Shown here piece after piece: positions 1 through 41,302 of a stretch of 41,302 nucleotides of DNA. Made by a program: the position numbers and the translations under genes. A model generated the notes under the pieces. It saw nothing but the letters and a program-made list of their open reading frames with translations, ran no database searches and had not been told where the DNA came from. Numbering within the stretch: position 1 is the first letter of the stretch; each line of letters starts with the position of its first letter. The stretch is taken from IMG/VR virus record IMGVR_UViG_3300044681_000464, positions 1 through 41,302 of that record. The stretch is one strand, 5' to 3'. This DNA comes from a virus.

Positions 1-1812
1 CCCGTTGCCCCACTTCACCGGCTGGTTGCCCAGCATGGAGATCCGCCCATCAATGAACGTGTTCCCGTCCGGCTGGGTATGGACCAGTTTATACAGCCCG
101 CCGGTGTCCTTTTTGTATTTGAGATAGTCGTCTTCCGAGTCGTAGAAAATGGTATGTGTCCCGTCGGCAGGGCGGGCCACCCTAGAACCTGGCAACTGTT
201 TCACCGTAAGCGTGTCGTCAAACACGTTTGTGAACGCATCGTATGCCACGTTCCGGTCTTGCATATAAACCGTCCCACCCTCAGCGTCCCTGTTGTTTCC
301 AAAGGCTATGAGATTGTGGTTGAGGGCAAGGTTGTCGCTGTACCAATCAACCCGTGTTGCGCTGTTTACCTGATCGCCACCATAGAACGCCGACATCCAG
401 TTATTGAAAAACGACCACTCGGAATATTTGGCTCCAGAGTATGGGTAGATGTTTCCGATTACTGCCTGTTTTTCGGTTGGCCCAGCTTGCGTGTTCGTCC
501 AACTGTTGATGTCAAACACGTTGTCCATGACGACCAGATTTGAGATGTTGAAATAACCGGAAATCTCAAAGCCTGACTGAACAACATTGCCTGTTGTCAG
601 TGGCAGTTTCGACACCAGACGAAACGACGACGGGGTTGTTCCGTAGTTCCTGAACCTATTGCCGGTGATGGTGACGCCGTTGAAAAAACTAGCGTTTGCC
701 GTGCTTTCATAAAACCTGAATCCGACCCGCGCACCATCAATCACATTGTTCGCGTATGTGATATTCCGGTTGGTCCATGTGTCACCGCACCATAATGCCG
801 ACCCATAGAATTTTTTGATGAGGTTGTCCCTGGCGATCAGGTTGGTGCCGTAAAGCGTGATTCCCAACAACTGCCCGTCCGAGCTCCAGCCACTGCCGTC
901 AATCGTGTCGGTCAACCCGATATCGTGGATGTAGTTGTTCTCCACTATCGCACTCCCGTAGCTGATATGGGCAACGATCAGGCTGGCGTCTGCGCCGGGG
1001 TAAGTCAGATCGTAGTCACTGTAGTCGTAGCATGGCGTGGTGACTTCGCATCCTGTGATTCGCGACTGAAGCCCGCGTGGAAACACTCCGCTGTCAACTA
1101 GCGCAGGGTCCACTCCCCAATCGCTGATCAAAATCGGAAACACCTCGCTGTAGTTGTAATTAGTGGAAGGCGGAACAATCTCGTTATTCAGTGACCCTGC
1201 ACCCCAACCAATCGCCTTCACGTCATCAATTTGCAAAGCGCCGCCACCAAGTGCTATAGTGGACAGGGTTATGGGTTTTGTCGGAATCGCTGGAAAATGA
1301 ACAGCCCAGTTTGTGTTGGTCTGGTTGGACATGTTACCGTCCACGGTGAGTCCACGAACGGTGATATTGGTGCTGGGTGCTTCCGATCGGATAACATGAT
1401 ACTTGCTCTGAGGTGAGTTGGTCGATATCGACGCATAACCAGGCGAACCATCCATGAGCCGCAGCGTCGTCAACTCCTTGCCAGCTCCAATGAGACGCTG
1501 GTTGGACCCCATCATGATCCTGAGCGACGTGTCGTATTGGCCTGGGCCAAGGTAGACCGTCCCGATGGTCGCCAGCGCGTTGGTGATGGCAGCATAGTCA
1601 TCCAGCCCGTCATCGGCTACCGCACCAAAGGACTCAGCCCTGCTGACGGCAAGGCTGTAAACCTCGTCGAAGTTGCTGTTCACCTTGACGAAGGCGGAGC
1701 GCAGCGTGTCACCGTTACCCGCATCTGGGGTGCCCACGTTGATCGTCTGCTGGGCGGCACTACACCCTACGGGCAGTGCCGCGATGAGGATGGCTAGGAG
1801 TTTTTTCAGCAT
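1..1812 (-). CDS. Beta-helix (pectate-lyase-like) tail protein, 3' end cut by the window edge
   Basis: An open frame of 604 codons starts at ATG 1812 and runs off base 1 without a stop. The product begins with a hydrophobic signal-like segment (MLKKLLAILIAALPVGC). It continues with the 'NGDTLRSAFVKVNSNFDEVY' type segment that is common near the N-terminus of phage tail fibres, then 'FGAVADDGLDDYAAITNAL', the usual opening of a pectate-lyase-type right-handed beta-helix. Repeated short strands such as 'ITGCEV', 'VENNYI' and 'ITGNRF' follow. The likely role is a tail fibre or spike that binds or cleaves surface polysaccharide. It starts 2 nt after the previous stop (TAGCCATG) with no clear ribosome site, so translation is probably coupled. 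The leader is odd for a virion protein because phage tails assemble in the cytoplasm. Enzymatic activity cannot be judged from the sequence. Confidence 0.82.
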   Translation of the reverse strand, partial: MLKKLLAILIAALPVGCSAAQQTINVGTPDAGNGDTLRSAFVKVNSNFDEVYSLAVSRAESFGAVADDGLDDYAAITNALATIGTVYLGPGQYDTSLRIMMGSNQRLIGAGKELTTLRLMDGSPGYASISTNSPQSKYHVIRSEAPSTNITVRGLTVDGNMSNQTNTNWAVHFPAIPTKPITLSTIALGGGALQIDDVKAIGWGAGSLNNEIVPPSTNYNYSEVFPILISDWGVDPALVDSGVFPRGLQSRITGCEVTTPCYDYSDYDLTYPGADASLIVAHISYGSAIVENNYIHDIGLTDTIDGSGWSSDGQLLGITLYGTNLIARDNLIKKFYGSALWCGDTWTNRNITYANNVIDGARVGFRFYESTANASFFNGVTITGNRFRNYGTTPSSFRLVSKLPLTTGNVVQSGFEISGYFNISNLVVMDNVFDINSWTNTQAGPTEKQAVIGNIYPYSGAKYSEWSFFNNWMSAFYGGDQVNSATRVDWYSDNLALNHNLIAFGNNRDAEGGTVYMQDRNVAYDAFTNVFDDTLTVKQLPGSRVARPADGTHTIFYDSEDDYLKYKKDTGGLYKLVHTQPDGNTFIDGRISMLGNQPVKWGNG

Positions 1813-1814
1813 GG

Positions 1815-2159
1815 CTAGGCGGAGATGAAAAACACGCCGACGTTGGATGTGCCGGTGCCGGTGATGCCGGTGATGTTCGCCTGACACCCATCCAATTCAA
1901 TGAATCCGCCCTTGCCGTCGTTGGCTGCGGAACCACCGGCGAGGATGATCTCGCCGCCGGTTCCAAACGTAGCAGTGCCGCCAACGCGGATCGCGACGGG
2001 GTTGGTTCCGTGGTTTTCCAAACGGACGCGGTATCGCTTCCCGTTGGCGCGATCCAGCACCGGCAGGATTTGCGTGCTGGTCGTCCCGACCGACACATTG
2101 ACATGCGATGCCTGCGCGGCACCGAACAGCATGGGAAACGTCTGCGTGCTTAAACTCAT
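1815..2159 (-). CDS. Small virion protein, possible head decoration or head-tail protein
   Basis: This 114-residue product begins at ATG 2159, which overlaps the upstream stop as ATGA and has a GGAAAG element upstream. It is rich in Gly, Thr and Val, with alternating beta-strand character ('VNVSVGTTSTQILPVLDRAN', 'KRYRVRLENHGTNPVAIRVG'), and looks like a small all-beta structural protein. It lies two genes after the major capsid gene and directly before a tail protein gene. That position suits a decoration, head-completion or fibre-attachment protein. No family is recognised with certainty, and a longer in-frame start at 2243 is less likely because it would overlap the upstream gene by 88 nt. 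Confidence 0.75.
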   Translation of the reverse strand: MSLSTQTFPMLFGAAQASHVNVSVGTTSTQILPVLDRANGKRYRVRLENHGTNPVAIRVGGTATFGTGGEIILAGGSAANDGKGGFIELDGCQANITGITGTGTSNVGVFFISA

Positions 2160-2527
2160 GAGTAAACTTTCCGAAATCTTGTGTTGGTAGGTGCCGACCC
2201 GTATCCCACCTGCAATCGGGTTCCTCCGCAGTTGACGCGACACTCGGGCACCTGTTGCTCGTATCGCCTTAAAAACGCCTGATCCTTCCAGCAGTCGTAT
2301 CCCAGGCGCTGCCCCCAGTAGTGGAATGAAGTCGGATTTATCTCCATCCGCAGCCTGCCCAACCCCTCAATCGCATTCCGTTGGGAACCGGAGTTCGCCA
2401 CACCCAGACGCTTGTTGTTGATCTCGGCGGACACCGCTTCCATGTTCCAGCCGGTCTGGATCTCCTTGATCAATCCATCGACCAAGTCCTCCGGCATCTC
2501 TGCCAACATTCCCTCGTAAATACTCAT
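2156..2527 (-). CDS. Hypothetical head-module protein (possible head completion)
   Basis: The product has 123 residues and begins 'MSIYEGMLAEMPEDLVDGLI'. The central part reads 'INPTSFHYWGQRLGYDCWKD', followed by 'PECRVNCGGTRLQVGY'. I recall a similar 'fhyWg.rlGyeCW.D..F' pattern in uncharacterised small proteins next to capsid genes in other phages, but I cannot name a family. It lies between the major capsid gene and a small beta-rich virion gene, in the late operon. The start has no Shine-Dalgarno sequence. Instead a strong hairpin (2537-2576) lies just upstream, in the 63-nt gap after the capsid gene. The role is unknown, with head completion or assembly the most plausible from position. 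Confidence 0.75.
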   Translation of the reverse strand: MSIYEGMLAEMPEDLVDGLIKEIQTGWNMEAVSAEINNKRLGVANSGSQRNAIEGLGRLRMEINPTSFHYWGQRLGYDCWKDQAFLRRYEQQVPECRVNCGGTRLQVGYGSAPTNTRFRKVYS

Positions 2528-2536
2528 GAGTGCGGA

Positions 2537-2576
2537 GGGGCGAGACCGAGGAACATCAAAAACTCGATCCCGCCCC
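2537..2576 (-). promoter_or_regulatory. Strong RNA hairpin after the capsid gene
   Basis: In the minus-strand transcript, positions 2576-2563 pair with 2550-2537 as a 14-bp stem that includes two G-U wobbles, with a 12-nt loop. No U-tract follows, so it does not look like a rho-independent terminator. It fills most of the gap between the major capsid gene and the next gene and ends 9 nt before an ATG that lacks a ribosome site. An mRNA processing or stability element, or a translation control structure, is the best inference. Confidence 0.5.
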
Positions 2577-2590
2577 CTGAACGAAACTGA

Positions 2591-3643
2591 CTAGGTCGCG
2601 GAGTTGAACTTCGCCAGACCCGTCGGGTTTTTGACGACCAAACCGGCGAACGCCTCGATCACACGGTTGGGACCGGCACCGGTATCGGGCAGATCCTTCA
2701 CGCGAGGCATCATGCCGTAGCGCACGGCAACGAGATCGAAGTCGATCACGTAGCCCTTGGTCGGAGCCGCCACAAACGAGCCGGACGTGGTTGCCCCGAT
2801 GAAGTTATCGGGAACGATGTTGAGCGTTCCAAAGTCGCCCTCAAACACCCCGATGGAGTTTTTGTAGACGGTGTTGCCCAACTCCTGATTGAAGGTGCGA
2901 ACACTCTGCTGGGTGAAGGTGTTCGTGCCGCCAGTCGTGGTGGACTTCGCCTGCGTCAGGTTGGTGAACGCACGCTTCAGCGCGGTGCCGCAGAGCAGAT
3001 CATACGACTGCACGGTGCCCACCTCGTTGTAAATGGAGGTCAGCACGTCCTGCAAGTTCGTGTCGGTGAGCGAAGCCGTCGCTGTCGAGTTCACGGAACC
3101 AGCCGGGGTGCGGTAGCCTACGGCGACCTGCGTCCCAGTAGGACCACCGGCCCCACCGTCGGTCTCCAAAAACTCACCCATGCCCTTGGTCAGGTAACCA
3201 ACGGTGCCGTTGTCCACGCGGGCGTTTTGATCGGTGGACAGGAACGCCGCCTCCATGTCGCGCTTTAGCTCGACCATGCGCTTGGCAGTCTGCCACTGCA
3301 ACTCGTTGCCCTTGCCCACACCGGCAACATTGCTCAGTGCCTGGGCGAGGAACCCAACGCCGGTGCTGCGGCGGAACACCTGCCCGTAGTTCGCAGCCTC
3401 CTGACGGCTGGTCGTGACGTGGGTCGCGTCTCCGGTGGTCACGGCGGTGCCGTCAGCGACCGAGCTGTTCGTTCCGAGCGGATCGGAATACTTGGTCATG
3501 GACCAACGGAACAGGGAGTTGCCCAACTCCTTTTCCTTCGGTGCCATCGAAATGAACGGGGTGGACTTCGCATCCACCAACGAAATGTAGTCCGCGAGTT
3601 CCTCGCGCACGATCTCCTGCCCTGGCTCCAACAACATACTCAT
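2591..3643 (-). CDS. Major capsid protein (SU10/DUF5309-like, HK97-fold type)
   Basis: This 350-residue product follows the scaffold gene directly, has an excellent ribosome site (AGGAGGAG), and is in the classic position for the major head protein. The N-terminus 'LADYISLVDAKSTPFISMAP' leads to 'NSLFRWSMTKYSDP' and then 'QVFRRSTGVGFLAQALSNVA' and 'MVELKRDMEAAFLS'. This is the order seen in the SU10-type (DUF5309) major capsid family: an N-arm, a Trp-containing strand, then an acquired-tolerance segment with a helix bearing 'ELkrDmEaA'. It would form the icosahedral shell. The length is typical for the family. The family assignment is by motif memory and not by alignment, but the role as capsid protein is well supported by context. 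Confidence 0.88.
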   Translation of the reverse strand: MSMLLEPGQEIVREELADYISLVDAKSTPFISMAPKEKELGNSLFRWSMTKYSDPLGTNSSVADGTAVTTGDATHVTTSRQEAANYGQVFRRSTGVGFLAQALSNVAGVGKGNELQWQTAKRMVELKRDMEAAFLSTDQNARVDNGTVGYLTKGMGEFLETDGGAGGPTGTQVAVGYRTPAGSVNSTATASLTDTNLQDVLTSIYNEVGTVQSYDLLCGTALKRAFTNLTQAKSTTTGGTNTFTQQSVRTFNQELGNTVYKNSIGVFEGDFGTLNIVPDNFIGATTSGSFVAAPTKGYVIDFDLVAVRYGMMPRVKDLPDTGAGPNRVIEAFAGLVVKNPTGLAKFNSAT

Positions 3644-3657
3644 GGCTCAATCTCCTC

Positions 3658-4689
3658 CTAAATACTCAACAGTGCTGCTAGGTCGGCATGACTGCCGGTC
3701 TCCGACAGCCGCTTTAGGGCGGCTGCGCGTTGTCCCGCAGACTTGTCCACCGGTGCCGGACGGGCGGCTGGTGCTGATGGCTGAGGTGGTGCCGGTCGGA
3801 TCGACTGAGGTTTTTTGCCTGCTGCTGCTTCAGCCATCTTCCGCTCGCGCATGGCGCGACCGTAAAGCATGTCGCCGATCAGCAGCTTGTAGGCTGGGTG
3901 ACGCTTCGCCTCGGGGAACATTTTCAGCACCTCCTGCGCTGCATTGACTGGTCCACTGGACCGGTCGTTCCACCATGGATACGCGGCATCCACCAGTGCC
4001 TTCATCTGCCCTTCCTCGCGCAGGTATTTCGCACGGGCTGGTAGCCCGCTTCGCAAAGCCTGCCGCGCATTCCGGCGGATGTTGGCAACGTCCTCCGCAG
4101 TGAACTCCTTGTCGTCCACGACCACCCCGTCCCGATTGTCCTCGCACCAGTCCAAAACCTCCTCAGCCTTCGCCTTTTCGGCCTCCAGCTGCTCCTCGGT
4201 CAGGATGTGCGCGAACGGAATATCGGCATCGGGTGTTTTCCGCGTGCTCGACACCAGCTCACCGCGCAGTTCCTCAATCTCCCGCTCCAACTGCACTGCC
4301 CGCTCCTCCGCCTCACGGCGTGCGCGGGTCATTTTCGCCATCCGCTTTTTGAACCACTCAGGCTCATCGGCGGACGACTCCTCATCCTCCTGCCCCTTTT
4401 CCTCCCCGCCCAGTGCCAGGATCTCGTCGGGATCATCCTGCGTCTCGACAACCTCTGCACTGGTCTCCTGAGTTTCCGACTCAGACACGGGTTCCGCGAC
4501 GGGCGGCGTATCATCGCCGCCATCCTCGGATACGGTTTCGGTTTGTTCCGCAACCCCCAGCCCTCGGGCTAAAAGGTTGTCCAGATCACCGGCAGTGATG
4601 CCGTTGTGGAACGTCTGTGACGCACCCAGCGAGGGCGCACTCTCCCCAGTCGATTGAGCGGTGACTGTGTCCGTTTTTCGTTTAGCCAT
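3658..4689 (-). CDS. Scaffold / capsid assembly protein
   Basis: The 343-residue product lies between portal and major capsid genes, the usual place for the scaffold. Residues about 45-110 are strongly acidic (many Glu and Asp). Residues about 113-147 ('KKRMAKMTRARREAEERAVQ' onward) are charged and heptad-like, suggesting a coiled coil. The C-terminal third is rich in Pro, Ala and Arg and ends with a basic helical segment, typical of scaffolds that bind the capsid protein through a basic C-terminal helix. It would guide procapsid assembly and then leave or be lost. The ATG has no Shine-Dalgarno sequence and sits 2 nt after a large inverted repeat (4691-4735), so expression may be set by RNA structure. 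Confidence 0.82.
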   Translation of the reverse strand: MAKRKTDTVTAQSTGESAPSLGASQTFHNGITAGDLDNLLARGLGVAEQTETVSEDGGDDTPPVAEPVSESETQETSAEVVETQDDPDEILALGGEEKGQEDEESSADEPEWFKKRMAKMTRARREAEERAVQLEREIEELRGELVSSTRKTPDADIPFAHILTEEQLEAEKAKAEEVLDWCEDNRDGVVVDDKEFTAEDVANIRRNARQALRSGLPARAKYLREEGQMKALVDAAYPWWNDRSSGPVNAAQEVLKMFPEAKRHPAYKLLIGDMLYGRAMRERKMAEAAAGKKPQSIRPAPPQPSAPAARPAPVDKSAGQRAAALKRLSETGSHADLAALLSI

Positions 4690-4690
4690 G

Positions 4691-4735
4691 CGTAAGCAAG
4701 TGATCCCGCCCTCTCGGGCGTGATGCCTGCTTACG
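4691..4735 (-). promoter_or_regulatory. Two-part hairpin directly upstream of the scaffold start
   Basis: The outer arms CGTAAGCA (4691-4698) and TGCTTACG (4728-4735) are perfect complements. An inner stem CGCCC (4707-4711) / GGGCG (4716-4720) has a 4-nt loop. The structure ends 1 nt from the scaffold ATG, where no ribosome site exists, and it lacks a U-tract. It may be an RNase III-type processing site or a translational control element that adjusts scaffold output relative to portal. Nothing else is seen in this 72-nt gap. Confidence 0.5.
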
Positions 4736-4761
4736 ACATGGGGACCGCCAATGGAATAGAC

Positions 4762-5031
4762 CTACGACTGTTGCAAATCGCTTTGGTCACTTGGGGACAC
4801 ATACGACATGATGTTGCCGATGGTGGACTCAACTCCGGCAGCATAGCCGCACTGCCAAGCCCGCTCCCCGTCGCTTGCGTTTGGCGAAAACACCGCCGTC
4901 TGCCGCGCCTCCTCAATGTGCCGGTCCACAATGAACCGGATCGCGTCCATGGTCAGGCTGTCCCTGACGCTTTGGAGGTGCTCGCGGAGATCCTCCTCGC
5001 TCCAGTCCTTGACCCGCTGCATGTTGATCAC
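4762..5031 (-). CDS. Hypothetical protein between portal and scaffold
   Basis: This 89-residue product probably starts at GTG 5031, overlapping the portal stop as GTGA. GGAGG 6 nt upstream supports the GTG, whereas the internal ATG at 5022 is too far from it. The sequence is helical and polar ('RVKDWSEEDLREHLQSVRDS', 'DAIRFIVDRHIEEARQTAVF') with one Cys and a Gly-Ala segment. No family is recognised. Its place between portal and scaffold suggests a small head-assembly or structural accessory protein. Confidence 0.7.
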   Translation of the reverse strand: MINMQRVKDWSEEDLREHLQSVRDSLTMDAIRFIVDRHIEEARQTAVFSPNASDGERAWQCGYAAGVESTIGNIMSYVSPSDQSDLQQS

Positions 5032-7076
5032 ATCCCACCTCCCATCGGCTCCACGCCGATCCTTCCAATCTGCGCGTTTTGCTGCTGCTGGAGTTGGAAT
5101 TGGAGGTGCTGGAGATACTTCTCCATCAGTTCCTTTGCTCGTCCCTCAGCGAGGAACGCCTGCTGGTAGTTGGGGTTTTGACTCACGATGTTTTGCGTCA
5201 TCTGCAACCGCATCGCCGCCGCCGGATCGCGGTCCTGATAGACCGCCTCGTTGCCGAGATACATCTGCGCGACGGTATCGCGCTGCTCGTTGTATACCTT
5301 GGTTGCCGCACCGGCCTGGTCCTGCACGATCATCTCCGCCATGTTGGGGTCGATGGCGCGGAGTGCCAGCCCGACCAGCTTTGCGCGATCCACCACCCCG
5401 GCTGCGTCGGCGGGGAGAACGAAGTCGGCGATTGCCTTCAGTTTCGCCGTGATGAAATCGGTGTGCAGCTCGCGCACGTCGTATTTGAGAGACATGTCGA
5501 ACTTGACCGTGTCCGTATCAAACTCCACCACCATGCCGGTGATCCGCTGGATCTCCTCCGGCGAATAGTATTGGGCGCACAGGTTGACCAGCTGCCAGCA
5601 GACATTCGACCATGTGTGCAGCCAGTTGTTGACGATCCGTTGTTGCCGGAGCTGGGCGCGGGTTGGATCGCCGTCTGGACGCATCCGCCCGAAATACTCA
5701 TCCACCTGCCGCTCCACCGTGGTCTGCAACTCAAAGGCGACACGCGGCTCCCGCTGCGGCACCTCAAGGAACCCGACCTCTCCGCGCTTGAGCACCGGCA
5801 GCTGCCCCGCCGGTCGCAGGGTCAGATTGCCTGCACGCGATTTGGGCACCTCCAGCGGCGGCAGGGTTGAGAAGCTGGTGTAGTCGGCGATGGAGTCGCG
5901 CTGGATCTTCACTTCCTGCTGCCATGTAAACGCGATCTGCGGCACCCCACGGGACTCCACAACGCGCCGGTGAACGGACTCGGGCCGGTAGAGGACGAAC
6001 GGGTAGCACCCGTGCCCGTAATCGAGCAGATCCTGTTTGGCATACAGCTCGGTCCCGCCCTTGCCGATGGCGGCGGGGCAAAACACGGTGCAGTAAACCC
6101 CTGGCACACCATCCTCATCCACCTCCTTGTGGTAGGCCCAGATCACCTCGATGAAGGTGCGTTCCAGCTCATCGGTGATGCCGACCTCGGCGACATAGGG
6201 CACCCTGCCGACAAACTCCGAGCTGGAGCCTTTTGTGGCTATCGCAGCCTCCACCCACTCCTCGTTCCAACCGGCGACCGCAGCCTTCGCACGGAGCTGG
6301 TCCTCGGTCATGTATTCCCGGCGGTAGATCACCTCGGCGTGCTCCAGATCCACTGTCTCCGGCGGGATGATAATCTCGGACCACGGCACCAGGGCGGCGA
6401 CACTCGGCGAGTTGCGGCGCACACTCGGCACCGGCACCTTGGTGACACCCTGCTCACGCAGCTCGCGCACCGCTTTCAAAGCCCTGCGCTTCCTCAGTCC
6501 AGGCATCACCTGCATCAGCAGCTCGGCAACCTGATCGGCTGCGTCAGGGTTTTGGATCATCTGCGGGAGATCCGCCAGCTCCGGCACCTGCTGCCCCAGC
6601 TCCATGATCTGCTCCAGCGCGATCTCCTGATACCGGAGGCTCATCTCCTGCTGCCAGCTCACATGCATGGCAGACCAGCCTGCCGTCCACGCATACTGGG
6701 CGAGCAGCTCAACCTCCCGCGTCAGCTCGGTGTAGAGCTGGGCATTGAGCAGGTGGTCAATCAGCCGTTGCGCGGCGTGCGCCTTGTCCACGTCACCCAC
6801 CTCGGCTGGGTTCACCTTGAACCCGCCCTTCCAAAACGAGGTGGTGCAGAGGTCCACCATCGAGTTGATGACATCGTCCACCAGCGGGATGCGCGTGTCG
6901 CTGGCACCGTCGTAGGGGAACACCCGCTTGCCCTCCGGCAGGTTCGCCTGCCACTTGCGCCCGTCACCGCTCTGTCCGGCCCAGCGCGTGAATCGCACGT
7001 CGTTGGCCCAGCCCATGGGGTTTTCGCGCTCCATGCTCCGGTTGAGCGTGGACACCATCCAGTTGAGATCCTTCAT
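5028..7076 (-). CDS. Portal protein
   Basis: The product has 682 residues from ATG 7076, chosen because AAGGAG lies 5-6 nt upstream; the in-frame GTG at 7082 is too close to it. It lies between terminase and scaffold. 'FPYDGASDTRIPLVDDVINS' near residue 55 and 'WSEIIIPPETVDLEHAEVIY' in the middle are typical of large podovirus or P22-size portals, where a 'P.dg.sd.r.p' segment precedes the stem region. The C-terminus is Gln-rich with helical coil character ('HLQFQLQQQQNAQ'), compatible with a barrel helix or core contact. The role is the dodecameric vertex ring through which DNA is packaged and ejected. The start overlaps the preceding HTH gene's stop as ATGA. Confidence 0.88.
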   Translation of the reverse strand: MKDLNWMVSTLNRSMERENPMGWANDVRFTRWAGQSGDGRKWQANLPEGKRVFPYDGASDTRIPLVDDVINSMVDLCTTSFWKGGFKVNPAEVGDVDKAHAAQRLIDHLLNAQLYTELTREVELLAQYAWTAGWSAMHVSWQQEMSLRYQEIALEQIMELGQQVPELADLPQMIQNPDAADQVAELLMQVMPGLRKRRALKAVRELREQGVTKVPVPSVRRNSPSVAALVPWSEIIIPPETVDLEHAEVIYRREYMTEDQLRAKAAVAGWNEEWVEAAIATKGSSSEFVGRVPYVAEVGITDELERTFIEVIWAYHKEVDEDGVPGVYCTVFCPAAIGKGGTELYAKQDLLDYGHGCYPFVLYRPESVHRRVVESRGVPQIAFTWQQEVKIQRDSIADYTSFSTLPPLEVPKSRAGNLTLRPAGQLPVLKRGEVGFLEVPQREPRVAFELQTTVERQVDEYFGRMRPDGDPTRAQLRQQRIVNNWLHTWSNVCWQLVNLCAQYYSPEEIQRITGMVVEFDTDTVKFDMSLKYDVRELHTDFITAKLKAIADFVLPADAAGVVDRAKLVGLALRAIDPNMAEMIVQDQAGAATKVYNEQRDTVAQMYLGNEAVYQDRDPAAAMRLQMTQNIVSQNPNYQQAFLAEGRAKELMEKYLQHLQFQLQQQQNAQIGRIGVEPMGGGM

Positions 7077-7267
7077 TGACACTCCTTTATCAACGCTTTG
7101 ACGTCACTGAGTCTGTAGCGTTTGTGGTTGATGCAACCGACCGTCACCGGTCGGATCAGTTTGCACTGGAGGAATTTCATCCATGTGGTCCTCCCCACAC
7201 CTGCATATTTCATCGCCTCACTCGGGCGCAGCAGCACCTCGTTGTCCGGTCGTTCGTCAATGTTCAT
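7073..7267 (-). CDS. Small HTH (excisionase/AlpA-like) DNA-binding protein in the head module
   Basis: This 64-residue product resembles the winged MerR/excisionase-type HTH fold: 'LLRPSEAMKYAGVGRTTWMK' gives helix-turn-helix, then 'IRPVTVGCINHKRYRLSDVK' gives the wing and the last helix. A good ribosome site (AAAGGAG) precedes ATG 7267. The gene sits between large terminase and portal, where one would not expect a recombination directionality factor. It could regulate late genes, or recognise packaging DNA as a terminase accessory. A second, unrelated-looking HTH gene of the same class lies at 18536-18733. Function beyond DNA binding is not shown. Confidence 0.78.
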   Translation of the reverse strand: MNIDERPDNEVLLRPSEAMKYAGVGRTTWMKFLQCKLIRPVTVGCINHKRYRLSDVKALIKECQ

Positions 7268-7316
7268 GGCTCACTCCTTTGTCAACTGGACAACCCGTGT
7301 CATGGGTGTGTCCACC

Positions 7317-9170
7317 TCAGTAGGTTCCTCCTCCAATCATCTCCATTCCGCCCCTGCCAACATGCTCGCAGGGCGACACGGCAAACATGCCGATGCAATC
7401 CGCGGGATCTTTACCGGCCCCCTTCAAGCCATCCAGCCCAGTATACTCAGCAAGCACATAGGCGAGGTTGGCGCAGCCCTCGGCGATGTAGAGCCGGGGC
7501 TGATTCACCGGCGATATCGGCTCCATCGAATTGTAGGCGAGCAGATCATTCACCGCCCCGATCCGCGCATCCACCGGCAGCTTCGGGGACGGGGTCAGCG
7601 CCATCGGCTCATCCGCCAGATCCTCTCCGGTCTCACCGTCCATCGCAAACAGGTCGATCAGCGTGGTGCCTCCCTCATCACTCAGTGCAGGCGTTCCACC
7701 GGCATTGGGGTCCACCCAGCGCACCATCACCGGCTCCGGCTCCCCCTCAGCCAGCCCCGCCGGTCGCCCAGGCAGCTCCATCTCGATCTCCCGAAACAGC
7801 CGCCGGTATCCGCCAACGCTCCGACCGGCTGACGCGGTCTGCGCCGGTCCAGCCTTCCCATCCGGCTTGTTCCCCGGCAGCACCCACTCGCCGTATCCAC
7901 CGAGGTCGGGAAACTCCCGCACCACCACCGCCCTGCCGTCCTCGTAGACCCTGACCCAGATGCAAAAATAGTTTCGGGCACCGGCTGGATCGACGATCTG
8001 GTAGAGCGTTCCACCCACCGGCACCTTGTCGTCAGGGATCACATGCGCCGTCGCATTAAACCTCGGAAACGCCCTCCCAGCCTGCTCCGTAGCCCAGCCA
8101 TACGCACGGGTCAGGATCGTGGGGATCGGAGCCGTCTCCAGCTTTTGCATCATGGAGTCGTAGGGGTTGTATGGATTGTCCTGTGTCGCGAAAAACACCG
8201 TGTAGACACCGGATCTCCTCCCCTTGATCACCCGAGGCACCTTCCCCTTTTGCCATCCAGGCATCGCCTCGCGCCCCCCTAAAAGGGGCGCGTCCATCCA
8301 CTGCTCAACCACTCCACCGGCAGTGAAATCCCTCCACACCGCAGCCACACCCTCCAGCGGGGTCTGCGTCACCAGCATGATGCCCCTGCGGGTCACCAGC
8401 CGGAACCGGAGCGTCTCCACCCAGCTCTGCGGCACCAGCTCATCACACCAGATCAAATCAATCTCCCTGCCTTCCAGCACCTGATCCGATTGGGTGTAGT
8501 TGAGGAAGTCACACCGGCTCCCGTTGCTCAGGATGAAGCTCCCGTCGGTAAATCCGTTTTTGCGGGAGTAGTTCAGGTATCCCACCCGCCCCTTCCGCGT
8601 CACCTTCAGCTCATTGGGGAGCCAGTTGTAGATCGCCGGTTGCTGCACCGTCACGCTGCTCGAATGCGAGGTGTGACAGCACAACACGTTCAGGTTGGGT
8701 GCCGACACCAACAGCCTGGTGCAGGTCCGCGCAGCCCAGTGCGTTTTCCCCGCACGGTTACCGCCGCTGATCATCAGCTCACTCAAACCATCCCGCGACA
8801 GCACCTCGTCAGCCAGCTTCCAGTGGGGAGGCGTGTATCCGAAATTGTAGGGGTCCGCCCGCTCCGCACGCACCCACCGCTCCCGCTCCGCGAACAGCAC
8901 CTCAAAATCAGGATGATCCTCCGGTATCAACGGCACCACCGGATGCGGAGTCTGTTTTTGCTCCCGCCAGTAACAGGCTCGGCAGGTGGGACTGCAAAAC
9001 TTTTGATCAGAGCGGATCGGGGTGAAGCTGGTCCGGCAACGAGGACAATTTTTTTTGCTGGGTGAACACGTCGCCGCTTCGCCTTCAACCGACTCCTCGA
9101 CCCCCCCCGCCCCCCTTTTTAGTCCAGGCGCACCGGCACCGGCCTCGTTTGACGCGTTTGACGTGCTCAT
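7317..9170 (-). CDS. terL: Terminase large subunit
   Basis: The product has 617 residues. The ATPase part has Walker A 'GGNRAGKT' (residues 136-143) and Walker B 'IDLIWCDE' (acidic pair D243-E244), followed by 'RGIMLVTQTP' coupling motif. The C-terminal nuclease part has 'YQIVDPAGARNYFCIWVRVY' (first metal Asp), 'WVDPNAGG' and a terminal helical region. It packages DNA through the portal and cuts the concatemer. Unusually, residues 42-66 form a Cys cluster ('CPRC', then 'CSPTCRAC') like a treble-clef or zinc-ribbon finger ahead of the ATPase domain, after a Gly/Ala/Glu-rich leader encoded by a long G-run. The ATG overlaps the previous stop (ATGA). Confidence 0.92.
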   Translation of the reverse strand: MSTSNASNEAGAGAPGLKRGAGGVEESVEGEAATCSPSKKNCPRCRTSFTPIRSDQKFCSPTCRACYWREQKQTPHPVVPLIPEDHPDFEVLFAERERWVRAERADPYNFGYTPPHWKLADEVLSRDGLSELMISGGNRAGKTHWAARTCTRLLVSAPNLNVLCCHTSHSSSVTVQQPAIYNWLPNELKVTRKGRVGYLNYSRKNGFTDGSFILSNGSRCDFLNYTQSDQVLEGREIDLIWCDELVPQSWVETLRFRLVTRRGIMLVTQTPLEGVAAVWRDFTAGGVVEQWMDAPLLGGREAMPGWQKGKVPRVIKGRRSGVYTVFFATQDNPYNPYDSMMQKLETAPIPTILTRAYGWATEQAGRAFPRFNATAHVIPDDKVPVGGTLYQIVDPAGARNYFCIWVRVYEDGRAVVVREFPDLGGYGEWVLPGNKPDGKAGPAQTASAGRSVGGYRRLFREIEMELPGRPAGLAEGEPEPVMVRWVDPNAGGTPALSDEGGTTLIDLFAMDGETGEDLADEPMALTPSPKLPVDARIGAVNDLLAYNSMEPISPVNQPRLYIAEGCANLAYVLAEYTGLDGLKGAGKDPADCIGMFAVSPCEHVGRGGMEMIGGGTY

Positions 9171-9688
9171 CTGTCTGTATGCTGCGCTCCGGTGATCCGT
9201 TTCATGAGGTCATCGGCGGTCGTAGATACGTTAAGTGACGCAGTAATGGCGGTCGGTTGGTTCGATACGAGGAGGTGCTTCTCGGTAGAGATCGCAGCAG
9301 CTACGGGTAGTTTCGTAGTCTGCATCTCCACTGCCTCTATCGCTAACCTTCTGGTCAGGAACCAGCTAGCTACCCTCCAATGCTCTCCAATCTGCCTTGC
9401 CTGCTCCTCTGGATCATCCGGCAGCTCGGTAGCCAGTTTCGCTATTGCCCTGCTGTGTGCGCTCCGCAGGGCCTGTAGCGCGTTTGATGGCGAGAGGCTG
9501 ACAATCGCATCCTCTCCATCCTCCGGCCCCGCTATGAGGGCGTAGGCGGCTCCGGCGATCATCTCACCCACCTGAGTTGATTTCGGGGTATCCTTGCCCT
9601 GTTTGCCAGGGTGCTTGGGCTTGGATAGCTTTGGCGCTTTAACCGCACGTCCCGCTCTCCCCTTGTTGGCATCCTTGCTGACCAGCAT
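9167..9688 (-). CDS. Putative terminase small subunit
   Basis: This 173-residue product is the first gene of the late operon and directly precedes the large terminase with an ATGA overlap, the normal place for TerS. The N-terminus is very basic (many Lys, Arg and Pro up to residue 40), fit for DNA contact. The middle is helical ('SNALQALRSAHSRAIAKLAT', 'ARQIGEHWRVASWFLTRRLA'). The C-terminal part is mixed, with a short Thr/Ser/Asn-rich segment. No definite TerS family motif is seen, so the call rests on position, size and charge. The ribosome site AGGAGG is unusually close (2 nt) to the ATG. Confidence 0.55.
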   Translation of the reverse strand: MLVSKDANKGRAGRAVKAPKLSKPKHPGKQGKDTPKSTQVGEMIAGAAYALIAGPEDGEDAIVSLSPSNALQALRSAHSRAIAKLATELPDDPEEQARQIGEHWRVASWFLTRRLAIEAVEMQTTKLPVAAAISTEKHLLVSNQPTAITASLNVSTTADDLMKRITGAQHTDR

Positions 9689-9728
9689 TCCCTCCTGATA
9701 GCCTGCATTCCAGCCTCCCCCAAGTGAT

Positions 9729-9748
9729 ATGTACTATCTGATGTACAT
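9729..9748. repeat. Inverted repeat in late-operon leader
   Basis: ATGTAC (9729-9734) and GTACAT (9743-9748) are perfect inverted copies separated by 8 nt. The element lies about 40 nt upstream of the TerS-like start. It could be a protein binding site or the base of an RNA stem-loop. Confidence 0.35.
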
Positions 9749-9753
9749 TATTA

Positions 9754-9779
9754 TGGGACACCCTTTAGGGGGTGTCCCA
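9754..9779. promoter_or_regulatory. Perfect 10-bp hairpin in the late leader
   Basis: TGGGACACCC (9754-9763) and GGGTGTCCCA (9770-9779) pair perfectly around a 6-nt loop. In the minus transcript it is followed by an AU-rich stretch but no true U-tract, so it is not a clear terminator. It sits between the candidate late promoter and the first late gene, where an antitermination or attenuation signal, or a processing site, would fit. The rest of the 260-nt gap holds only the promoter, the inverted repeats and the upstream terminator. Confidence 0.5.
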
Positions 9780-9836
9780 AATGCTATGTAATAGTACTAG
9801 TGAGTGATGTGAGTGATATCCCAAATAGCTCTGCCG

Positions 9837-9867
9837 ATACTAATCACCCCTCACGTCATACTGTCAA
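9837..9867 (-). promoter_or_regulatory. Candidate late promoter
   Basis: On the minus strand a perfect -35 TTGACA (9867-9862) and a fair -10 TAGTAT (9842-9837) are separated by 19 nt, slightly long. It points at the TerS-like gene 143 nt downstream and lies just past the early terminator. An inverted repeat (9856-9876) overlaps the -35 box. No other strong promoter for the head genes is visible. Confidence 0.5.
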
Positions 9868-9876
9868 GCAGTATGA
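9856..9876. promoter_or_regulatory. Operator-like inverted repeat over the late -35 box
   Basis: TCATACTG (9856-9863) and CAGTATGA (9869-9876) are perfect inverted arms with a 5-nt spacer; with the preceding G, the left arm contains GTCATAC (9855-9861). TTGACA of the candidate late promoter lies in the spacer and one arm, so a bound protein would block RNA polymerase. The same GTCATAC core occurs in other control regions of this genome. Confidence 0.5.
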
Positions 9877-9889
9877 TCCCCTGGAATGC

Positions 9890-9926
9890 AAAAAACCCCC
9901 GCCAGCAGGCATATACTGGCAGGGGG
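9890..9926 (-). terminator. Rho-independent terminator ending the 9949-11177 cassette
   Basis: In the minus transcript a CCCCC/GGGGG plus GCCAG/CTGGC stem (with one bulged base) is followed at once by six Us (9895-9890). It begins 22 nt after the stop of the last gene of the cassette and separates it from the late operon. Confidence 0.85.
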
Positions 9927-9948
9927 CTGTTGCTCCGGTGATGGAGTG

Positions 9949-10230
9949 TCAGACCTCGTAGCGGTCCTCTAGGCACCGATAGACGAGGTCATCCGGCACC
10001 AGTGTGGCTAGCGTATCCACGTCCCTGCGGTCTAGGGTGTGGATGTCGACTGTGCCCTGCCGGTCGTCGGTCAGGACGATCACGTCCTCACCCACGCAGC
10101 GGTAGGTGAGGACATGGCGTGGATACAGCTTTTGCAGGGCGAGTTTCCGCCGTATCCGGCGGACGGCGGCTTGGTAGCTGGCGACCAGCTTGTCCGCAGG
10201 GCTTTGGGGTGGATCAAATGTAACTGTCAT
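9949..10230 (-). CDS. Hypothetical protein, last gene of the isolated cassette
   Basis: This 93-residue product has no recognised family. The N-terminal half is basic and helical ('KLVASYQAAVRRIRRKLALQ'). The second half has beta-strand and acidic character ('CVGEDVIVLTDDRQGTVDIH') and ends with an acidic segment 'DDLVYRCLEDRYEV'. It is the last of four small genes and is followed by a strong terminator. A 75-nt gap separates it from the preceding gene, longer than the other junctions, and no clear ribosome site is seen before ATG 10230. Function unknown; a host-interaction or regulatory role would fit such a cassette. Confidence 0.65.
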   Translation of the reverse strand: MTVTFDPPQSPADKLVASYQAAVRRIRRKLALQKLYPRHVLTYRCVGEDVIVLTDDRQGTVDIHTLDRRDVDTLATLVPDDLVYRCLEDRYEV

Positions 10231-10305
10231 GTGTGTAGTCTAGTTGGGCCGGTAGGACAAATAGTGTCTAAGGCCCCGTAAATCATATACGACAATTGGA
10301 CCACA

Positions 10306-10590
10306 TTAATCCTGAGCGGTCACGTCAGGAAACGGCGTCGTGTAATTGGGGAAGGACGGGTTGGCGTAGTGCCGGTCAGCGGCGGCGTTATATGCCGCCT
10401 TCCATTGATCATCGCCCTCACGGGCGAGCCTGAGCAGCATCTGGTCGCGCGTGTTACCGGCTGACCAGACCGCGAAATCGTCGGCGAACTGATAATACCA
10501 GTCGTGCCGGTTGAGTGCCTCCACAAACTCCTCAAGGGTGGTGGGGGTGTTGGTGTAGCCCAAGCGCGGGCGGATGATACCAAAGCTCAT
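10306..10590 (-). CDS. Hypothetical protein of the isolated cassette
   Basis: The product has 94 residues and begins at ATG 10590, overlapping the preceding stop as ATGA. It is rich in aromatic and acidic residues: 'TLEEFVEALNRHDWYYQFAD', 'DDFAVWSAGNTRDQMLLRLA', then a His/Tyr/Asn-rich segment and an acidic tail. The middle looks helical. I recognise no family. It is co-transcribed with the neighbouring small genes and probably acts early or in the lysogen, given the regulated promoter upstream. Confidence 0.68.
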   Translation of the reverse strand: MSFGIIRPRLGYTNTPTTLEEFVEALNRHDWYYQFADDFAVWSAGNTRDQMLLRLAREGDDQWKAAYNAAADRHYANPSFPNYTTPFPDVTAQD

Positions 10591-10886
10591 AGGGACACCT
10601 CCAGACGCTCATGGAGGCGCAGCACCTCGCGGTCAATGGCCTCCACCTGCTGACGCGTGGTAGCGGCTTTGACAGCCTCCTCGCGCCATGCGTTGATCTC
10701 GTTGATCCGGTTGATGCGGAAGCTGATGGTCGTCAGCGTGTCCCATTCGGCGTTGGACACATCGTCGGTGTCCCGCGTTTGGTTAAGCTGGAGCAGCTCC
10801 AGCATGATCTCCGCATGAGCGGTGAGGAAGTCCGGCCCCATCATTTCGCGGAGCGTTTCAATGTTCGTGTTGTTGTTTACTCTCAT
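10587..10886 (-). CDS. Hypothetical helical protein of the isolated cassette
   Basis: This 99-residue product starts at ATG 10886 with AGGA 5 nt upstream. Nearly the whole sequence looks helical and charged ('ETLREMMGPDFLTAHAEIML', 'WREEAVKAATTRQQVEAIDR', 'EVLRLHERLEVSL'), and the last 40 residues could form a coiled coil. It overlaps the next gene by 4 nt and follows the first cassette gene by 6 nt. No catalytic motif or known family is seen. A small dimeric accessory or inhibitor protein would suit its size. Confidence 0.68.
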   Translation of the reverse strand: MRVNNNTNIETLREMMGPDFLTAHAEIMLELLQLNQTRDTDDVSNAEWDTLTTISFRINRINEINAWREEAVKAATTRQQVEAIDREVLRLHERLEVSL

Positions 10887-10892
10887 AAAATC

Positions 10893-11177
10893 CTAGCGTT
10901 GAATTTTTGCGGCGATGCTGACGTCGTTCAGGCAGATACCCATGCTCTCATGGTAGTCGTACCAGACTGCCCATGCTCCCTCGGTTGTTTCGACGATCAT
11001 GACCCACCACTGAGTTCCACCCTTGTCCTCCGCGAGTAGTTTGCCGTCCCCGTGTTGGTTGACCACGCGGTCGAATAGCCCGTCGTGTAGTTGGTCCACG
11101 ATCTCTCGGGGGAGGGGGATCGCGATGTAGGTGTGGATTCCGTGTTTGATCAGTTGTTTGGGAGATTCAATGTTCAT
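10893..11177 (-). CDS. Hypothetical protein, first gene of the isolated cassette
   Basis: The 94-residue product has a mixed alpha/beta pattern: 'IHTYIAIPLPREIVDQLHDG' then 'QWWVMIVETTEGAWAVWYDY'. The alternating hydrophobic and aromatic residues in the second half suggest a beta-sheet. No family is recognised. It has no Shine-Dalgarno sequence and lies only about 10 nt after the -10 box of a candidate promoter, so its mRNA may have almost no leader. It heads a four-gene unit separated by terminators from both the replication genes and the late genes. Confidence 0.68.
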   Translation of the reverse strand: MNIESPKQLIKHGIHTYIAIPLPREIVDQLHDGLFDRVVNQHGDGKLLAEDKGGTQWWVMIVETTEGAWAVWYDYHESMGICLNDVSIAAKIQR

Positions 11178-11186
11178 TGTGGGGAA

Positions 11187-11214
11187 AGTGTATCACGGGT
11201 GTAATACAAGGCAA
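11187..11214 (-). promoter_or_regulatory. Candidate promoter of the four-gene cassette
   Basis: On the minus strand TTGCCT (11214-11209) and TACACT (11192-11187) are spaced by 16 nt, each matching the sigma-70 consensus at 4 of 6 positions. The -35 box lies in the spacer of the inverted repeat at 11201-11224. The predicted start of transcription is within a few bases of the ATG at 11177. Confidence 0.4.
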
Positions 11215-11224
11215 GGTGTATTAC
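11201..11224. promoter_or_regulatory. Operator-like inverted repeat GTAATACA-N8-TGTATTAC
   Basis: The two 8-nt arms (11201-11208 and 11217-11224) are perfect inverted copies. A related half-site, GTATCAC (11190-11196, complement GTGATAC), lies 4 nt further downstream over the -10 region. GTAATACA also occurs at 18950-18957 in the divergent RHH promoter region. A repressor bound here would cover the candidate -35 and -10 boxes. Confidence 0.5.
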
Positions 11225-11230
11225 GCTCAT

Positions 11231-11264
11231 ACACAAAGCCCCGCAACCTTTTGGGTTGCAGGGC
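11231..11264 (-). terminator. Terminator after the primase-helicase gene
   Basis: In the minus transcript GCCCTGCAACC pairs with GGTTGCGGGGC (one mismatch) around a 5-nt loop, followed by UUUGUGU. The U-tract is weak but the stem is strong, and it lies 33 nt beyond the stop of the primase-helicase gene, just before the next promoter. Confidence 0.6.
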
Positions 11265-11296
11265 ATTGCGGCGGGAGCCGAGGAAACGGCTGCGAA

Positions 11297-13267
11297 TTAT
11301 TTGAAGCGGAGCAGTCCTCCCTGCTCCATCATGAGGGGGAAAACAGCTCGGAACACACCGTCCACCTGCTGCTCGTTCGCCTTCGGGAAAAACTCCCGCA
11401 GATGCTCGATCCATCGCTCCGGTGTCGCCAGAGCACCGGCGTGCTGAGACATGAACGCGTCGATGCGGGCGTCACCGTCGGTGCGCCTCCAATACTGCCC
11501 GTCGTCACTGTGCGAGACCGGCAGCGAGGTGCATGGTGTGCGGTAGTGGTTGAGCATTCCAGCCCGCTTCCCGCGCTTGACCAGGCGCAGCTGAAACTGC
11601 CCCTCAGCCTCCTCCGGCTCCAGTGCAATCACCGCCCTCGCCCAGTTGTTTAGCTCACTGCTCCCAGCCGCCGCATACTGCGCCAGAGACGCCCTTTGGG
11701 GCGTCTTTTCCCGTGGGGGCTTGGAGATATGGTGAACCATGAACAGGATCGCTCCAGACGCCTGTAGGAACGCGTTCAGCCGGTTCCGCAGGAACCGTGA
11801 CACCAGCCCCTGATCGGACACGTCCCCACCCAGATAAGCGTAGAGCGGGTCCACCCAAATCAGGTCGGGCCGGTGTTTGGCGTGCAGGCGTTCGAGGAAA
11901 TCGACGAACTGGTCGCCGGTGTGAGTGCAGTTGCGAACTACCACTAGGTTGGAATGCCATGAGGTGTCGCGTTCCAGCCGCAGCCCGCGAATCACCCCCT
12001 TGAACATCTGCGCCTCATCGCCGAGGTCGTTTTCGGCCTGCACCACCAACGACTTCAGCGGTCGCTCGCAGCGGATGCCGAAAAAGTCCCGCCCCGCAGC
12101 CCAGCTCACCGCAGCCTGCATACACAGTGTCGATTTACCGGCACCGCTGGGGCCAAACCACAGACACGATCCCCCCTTGGTCAGCCAGCGGTTGCCCAGC
12201 AGGGTGTCGGGGTCTGCCTCCTCCTGATAGGAGGTGAAGTCGGCAACGGTCCAAGTCTCGCAGTTACCTGCGAGCACCAGCTCGGTTTTCCACGCGTCCC
12301 ATGACGCCGCGCCAATGTTCAGCGCCAGCAACTCCTGCCGGTTGTCTCCGCGAATCATCCCCGGCAACCGGCTCAACCGGCTGGGGTTTTTGCAGGCGGT
12401 GTCGATGCCATACTCGGCGAGTGCGGAGTGCAGCTCCGCCACACGCTCCTCATACTCCAGCCGGTCCTTCGCATCCACCCGCACCCACGCGTGCAGACTC
12501 CGGCCTCCGCTGTGGATCAATGCGGCGATGGGCAGGCCCGCACCGTGCAGGATGCGCCACTGCTCGGGGATGGAATGCCGGTCGAACTCAACCAGTGTGT
12601 GCCGGAACGCGGTGACGTCCGCGTCCTTCGATCCTCCCTCCAGCATCGGGTTGAGCCGGATGTATGCTCCGTTCCTATACTCATCGGAGTAGATTTGGTT
12701 GGGGTCGCCATCCACCCTGTCCAAATTGTTCAGCCACCACTCCCTGCTCATGGTGAGTGATGGACCGCAGCGGGTTTTGAGTTTTCCACTCTCAGTCCAC
12801 GCGGGTTCTCCAAACTCATCCAGCACCGCCTCCTCACGGGAAAGCGACACATACTCCCCCTCCTGAAACAGGGCACGGATCAGCCTCCGCGCCCCGTCAG
12901 GGATCGGGCGCGGAACAGGCGGACAGTCAATGTCATCCACCGCGACAGTCAGCTTCCAAGTTTCGGGTTTTGCTGCCGGGGACGACGGCACCCCCTCCAA
13001 AGGTGTGCCGCCCCGCAGGTATCCCACGTTGCAGTTGGGTTGCTGGTGCTCCACGCGTGTCCACGCGTGATCCAGCTCCTTTTGTGACCATGGCGGCGAA
13101 CAGGATGCATTCCACTCGCGCAGGTAGTCCATGCCGTCTGCCCTGCCCAGACCCCAGCCCCACGCGAGGCAGCGCACCGCCCGCGCCAGCTTTTGCGATC
13201 CATTGTCCCCTTGGACCGACTCCGGCATCTGCCGCAGGAACAGCCTGATTCGTTCGTCGAGGTTCAT
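11297..13267 (-). CDS. Primase-helicase fusion (PriCT + AEP primase + RepA/RecA-like ATPase)
   Basis: The product has 656 residues. Residues 1-75 resemble a PriCT-type helical domain ('RAVRCLAWGWGL', 'PPWSQKELDHAW'). Residues about 200-315 look like an archaeo-eukaryotic primase core, with 'VEFD' (E227, D229), 'SGGRSLHAW' (H259) and 'NPSRLSRLPGMIR'. From 360 onward there is a RepA/RecA-like helicase: Walker A 'GPSGAGKST' (372-380), Walker B 'LIWVD' (D473) and a sensor segment 'GAILFMVHH'. It would unwind DNA and prime synthesis at the phage origin. No DNA polymerase is encoded, so host polymerase is needed. The order, with PriCT before the AEP core, is less common than PriCT after it. ATG overlaps the upstream stop (ATGA). 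Confidence 0.88.
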   Translation of the reverse strand: MNLDERIRLFLRQMPESVQGDNGSQKLARAVRCLAWGWGLGRADGMDYLREWNASCSPPWSQKELDHAWTRVEHQQPNCNVGYLRGGTPLEGVPSSPAAKPETWKLTVAVDDIDCPPVPRPIPDGARRLIRALFQEGEYVSLSREEAVLDEFGEPAWTESGKLKTRCGPSLTMSREWWLNNLDRVDGDPNQIYSDEYRNGAYIRLNPMLEGGSKDADVTAFRHTLVEFDRHSIPEQWRILHGAGLPIAALIHSGGRSLHAWVRVDAKDRLEYEERVAELHSALAEYGIDTACKNPSRLSRLPGMIRGDNRQELLALNIGAASWDAWKTELVLAGNCETWTVADFTSYQEEADPDTLLGNRWLTKGGSCLWFGPSGAGKSTLCMQAAVSWAAGRDFFGIRCERPLKSLVVQAENDLGDEAQMFKGVIRGLRLERDTSWHSNLVVVRNCTHTGDQFVDFLERLHAKHRPDLIWVDPLYAYLGGDVSDQGLVSRFLRNRLNAFLQASGAILFMVHHISKPPREKTPQRASLAQYAAAGSSELNNWARAVIALEPEEAEGQFQLRLVKRGKRAGMLNHYRTPCTSLPVSHSDDGQYWRRTDGDARIDAFMSQHAGALATPERWIEHLREFFPKANEQQVDGVFRAVFPLMMEQGGLLRFK

Positions 13268-13554
13268 AGCAGATCCAGCTCCACGGGGATGACCACGTAG
13301 CCGTGTCCAACCTCAAACGACAGACCACGGCGCTTGCACCAGGCGTTGAACGCCCTGTCGATATCGCGTGTGTTGACGCCCTCTAAAGGGTCAACACGGC
13401 GATCCATCACGTTGGCTCTGCTCCATGTCGCCAGCTTGGACTCGATCTCGGCGCATCTCGCGCAGACGTTGCCGCCGGTCCTCCACCCGACGGACTGATT
13501 CCCGCACAGGCAGTTTGGAGCCACGCCTTTTTTCGCGTTGCGCTGCGCCTGCAT
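13264..13554 (-). CDS. Small Cys-containing early protein
   Basis: This 96-residue product starts at ATG 13554 (TGATG junction) with GGGAGG upstream; a GTG one codon earlier is possible. Four cysteines, 'CLCG' and 'CARC', suggest a zinc-binding knuckle in the first 40 residues. The rest has basic and helical parts ('RDIDRAFNAWCKRRGLSFEV') and a short beta segment. It directly precedes the primase-helicase gene with a 4-nt overlap, so a replication accessory role is possible. The family is not recognised. Confidence 0.7.
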   Translation of the reverse strand: MQAQRNAKKGVAPNCLCGNQSVGWRTGGNVCARCAEIESKLATWSRANVMDRRVDPLEGVNTRDIDRAFNAWCKRRGLSFEVGHGYVVIPVELDLL

Positions 13555-13886
13555 CACCGGCCTCCCGCGAGTTTGCGACTGACCGCGTCCATGTTGTTGG
13601 GATCAACGTATGGGAAGCAGGAGAGTTTGAAATACTCGCGCTGATTGTCCTTCAGCATACCAATCCAACCGCTTGCCCACGCGTGCATTTTGTGCGGACC
13701 AATGCAGATTTCGATTCGCCCCCTGTAGTGCGGGTCATTGGTGTTTAGTCTGGCAAACACATTTCGCACCAGCCCTCCTCCGAATGTGCCGGTGTTTGTG
13801 TTTGCAAACTGACGAATGTCCTCCGGCAGATCGCGGAAATAGTCGTCGTAGTTGAGTCCCAGTAAATGGTATGGAATGTCGTACAT
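13554..13886 (-). CDS. Hypothetical early protein
   Basis: The 110-residue product starts at ATG 13886, chosen because AAAAGGAAC lies just upstream; the longer frame would start at GTG 13904. It contains 'YHLLGLNYDDYFRDLPEDIR', then Asn/Gly-rich sequence, then 'YRGRIEICIGPHKMHAWASG' and 'YFKLSCFPYVDP'. Mixed alpha/beta, no known motif. It overlaps the next gene by one base and belongs to the early operon. Function unknown. Confidence 0.68.
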   Translation of the reverse strand: MYDIPYHLLGLNYDDYFRDLPEDIRQFANTNTGTFGGGLVRNVFARLNTNDPHYRGRIEICIGPHKMHAWASGWIGMLKDNQREYFKLSCFPYVDPNNMDAVSRKLAGGR

Positions 13887-13900
13887 TTTGTTCCTTTTTA

Positions 13901-14053
13901 TCACCGCTTACGCCGGTGCTTTACCGGCTCAAAGTAGATGTACCCGCAGCCTGGGTTCAGGCATGTCTCTACGCGCACCGTCCCCTTGTTTTTGGTGTAT
14001 TCATGCAGCATCGGCACGTTGCATGTCGGGCACCGTTTGGTGTTGTCATTCAT
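13901..14053 (-). CDS. Zinc-ribbon small protein
   Basis: This 50-residue product has a textbook zinc-ribbon layout: 'CPTC' (residues 8-11) and 'CLNPGC' (about 30-35) separated by a beta hairpin-like stretch, followed by a basic tail 'KHRRKR'. AAGGGGG 6 nt before ATG 14053 sets the start; ATG 14059 is two codons earlier. Single zinc ribbons of this kind bind nucleic acid or transcription complexes, but the target here cannot be told. It lies in the early operon. Confidence 0.7.
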   Translation of the reverse strand: MNDNTKRCPTCNVPMLHEYTKNKGTVRVETCLNPGCGYIYFEPVKHRRKR

Positions 14054-14282
14054 CGACATCCCCCTTTTGATTCTCAGGCTCCCCCCATGGGCTGAACCCG
14101 CAACGCTGGCACTCGAAAATCGCATGGAGCTGCGATGGACAAAACCCCATAGCGCCTGCAACTCCCGCACCGGCTTGCAACAGACCATCCGCCAGCTCGC
14201 CCAGCTCGGTCTCACCCAGTTCGGTGTCACGGAACGCCGAATAGTTTCCATGCTCCGTCTCAACCATGATCATGATTCTCAT
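14046..14282 (-). CDS. Hypothetical early protein with a CxxC knuckle
   Basis: The product has 78 residues from ATG 14282, with GGAGGTGCAGGA upstream and an ATGA overlap with the previous stop. The sequence goes from a beta segment ('MRIMIMVETEHGNYSAFRDT') to a Glu/Leu/Gly-rich part, then 'MGFCPSQLHAIFECQRCGFS', which holds three cysteines including a CxxC. It may bind one zinc ion. No family recognised. It overlaps the next gene by 8 nt. Confidence 0.65.
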   Translation of the reverse strand: MRIMIMVETEHGNYSAFRDTELGETELGELADGLLQAGAGVAGAMGFCPSQLHAIFECQRCGFSPWGEPENQKGDVDE

Positions 14283-14698
14283 TCCTGCACCTCCTTCCAG
14301 CACGGCAACCATGTCCTGCCGCTATCGTCAGTGCGTTCCCACTCTTCCATCAGTGCGTTCCACGCTACAAAGCCCCCACCCAAATAAACCCCGTTATATG
14401 CCACTGGACCATGAGGGTAGCGGCACCCATTTGCATTCGGAACAGTTCTAAACTCAGTCGAATGCAGCACGTCTTCAGGCCCAAGTGGAACGCGCTTTGG
14501 TTCTGGTGGAGGCGGGTTGTGGCGGAGCGTAACCTGCCCGCTAGGGTCTCCAGACACAAGCCAGCCCAGAACATGCGATTCGTTGAGTGGGTTGGTGTAT
14601 GCGCTGACGGCTCCATTGAGCCGTCTAACCCGCTGCACCTCCCGCCACCTTCCTTCGCTCATCAGGGCGCAGGCTTGTCGTAAGGTTAATTCCTTCAT
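14279..14698 (-). CDS. Hypothetical early protein
   Basis: This 139-residue product starts at ATG 14698, with GAGGAGG upstream and an ATGA overlap. The N-terminal 40 residues are a compact helical stretch ('LTLRQACALMSEGRWREVQR'). The middle is Pro-rich, and the C-terminus has many Trp and Gly residues ('YNGVYLGGGFVAWNAL', 'GRTWLPCWKEV'). No catalytic motif is clear and no family is recognised. It is part of the tightly packed early operon. Confidence 0.68.
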   Translation of the reverse strand: MKELTLRQACALMSEGRWREVQRVRRLNGAVSAYTNPLNESHVLGWLVSGDPSGQVTLRHNPPPPEPKRVPLGPEDVLHSTEFRTVPNANGCRYPHGPVAYNGVYLGGGFVAWNALMEEWERTDDSGRTWLPCWKEVQE

Positions 14699-14985
14699 CG
14701 CACCTCCTCCTCCACTCTCTCCACACACCGCAGGTAGCCCACCGCGTCAACGAGGTTGTCGCGTTTCGGCATGTTGCCGTCCCGCATGGTTTTCAGCAGC
14801 ACCATCAACCATCCGAGGTCACGCGGAGTGATCTCCTCACCCTCCCTCAATTTCCGGCAGGCCCGCAGATATGCGGTCATCGCCAGTGCCGTGTTCGCGA
14901 AATTGTCACGGGGGTGACCGTAGTGTTTGTTCCTGTCCTCGGAGGTGATCCGCATCGCCTCCTCCAAAATTGATTCATTCTCCAT
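14695..14985 (-). CDS. DUF6378-like early phage protein
   Basis: The 96-residue product begins 'MENESILEEAMRITSEDRNK' and continues 'HYGHPRDNFANTALAMTAYL', then 'ITPRDLGWLMVLLKTMRDGN' and 'RDNLVDAVGYLRCVERV'. This all-helical order (E..iT..dR...YG.p..nf, then l.p.Dva.lmvllK, then rDnlvDiaGYa) is the pattern of the DUF6378 family found widely in phages. The chemistry is not established to my knowledge, and the helical pattern is reminiscent of MazG-like proteins. Start at 14985 chosen for AAAGG upstream. Confidence 0.75.
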   Translation of the reverse strand: MENESILEEAMRITSEDRNKHYGHPRDNFANTALAMTAYLRACRKLREGEEITPRDLGWLMVLLKTMRDGNMPKRDNLVDAVGYLRCVERVEEEVR

Positions 14986-15169
14986 CGCCATCCTTTCTCG
15001 CGCAGCCATGAGGCCCGCAGCATTCACACTCGTCGTAGTGGAGTTCGCACTGGTGACACCACGCCTCTCCACACTCCACACACAGGGCTAGGTCCGAGGC
15101 GAATACAACGACCCGCCCGCACCACTCGCACTGCCCTTCCTCAGTCTGATCTGACTGCTCGCCGCACAT
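14975..15169 (-). CDS. Cys-rich double zinc-knuckle protein
   Basis: This 64-residue product from ATG 15169 is very rich in cysteine: 'CEWC', 'CVECGEAWCHQC', 'CECCGPHGC'. The spacing suggests two zinc sites, in a treble-clef, RING-like or double zinc-ribbon arrangement. It overlaps both neighbours (29 nt upstream, 11 nt downstream). The ribosome site is weak. Such small zinc proteins in early phage operons often bind nucleic acid or host proteins, but nothing in the sequence shows the partner. Confidence 0.6.
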   Translation of the reverse strand: MCGEQSDQTEEGQCEWCGRVVVFASDLALCVECGEAWCHQCELHYDECECCGPHGCARKDGDGE

Positions 15170-15341
15170 TGCTTGAACCGCACTGCTGGCATCCCCCCTC
15201 GAAGTCGTAATAGAATGGATACGTCCACTCACCGCAGCAGAGGCACTCCCATTCTCCATGGTAGCATCCGCATCCGCCGAACACCGGTAGCCCACATGAG
15301 CAGCACGTAAACTCTCCATCCTGGTTCCTTTCCGCACTCAA
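15141..15341 (-). CDS. Cys-rich zinc-ribbon protein
   Basis: The product has 66 residues with about ten cysteines: 'CCSC', 'GGCGC', 'CLCC' and 'CQQC' in two groups around an aromatic stretch ('GEWTYPFYYDFEG'). It is probably a small zinc-binding fold. ATG 15341 overlaps the stop of the preceding gene (ATGA). It is adjacent to another Cys-rich gene, and the two may form a pair. No family is named with confidence. Confidence 0.66.
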   Translation of the reverse strand: MSAERNQDGEFTCCSCGLPVFGGCGCYHGEWECLCCGEWTYPFYYDFEGGCQQCGSSNVRRAVRSD

Positions 15342-15541
15342 CCCTGGACCTCAAACTTCGCGAGGAACTCATCCTGCGACCTGACCGCGTGCAACTGGTC
15401 GTCCTTGTCCAGGCGTTCGTAGAGCACCCCCAGCCACTTCCCAAGGCTGTAGGATCGCATCTCCACAAACATCACCGGCCTCACCCGCATGTGCGTATGC
15501 ACGCGGTGCCTATAGATCCGGTCCAATAAAACGGTCTGCAT
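15338..15541 (-). CDS. Hypothetical basic early protein
   Basis: This 67-residue product starts at ATG 15541 with GAGGAG upstream. It is rich in Arg, His and Tyr ('LLDRIYRHRVHTHMRVRPVM') followed by 'LGKWLGVLYERLDKDDQLHA'. It could bind nucleic acid, but no motif proves it. It overlaps the upstream gene by 32 nt and the downstream gene by 4 nt. Unknown function. Confidence 0.62.
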   Translation of the reverse strand: MQTVLLDRIYRHRVHTHMRVRPVMFVEMRSYSLGKWLGVLYERLDKDDQLHAVRSQDEFLAKFEVQG

Positions 15542-15710
15542 ACTTGTGACTCCTCTCTCGGTAGACTAGGTCGGGGCTGAGGCTGTCGGGGTTGCCGGTC
15601 GTATGCACCGTGCTCAACACCCATACCTCCTGCTGGTGATCCCAGTATTCCAACTCCCTGCCCTGTTCAAACAGTCGCCGCGCCTCCTCAGCGTTGTAGA
15701 CCTCATGCAC
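15510..15710 (-). CDS. Hypothetical early protein with GTG start
   Basis: The start is set at GTG 15710, which has GGAGG 5 nt upstream; a TTG four codons earlier would sit inside that ribosome site. The 66-residue product begins 'VHEVYNAEEARRLFEQGREL' and continues 'YWDHQQEVWVLSTVHTTGNP'. The first half is helical, the second a short beta segment. It overlaps the RuvC-like gene's end by 8 nt. No family is recognised. Confidence 0.62.
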   Translation of the reverse strand: MHEVYNAEEARRLFEQGRELEYWDHQQEVWVLSTVHTTGNPDSLSPDLVYRERSHKYADRFIGPDL

Positions 15711-16158
15711 GCTGACCTCCAATGGCGTGCTCCAAAATCAGGAGCGCATCCGCCGTTGCCAGCGTGACCCCCAGCGCGGGGTTGCGCCGCTGCGCCTCCG
15801 CCTTGAGCTTGTTTTTCCACTCGGTTTTCGACCGGCAGGATCGCGCAGTCCCCAGCCCCAATGGCTTTTGCCAATCGGCTGGCTTGACCCGTCGCACCGG
15901 CATCCCCATGCCCTGAGCCGCCCCCTCAATGAATCCGTAGTTTCGCGCCAGCACGAACATGCTCGACGAGGGGATATTGGCTCCGGTGTATTTCGGGATC
16001 TCCTCGATCCAGAGGGTGGAACGCGTCTCCGCGTTGATGGACCTGAGCAGGTCGGTCATGTCCCCGTCCGTTGCGGGCATTTTGACGGCGTTGATGATGC
16101 CATGGCGATCCATCCACGCCACTCCACCGGATGCGCCGGGATCAACTGCAACAACCAT
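15703..16158 (-). CDS. RuvC-like Holliday junction resolvase
   Basis: The product has 151 residues from ATG 16158, supported by GGGAGGG 6 nt upstream. The fold signature is clear: 'VVAVDPGASGGVAWMD' (first catalytic Asp at residue 6), 'LWIEEIPKY' (second acid), and the C-terminal 'TADALLILEHA' (third acid). 'PADWQKPLG' and 'SKTEWKNKLKAEAQ' are typical of the phage RuvC-like group. It would resolve recombination or replication junctions before packaging. It is in the same operon as RecT, the PD-(D/E)XK nuclease and the SSB-like gene, which gives a coherent recombination set. Confidence 0.88.
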   Translation of the reverse strand: MVVAVDPGASGGVAWMDRHGIINAVKMPATDGDMTDLLRSINAETRSTLWIEEIPKYTGANIPSSSMFVLARNYGFIEGAAQGMGMPVRRVKPADWQKPLGLGTARSCRSKTEWKNKLKAEAQRRNPALGVTLATADALLILEHAIGGQRA

Positions 16159-16237
16159 CGTCGTCCCTCCCAATGATTCCGCCAATGGCCAAAACGACCA
16201 TGGCTAAAGTGAGTAAAATGAATAATGCGATTTGCAT
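16142..16237 (-). CDS. Possible tiny single-pass membrane protein
   Basis: A 31-codon frame starting at ATG 16237 gives a product with one strongly hydrophobic stretch ('MQIALFILLTLAMVVLAIGG') and a short acidic/Cys tail. It fills most of the 129-nt gap between the SSB-like and RuvC-like genes and overlaps the latter by 17 nt. No ribosome site is visible, so the call is tentative. If real, it might be a small inner-membrane protein, for example for superinfection exclusion. Confidence 0.35.
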   Translation of the reverse strand: MQIALFILLTLAMVVLAIGGIIGRDDDGCCS

Positions 16238-16287
16238 GGTGTGAAGGGAGGGGGCGGGGGGTCGGACCCCGCCCCGCTCGCGCTGGG

Positions 16288-16764
16288 TTAAATGGTGTCG
16301 TCGTCGAGGGAGGGTTCTACGACTCGGGGAACGATGGGACGCTGCTCCAGTTCCTTGTCCGTGTAGACGTTGACAAACACGCCGCTGCCTTCCTTTTTCG
16401 GCGAGTGTTTGATCAGCACGTAGCCTCGCAACCCGAGGAATCCCTGCCTGGTCAAATCCACGTCCGCATGTTCAGGAGGGTGTGTTGGTCCCCAGTAATG
16501 AAAACACCGGCAAAACGACGCCCACCGCTTTTTGCAGTCGGGGTCGTTCGAGAGCACCAAATCGTGAAACACGTTCGATTTGGTGCCGTCGGAGTGCTCG
16601 ACCAACAGGCGGAGTTTCGCGAGCTTCTCGCCAACGTATTTGCGGTTCATTCCCACGCTCTGCTGCACCCCCTCAGTGACCGAAACGATTTGGGCTAAAT
16701 GGATGCCCTCGGGGCACTGAACGAACTGGCTTGGGCTTTCGCTTGTGTATGTTGATTTGAACAT
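16288..16764 (-). CDS. SSB-like / DUF669-type early protein
   Basis: The 158-residue product has a beta-rich core: 'CPEGIHLAQIVSVTEG', 'MNRKYVGEKLAKLRLLVEHS', 'LRGYVLIKHSPKKEGSGVFV'. The pattern of an early 'p.G.y.a.i' strand, a middle strand with 'l.f.v', and a late 'G..g.v.ik' strand is that of DUF669-like phage proteins found next to recombination genes. The C-terminus is acidic ('EPSLDDDTI'), as in single-strand DNA-binding proteins, which use such a tip to contact partners. It lies between the nuclease and RuvC genes. SSB function is an inference. Confidence 0.6.
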   Translation of the reverse strand: MFKSTYTSESPSQFVQCPEGIHLAQIVSVTEGVQQSVGMNRKYVGEKLAKLRLLVEHSDGTKSNVFHDLVLSNDPDCKKRWASFCRCFHYWGPTHPPEHADVDLTRQGFLGLRGYVLIKHSPKKEGSGVFVNVYTDKELEQRPIVPRVVEPSLDDDTI

Positions 16765-16766
16765 GA

Positions 16767-17783
16767 TTACTTTTCCTTCCTGATTTGTTTGTTTGGTTTT
16801 TCGAGGTACAACTGACCGAGTTTTTCGTTCATGGTTTTCCGCGCCTCAGACTCGCTGAGTTGGTATTCGCGTTTGACCACAGCCTGTAGTTTGCTGAGGG
16901 ACACCGAGCACGCGCTCAGGAATCCCCCAGCCGTGAGTCCGAGCGCCGAGCAGGCAGCGGGCAGGAGATCGGACGGCACCTCCCTGCGGGTTCCCGTGAC
17001 CAGCTTGTAGCCAGCAACGTCCAACCCGTTCTCCATCGCCTCCCGCACCTTCGCCTCCATGGCGTCGCACCACATCTTGATGGCTTTGATGGCGGCAATC
17101 GCCTTGCCCGCCGCAACGCCATCCAAATCCTCCTCCATCGCCGGAGGTGTCCATCCGTCCAAGTCGATGACCTTCGCCGCCTCGCTGGTCAGCCCGCGAA
17201 GGGCTGGGCAGGTCAGCTGGCGGGCGCACCAGTTGCAGTAGGTGCATGGGGTTGCCACACCGCCGTCCGCGACCGCGTCGAGTACCGGCTTGATCGCCGA
17301 CTCAGCCTCCTCACGGGTGACCCAAAAACTGACTACCCGCTGCTGGTCTATGTAGCAGACGTGACAGTGGACTGAGTCCCTGTTTGTGTGCTGCATGTAG
17401 CCGAGGGCGTAGGCTGCGAGCTGGAGACCATACTCCGAGGTTTTGCCGGACTTGATGTCCACCACATGCTCTCCACACGCATGATCGAGTGTCCCTGGGA
17501 ATGGTGGATGCCCCTCCACCGTCACCGTCACCGGCAACTCGCTGAAGCGTGGGTGGTCCTGCATCGGCAGGACCGTGCGGAGGTAGTCTATGCCGTATTG
17601 GGCAGACGCACGGTCATCCCGCGACAGCATATCCAGATCGCTCTCATCACCGTCCATCGCGTGCTGGATCGCACTGTGGAGGTCAGTGCCGCGCTCGGCT
17701 GCGTTGCCGGATTTGCGGTTGCTGCGCCATTGGGCGCACGCGCTGAGTTTTGGCAGTGAGCTGGGCCGGATCTCAGCGTCCAT
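16767..17783 (-). CDS. PD-(D/E)XK exonuclease with four-Cys (Cas4/AddB-like) site
   Basis: The product has 338 residues from ATG 17783, chosen for the strong ribosome site GGAGGGAGG. Nuclease motifs are ordered as expected: 'ERGTDLHSAI' (H36), 'GTLDHA' (D100), 'VVDIKSGK' (D109, K111) and 'QLAAYAL' (Q121, Y125). 'CTYCNWCARQLTC' (C180, C183, C186, C192), with an upstream Cys at 16, suggests an iron-sulfur cluster as in Cas4 and AddB. The C-terminal 100 residues are helical. It directly follows RecT (11-nt overlap), so it probably resects DNA ends to give single strands for RecT annealing. Confidence 0.85.
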   Translation of the reverse strand: MDAEIRPSSLPKLSACAQWRSNRKSGNAAERGTDLHSAIQHAMDGDESDLDMLSRDDRASAQYGIDYLRTVLPMQDHPRFSELPVTVTVEGHPPFPGTLDHACGEHVVDIKSGKTSEYGLQLAAYALGYMQHTNRDSVHCHVCYIDQQRVVSFWVTREEAESAIKPVLDAVADGGVATPCTYCNWCARQLTCPALRGLTSEAAKVIDLDGWTPPAMEEDLDGVAAGKAIAAIKAIKMWCDAMEAKVREAMENGLDVAGYKLVTGTRREVPSDLLPAACSALGLTAGGFLSACSVSLSKLQAVVKREYQLSESEARKTMNEKLGQLYLEKPNKQIRKEK

Positions 17784-18555
17784 CGCCGCCTCCCTCCATC
17801 TGCGCGATCTGGCTGGCGACCCATTTGGCGACTGCCGCACGCGTTTTCTCTGCGTTGTTGAGCACCCGCTCGCAGCGGGCGTCGGACAGGTCGGCAATGG
17901 TGCCATCCACGGGCACCCAGTTTTTGCCGCGCAGCCATGGGAGGAACTCGCTGACGATGTCGTCGAACTCCGAGGCGACCCTGTCCTGCACCGTCTCGCG
18001 CACTACCACCGGCTCCGCGGTCGGTGTCTGCTCTGGCAGCAGCGACTCCGGTGTCACCTCCATTTTCACGGTCTCCACCGGCACCACCTCGTCATCCCCG
18101 TCGGGCGCATCGCCGCACAGGATCTCCGGTGCCAGCATGAGCACGGCGTTTGAGATGCAACGTGCCCGCAGCATGTTCGCGATTTGGGTTTTCCACGCCC
18201 CCTTCCCGACCAGCCCCTGAGCCTGCGCCATTTCGGCGGTGAATGTGTAGGTCAGCTCGTTGCCGTCGGGGTCAACGAGGTGCAGGGTCGCCGCCTTCCC
18301 GTCCTCGCCGTCCGCCAGCCATTTGTGCCTGCCTCCCATTTTCCGAAAGTTGGCAAGGATGGCGTGCGCTCGCATCAAAGGCTTGCCCTGAAGGATGTGG
18401 AACGTCCTCATGAGCCAGTGGAGGGTTTTTCCCTCCTGCATCGCTATGACCGCGAGCAGCTCGCCCTGTTTCCTGTTGCTACAGCCAAATACCCCGCTAC
18501 CGGCAATGATTTCGCCGAGGGTGGTGATGGCTGTCTCAGTGTCTCGAAAGTTCAT
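17773..18555 (-). CDS. recT: RecT-family single-strand annealing protein
   Basis: The 260-residue product has the RecT core: 'LGEIIAGSGVFGCSNRKQGE', 'LLAVIAMQEGKTLHWLMRTF', 'ILQGKPLMRAHAILANFRKM', and a later 'MLRARCISNAVLMLAPEILC'. These match the RecT order of substrate-scanning helices, 'i.ING.p.l..da..al' and 'm...Ra...a.r...P....G'. It anneals complementary strands during phage recombination or replication. The C-terminal third (acidic, Pro/Glu-rich) is probably flexible. ATG 18555 is used, but TTG 18558 one codon earlier is also in reach of AGGA. It pairs with the adjacent exonuclease. Confidence 0.85.
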   Translation of the reverse strand: MNFRDTETAITTLGEIIAGSGVFGCSNRKQGELLAVIAMQEGKTLHWLMRTFHILQGKPLMRAHAILANFRKMGGRHKWLADGEDGKAATLHLVDPDGNELTYTFTAEMAQAQGLVGKGAWKTQIANMLRARCISNAVLMLAPEILCGDAPDGDDEVVPVETVKMEVTPESLLPEQTPTAEPVVVRETVQDRVASEFDDIVSEFLPWLRGKNWVPVDGTIADLSDARCERVLNNAEKTRAAVAKWVASQIAQMEGGGDGR

Positions 18556-18733
18556 CAATTTTGTTCCTGTTGTATCTCCATGTTCTCGGCCCGATCTGGT
18601 AGCACGGCAGTGATCCGTTCCCCGCTAGACGCCGCACCTGAGCCGGCGAGATGCGGAGGAGGTCAGCGACCTCACGGGTGGTGAGCCATTCGTCAGTTTC
18701 CCTCGATTTGTGCTCGGATGGTTTCGGTTCCAT
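18536..18733 (-). CDS. Excisionase-like HTH protein
   Basis: This 65-residue product contains 'WLTTREVADLLRISPAQVRR' (helix-turn-helix) followed by 'LPCYQIGPRTWRYNRNKIDE' (wing and last helix). This is the pattern of the MerR-like excisionase/HTH_17 family. It could be the recombination directionality factor for the integrase at 19446-20558, or an early regulator. It overlaps the RHH gene upstream by 41 nt, which is long, and RecT downstream by 20 nt. No clear ribosome site is seen, and the first 12 residues may not be part of the fold. Confidence 0.75.
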   Translation of the reverse strand: MEPKPSEHKSRETDEWLTTREVADLLRISPAQVRRLAGNGSLPCYQIGPRTWRYNRNKIDELSRH

Positions 18734-18881
18734 ATCGTTTGAGGTATTTCCATTTGATCGCGTTCACGATTGCCTTCGTGATGGTTTTATTCTCCAGCTC
18801 CACGTATCGCTGGAGCAGCTCATAGACGCCTGGGTGAGCATCAAAACTCACACAAACCAGTTTTCGTTTTCGCTCGGTCAT
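18693..18881 (-). CDS. RHH DNA-binding protein (Arc/MetJ-like), first early gene
   Basis: The product from ATG 18881 has 62 residues: 'KLVCVSFDAHPGVYELLQRY' (beta-strand then first helix) and 'NKTITKAIVNAIKWKYLKRY' (second helix). This is a ribbon-helix-helix layout, in which the paired strands 'KLVCVSFD' would read the operator. Longer starts at 18905 and 18932 are in frame, but none has a ribosome site. It is the first gene of the leftward early operon and is divergent from a second RHH gene. By analogy with phage P22 Arc and Mnt, both may act on the operators between them. Fold confidence is moderate. Confidence 0.65.
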   Translation of the reverse strand: MTERKRKLVCVSFDAHPGVYELLQRYVELENKTITKAIVNAIKWKYLKRYGTETIRAQIEGN

Positions 18882-18892
18882 GATGCGTGTCT

Positions 18893-18907
18893 GTATGACG
18901 GTCATAC
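18893..18907. promoter_or_regulatory. Operator-like palindrome GTATGAC-G-GTCATAC
   Basis: A perfect 7-bp inverted repeat around one central base. It lies in the 113-nt region between two divergent RHH genes, 12 nt upstream of the leftward one. Related half-sites follow at 18917-18924 (GCAATACA) and 18950-18957 (GTAATACA), in the same orientation as the right arm. These probably bind the RHH proteins. Confidence 0.6.
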
Positions 18908-18959
18908 GGCGTGAGTGCAATACATTTCTCATTAGTGGTAGGGGTTGTCGTAATACAAA

Positions 18960-18987
18960 TTGCCACTTGGGCCATATCTGGTATGGT
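18960..18987 (+). promoter_or_regulatory. Candidate promoter of the rightward RHH gene
   Basis: TTGCCA (18960-18965) and TATGGT (18982-18987) are spaced by 16 nt, with an extended -10 TG one base before the -10. The ATG at 18995 lies 7 nt after the -10, so the transcript would be leaderless or nearly so, which fits the absence of a ribosome site. GTAATACA (18950-18957) lies just upstream of the -35 box. Confidence 0.5.
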
Positions 18988-18994
18988 TTTTTGC

Positions 18995-19255
18995 ATGAAC
19001 AAAAAAAGTGAGAGTCGGAAGCTGGTGACGTTTCAGGTGCCCGCCCATTTGGTGGATCTGTTCGACGTCGCCGTCACCGCGACAGGGAAGTCCACAACCA
19101 CCATCATCACCGACTGTCTGGAGATTGCGATGCGGTCGGTGGTGGAGGGGTATTTGGAGGAGCAGGAGGCAGCGCGGAAACAATTTGTGGGCCTGCTGGA
19201 GGAGTCCGGCCTGCCGAAACTTGCCGGAAAACCACGCGTCAAAAAAACGTCATAA
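18995..19255 (+). CDS. RHH (CopG/Arc-like) repressor candidate
   Basis: This 86-residue product begins at ATG 18995: 'ESRKLVTFQVPAHLVDLFDV' (strand and first helix) and 'GKSTTTIITDCLEIAMRSVV' (second helix), then an acidic helix and a basic tail 'GKPRVKKTS'. The first half fits the ribbon-helix-helix fold. It is the only plus-strand gene apart from the integrase and is divergent from the early operon, the usual place of a lysogeny repressor. No lambda-type repressor exists in this window, so this is the best candidate. A terminator follows. The start has no Shine-Dalgarno sequence, fitting a leaderless mRNA. Confidence 0.72.
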   Translation: MNKKSESRKLVTFQVPAHLVDLFDVAVTATGKSTTTIITDCLEIAMRSVVEGYLEEQEAARKQFVGLLEESGLPKLAGKPRVKKTS

Positions 19256-19257
19256 CG

Positions 19258-19276
19258 CGGGGAAAACCCCGTTTTT
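19258..19276 (+). terminator. Rho-independent terminator after the RHH gene
   Basis: CGGGG (19258-19262) and CCCCG (19267-19271) form a 5-bp GC stem with an AAAA loop, followed by TTTTT. It begins 3 nt after the stop codon and isolates the RHH gene from the integrase. Confidence 0.8.
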
Positions 19277-19386
19277 ATTGGCTTTTTGAGGCACTAGGGT
19301 AGCTCAAACAGAGTTGTTCATGGCAGGATTGAATCCCAGCAAATCCGCAGTTTCCTCAGCGTTTTCACCTTTTTTGTATTGCAGTT

Positions 19387-19438
19387 GTCATACTATGTGA
19401 CACTTTGTGACCCCTAAAGCGTCATAATTACGTCACAA
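19387..19438. promoter_or_regulatory. Repeat-rich control region upstream of integrase
   Basis: GTCATAC occurs at 19387-19393, and the near copy GTCATAA at 19421-19427. TTGTGAC (19405-19411) and GTCACAA (19432-19438) are perfect inverted copies around a possible -10 CATAAT (19423-19428). The sites could be for the RHH repressor or arm-type sites for the integrase. The 190-nt region from 19256 contains no gene, and no attachment core could be identified by eye. Confidence 0.4.
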
Positions 19439-19445
19439 CAAACCG

Positions 19446-20558
19446 ATGAAAATCCGCACCATCACCGTCAAATCCCACACCTACTACCAGCTCGACCTCG
19501 GGATGCACCGAGGCAAGCGCATCCGGCGGAACTTCACCTCCGAGGCGGATGCCAAAGCCGCTCTCCGGCGCGAGGAAAAACGCCGGAGGAATCAGGGTGA
19601 CATGACCGCATCGCTGCCAGCCCGCGTCATGCTGGAGCTGGTGGAATGCCATGAGAGGGCACAGCGCCTCGGGATCACCCTCTCCGGCCTCCTAGATGCC
19701 CATGAGAGCGGTCGTATGGTGAGGGGGGCTGTGACGGGAGGGGTTACGATCAACGACGCCGTCAGGGAGACGATAGCGGCGAAGGAAAGCGAGGGACGCG
19801 CCCATCATTACCTCCGCAACTACCGTCCGGTCCTCGACCGGTTTGCGAGGGCGTTCGACGGTCGTCTGATCACCGAGGTCACCCACACCGAGATCGCCAA
19901 CTGGCTGTCGGTTGTCGGCGGGAAGGACGGCGGGCGAACCATTCGGGGCCGGATCAGCACCGTGTTCAGCACGGCGATGACGGAGGGCTGGATCGCCAAC
20001 AACCCAATCAGCCGCCTCCCTAAAATCAGGACCGTGAGCGAGGCCCCAACCATCCTCACCCCCATGCAATGGGCGCGGGTGCTGGTCTACACCCGAAAAC
20101 ATGAGATCCGGCACCTGCCGTGGGTCATCCTCGCCGGGATGGAGGGGGTCCGCCCGTTCGAGGCGGACCAGATCCAGGCGGAGGACATTGACTTGGAGCA
20201 CGGTCTGCTGACGATTAAAGGGGCCTACAGCAAGACGAGGAGGCACAGGGTGATTGAGTTGTCCCCCAGCACAGTGCGATGGCTCCAGTGGGCCTTTAAA
20301 AACGGCGGAGAGCTGGGTGCCTCATTCAGGTCACGGGGCAACTTCCTGCGCCGGTGCGCTCGCCGCGCCCTCCACCTCAAATCATGGCCTACCGACGTCC
20401 TTCGCCACACCGCAGCCAGCGTGATGTGCGCCATCTGGAAGGACGCACCCAAGGTTGCCCTGCACCTCGGCAACTCGGTGCCGGTCATCATGAGGCACTA
20501 CAACAATTCCATGCCTGCGCGAATAGCCGAGCGGTATTTTCACCACCTGCCCATGTAG
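19446..20558 (+). CDS. int: Tyrosine-recombinase integrase
   Basis: The 370-residue product has an N-terminal arm-type DNA-binding region (basic, residues 1-60), a core-binding SAM-like domain (about 100-190) and a catalytic domain. Catalytic residues appear as R236 ('GMEGVRPFEAD'), K263 ('YSKTRRHR'), R320 in 'DVLRHT', and Y352 in 'RHYNN'. Two usual histidines differ: Asp317 stands where 'H.LR' is normal, and Asn343 in 'LGNS' replaces the H of 'LGHS'. It would insert the phage into the host chromosome. It ends at a terminator, tail to tail with the late operon. No ribosome site is seen. Confidence 0.9.
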   Translation: MKIRTITVKSHTYYQLDLGMHRGKRIRRNFTSEADAKAALRREEKRRRNQGDMTASLPARVMLELVECHERAQRLGITLSGLLDAHESGRMVRGAVTGGVTINDAVRETIAAKESEGRAHHYLRNYRPVLDRFARAFDGRLITEVTHTEIANWLSVVGGKDGGRTIRGRISTVFSTAMTEGWIANNPISRLPKIRTVSEAPTILTPMQWARVLVYTRKHEIRHLPWVILAGMEGVRPFEADQIQAEDIDLEHGLLTIKGAYSKTRRHRVIELSPSTVRWLQWAFKNGGELGASFRSRGNFLRRCARRALHLKSWPTDVLRHTAASVMCAIWKDAPKVALHLGNSVPVIMRHYNNSMPARIAERYFHHLPM

Positions 20559-20559
20559 C

Positions 20560-20583
20560 AAAAGCCCACCCCCATGGGGTGGG
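20560..20583 (-). terminator. Terminator of the late operon
   Basis: In the minus transcript CCCACCCC pairs perfectly with GGGGTGGG around a 3-nt loop, followed by CUUUUGC. It lies 47 nt past the last late gene, at the convergence point with the integrase. The U-tract is short. Confidence 0.55.
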
Positions 20584-20600
20584 TAATGCCCGCCTGCACG

Positions 20601-20629
20601 CACCACCGGATGCCGGTGGTGTTTTTGTT
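20601..20629 (+). terminator. Terminator of the integrase transcript
   Basis: CACCACCGG (20601-20609) and CCGGTGGTG (20613-20621) form a perfect 9-bp stem with a 3-nt loop, followed by TTTTTGTTTT. It lies 43 nt after the integrase stop and just before the end of the convergent late operon. Confidence 0.85.
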
Positions 20630-20851
20630 TTAGTCGTCTTCGTCTGGCATTCTCACCAGTCCGTATTTACGGAGGACGTCGTCAGGAACCCACTTGACCA
20701 TGTACTGTTTTTCCGCCTCCTTCCACCTCGCCTTTTCGCGGGGTGTCAGCGGAAGACCCCGCAGCATTTTGTTGCTGAGGTCGGCCCCATCCATGGACAG
20801 ATCATCGTCGTAGTCGTCCACATCACCGGTGTTATCGCATGGGAATATCAT
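20630..20851 (-). CDS. Small acidic protein, last late gene
   Basis: The 73-residue product begins with a strongly acidic stretch ('DNTGDVDDYDDDLSMDGADL'), then a basic helical segment ('TPREKARWKEAEKQYMVKWV'), and ends 'MPDEDD'. Its ATG overlaps the stop of the giant polyvalent gene (ATGA). It is the last gene of the late operon, next to the terminator. No family is recognised. The charge suggests a binding partner with a basic face or a DNA mimic, but this is inference. Confidence 0.7.
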   Translation of the reverse strand: MIFPCDNTGDVDDYDDDLSMDGADLSNKMLRGLPLTPREKARWKEAEKQYMVKWVPDDVLRKYGLVRMPDEDD

Positions 20852-23800
20852 TTTCGTAGGGTGAATCGTTGAATTGTCGAGCCGTTCAGACCTTCGACAA
20901 AATATTCGTTTTTGCTGAACTGTTCAACCACTGCCTCGGGGGACCAGTCCCCGCCTTTGAGGAGGTCGTAGGTCATGTTTAGACTGCTGTGCCCCACCGC
21001 CTCATTTTTGATGGCGTTCCACCCCAGCCAGTGCAGACCACCGGCGTTGTGGTGCTGGCGACCGGTTTTGGGATCTGTCAGCAGTTCCCTCAGCTCCGGC
21101 GAGTTTTTGATGACGGCATTCAACGCCGCCTCCATCCCCTCATAAAACACCAGGCTCATGTGGGGGTTGTCGGCTTCAATTTTCCCGTAGCCTCCATACA
21201 GTCCGGTGATATCAGCGGGGACACCGTTGGAATCGTATGCGACGAACTCACGCAGATTCATCCCGTATTGCTGGTAGAAAAACTCAACATATTTCCACCG
21301 GTCCATAATCAGTGCCGGAATTCCGAATGTGAGACCAATAAACCTCTGCACCTTGTTGCGTATCCCAACCGCACCCGCACCCATTGCCCAAAATCTCCGA
21401 CCCATATCTTTTGAATTGTCGGTCGCATAGATGTTCGCAGCCCGATCCCATTTGCCGTTCCACTTCTCGAGCATATCGTGGAATGAATTGGCGTTGGATT
21501 TGGACGAGTTACCCAGTTTGTCCGGCTGTGCCGTGCTGTAGAATGCGTCAGCGACCACCGCTTTCCAGCCCTCCCTGTCCAGTGCGTATTGACCGTCGAT
21601 GGATGCCTGCAACTGCCTGACCACCTCCGGCTGAGACGCCAGACGCATCCATCCAGCCTCCTGATGCAGCGGTGCCAGCATTCGGCTGAGGATTCCCCAC
21701 ATGTGATGGAGGGCGACGATCATGGGCGGCGGTGCCGCCGGTGCGGATGATCCGCTCGCAGCCTGGATCGCTTCCCTCATTGTCATCACCCCGTCCAATC
21801 CGCTGAACGCAGCCTCTCGCGTTCCAGGCACCGTGCGGTTGCCGTGGTAGCCGCCAGTGACAAGATCCACATATTCCCCTGGCCTATTCACCAGTGTCCG
21901 CAGCATTGGCGGCGGCAACATGATGTTGCCGTAGACTCCGGCCTCCCTGAAAAAGTCAGCGTAGCCATTCGGATCAGCAAACCGTGCTGGGTCATCGGCA
22001 ACCTTCGCAAGCGCACCATCGAGCCGTTGATATGCCAACGCCCTGTCTGGCTCACCCTTTTCGCCCATGCCGAGGATGGCGGCTTTTGCAATGCTCGGAA
22101 ACTCATGTTTTTTGTCACGCTTGCCGAGCGTGACACTCACCTGACTGGCTGCGTTTTTAATGCCCAGCCGCTCCTCATCAATCGCCTTGAGCTTGTCGGC
22201 GATGACGTCGTTTGCGTCCTCGATCTCCGCCTTGATGCGATCCTGCCCCTTTTGGGTTTTTGCACGCTTGAGGTTCCGTTCGAGCGTTTTGATGCGTTGC
22301 TTGGTCTCGTCAAGTTTTTTGGTGTGCTTCCTGATTTTGGCCTGGTAACCAGGGATCGCCATTTTGGTGACGGTGACATCCGCCGCCTTCACCTTTGGCG
22401 TGAAGTCCGCAACCGGCTTCAGGTCAGCCGGTGCTGGCATGAAACGCGGCTGACCCATCCGCGTAATCGACTCCCTCATTTGGGGAGTGATATCGACACG
22501 CCATATTTTACCCACCGCAGTCTCGGGGCTGTCAGGGTCCATCAGTGTTGTCTGCTCGACCTTCGCACCCCACTGCTTGACGTATTTCCCGATCTCCTTT
22601 GGAAGGATCTCGTCGTAAAATCCCTTGAAGCCCTCACCACCTATCGTCAGCTGATCCCCAGCCCACGAAGCCTCGCCTTTGCCGCTTGAGTTTGCTTTTC
22701 CTGATAGTATCTCGTTCGCAATTTGCTTTCCGACGACATCGGAGAGGTGGACCTGTTGTTTGTCGCCGTACTGCTTCGCCGACAAGCCGCTTTCCTTGTC
22801 GAAAAAGTCCAGGAATACGGTATTGCCGTCTTTTCTCGCACCAACGAGGTGAGCGTGCCCGTCGTCTCTCCATTTAATCTCATCGACGGCTTGTCGGAAT
22901 GCGTTTTTCCAGCGTTTCACCTGCTCCACCCCGGCTGTCCACCCGATCCACCCATCCCCAGTCTGGATCGAATCACGCAGCGCATGTTTGAACAAAGCCA
23001 GCCCCCATGCTGCTGATGACCTGAACGGGGCGTCGGGCACACCTGTTTTTGACCTTGAATGCCTGTTGAGTAGTTCGGCATGGGCTTGCGCTTCGTCTGG
23101 CGTAAGTGGTCCACCAAATTCAGCTAGCTGCTTTGTGTATGATTCAAGCCAGCGTTGAGCACCTTCCACCATTCTATTTTGTGAATCCAACTCCAAGCTG
23201 GACGCAGGCTCTCCGGTCTTTTTCTCGATGCGGGCAACCGCAAGGTCACGCAGTCGAATGGATTCGGACAGCCTTTTATTCCATCGCTCAATCCGTTCCA
23301 CCCTGTCTTTTCTCAGGTTGTAATTGGCCAGGGTTTTAAGCTCGTCCTCAGTAAATGTTCCTTCAGCGTATCCACCCTGTTTTCGCGCCTCCTGATGTCG
23401 GTCAGACTGCATCTCCTCAATCAGCAAACCGGTGACATCATTCCCGTCGATGCGTTCGGTTACCCGCATGTGCGCCACGTAGCCATCCACACCCCTGTAG
23501 TGGTTGCTTGTGTATCTATCGTTAATGGTCAGTGCGCTCTCGCGGTAGTAGTTATACCCCTGGAGCACATACGCTTTGTACTGATCGCCAGCGTCCTGTA
23601 TTGACAGCACCCTGTAGCTCTCGTTGGTAGCAGCTATCACCGCCTGCTTGGGGATTTTGTTTCCATACTGCTCCTTGAGCTTGTCCATGCGGTCCTCGAA
23701 ACCGACCCACTTTAACTCGTCCGGCTTCACGCCGGACCCCTTTGCAGGATTCACCGCAGCCATGATTTGATCACGCGATGCAAAGCGCGGAACCTTTTCC

Positions 23801-26800
23801 ATGACCACCTTCTCTAGGACGCTGTGGAATCCATCTGAGTCAGGTGTGACCTCCCCGCTTTCCGACACCGGCATGAACCTGTAGTCAGACCTGTCTCCGT
23901 AAACTGGATTTTTGACGAACACCGTGTTTCCAACTGAAAAGGCTTCATCAGCGGAGACCACCGGCTCGTCGGTCGCCTTGTCGTAGAAGTAGGAGTGGTC
24001 CTTGGGGTCCATCCCGACGGGAGTCCACATCTCAATGTCAGTCGGTATGTCCTTGGAGTGCTGGTATTCCCCAATGGCTGTCGCGATGGGTGACTTGCTT
24101 AACTCGCCACTTTTTATTCTCTCGGCAGTAGACTGTTTGACACTGAACTGCACGTTTTTAAGGCGCACCGCACGGTCATATCCAAGGACGGGTCCAGGAA
24201 CCTCACCTGTGTTCCCCGGAACGTGAATGGTCTGCGCGTAGACTCGCGCATTCTCGGGGCTGCGGTTGAATGTGGGAATGTCTATGCGAACGGCAACCTT
24301 GGTCCCCTCCGGCAGTTTTCGTGCGGCACCGTAGGCATCGGAAATGGGCTTTGCGGTTTCGTTGAGGACGATTTTCCCGTTAGGCAAAACCGTTTTCAAA
24401 CCCTTCACGCCCTTGCTTCCGTTTGCCCGAACAAGCGCCGCCTTGACGGCGCTGTCGCTGAACGCACGCGCATACTCCTCGTTGCTGCCAAGCGTGCGCT
24501 TTATGATCTCGCGACTGATATTCAAACTATCACGATCACGATCCTTTGCCGCCGCGATCCTGGCACCTGACTCAGTTGAGTGAACCCCAGCGAGCTTCCC
24601 GTCCTTGCGGTATCGCCTCCACCCCCTGCTGCCTTTTACCAGTGTGCTGCCGTCGCTGCCACGTCGCAGGTTGTCTCCCACCGGCTGGTAGCGCACCTCA
24701 GCCCTCCTCCACGTCTCGGTGGACATGCGGTGGTGTTCGCCGGTTGGATCGAGTTTGATCATGCGATCCAGCCGGAACGAGTGAACGTATTTGCTGCCGC
24801 CCTTTTCCTTCGCCGACAACCACCTCGCCAGCACACCGGCGTTGTCTGCGCCGAATATCTCCGCCGCCCTTCCAGGCGGCGTGCTGGGGTTGTCCATGAG
24901 CGCAACGTATCTGCTCATGTCGCGAGCAAACGCACCGTAGTCCCGGCCCCATGGTCCAAGCCCGCCCTTGGATGCGGCATCGCGTGCGTCGTTCCTGAGC
25001 TTCGACAGGTCCAGCCCTCGCACGTATGGGTTGCCCGCATTGGTGTCCGCCTCCAGTCGCAGATCGAACGGAACAATGGTGCGCGTGGACACCTTGACGC
25101 CGGAGCTGTAGACCGACCTGAACCGGTCGGTGAGCTTGTTGCGTCGGCGTGTGGTCGCAGCACCGTAGACCATCTGGAGCACGTTTGGATCGCCGTCCTC
25201 CATCGCTTTGGTGCTCGCGCTGATAGCCTTCAGCATCTCCTTCAGCTTGTTGCTGATTCGCATGTCCGCCTCGATGGCGGACAACTGGCTTGGAGACAGC
25301 CTCGACCCGGCAACCGCATCGCCATCAGGCTCCATGCCGCCCTCGGTCGGGTCTGCATACCGGCTGAGGATCTCCATGAGCGCGGATACCTCCTCTCGGG
25401 ATTTGGACTCCACCTCACCAACCGACTTCCACTTGTATTTGCCGGAAGCTGGATCGCGGGTTGCCAACCCGATATCCTCCATGAGTTCGCCAACTCCGGC
25501 CTCGCCCAGATCCCCCTTGCGGACAACGGTGTGGGAGGCGTCACCGTCCCGCACAATCCGCTCGCCGAGTTTCGCACGCGCACGCACCAGATCCCGCAGC
25601 ATCGCATTCGCCAGCGCAGTCGCCTTCGGGATGTCACCGTGAAACAGGATGCTGTCCACATCCCGCATTCCGCGTTGTGCAAACCACCCCGCAGCCTTTC
25701 CGAGGAAGGTATCGGTGCGGTGTTTGATCAGCATGTCAGCGATGTTGGATCGCAAACTGTTGTGCGCCCTCAACACCGTGTCTGGGTTGCCCCCAGCCAG
25801 CAGCTGCCCGAGATACTCACCACCAACCTCATCGAAAATGTATTCGCGCCGGTCGGACTCGGAGGTCATGCGATCCATGTCCGCCTTGGCTTCGTCTGGA
25901 GCCATGTCGCGATACCGCTGCCAGAGTCGTTCGAGCACCTCGCCGGTCACCAGTCCCTCCCTGACCATGTCCACCCCACCGGAGGAGTTTGGAATGGTTT
26001 TGCCCATCACCGCATCGCGCAGTGCCTGGACCTGCGGGGCAAGCTGCTCCACCTCCTTCAGCGCGTGGAACAGCTCATGCCCAAGCGTCTGCGCTGCGTC
26101 GGTCGCCTTCGCGCCTTCCCGAGTCAGGATATCCTGGTTGATGAAAATCTGACCACCCTCTCGGGTGTCCACATAGATGCCCCGTGCGCGGGGCAGCTCA
26201 CGCGTTGCCCAGCCGGTGGAGTCCAGCACGTTCACGTCAATGTCGCCCAGGACACCACGCGCCAGATTGATCGTGTCCATGAAGGTCGCAGCGGCATCAA
26301 CTCCATGCGCCTCGGAAACCGCCTTCACGGCTCCCGCGTTTTTGTCGTCGCTGTTAATGAAGCGGGTGAGATCATTCGCTCTCGCAGCCTTCGCGGATCT
26401 CCCCGTGACGCGCCCAACCCCCTGAACCAGCGATCCGGCAGCACCGCCCATCAGAGACCCCTCAAACGCAGCATTGAGCGTGTTGTCGGGGTCTGACCAC
26501 AGTCCTAGACCAGCACCCACCGCAGCACCAGTAACCGCGTCAGCGGCACCGTGCAGGCCCATGTCGATGGCAGCATCTCCACCATGCGTTCCGATGAACC
26601 CAAGCGCCCTGTCCACCGGCGTTGCATTGGGCAGCATACCCAGACCTTCCATCGGCCCAACACGCGTGGGCGCGTTCCTGAGCCGGTCAGCTGCCGCCTC
26701 AGCGATCTGACCACCGGCCCTGACCAGCGTCGGTGCGTTGATGAGTTTGCGGACGGTGCCGGTGCCGCCGCCTGACACTTGGTTCGCGATACTGCCACCA

Positions 26801-27585
26801 AGGGCTGCGGCTTTCACCGCGTCCTTGTTTCCGACACCGACAACATCACCGACGGTCTTGAGCGCGTTGTCCACAAAACGCTCTCCGGCACCACCAACCT
26901 TTGTTGCCACCCTGCCTGCCGCACCCAGCGGCTTCGCAACCCCGACCGCAGCCCCCTTCGCCAGCAGCTTTCCAACCGGCGCGAAAGGCACGAAGGTAGA
27001 TGGGTCGGCAACAGTCCCCACCAGCCGCGTCAATTCGGGGTTCACATACCCCTTGTCGATCAGGACTGTTTTCGCACCCTCATCCAACTCACCCAGCCAC
27101 TTGTTGTATTCCCGAGCCTCAAGGAACTGCATGTAGCGGTCCTTGACCGTATCGTTGCCCGTGATCCATGACCGGAACCGGAACGCCGGGGATGACGGGT
27201 TTTGCGACTGCAACAGCAGACCATCGAGCTGGGCACCGCCTTGCGCGATGCCCTCGACGGCGCTTGCGGGTGCCTTGAGCGGATCGCTGAACAGACCACC
27301 AACACCCTGGGAGACCACGTCGGTCAGGCGCGATGCGACCTCACCTGCGTCAAAGTTTTCCAGCGACTCCTTTGCCCAACCAACCAGACCGTTTTCCTTT
27401 TTGGATGATTCCCACGCAGCAAACTCATCCTGCGTCGGCACGTAGGATGGGTCGGTGCGGATCAACTCCTCGGTGTCCTCCGGCTCAACTGGATACTCAC
27501 GCTCGATAAACGAACGCATCTCCTGCGGAGAAGCCTCATCAGGGAATGAGACCGATCGGCCTCTGGTTAGTTGGACGGTAATCAT
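20848..27585 (-). CDS. Giant polyvalent / internal ejection-type protein with metallopeptidase motif
   Basis: The product has 2245 residues from ATG 27585 (ATGA overlap with the preceding stop). It starts with 'ITVQLTRGRSVSFPDEASPQ', a common opening of podovirus internal proteins. A zinc-peptidase motif 'GHELFHAL' (residues 503-507 for HELFH), with 'FDEVGGEYLG' (about 585-594) supplying a third ligand, marks a polyvalent metallopeptidase-type domain. Later 'GLLIEEMQSDRHQEARKQGG', 'GVPDAPFRSSAAW', 'GGEGFKGFYDEILPKEIGKY' and 'WRVDITPQMRESITRMGQPR' are blocks I recognise from large polyvalent phage proteins. A coiled coil lies at about 1745-1820, and a Gly/Trp-rich conserved-looking segment at about 2060-2245. 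It is probably packed in the virion and injected with the DNA. Confidence 0.85.
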   Translation of the reverse strand: MITVQLTRGRSVSFPDEASPQEMRSFIEREYPVEPEDTEELIRTDPSYVPTQDEFAAWESSKKENGLVGWAKESLENFDAGEVASRLTDVVSQGVGGLFSDPLKAPASAVEGIAQGGAQLDGLLLQSQNPSSPAFRFRSWITGNDTVKDRYMQFLEAREYNKWLGELDEGAKTVLIDKGYVNPELTRLVGTVADPSTFVPFAPVGKLLAKGAAVGVAKPLGAAGRVATKVGGAGERFVDNALKTVGDVVGVGNKDAVKAAALGGSIANQVSGGGTGTVRKLINAPTLVRAGGQIAEAAADRLRNAPTRVGPMEGLGMLPNATPVDRALGFIGTHGGDAAIDMGLHGAADAVTGAAVGAGLGLWSDPDNTLNAAFEGSLMGGAAGSLVQGVGRVTGRSAKAARANDLTRFINSDDKNAGAVKAVSEAHGVDAAATFMDTINLARGVLGDIDVNVLDSTGWATRELPRARGIYVDTREGGQIFINQDILTREGAKATDAAQTLGHELFHALKEVEQLAPQVQALRDAVMGKTIPNSSGGVDMVREGLVTGEVLERLWQRYRDMAPDEAKADMDRMTSESDRREYIFDEVGGEYLGQLLAGGNPDTVLRAHNSLRSNIADMLIKHRTDTFLGKAAGWFAQRGMRDVDSILFHGDIPKATALANAMLRDLVRARAKLGERIVRDGDASHTVVRKGDLGEAGVGELMEDIGLATRDPASGKYKWKSVGEVESKSREEVSALMEILSRYADPTEGGMEPDGDAVAGSRLSPSQLSAIEADMRISNKLKEMLKAISASTKAMEDGDPNVLQMVYGAATTRRRNKLTDRFRSVYSSGVKVSTRTIVPFDLRLEADTNAGNPYVRGLDLSKLRNDARDAASKGGLGPWGRDYGAFARDMSRYVALMDNPSTPPGRAAEIFGADNAGVLARWLSAKEKGGSKYVHSFRLDRMIKLDPTGEHHRMSTETWRRAEVRYQPVGDNLRRGSDGSTLVKGSRGWRRYRKDGKLAGVHSTESGARIAAAKDRDRDSLNISREIIKRTLGSNEEYARAFSDSAVKAALVRANGSKGVKGLKTVLPNGKIVLNETAKPISDAYGAARKLPEGTKVAVRIDIPTFNRSPENARVYAQTIHVPGNTGEVPGPVLGYDRAVRLKNVQFSVKQSTAERIKSGELSKSPIATAIGEYQHSKDIPTDIEMWTPVGMDPKDHSYFYDKATDEPVVSADEAFSVGNTVFVKNPVYGDRSDYRFMPVSESGEVTPDSDGFHSVLEKVVMEKVPRFASRDQIMAAVNPAKGSGVKPDELKWVGFEDRMDKLKEQYGNKIPKQAVIAATNESYRVLSIQDAGDQYKAYVLQGYNYYRESALTINDRYTSNHYRGVDGYVAHMRVTERIDGNDVTGLLIEEMQSDRHQEARKQGGYAEGTFTEDELKTLANYNLRKDRVERIERWNKRLSESIRLRDLAVARIEKKTGEPASSLELDSQNRMVEGAQRWLESYTKQLAEFGGPLTPDEAQAHAELLNRHSRSKTGVPDAPFRSSAAWGLALFKHALRDSIQTGDGWIGWTAGVEQVKRWKNAFRQAVDEIKWRDDGHAHLVGARKDGNTVFLDFFDKESGLSAKQYGDKQQVHLSDVVGKQIANEILSGKANSSGKGEASWAGDQLTIGGEGFKGFYDEILPKEIGKYVKQWGAKVEQTTLMDPDSPETAVGKIWRVDITPQMRESITRMGQPRFMPAPADLKPVADFTPKVKAADVTVTKMAIPGYQAKIRKHTKKLDETKQRIKTLERNLKRAKTQKGQDRIKAEIEDANDVIADKLKAIDEERLGIKNAASQVSVTLGKRDKKHEFPSIAKAAILGMGEKGEPDRALAYQRLDGALAKVADDPARFADPNGYADFFREAGVYGNIMLPPPMLRTLVNRPGEYVDLVTGGYHGNRTVPGTREAAFSGLDGVMTMREAIQAASGSSAPAAPPPMIVALHHMWGILSRMLAPLHQEAGWMRLASQPEVVRQLQASIDGQYALDREGWKAVVADAFYSTAQPDKLGNSSKSNANSFHDMLEKWNGKWDRAANIYATDNSKDMGRRFWAMGAGAVGIRNKVQRFIGLTFGIPALIMDRWKYVEFFYQQYGMNLREFVAYDSNGVPADITGLYGGYGKIEADNPHMSLVFYEGMEAALNAVIKNSPELRELLTDPKTGRQHHNAGGLHWLGWNAIKNEAVGHSSLNMTYDLLKGGDWSPEAVVEQFSKNEYFVEGLNGSTIQRFTLRK

Positions 27586-29093
27586 TTCAAGTTGCGAAGT
27601 TCCGACAGTGTTACGACCCTGTTGTTGGGATCTTGTTGCTGGCTGACCGGAGCGTTGCTCCATCCGCTGATGTCTCGACCCGACCTCCGCAGCGCATCCT
27701 TGGTGACCGCTTCCATGTTGTTGAGTCGCGTCTCCATGTCCGAGATCAGCACAGCCGCCATGTCCTTGGGGTTTTTCAACTGAGGCAGCGTCTGCCTATA
27801 ACGCTCGATGTCGGTGTCGGTCAGGACACCGACCTCACCGAATACCCCGCGTGCGATATTCGGCAGAGCTGCGTTGATTGCCGCGTTCCATTCCCGCGAG
27901 GACTTGTCCCACGGATTCATCTCTCGGAAAAACGAGACAATCGGCCCCATCGGACCCAACTCGGCCATTTTGGACTTCAGCGTTGCGATGTCATTTCGCG
28001 CCTGGTTAATCGAGGTCAACTTCTCAATCTCTCCCGCCTGCAACGGAGTCAGTTTTTGGCCGGTGTTTTGAACCACGTTCGCGATTTTCCCGCCCTCGCT
28101 GATGATCGAGAAATTGCCAAAGTCCTCAATCTCCCGACCTCGCATACTGTCCCTCATCCCCATGGCGGACTGGATCGCCGGAGCGGACGTGATGTTGTTT
28201 TTGATCAGGTGTTGGAGGAACGCCTCCCTGTCGTTTTGAACCGGCATCTGCATCGTCATAGTCGTGTCCGGCATCTGCTGCGTCAGCATGGGCGCAGTCG
28301 GAATTGAGAGCGGCGCTTGGGGCTGGATCAGTGACTCCACCTGCGGCATGACCGGCCCCGTTGTCGGGAACATGTTCATTGACCGGCGGCGACCATTTTG
28401 GACTGCGCCCTGAGCGTCCCACATGGCAAGCTCCCCAAGGCTCATGTCTGATACAGTCTGCCTTTGAGCATCAACCTGCTGTTGAGCCGCCTGCTGGGCT
28501 TGCGGCAGCTGCTGGTTGGCGTAGTTCGCCATCTCTCGGTTGTAGTCAACCAACCTCTGCTGGTCCTCGTTGCTGATTCCGACTGGGGCACCCCCGTTTT
28601 CGTAGAAGCTGGAAAGGGCGGCATTGGCATCCTGCGCTGTCATCTCACGCGTTCCACCGGCAACGGGAACCTGCACATCCTGCATCGGGGTCTGATAGCT
28701 GGAGACGACACTGGCGATGTTGTTCATCTGCCGCATCTGGTTGAGTTGACCGGCCTGCACCTCACCGGCGACAGATGACTTGAAAGCGTGGTTGAACTTG
28801 AGCAGGTCATCCGTTTTGAGCTTGTGCCCCTTCCACTTCTCAAAATCCTTTTCACCGAGGATCTGCATCCACCGCTCAGGATCAGCCAGTGCGTATCCCT
28901 CAGCCTCACCCTCAGCCAGACTGCGCTGTTGTTTGGCGGTCTGATACTCCTTCACCGCCGACTTGATGCCGTCGCCCAGCTGGGCCAAACCATTGGCGAG
29001 GTATCGCCCTGGCGCTGTAGCCGCCTCCATGTAGCCCTGCGGCAACGGCGCGACCCGCTGCCCGCTGTATTTTGAAAAGTAGTCGTAAGCCAT
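27582..29093 (-). CDS. Internal virion protein
   Basis: This 503-residue product starts at ATG 29093, 1 nt after the previous stop; a longer frame from 29123 would overlap the upstream gene by 29 nt. It begins 'MAYDYFSKYSGQRVAPLPQG' and has long Gln/Ala-rich helical parts ('YANQQLPQAQQAAQQQVDAQ'), a Met/Pro/Thr-rich linker around residues 240-290, and a helical C-terminal half with 'EIEKLTSINQARNDIATLKS'. Such sequences next to a giant polyvalent gene are typical of podovirus ejection proteins, which exit with the DNA and cross the envelope. No enzyme motif is seen. Confidence 0.72.
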   Translation of the reverse strand: MAYDYFSKYSGQRVAPLPQGYMEAATAPGRYLANGLAQLGDGIKSAVKEYQTAKQQRSLAEGEAEGYALADPERWMQILGEKDFEKWKGHKLKTDDLLKFNHAFKSSVAGEVQAGQLNQMRQMNNIASVVSSYQTPMQDVQVPVAGGTREMTAQDANAALSSFYENGGAPVGISNEDQQRLVDYNREMANYANQQLPQAQQAAQQQVDAQRQTVSDMSLGELAMWDAQGAVQNGRRRSMNMFPTTGPVMPQVESLIQPQAPLSIPTAPMLTQQMPDTTMTMQMPVQNDREAFLQHLIKNNITSAPAIQSAMGMRDSMRGREIEDFGNFSIISEGGKIANVVQNTGQKLTPLQAGEIEKLTSINQARNDIATLKSKMAELGPMGPIVSFFREMNPWDKSSREWNAAINAALPNIARGVFGEVGVLTDTDIERYRQTLPQLKNPKDMAAVLISDMETRLNNMEAVTKDALRRSGRDISGWSNAPVSQQQDPNNRVVTLSELRNLK

Positions 29094-29094
29094 A

Positions 29095-29505
29095 TCAGTG
29101 TTGGTTTTGGTATGCCGCCTCACGCAGCCTCAAACTGACTGCACGCTGGTGCCTCCACCCACCAACGATTGATGCGACCTGAGTGACCATGTCGTTCCCG
29201 CATTGCCGGATCACATCCGACACCCTGCCTTTCCAGTCGTGCTCGCCCTCCCACGCAACCGAGTCCGCGAAGGTGTTGGCGATGCAGTCCACCACCCCCG
29301 ATAGCCTCGCCGAGTTCGCCAGCCAAAACGGAGTCGAATACATCGCATTCGCGTGAGCCAGACACTCCATCAGCCGCTCGGGGGAAAACTCCTCGTCGAT
29401 CAAATCATCGACCATGTGGGCGTATGCGTGGAACGCAACGAGGAACACCAGCGCATCCGCGTTGTTGCCCGCCGCCTCACGATAGATGTTGATGATTTTG
29501 CTCAC
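29095..29505 (-). CDS. Hypothetical protein among internal virion genes
   Basis: The product has 136 residues, with 'ADALVFLVAFHAYAHMVDDL' and 'IDEEFSPERLMECLAHANAM', and a helical remainder with several Trp residues. The cluster 'HAYAHMVDDLIDEE' has two His and four acidic residues in a helix, which could bind a metal, though this is only a guess. ATG 29505 overlaps the previous stop (ATGA). Its place between two internal virion genes suggests a structural or assembly role. Family not recognised. Confidence 0.68.
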   Translation of the reverse strand: MSKIINIYREAAGNNADALVFLVAFHAYAHMVDDLIDEEFSPERLMECLAHANAMYSTPFWLANSARLSGVVDCIANTFADSVAWEGEHDWKGRVSDVIRQCGNDMVTQVASIVGGWRHQRAVSLRLREAAYQNQH

Positions 29506-30305
29506 AGCGCGTTGCCGACCATCGACATTGCTCCGCCGGTGATCGCCGCCTTGTTGGCGGCGGTTGCGGTCCTCGCAGCCATCATCTGCTGCTGGTTGCT
29601 CCCGATGAGATCGGATGCGTATTGGGACTCGGGATTAAACAGTTGCCCAGGATTAAATGACTGTGCCTGCGATGCGTATGCCGGTGCGGCTGCAAACGTC
29701 CCGCTGGACCTCCCAAGGATCTGCTGGAACGGGTCACCGTAAGCCGCCCGCTGCATGTTGAACGCATTCATCGCAGCCGCGTTCCGCCGGTCCTGCTCCT
29801 GCGCTCCGGCAAAGGACGATGCGAGCACCTCGTCGAACGCGCCGGATGGCGAGTTGGAGAGTCCGCGGGCGGCATACGCAGCCCTTGATGCCTGCTGCAT
29901 CTGGCGGGCCTGATCAGGTGTCAGGGCACTGCCCGCATCAACTCCAGCCTGTGCGCTGCGGGTCATGCTATCCACCAGAGCCGCCTGCTGCGGATTCGAT
30001 GCGCGGATCGCAGCCTGCGCCTGCGGTCCCAGATCCTGCACCGCGCTGATGTCCGCCTCCCTCTGGCTGCGGAGGGCACCCTGCTCAAGGGACTGGAGTT
30101 TGGGGAAAATGCTGTTGGAGTATACGTTCATCAGGCGGGGTGCCGCCTGCTCCATCAGCGCCAGCTGAAGGTTTTGATATTTCGGCGCATACTTCGACTC
30201 CGCCGCGTAGAGTTGCGGTGCCAGATCAATCTGCGCCTGCAACGTGTCCCGCGTCTCCTGCCCGTAGTCTCTCGGCGGCGGTGCCGCCACATTGGTGCTA
30301 CCCAT
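29502..30305 (-). CDS. Ala/Gln-rich internal virion protein
   Basis: This 267-residue product is rich in Ala, Gln and Ser throughout, with long predicted helices ('LQAQIDLAPQLYAAESKYAP', 'ARQMQQASRAAYAARGLSNS'). Near the end it has 'MMAARTATAANKAAITGGAM' and a hydrophobic tail. This low-complexity helical composition is typical of small ejection or core proteins of podoviruses. GAGGAG lies upstream of ATG 30305. It overlaps the previous gene by 8 nt and the next by 4 nt. The call rests on composition and context. Confidence 0.72.
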   Translation of the reverse strand: MGSTNVAAPPPRDYGQETRDTLQAQIDLAPQLYAAESKYAPKYQNLQLALMEQAAPRLMNVYSNSIFPKLQSLEQGALRSQREADISAVQDLGPQAQAAIRASNPQQAALVDSMTRSAQAGVDAGSALTPDQARQMQQASRAAYAARGLSNSPSGAFDEVLASSFAGAQEQDRRNAAAMNAFNMQRAAYGDPFQQILGRSSGTFAAAPAYASQAQSFNPGQLFNPESQYASDLIGSNQQQMMAARTATAANKAAITGGAMSMVGNAL

Positions 30306-30711
30306 AGATTGCCTCTCCTCGTTTGAATGTTTCCATCAGGTGCATGGGCCGGAATGACTTTGTCCTGCCATGCCTCATCCACAGTCCAGGGCGCGTCACT
30401 GATTTCGGGTGACGCTCCACATACTCCGCGAACATACCCATCAGGATGACGCTGCTCTCCGCAGCGACCTGATCCCACCACCAGTGCTCCCCGTCCGGCT
30501 TGTGTGCCTGCCATCGAAACGGGACATGCCCATCCTCATCCTGCCCCCACGCAACCAGCACACCGATGATGTTTCCCGCCAGATCGCAGCACACCACCAT
30601 CGTGCGCTGCTGGGCGTGAAAAACGATGTAGTCCTCCAACGCCTCCTCGGTCCAGTTGCGGAACTGTTCCGGCAGTTTGCTGCGAATGTAGGCGGCGACC
30701 TTTTCGATCAT
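30298..30711 (-). CDS. GNAT-like small virion-associated protein
   Basis: The 137-residue product starts at ATG 30711 (ATGA overlap with the previous stop). 'MVVCCDLAGNIIGVLVAWGQ' resembles the central strands of a GNAT acetyltransferase-like fold, and 'FVEYV/FAEYVERHPKSVTR' type helices follow. 'HWWWDQVAAES' and 'RPGLWMRHGRTKSFRPM' are also notable. Similar small GNAT-like proteins occur in podovirus tail/core operons, and may be structural without enzyme activity. The acetyl-CoA loop (R/Q-x-x-G-x-G/A) is not evident, so catalysis is doubtful. Confidence 0.6.
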   Translation of the reverse strand: MIEKVAAYIRSKLPEQFRNWTEEALEDYIVFHAQQRTMVVCCDLAGNIIGVLVAWGQDEDGHVPFRWQAHKPDGEHWWWDQVAAESSVILMGMFAEYVERHPKSVTRPGLWMRHGRTKSFRPMHLMETFKRGEAIYG

Positions 30712-31235
30712 GGGTAAACAAAAGGGGTGCTCGATGAGTGGATGAAGCGATACGTCCTCTCGACCACGTTTGATGCACTGTTGCCGTTTTCGTCGTAGAC
30801 AACCCCGCGAATCATGATCCACATCCAGTGGGCGTTGGTGTCCCTCCACCAACCGGTCGTCACCGGCTGCGACGTGGTGTGCTTATGGTAGTATCCTGCG
30901 GCATGGAAATCCTTGGTCCAGATACCACTGGTGCTGGTCTCCATGCAGGAGTCGATTGATGGCACGTCGTTTGGTGCTGATCCACCGAGGGCATCGAGGT
31001 CGTAGTAATTCAAAGCCAGCACACCGGATGGGCTGTAGGTCCATCGCTGGGTCGCCAGCTCAGGCTGGAGGATCGGTTGAGCGATCAACTGAGACGCATA
31101 CTGCGGCTGGGGTTCAGCGAACTGCCCGCCGACAGGAAGCGTTCCACCCCCGCCGCCGCCTTCGGATACCGGAGACCCAACGATCACGGTGCGATCACCA
31201 CCCACCACACCCATGGTTGCGGAGTTGTTCCTCAT
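30708..31235 (-). CDS. Hypothetical virion protein
   Basis: This 175-residue product has a Gly-rich linker ('SEGGGGGGTLPVGGQ') and a second half with 'GVLALNYYDLDALGG', 'TTGWWRDTNAHWMWIMIRGV' and 'NVVERTYRFIHSSSTPFVYP', mainly beta. The compact C-terminal half with many aromatic residues looks like a small beta domain, possibly a fibre or appendage component. The ATG overlaps the stop of the previous gene (ATGA). No family is recognised. Confidence 0.68.
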   Translation of the reverse strand: MRNNSATMGVVGGDRTVIVGSPVSEGGGGGGTLPVGGQFAEPQPQYASQLIAQPILQPELATQRWTYSPSGVLALNYYDLDALGGSAPNDVPSIDSCMETSTSGIWTKDFHAAGYYHKHTTSQPVTTGWWRDTNAHWMWIMIRGVVYDENGNSASNVVERTYRFIHSSSTPFVYP

Positions 31236-32002
31236 GCGGGGAAATCACCGATGCTGGTTGCGTAGACCGTCGTCCCGAAACGGATGAACGTGAAAATGAC
31301 TGACTGCCCTGCGGTGGATGGCAGCGATGGATTCACTCCACCCTTCCACTTGATGAACTGCCCACCAGGCACCGTGAACGATACGCCAACAGACCCCCCT
31401 GGAGCGGTCACATGAGCGAGGAACGTCTGACCGAGCGCGAACTGCGGGATATCAACCACATAGGTGCAACTCCCCGATGGCGTGATCTTGAACGTAGCTG
31501 CGTTGGTGCAGTAAAGGGTTGCGCTGTTCGCCGTCACCGACGCCTCAGCGGAACCGGTCCCGTCTCCGTAATAGCGTGCGTCAATCTTGTTGGGCTTGAC
31601 GGAGTAGGTCGCCAGCTTGTCAGCGGAAACCCCGCCGTCCTTCACGCTGATGACCCCGCCGCTCTGGGCTAGGGAGACGTTGTCAGCCGCAACATCGAGG
31701 ATGGTCCTGAGTGCTGCGGCATCCAGATCCTGCGGAGTGGCGCTGACGGCGCTGCTGTTGCCCTTCACCGTTCCGGCAGGCATGTAGGCGAGCTTTGGAT
31801 TGGTGACGCCGGTGGACTGGCTGACCGAGTCCTCCAGCTCCGTTGCGCCGATAGTCCCCGGCGATACCGACACCGCACCACTGCCGTCGATGGTGCCCTG
31901 AATGTTCACCACCGGCTGACCGAGCTGGTTGAGGAAATCTGCGTCGATGACGGTGTTGTCGGTCGCGTTCGCGCCCCTCACCACTGTTACGTAAAGTGCC
32001 AT
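31232..32002 (-). CDS. Tail fibre-like virion protein
   Basis: The product has 256 residues from ATG 32002, one base after the previous stop, with AAGGAC upstream. It begins 'MALYVTVVRGANATDNTVID' and includes 'GTIDGSGAVSVSPGTIGATE', 'ISVKDGGVSADKLATYSVKP', and a C-terminal beta part 'GGQFIKWKGGVNPSLPSTAG'. 'V..GGVtadKLa' repeats and 'sPgtIGatEL' are common in phage fibre stalks. The C-terminal part reads as a small beta-sandwich. It probably forms a trimeric fibre or appendage at the tail. Confidence 0.72.
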   Translation of the reverse strand: MALYVTVVRGANATDNTVIDADFLNQLGQPVVNIQGTIDGSGAVSVSPGTIGATELEDSVSQSTGVTNPKLAYMPAGTVKGNSSAVSATPQDLDAAALRTILDVAADNVSLAQSGGVISVKDGGVSADKLATYSVKPNKIDARYYGDGTGSAEASVTANSATLYCTNAATFKITPSGSCTYVVDIPQFALGQTFLAHVTAPGGSVGVSFTVPGGQFIKWKGGVNPSLPSTAGQSVIFTFIRFGTTVYATSIGDFPA

Positions 32003-32003
32003 A

Positions 32004-34508
32004 TTAATTGTCCTTGCCGCCTGCGGTCCTCCAGTCCAGACCGTCAAATGCCATTGACTTGATGTCCACGTCGCCCTGACTGGTCGTCACCCGAACCTGA
32101 ACATAGTTGCCGTGCCTGCGGTTGAGCCGCAGGCGGTGGAGATAACGCTGCCGGACCTTGGGTCTCACGCCCTTGGTTCCGCACACAAAGCCCACCGGCG
32201 TGCTGTAGTCCTGCCGGTATGGCTCGTTCCAATCGTCCCGTGAGTTGTCGGTCAGATACCTCCCGCGCCCGTAGCTGAAATATCTGGAGCGATCCCTTGT
32301 CTGGTTGGTGACCAGATTCGTGACCTCGTATGGACCGTCGAGCAGGGCTTCCACCGAGTAGCTCGGCATCCACGTCTCCACCTCCATGTCCACACGGTTG
32401 AACTGTTTGTGGATGGGCAGTCCGAACGTGTATCCGCGTGTGGTGACGTCGGTCTGAATGTGTGCGGTCTCCCCGCTGTTGAGCCGGTCGATGCTGGTGT
32501 TGCTGAAGTGGTGAACGTAGCCAGACCGGTCTGCCCAGCACAGTATGTTGTCCTGCCATGAGCGAAACTGGCGAAACTCAACCGGTGCCAGATAGTCACC
32601 GGACCAGCGACCCTCCCACGCCTTGTTGAGGAAGCTGTAGACCAGTGTCGATCTGCTGCCATCCAGCAGCGTGACCGTCAGGAAATACCGGTTGCCGAAA
32701 TAGGCCCCGCAGGCCGAGGCGGCACCGGCGTAGTCGATCTCGTCGATGTAGCCCTGAATGTCGTCGGACAACGGCAGCACAACACTCTGCGTCACACCGG
32801 ACTCGGTCTGTTGCAGGCTCACCACACCGCGCTGACTGAGCCACACCACATCGCTGCCGGTGCTGGCAATGGAAAGCGGGGAGACGCACCCGTATTCGCG
32901 GGTGATCTCGGTGAGGCGCATCTGGCTGAGGTCTCCGTAGACATTCGCCAGGGCGAGGACGCTCCGTTCCTTGAACACAATCAGCGTCGTCTCGTTGAAA
33001 GGGACAAGCGCAACCACCTTGTCGTCGGTGCCTGAGTTCAGCAGATACTCGCTCGAAAACGGCGAGTAATGTAGCGGGTCCAATATGTCTGACACCGCAA
33101 GCAGGTCGCGCCCGTAAATCAAAAACAACCGGCTTCCAAAATACACCCCCTCACGCGCAGGAGGCATGGGAGATCCACTGGCGGCGGTTTTGCGAACCAC
33201 CGCCCCGATAGAGCCAGTGACGGTAATGGAGATCGGGCTGGTCGTCCCAGCCAACGCATCCACCTGCGTGGGGTAGAGCGTGAAGGAGTTTTGCCCCAGC
33301 ACCCTCGCGTAGTATGTCGCCCCGTCGGTGACGCCAGTGAATCCAGCGATCTCCGAAAACTTCACCGCATCGCCGGTCATGAACCGGTGCTGCCGGACCT
33401 CAAACACATTGCTGGCGATGCCGGTCAACGTGAGGTTGGATGGCACCGATACAAAGCCTGCATCAAGCGGCTCAGTCCCGTCCTGCTCGCCCTGCATGAT
33501 CAGCGGCACACCGTTGTTGCGGTCGGCGTTGTCCACGCTGGAGACGCTGTCCACTCGGGTCAGTTTGTAGCGGTAACTCGCTGGCATCGGGGACAACGGG
33601 ATCATGTTGACACCGGCAACAGCATCGACCGCCGTCTCATGAAGCGTGACGCTCCTGCCGCTCACGCGCACGTAGTAGTAGGAGGTCGGGAATATCGACG
33701 CGAACAAAGGCCAATCATCCACCGATGTAACCTGCACCCGCGTGCCGGTGGTGAATGGGAGATCGGCACCCAGCGTGATGGAATCGGATTGGATTTTGTC
33801 TCCGCCGAAATAGTAAACGGCGTTGCCGTGCCGCAGCATCACGACACCGTCAAACGCCTGAATGAACCGCACCGTGCCGTCAAAGTCGTGCCCGTTCATG
33901 GGCACCTCTGCGGGTGCCACACCGGACTGGAGCGCATACACCCTGCCGTTGCCGCCATCCTCCCTCGGGGAGTTTACGGCACAGAGCAAAACACTGCCGC
34001 CGGTCCCTGGGTCGGCAAACACTCCGGTGCCCACGATCTCGCCCAGCGGGTTGGCGAAGCCGGTGACGACAAAGCCCTGCGTTCCGTAGATGTTTTTGTA
34101 TGCGGCTTTGCTGACGTTGTAGACACCAGCCGAGTCCACCGTGATAGACGTATCGTCGGCGGTGATGGAGGTGCTGCTGACGTCGATGAATTCGTTGTTG
34201 GCTGTGAGGACAAGCGTTCCAGGCTGCAAGCCATCTGCGGTGATGCTGGCAAGCCGGAGGGGCTGGCGGAAGGTGTCCGGCTTAACGTCGGTCGCACCCT
34301 GATCCACATCCACCATGAAGCTGCCAACCTGCGGCAGTCCGCCCCACTCAGGGCGGACACAACCAAAACGGGTTTTGATAGTGCCTCGGTCGAACCTCCG
34401 GTTGATCGCATCGGAGACGTAGCCCTGCGGGAGGATGCCTGGGTCCAACCTGTTGTTGACTCCAATGTATCCCCTGTCGCCGTCCACTAATGCAACAGGC
34501 TCAACCAT
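32004..34508 (-). CDS. Tail nozzle protein (tail tubular protein B-like)
   Basis: The product has 834 residues from ATG 34508 (8-nt overlap); ATG 34520 is an alternative. The N-terminus has 'DRGYIGVNNRLDPGILPQGY' and 'FDRGTIKTRFGC'. The middle contains two copies of a small beta domain ('YYYVRVSGRSVTLHETAVDA' near 290 and 'TYYARVLGQNSFTLYPTQVD' near 410). The second half reads 'SRLFLIYGRDLLAVSDILDP', 'NETTLIVFKERSVLALANVY', 'GSDVVWLSQRGVVSLQQTES' and 'GNRYFLTVTLLDGSRSTLVY', a repeat series fitting a beta-propeller nozzle. It directly follows the tail tubular A-like gene, as in T7-like tails. Confidence 0.75.
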   Translation of the reverse strand: MVEPVALVDGDRGYIGVNNRLDPGILPQGYVSDAINRRFDRGTIKTRFGCVRPEWGGLPQVGSFMVDVDQGATDVKPDTFRQPLRLASITADGLQPGTLVLTANNEFIDVSSTSITADDTSITVDSAGVYNVSKAAYKNIYGTQGFVVTGFANPLGEIVGTGVFADPGTGGSVLLCAVNSPREDGGNGRVYALQSGVAPAEVPMNGHDFDGTVRFIQAFDGVVMLRHGNAVYYFGGDKIQSDSITLGADLPFTTGTRVQVTSVDDWPLFASIFPTSYYYVRVSGRSVTLHETAVDAVAGVNMIPLSPMPASYRYKLTRVDSVSSVDNADRNNGVPLIMQGEQDGTEPLDAGFVSVPSNLTLTGIASNVFEVRQHRFMTGDAVKFSEIAGFTGVTDGATYYARVLGQNSFTLYPTQVDALAGTTSPISITVTGSIGAVVRKTAASGSPMPPAREGVYFGSRLFLIYGRDLLAVSDILDPLHYSPFSSEYLLNSGTDDKVVALVPFNETTLIVFKERSVLALANVYGDLSQMRLTEITREYGCVSPLSIASTGSDVVWLSQRGVVSLQQTESGVTQSVVLPLSDDIQGYIDEIDYAGAASACGAYFGNRYFLTVTLLDGSRSTLVYSFLNKAWEGRWSGDYLAPVEFRQFRSWQDNILCWADRSGYVHHFSNTSIDRLNSGETAHIQTDVTTRGYTFGLPIHKQFNRVDMEVETWMPSYSVEALLDGPYEVTNLVTNQTRDRSRYFSYGRGRYLTDNSRDDWNEPYRQDYSTPVGFVCGTKGVRPKVRQRYLHRLRLNRRHGNYVQVRVTTSQGDVDIKSMAFDGLDWRTAGGKDN

Positions 34509-35430
34509 ATGCTTCGACATTCACGGGGCGCACCTGCCCCTCGTTCCTCAGCACCTTGTAGGTCTCTGCGTCCAGTGCCTCCTCGGCCATGGCTAGATAC
34601 TGGTTGCCCAGCTCCACTTTGCCATCCACGCGCAGCAGCATTCCGGCGGCGTAGAGGGCTGCGAATTCGCTGAACCGAGCAGGAATCGTTGCGGGGTCGG
34701 ATGTCATGTCCTGCACCGGCAGGCGAAACTCAACCCACACCCACGGCAGTTCGTCGCGAATCAGGATGCCGCGCTCATCGCTCTCCCACCGGATGGGCTT
34801 GGATCGCGTTGTCCGGCGGGGGTCAGCCTCGTAGATTCCATAGACATCCCCAATCTGCTGGGCCTCCCACGCCTGATCGTATTCGACGTAGCGGTCGAAC
34901 TCCGGCAGCAGGAACCAGTGCGCCTCGTCTGTGGACGGGAGCGCGTTGAGTGTTACCGTCCCTCGGCAAACGTATGCGGCGTGATCATTCGGATCTTCGA
35001 CGATCTCCCCGCCGAAATAGGTGCCGTTGAAATCCCACTGCTCCGCATCGTAGCTCGTTTGGACGTAGGCCCAGTATCGGTTGGAGAGGCTCGTCTCCGA
35101 CACCGTGTCGCCGAACGTCTCAGGCGGCAGGTTGGCCGGAGCAGAGTTGATGGCAACGTAGTATCGCTTGGTCGCTGGGTAGAAAACGATGTCTCCCTGG
35201 TCGTATGTGGTGTCACCGCTCCACTCCTCCGCGAAGGTGCGTTTGGAGATCACCCGCAGCTCAGGCCAAATGGCAGCGTCCCAAGCCTTGACCAGCGCAC
35301 GGCGCATGTAGACCCGCAAACTGTTGGACTCCTCCACGGACAGGATGACGTTGCCGCTGGAGTCGCTGAATACGCGACCGGCGTATTCGGCTGCGGACTT
35401 GAGCACCTCGCTGTAGTCAGTGGTTTTCAT
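34501..35430 (-). CDS. Tail adaptor (tail tubular protein A-like) with carbohydrate-binding-like inserts
   Basis: The 309-residue product starts with helices ('SEVLKSAAEYAGRVFSDSSG', 'NSLRVYMRRALVKAWDAAIW') and ends with helices ('ARFSEFAALYAAGMLLRVDG', 'QYLAMAEEALDAETY'), the layout of podovirus connector or gatekeeper rings. In between are two short segments resembling chitin/carbohydrate-binding modules (CBM5/12-like): 'YDQGDIVFYPATKRYYVAIN' (about 76-95, then Trp at 120) and 'WDFNGTYFGGEIVEDPNDHA' (about 132-151, then 'HWFLLP'). These inserts may decorate the tail surface. ATG overlaps the previous stop (ATGA). Confidence 0.7.
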   Translation of the reverse strand: MKTTDYSEVLKSAAEYAGRVFSDSSGNVILSVEESNSLRVYMRRALVKAWDAAIWPELRVISKRTFAEEWSGDTTYDQGDIVFYPATKRYYVAINSAPANLPPETFGDTVSETSLSNRYWAYVQTSYDAEQWDFNGTYFGGEIVEDPNDHAAYVCRGTVTLNALPSTDEAHWFLLPEFDRYVEYDQAWEAQQIGDVYGIYEADPRRTTRSKPIRWESDERGILIRDELPWVWVEFRLPVQDMTSDPATIPARFSEFAALYAAGMLLRVDGKVELGNQYLAMAEEALDAETYKVLRNEGQVRPVNVEAYG

Positions 35431-35654
35431 TTCCCCAGCGCCCCCTCTATGCGTGCCAGCGCAGCGCGAATGCTGCTCAGGTCATCGGCGATCTTGTCCT
35501 GTTTCGCCTCCAGTTTTTGAACGCGTTCCGGTAGTGAAGCCCACGCTCTCACACCGAACAAAAGCGTGCTCGCCAGAGATATCATGGTCACCCAAAGCGC
35601 GTAGCGTTGCATTTTCAACCGCTCCTCAAAATCCTTGCGTTCAGCGTCACTCAT
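35427..35654 (-). CDS. Small membrane protein with coiled-coil tail
   Basis: This 75-residue product has a charged N-terminus, one hydrophobic helix ('YALWVTMISLASTLLFGVRA') and a C-terminal heptad-like stretch ('LPERVQKLEAKQDKIADDLS', 'SIRAALARIEGAL'). This resembles a spanin (Rz-like) or a holin-associated protein of the XhlA type, although XhlA has the reverse order. It lies in the tail gene series and not beside a lysin. Lysis function is therefore only a possibility. Confidence 0.68.
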   Translation of the reverse strand: MSDAERKDFEERLKMQRYALWVTMISLASTLLFGVRAWASLPERVQKLEAKQDKIADDLSSIRAALARIEGALGK

Positions 35655-35655
35655 G

Positions 35656-35973
35656 TTATTGGCCGTTGAGGTCTGCGATGATTGTGACCGCGTTGTAGCC
35701 GATGCTCGGGAAGGTCAGTTTGGTGAGGTCGGGGAATGTCACCTCCCACTCCTGTTGGTATGAGCCTGGGCGGGTTGGAAAGCCGGATGTCGGTTTGTAA
35801 CTGACGGTGCCCCCCGCTGCTGACGTCACGCTGGCAAAGCCTGAAAACGCCGTCCTGCCCTTCATGAGAAACCTGACGGTGCAATTGGTCAGGTCCACGG
35901 GAGATCCATCAATCTCCAGCGTGTCCGTGAACTGAACCGCAGTGTCGTGCTGTTTGATGCGTACGCTTGCCAT
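35656..35973 (-). CDS. BppU_N-like virion protein
   Basis: The 105-residue product matches the pattern of the N-terminal BppU domain of phage baseplate/fibre proteins: 'HDTAVQFTDTLEIDGSPVDL' then 'NCTVRFLMKG', a Gly/Thr loop, 'PGSYQQEWEVTFPDLTKLTF' and 'PSIGYNAVTIIADL'. This all-beta module attaches receptor-binding proteins to the tail. Here it stands alone as a separate gene directly after the large spike gene, suggesting an adaptor for the spike or other fibres. GAGGG is close to ATG 35973. Confidence 0.78.
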   Translation of the reverse strand: MASVRIKQHDTAVQFTDTLEIDGSPVDLTNCTVRFLMKGRTAFSGFASVTSAAGGTVSYKPTSGFPTRPGSYQQEWEVTFPDLTKLTFPSIGYNAVTIIADLNGQ

Positions 35974-35997
35974 GACCCTCGCGCACGATCATGACCG

Positions 35998-38900
35998 CTA
36001 GGAGGATGCAAACAATGAACCGCTAGCTGATGCGGACAGTTGCGACGTTTGACGGCTGGCGCGAAGGGACGATTCCGCAGCGATGGTGGACTCACCCATC
36101 GGGATCACAATGCCGAACGATTTGCCGTCGAGAGACGATGACGCGTTGCCGGTCATCGTTGCCCTGGCATAGACCACACCGATGCCGGTGATTGCGGTGA
36201 ACCCAGTTGCACTGCATACCGCCTGAGCGGCGAGAGCGGCACTCGCAGCCCGCACTGTCCGCATGACGCCCTGCATTGACGCAGCAGCATTGAGCGCGAC
36301 GGTCGCAGCCCGGACTGTCCGCATGACGCCCTGCACCGCTGCGCTCGCACTGAGCGATCCAGCCAGGGAGATGAGTCCAGCCACAGTGCCGGTAGCAGCG
36401 GCGACACCAGACACCGATGCGGATGCGTTGCGAACAGCAACGCCGGACGCTGATGCACCGGCGATGCACAGTGCCGTCGCTGAGGCTGGCAGCACCCTGC
36501 TGGCGGCTCCGGTCATCGAGCCTGTAGCCAGACCAAGTCCGACAGCACTGGACACCTTGGTCGCCGATGCTGATGCACCAGCGAATGCGTCCGAGGTGCC
36601 AGCCGCGTTGTGCGTCGTCCCACCGACCGGTGCCTGATACTCATCCGCGCCGATGTCCCACGCGGAGCGGGTGTCACCGTCGATGTCGTCACTGAATGGA
36701 TAAGTCGCATCGGAGGAAAGGTCGGTCCCGTTGCCACGCGCAATCGTGTCACCGGAGGCCAAATGGAAGTCCAGCCCCGCAGCATCCACAAACGCCGGGG
36801 TGACGCCGGTCTGACTGTTAGCCCCCACTGCGGTTGCGTCGGAGCTGGTGTTATAGTCGGAGGCAGCATTGAAAACGCCGCTGAAACTTAGACTGCCTCC
36901 AGTCGCGGTGACGTTTTTGACCGTGACGGTAGTGTTGCCGTAGCGTTGAAAAAGCGGACTGGAAGATGCGCTAGGATTGTAAGCGGTGCAGTTGTAAGCG
37001 AGTCCAACTTTGCTTGCACCAGCCCAGCAGTTCCAGTAGATGGCTCGGGCTGAATTGGTGGCACTTAGAACACTGTTAATGACACGCACACAACCACTGT
37101 GATCGTAAACGAGAGACTCGCCAGATCCCCTCACAAAGCAACCATCAATACTTACATTGTCCGCTCCAAGTAGAACGTAGATTGTCCGGTCGGAACCATT
37201 GCTCCGATTGAAAAACACCTGAAGCCCTACAATGTGAGTGAAGGGCACCTTAATCATAAAAAATGAAGTGGTGGATGACGTCGTGTTTTCAAGTCGGTAT
37301 TTGGTCGCATCCCATGTGGCGCTGGCACGATTGGCAGCGTCAGTGCGTATGGTAATGGTGTGTATGGAGTCAACGGTCCAGCCGTCAACTGAAAGGTTAG
37401 TCGTGTCGGGCCCACCACTCCAATCGCCGCTTATTTCAGCGGTTGCGCTTTTGTTGTTGGCGACAAGATCCTGCTGCTCCCCTGCTTCCCATGCGGAGAG
37501 CGATGTATAGTCACCCCCGCTCGGCTTGATCGTGCGAGTGGTTTGAGTCTGGTGGTGCGCCCCAATATCAAAAGTGGTCGCACTAGCGGTCCCGCGAGAC
37601 GTGCCCTCGATGTCGGTGGTGATCCCTTCAGCGTATAGGCTGGTCCCATTGCCCTGCGCGATCGCGTCGTAAGGGGAGAGGCGGAAGTCCAGATTCGCGG
37701 GGTCGATAAAAATCGGTGTGACGTTGGTTTGGGAGTTTGCACCCGGAGCCGTTGCGTCGGAGCTGGTGTTATAGTCGCTTCCGGTGAGCCAGTTGTAAAA
37801 GCCAGAGTTTGGATTGTTCGCGGCGATACAGTTTTTGACGTATGACGCTCCACCGTTTCGTTTGAATCCGTCGTCGGTGTTGTAGGCTAGACAGTTGTAA
37901 TACCAACCACTCGCTGTCTGGCAGTAAACCCCTTGACCGTTGGAGCTCTGGAGATCGAGGTATGTGACGATGGTATTCCAGACCTTTGTAACCTGATCGC
38001 CCCCGTTTATGAAGTTGTTGTAGACTAGGACGTTGCCGGCCTGAGCGTATTCCCCGACCACAAAACAGTTGGAGATGTTGACTTCCCTGCCCGTTCCCTG
38101 GTTGAGATAAATCGTCCGCGTGAATGTCGCGTTTCGGGTGTTCCGAACCTGCAACCCGTCAAGGTTGACCCAGTTGCCTGAGCCAATGTTAATGCACTGC
38201 GCTCCTGCGCTCTGGAGCACGTATCGCGCCGCGTCCCATTTGGCTCCAGCCCTGTTCGCAGAGTCAGTGCGGATAGTCACACGGTGGTCGGAGTCCATCG
38301 TCCATCCTGAAATGGTCACACCAACCGTGTCAGGTCCACCACTCCAATCCCCTTGGATCTCCGCAACGTGCTTCTCATCGGCGGTCACCAAGTCGGCTTG
38401 CTCCCCAGACTCCCATGCAGACAGGGAGGTGTAGTCCCCACCGCTCGGTGCCACTATGCTGACCACTTCCAGCGGCGACCATTCATCAGCCCCAATGTCC
38501 CATGTCCCCCTAGACTCTCCATCTATGTCAACTGACTCCAATGGCCACGTCGCGTCTGCGGAAAGGTCGGTCCCTGCGTCGATGATAGAAGTGGAGCCAT
38601 TGGTGATGTGGAGGTCATGATTGGCGGCATCACGGAAAACGACCGTTGCACTAGAGATGTTGTTGGACCCCGTCCCAACCGTGTCGGTTGAAGTGGTTGC
38701 GTTGTAGTCGGACCCCGTTGCAAATGTGTCGTGGAAGTCGTAAACCCCTGACCCTGACGTTCCAGCCGCAATGAGGTTGTTTTTGATCAGTGAGGCCCCA
38801 GCAGTGTTTGAGCGAATGCCAAACACGCAACCGTAGATGGTGTTTGAGTACGCGACATGATTTCCGGTGTAGGGGGTCTTGGTGAAGTCAATCGCGTAAC

Positions 38901-39444
38901 TGAACGTTACTCCGTTGGTGCAGTCCTTGTAGATGCACCGTGTCGAGATCAGGTTGAAAGCATTTGAGTTGTTGCTTCCGATCCCGACGATTGCCCCCGT
39001 CCCACCGTTTACGGTGCCGCGAAAGTAGCACCCGTCAGCCTCAAACACATGCCCTGCTCCTGTGAGAGTCCGCACCCCATATTGCGTGCTGGATGTGGTA
39101 GATTCCAGCAACACCTGAACCCCCACCAGACGCAGATGCGCGGAGTAGATTGCAATTCCAGCGGTACTCGAGTCGGGGACGTTGAGCACGTATTTGCTCG
39201 CGTCCCATTTGGCGCTGGCCTTGTTTGCGGCATCAGTGCGGATTGTGATGTCGTTGGTGGAGCTGGTGGTCCAACCGTTTACGACAACCGCAGTCGTGTC
39301 AGGTCCACCGCTCCAGTCCCCTTGGATCTCGACGACATGAGTATCCCCAGCCGTAACAAGGTCGGTCTGTTCACCGGCCTCCCAAGCGGCAAGGGACGTG
39401 TAATCCCCGCCGGTGGGTGCGATGGTGCGGAGGATGGTTGCCAT
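35998..39444 (-). CDS. Tailspike-like protein with three tandem beta-helix domains
   Basis: The 1148-residue product has three homologous domains of about 300 residues (8-322, 330-629, 638-936). Each opens with 'P(S/T)GGDYTSL.AWE.GEQ.DLV', then 'GDWSGGPDT' and 'TIRTD(A/S)AN.A.A.WDA..Y.L', runs through parallel beta-helix rungs, and domains 1 and 3 close with 'DIDG..R..WDIGADE', a choice-of-anchor-Q type ending. The last 210 residues are very rich in Ala, Ser and Gly and include a 20-residue tandem repeat. It is probably a host-recognition spike or fibre acting on surface glycans. It starts 2 nt after the previous stop (TAGCCATG) without a ribosome site. Confidence 0.85.
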   Translation of the reverse strand: MATILRTIAPTGGDYTSLAAWEAGEQTDLVTAGDTHVVEIQGDWSGGPDTTAVVVNGWTTSSTNDITIRTDAANKASAKWDASKYVLNVPDSSTAGIAIYSAHLRLVGVQVLLESTTSSTQYGVRTLTGAGHVFEADGCYFRGTVNGGTGAIVGIGSNNSNAFNLISTRCIYKDCTNGVTFSYAIDFTKTPYTGNHVAYSNTIYGCVFGIRSNTAGASLIKNNLIAAGTSGSGVYDFHDTFATGSDYNATTSTDTVGTGSNNISSATVVFRDAANHDLHITNGSTSIIDAGTDLSADATWPLESVDIDGESRGTWDIGADEWSPLEVVSIVAPSGGDYTSLSAWESGEQADLVTADEKHVAEIQGDWSGGPDTVGVTISGWTMDSDHRVTIRTDSANRAGAKWDAARYVLQSAGAQCINIGSGNWVNLDGLQVRNTRNATFTRTIYLNQGTGREVNISNCFVVGEYAQAGNVLVYNNFINGGDQVTKVWNTIVTYLDLQSSNGQGVYCQTASGWYYNCLAYNTDDGFKRNGGASYVKNCIAANNPNSGFYNWLTGSDYNTSSDATAPGANSQTNVTPIFIDPANLDFRLSPYDAIAQGNGTSLYAEGITTDIEGTSRGTASATTFDIGAHHQTQTTRTIKPSGGDYTSLSAWEAGEQQDLVANNKSATAEISGDWSGGPDTTNLSVDGWTVDSIHTITIRTDAANRASATWDATKYRLENTTSSTTSFFMIKVPFTHIVGLQVFFNRSNGSDRTIYVLLGADNVSIDGCFVRGSGESLVYDHSGCVRVINSVLSATNSARAIYWNCWAGASKVGLAYNCTAYNPSASSSPLFQRYGNTTVTVKNVTATGGSLSFSGVFNAASDYNTSSDATAVGANSQTGVTPAFVDAAGLDFHLASGDTIARGNGTDLSSDATYPFSDDIDGDTRSAWDIGADEYQAPVGGTTHNAAGTSDAFAGASASATKVSSAVGLGLATGSMTGAASRVLPASATALCIAGASASGVAVRNASASVSGVAAATGTVAGLISLAGSLSASAAVQGVMRTVRAATVALNAAASMQGVMRTVRAASAALAAQAVCSATGFTAITGIGVVYARATMTGNASSSLDGKSFGIVIPMGESTIAAESSLRASRQTSQLSASASGSLFASS
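36243..36335. repeat. 60-bp tandem duplication in the spike gene
   Basis: The segment 36243-36275 is repeated at 36303-36335 with one mismatch in 33 bases, a period of exactly 60 nt. It encodes the repeated peptide 'GVMRTVRAA' (period 20 residues) in the Ala-rich C-terminal part of the spike protein. It suggests a recent in-frame duplication. Confidence 0.8.
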
Positions 39445-39446
39445 GG

Positions 39447-39857
39447 CTAGACGGCATCGTGGTCGGTCATGAGGTTGGCGATGTCGTAGTAGGTGATGTC
39501 GCCATCGGTGTCCGCGACGACGATCTCGCCGGTGGACTGTAGTTTTGCGAGCGTTGGCGCGGGGAAGCTCGGCAAATCAAACTGGTAACGGCGGGGGCGG
39601 ACGGTGTCGTATTTGGGCGTGACCCCGTCCTCCTCAAATCCATCCTGCACCATCTGCGGTGCCGTAAACTGATCGAGGTCGGCCTTTGTCATCTCGGGGA
39701 ACCTGAACACGCCGAACGAGGGCAACCCTTCGCGGCCTCCCCACTGGTGCCCGTCCTCCGCGACCACCACCGGCATCCCGGCTTTGTAGCACCCACGCTG
39801 ATCCACCACCGGATCGGGGTTGGTTGCGTCCACCATTTTAATCAGCATCTCAGCCAT
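39447..39857 (-). CDS. Hypothetical virion protein
   Basis: This 136-residue product begins 'MAEMLIKMVDATNPDPVVDQ' and continues 'RGCYKAGMPVVVAEDGHQWG'. I recall the 'rgcYk.GdpvvV.pdGh.WG' pattern from uncharacterised small phage proteins near tail genes. The middle has 'LPSFGVFRFPEM' and an acidic 'GFEEDGVTPKYDTVRPRRYQ'. It overlaps the previous gene by one base (TAATG). The role is unknown but is probably structural or fibre-related. Confidence 0.72.
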   Translation of the reverse strand: MAEMLIKMVDATNPDPVVDQRGCYKAGMPVVVAEDGHQWGGREGLPSFGVFRFPEMTKADLDQFTAPQMVQDGFEEDGVTPKYDTVRPRRYQFDLPSFPAPTLAKLQSTGEIVVADTDGDITYYDIANLMTDHDAV

Positions 39858-40270
39858 TATTTGACCTCCTCAACCTTGAGCACCTGCTTCACGGGGAGCG
39901 CGGGCAACCAGGCGACGTTGCTCATCTCCGACTCACCGACCCTGTTGGATGCGGTCAGCGAGAAAAACACAGGGGACGACCATGACCACGTCACCGGTAT
40001 GGTGACCTGCGTCACGCCCGCCTTGATCTCATGCGTCATCAACCACACCGTCCCCTTGCCGGTGGGATCGGGGTAATAGGACGACGTCGTGTCCGCGTAG
40101 AACAGGGACCAATCAGCGCCTGGGTTGAACTCAGTGCTGATGTATAGTCGGTAGACCTCGACCATGTCGGAAGGGTTGGGTGCATCCCAGCCCAGCGTGA
40201 CCGAGGTTTTCGGTGCTGCTACCGCGCACCCGCAGAGGAGCGCGAGGCAAAGTGCGCGAAGCGATTTCAT
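39857..40270 (-). CDS. Secreted-type fibronectin III domain protein
   Basis: The 137-residue product has a signal-peptide-like N-terminus 'MKSLRALCLALLCGCAVAAP', in which 'LLCGC' could act as a lipobox. It continues with 'TSVTLGWDAPNPSDMVEVYR' and 'FFSLTASNRVGESEMSN', a clear fibronectin type III pattern (W in strand B, 'vtA.n..GeS..Sn' at strand F-G). FnIII domains are common on phage tail proteins and bind carbohydrate or cell surfaces weakly. The leader would export it if cleaved. The start lies 2 nt after the previous stop (TAGGCATG). Confidence 0.78.
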   Translation of the reverse strand: MKSLRALCLALLCGCAVAAPKTSVTLGWDAPNPSDMVEVYRLYISTEFNPGADWSLFYADTTSSYYPDPTGKGTVWLMTHEIKAGVTQVTIPVTWSWSSPVFFSLTASNRVGESEMSNVAWLPALPVKQVLKVEEVK

Positions 40271-40272
40271 GC

Positions 40273-40662
40273 CTAGTCGAGAGTGATATCGATGTCGCCG
40301 GTAGCGAACTGCAAGGTGTCGCCGTCATTGACTACCTTGCTGGATGTGAGTGCCCCGTGGGCGAGCATGTTGCCGGCACTGGAGGCGTCGAACACCGCGA
40401 ACCATCCCACCGTCCCCCAGTTGCCGCCCGACGCGCTGAACGTGACGTTGGCGGTGTTTGAGGTGGTTCCTGACACCGAGGTGGTGAAGGACACCGGCTG
40501 TCGGCTGTAATTGTTGCCGGTCACCTCAGATCCAACCGTGAGAGCATCATTCGGCTGGGAGGTGAACAGCGCAACGTAGAGGTTGGTTGCCGGGGTGTAT
40601 GCGGTGTTCGTGAATACGTGATTCAACACCTTGTTTTCGAGATAGTCTGAAAATGCTGCCAT
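40273..40662 (-). CDS. Phage tail fibre-family virion protein
   Basis: This 129-residue product begins 'MAAFSDYLENKVLNHVFTNT' and continues 'TPATNLYVALFTSQPNDA', then 'SRQPVSFTTSVSGTTSNTAN' and 'GNWGTVGWFAVFDASSAGNM'. This is the well-known pattern of small phage proteins ('sDylenklLdhvl....yt.p...YvaLft...p') annotated as tail fibre or virion structural proteins. The beta-sandwich part is likely a capping or fibre-tip component. AAGGAA precedes ATG 40662. Confidence 0.8.
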   Translation of the reverse strand: MAAFSDYLENKVLNHVFTNTAYTPATNLYVALFTSQPNDALTVGSEVTGNNYSRQPVSFTTSVSGTTSNTANVTFSASGGNWGTVGWFAVFDASSAGNMLAHGALTSSKVVNDGDTLQFATGDIDITLD

Positions 40663-40671
40663 TGGATTCCT

Positions 40672-40845
40672 TTACTGGTTTTTCGCCTCCGTGATGTAGG
40701 AGTCGTATGGTTTTTGAGAGAGCTTTACCAGCTCCGCCCAGGCTTCCTGAGTTGGGGCCGGATGGTCGCGGATGATTTTGATCAGATCCAACACCCACGG
40801 CAGTCCGTATTTCGCGATCAAGGGGATAATTATTTCCCACGTCAT
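40672..40845 (-). CDS. Small protein near the lysis-like genes
   Basis: The 57-residue product starts at ATG 40845, overlapping the lipoprotein stop as ATGA. It reads 'MTWEIIIPLIAKYGLPWVLD', then 'LIKIIRDHPAPTQEAWAELV' and 'KLSQKPYDSYITEAKNQ'. The first 26 residues are moderately hydrophobic and could lie in the membrane interface. The rest is helical. Position next to a lipoprotein and a holin-like gene suggests a lysis or membrane accessory role. No family is recognised. Confidence 0.7.
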   Translation of the reverse strand: MTWEIIIPLIAKYGLPWVLDLIKIIRDHPAPTQEAWAELVKLSQKPYDSYITEAKNQ

Positions 40846-41180
40846 AGCAGTCCTCCAATCATGTCGATGAGTTCGCTGGCGATGAGTTTGAGATCCTCCG
40901 GCGCGGGGGAGGAGTAATCGAGTCGGGCTGCCGTGATGGCGACCACCATGGAACGCTGGTACGCCTCATAGGCGCGTTTGACACGCGCCTGATCACCATC
41001 GGACACCTGCCCCGAGACGACGAGGTCAGCATACGCACGCATGGCGTTGTCCACCGTGACAGCCACACCACGCATCGAGTTGTAGGCTGTAACCTGCGGC
41101 GGGGTTTTGCATCCTGTCATCGTGACCGGTGCGGTGACCACCGCGCAGCCCAGCATCAGTATTGCGATCCAGTTTCTCAT
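40842..41180 (-). CDS. Phage lipoprotein, possible lysis or exclusion factor
   Basis: This 112-residue product starts at ATG 41180, supported by GGAGGG upstream and an ATGA overlap; a frame from 41210 is less likely. The N-terminus 'MRNWIAILMLGCAVVTAP' and 'VTMTGCKTPP' is a lipoprotein signal with lipobox 'MTGC'. The mature part is helical ('VAVTVDNAMRAYADLVVSGQ', 'RVKRAYEAYQRSMVVAITAA'). It follows a small membrane protein gene. Outer-membrane lipoproteins in phages include Rz1-type spanins and superinfection exclusion factors; it is longer than Rz1 and not Pro-rich. Confidence 0.75.
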   Translation of the reverse strand: MRNWIAILMLGCAVVTAPVTMTGCKTPPQVTAYNSMRGVAVTVDNAMRAYADLVVSGQVSDGDQARVKRAYEAYQRSMVVAITAARLDYSSPAPEDLKLIASELIDMIGGLL

Positions 41181-41302
41181 AGTGCCCTCCGTTTCTCGCG
41201 GATCATCCACAGCGTGGACGAGATGCTGATCACCGCTCCGATGGCGGTGATGAACAGGTCAACCAGCTGTCCGCTGGATGCCTCGTCGATCACACCCTTG
41301 GC
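41177..41302 (-). CDS. Holin-like small membrane protein, 5' end beyond the window
   Basis: Only the last 41 residues are present. They contain 'GVIDEASSGQ', one hydrophobic helix ('LVDLFITAIGAVISISSTLW') and a basic end 'MIREKRRAL', a layout common in small phage holins and related membrane proteins. It overlaps the lipoprotein start (ATGA). The frame enters from outside base 41302. If the window is circular, it would be read in phase with the beta-helix gene at base 1, which is more likely an effect of a few missing bases than a true fusion. Confidence 0.6.
   Translation of the reverse strand, partial: AKGVIDEASSGQLVDLFITAIGAVISISSTLWMIREKRRAL

Follow-up and report, generated by a model that had tools for sequence, protein, structure and literature searches.

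In this analysis we found that the heptamer GT(A/C)ATAC (GTMATAC) is probably the operator half-site of a phage's own immunity repressor, most likely the predicted ribbon-helix-helix (RHH) protein RHH2, in a divergent two-regulator switch whose operator would have been copied to a cassette of small genes and probably to the late promoter. The window, that is, the whole stretch of DNA analysed, is a virus record of 41,302 bases with a podovirus-like gene order composed of terminase, portal, a very long internal protein, a RecT/exonuclease/primase operon and a tyrosine integrase (Table 1). RHH2 dimers would bind pairs of the half-site lying over or next to the RHH1 and RHH2 promoters. The RHH1 promoter would be the head of the lytic early operon, including an excisionase-like gene, RHH1 would be the opposing, Cro-like regulator, and RHH2 would keep the virus dormant. 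The same operator would also stand at the cassette promoter and probably at the late promoter, with its half-sites bracketing the -35. We infer binding, repression rather than activation, the identity of the binder and the control of the cassette and late genes from the positions and enrichment of the motif, weak RHH-like models, the conserved architecture of the gene pair, and covariation of the operator with the RHH2-side protein.

Table 1. Genes, predicted control sites and terminators of the window that bear on the proposed switch
Feature	Position	Strand	Remarks
Large terminase	7317-9170	-	PHROG_2
First gene of late operon, probably small terminase	9167-9688	-	assigned by position
Inverted repeat GTCATACTGTCAAGCAGTATGAT upstream of late genes	9855-9877	.	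contains TCATACTG-N5-CAGTATGA (9856-9876)
Terminator closing cassette	9896-9925	-	just before late promoter
Cassette of four small genes	9949-11177	-	93-99 aa; own promoter region and terminator
Variant half-site GTATCAC	11190-11196	.	in cassette promoter
Predicted operator palindrome GTAATACA-N8-TGTATTAC	11201-11224	.	upstream of cassette; 8-bp perfect arms
Variant half-site CTCATAC	11226-11232		in cassette promoter
Terminator closing early operon	11238-11264	-	just before cassette promoter
HTH_17/excisionase-like gene	18536-18733	-	directly after RHH1; Pfam PF12728 2e-11; TIGR01764 above cut-off
RHH1 (62 aa)	18693-18881	-	putative RHH protein; first gene of leftward early operon; counterpart of relatives' D genes
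Predicted operator pair GTATGAC-G-GTCATAC	18893-18907	.	adjoins RHH1 start; same place as relatives' type-specific repeats
Variant half-site GCAATAC	18917-18923	+	
Half-site GTAATAC	18950-18956	+	just 5' of RHH2 promoter -35 (directly before TTGCCA)
RHH2 promoter TTGCCA-N16-TATGGT	18960-18987	+	9/12 consensus; extended TG
RHH2 (86 aa)	18995-19255	+	putative RHH protein; proposed immunity repressor; counterpart of rep genes; strand KLVTFQVP
Terminator after RHH2	19257-19272	+	
GTATTGC-N4-GTCATAC upstream of integrase	19376-19393	.	operator or integrase arm site
Tyrosine integrase	19446-20558	+	PHROG_1 3e-24
Terminator of converging integrase/late ends	20565-20622		

GTMATAC has nine exact matches in the 41.3-kb window, against a mean of 3.85 in shuffled sequence (1 of 100 shuffles reached nine). 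Seven of them lie in the heads of four transcription units, namely the head shared by the RHH1 early operon and RHH2 (18882-18994) and those of the integrase, the cassette and the late genes. The other two (37840 and 37897) are in one coding sequence, and the remaining 1294 bp of noncoding DNA outside the four heads has none. In noncoding DNA 0.37 copies were expected, and none of 2000 shuffles had as many as seven. The earlier note on this DNA had taken the motif for a mark of control regions; it is indeed rarer in coding sequence (two copies against seven noncoding), and all the sequences listed there were found where they had been placed. Variants beyond that list are GTATTGC at 19376, GTATCAC at 11190 and CTCATAC at 11226. 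The geometry of the half-sites differs by site: they point inward, 9-10 bp apart, at the cassette and late heads, and outward at RHH1 and the integrase, 1 bp and 4 bp apart, respectively.

Because the motif had been chosen after the sequence was read, it was also set in competition with other degenerate 7-mers. When every 7-mer with one two-fold degenerate position could compete across the whole of the noncoding DNA, roughly one shuffle in two reached seven, so the counts by themselves give moderate support, not proof, and outside evidence is needed. With the competition limited to the four unit heads and the motif present in all four, 1 of 400 shuffles reached seven. A competing motif, GTCGTA(A/T), also has seven noncoding matches, but it is common in coding sequence too and was dropped. 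For the cassette, late and integrase heads the motif could be taken as fixed independently by a group of related phages (the T·S phages, see below) and scored afresh; four copies were found against 0.16 expected, a number reached in none of 20,000 shuffles. Singly, P was 0.0009 for the cassette (two half-sites), 0.024 for the integrase and 0.075 for the late head. The result of the free search favours the view that an AT-rich 7-mer had by chance been picked by eye from control regions, but the T·S phages independently have both variants at matching positions, and the copies are arranged palindromically, which makes such an origin very improbable.

The sequences GCAATACA and GTAATACA are present between the two RHH genes, at 18917 and 18950, respectively. 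The end of the -10 of the RHH2 promoter is separated from the ATG by 7 nt, which makes a leaderless RHH2 mRNA probable; in relatives, a TTGC..N16-17..TACTRR arrangement was read by eye immediately 5' of the ATG. This promoter was found by the same scan that located the terminators; the other promoters were read by eye, and all promoters are consensus-based. Pfam gave no family match for RHH1 or RHH2. None of the window proteins scanned was recognised as an HTH repressor like CI. In Foldseek searches, the top match of RHH1 was P22 Arc (1bdv) and most of its matches were RHH proteins, while RHH2 matched CopG (1b01) best and then ParD, Arc and AmrZ; each match had E > 0.5, and both models, in which the helix-helix topology is seen, are of low confidence (pLDDT 62 and 68, respectively). 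Weak as they are, these models suggest that RHH1 and RHH2 are RHH proteins. By hhalign, RHH2 aligned in register with the profile of the relatives' rep proteins, not significantly (E = 0.04), and in comparisons of RHH1 and RHH2 with the relatives' proteins the expected pairings were preferred, again without significance (E = 0.04-0.05).

Single-protein scans with the terminase, primase, integrase, RHH1 and RHH2 found no close relative and no phage nearer in the RHH module. A set of relatives was defined by alignment with the terminase of phage C75C1, which gave 80 loci. The nearest in the backbone, G001 and G005, have 55-58% terminase identity and are collinear with the window; a search of them for RHH1, RHH2, the integrase and the cassette detected no counterparts. 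In all 15 integrase-bearing relatives of the terminase set (G016-G019 and eleven others), a pair of divergently oriented RHH genes separates the early operon from the integrase. Searching with the D protein, which is placed and oriented like RHH1, gave 34 loci, and each has a divergent RHH partner, rep. These two sets overlap and partly contain the same phages, and many of the 34 loci are near-copies, the independent lineages numbering about 8-10. D and rep are paralogues (hhalign 98%), and the D proteins match RHH_3/RHH_5 below the cut-off. A small HTH-like gene directly follows D in most of the relatives sampled, as the excisionase-like gene follows RHH1. Of the features of this module, the window has the divergent RHH genes placed between early operon and integrase, an HTH/excisionase-like gene after the leftward one, and half-site repeats near both start codons (18893-18923 and 18950), the same as in the T·S group. 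A scan of viral contigs for the palindrome GTMATACA-N8-TGTATKAC gave 33 contigs, about the number expected by chance on a rough estimate. The host is probably a verrucomicrobium, because distant terminase matches are partly in Verrucomicrobia genomes and, among named phages, the integrase is closest to those of Akkermansia phages. Verrucomicrobiota genomes with a related terminase or integrase were too distant, and no RHH pair was found in the stretches read.

The outside evidence comes from the DNA between D and rep. Its core is conserved across immunity types (71-77% between types), whereas the flanks at both start codons are type-specific, with 81-95% identity within types and 33-52% between them. 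The repeat in these flanks varies with the two outward residues of the rep strand, which were placed by alignment and general knowledge of RHH proteins rather than from the structure of a complex. N·S goes with GTGCTAC at 20 loci, S·S with GTAGCAA (flank repeats GTAGCAA/TGCTACC) at three loci and in G034, T·T with TCATAYC at eight loci, and T·S with GTCATAC and GTAATAC at three (L264, L265 and L282). Rep type H is 40% identical to type C and 25% to type A, yet has the N·S residues and the GTGCTAC of type A. On the D side the strand stays S·S while the repeat changes with the rep type. The repeat tracks the rep strand residues, including those of type H, as it should if rep is the protein that reads it. 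In the T·S group, GGTCATAC stands by the D start and GTAATAC by the rep start, in the positions of GTCATAC and GTAATAC in the window. L264 and L282 have three motif matches each against 0.02-0.05 expected; extra copies of GTMATAC in the T·S phages fall within open reading frames and were rejected as operators. The strand residues of RHH2 are T·Q, unlike the T·S of the group that has the same operator.

The earlier note had seen a lysogeny operator in the motif and had named the two RHH proteins for binding tests. Both suggestions are supported: the motif behaves as an operator for a lysogeny regulator of the RHH class would, and the pair of RHH genes on either side of 18893-18957 are suitable candidates. 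The strongest evidence is given by the type-specific repeats of other phages at the same two positions, together with the immunity group that has the same GTCATAC/GTAATAC half-sites. Conservation at the same promoters in relatives, which the note had also raised, is seen in the immunity region and not elsewhere, and in G001 and G005 neither the RHH genes nor the integrase and cassette could be detected. It is improbable that TATTAC/TATGAC belongs to a -10 box of the host or is a site for a host regulator. Some copies do overlap promoter-like sequences, and TACTRR-like -10 boxes were seen by eye inside the relatives' repeats. However, the copies occur in both orientations at varying distances from the starts, and where phages share a backbone, the repeat differs from repressor to repressor but the centre of the region does not. 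These comparisons strongly suggest that GTMATAC acts as the predicted operator at the RHH1 and RHH2 promoters.

Two further observations were made in these regions. Rep types A, B and C (L249-L282, G016-G055) have dissimilar N-terminal domains, but their C-terminal tails (..RPSTETSGGGSST..RYQKGGRRKSTT) are almost alike, as though one tail had received different DNA-binding domains by exchange. The core between the RHH genes of L249-L282, which includes GGGGTGATCACCCC and TTGACA, is retained from one immunity type to the next.

Away from the immunity region, paired inward half-sites bracket a -35-like TTG(C/A)C at both the cassette and the late heads. At the cassette, a leftward TTGCCT (11214-11209) lies between the arms of the palindrome; this -35 and its -10 (TACACT, 11192-11187) were read by eye and are below the threshold of the promoter scan. 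At the late head, a leftward TTGACA (9867-9862) lies between the half-sites. GTMATAC probably controls the cassette and perhaps the late promoter. It is possible, though on balance rather unlikely, that the operator belongs to the immunity region only, where the RHH proteins would regulate their own genes at 18893-18956, and that the cassette, late and integrase copies are due to chance or to other factors. In the relatives type-specific repeat pairs are essentially absent outside the immunity region, and the late site by itself has a P of only 0.075; against this stand the four matches in the other three heads, with the expectation and shuffles given above, and the perfect 8+8 palindrome at the cassette. 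One operator at several separate promoters has statistical support in the window and was not seen in the relatives. Since the type-specific sites of the relatives stay within the immunity region, the support for a genome-wide regulon comes from the window genome only, and such a regulon is possibly peculiar to this phage. The proposal of the earlier note that one repressor could silence the early, cassette, late and integrase promoters together is weakened by the confinement of the relatives' operators, by the repeats upstream of their integrases, which follow the integrase type, and by the late P value.

At the integrase, GTATTGC (19376) pairs with GTCATAC (19387). We consider the chances even that the copies at 19376-19393, and similar repeats, are arm-type sites of attP for the integrase rather than operators. 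Direct repeats just upstream of the relatives' integrases are alike across immunity types and differ with the integrase type, and for this reason look like integrase arm sites; moreover, the window region has TGTGAC repeats that by eye resemble the relatives' AAAGTGTCAC repeats. On the other hand, GTATTGC/GTCATAC at the integrase are identical to the half-sites of the RHH region, and arm sites would account for the integrase copy only. GTAGCA repeats before the integrases of G042, G051 and G044 were considered as operators and rejected, the same repeat being present across immunity types A, B and C. Upstream of the integrase, G016-G055 have tRNA 3'-end-like sequences and short direct repeats, a finding that points to attP sites within tRNA genes and to several integrase modules that can be exchanged.

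The predicted switch partly resembles known systems. In the lambda CI/Cro switch, divergent regulators share operators between their promoters, and immunity groups swap the regulator together with the operator. CopG and Omega are plasmid repressors of the RHH class that act on short repeated half-sites over their own promoters, and the immI region of P22 is secondary to the c2 repressor. CopG is the best structural match of RHH2; however, CopG and Omega serve plasmid copy control without a divergent RHH partner or an integrase. P22 uses the RHH repressors Arc and Mnt for the lysogenic state (PMC10516654). The likeness to immI is in the two small RHH phage repressors, Arc being the top Foldseek match of RHH1, whereas in the window the RHH pair occupies the main junction of early genes and integrase, and the proteins scanned included no recognisable HTH CI-like repressor. 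A further trait of immI is its control of an antirepressor gene next to the main immunity region; among the window genes that were read, no antirepressor was noticed. Divergent regulators, shared operators and immunity groups that swap regulator and operator are also described for TP901-1 CI/MOR (PMC7250872). Unlike in the lambda and TP901-1 switches, both regulators of the window are apparently RHH rather than HTH proteins, and their relatives' counterparts are paralogues. In cluster A mycobacteriophages, one immunity repressor has many binding sites (stoperators) across the genome (PMC9283540, PMC6550527). The regulon of the window, if real, recalls these dispersed sites, but its copies are few and in promoter regions, not asymmetric and spread over the genome, and the protein fold is unrelated. 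Searches of the open-access literature found no account of a divergent RHH pair serving as a phage's main switch, which is weak evidence of absence.

We put forward tentatively, with rather more doubt than confidence, a broader reading in which a paralogous RHH pair replaces CI/Cro as the chief lysogeny switch of a temperate podovirus-like family, probably of Verrucomicrobiota phages. Immunity specificity would depend mainly on two residues in the strand of the RHH2-side protein (N·S, S·S, T·T or T·S), which would amount to a simple recognition code, and in the window phage the operator would have spread to the cassette and late promoters to form a genome-wide regulon. If true, a poorly studied phage group would have a lysogeny switch built of RHH proteins instead of the classical HTH pair. 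Its several natural immunity groups would allow a direct test of whether two RHH residues set the operator that is read and mutual immunity, and operators, and hence regulons, would be predictable from sequence in uncultivated phages.

Other observations concern the cassette and the late region. In the cassette gene at 10587-10886 (- strand), residues 1-62 match PHROG 8786, labelled type I-E anti-CRISPR (E = 1e-4); searches of NCBIfam and the phage collection with the product found nothing. If the PHROG 8786 match is real, an anti-CRISPR-like gene would stand under the operator of the phage repressor. In the large terminase, a Cys-rich segment at the N-terminal end (CPRC..CSPTC) matches HNH/NinG-type PHROGs. 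A perfect 10-bp inverted repeat, TGGGACACCC-N6-GGGTGTCCCA (9754-9779), lies between the candidate -35 of the late promoter and the first late gene, near a leftward promoter-like match; it is possibly a second control site.
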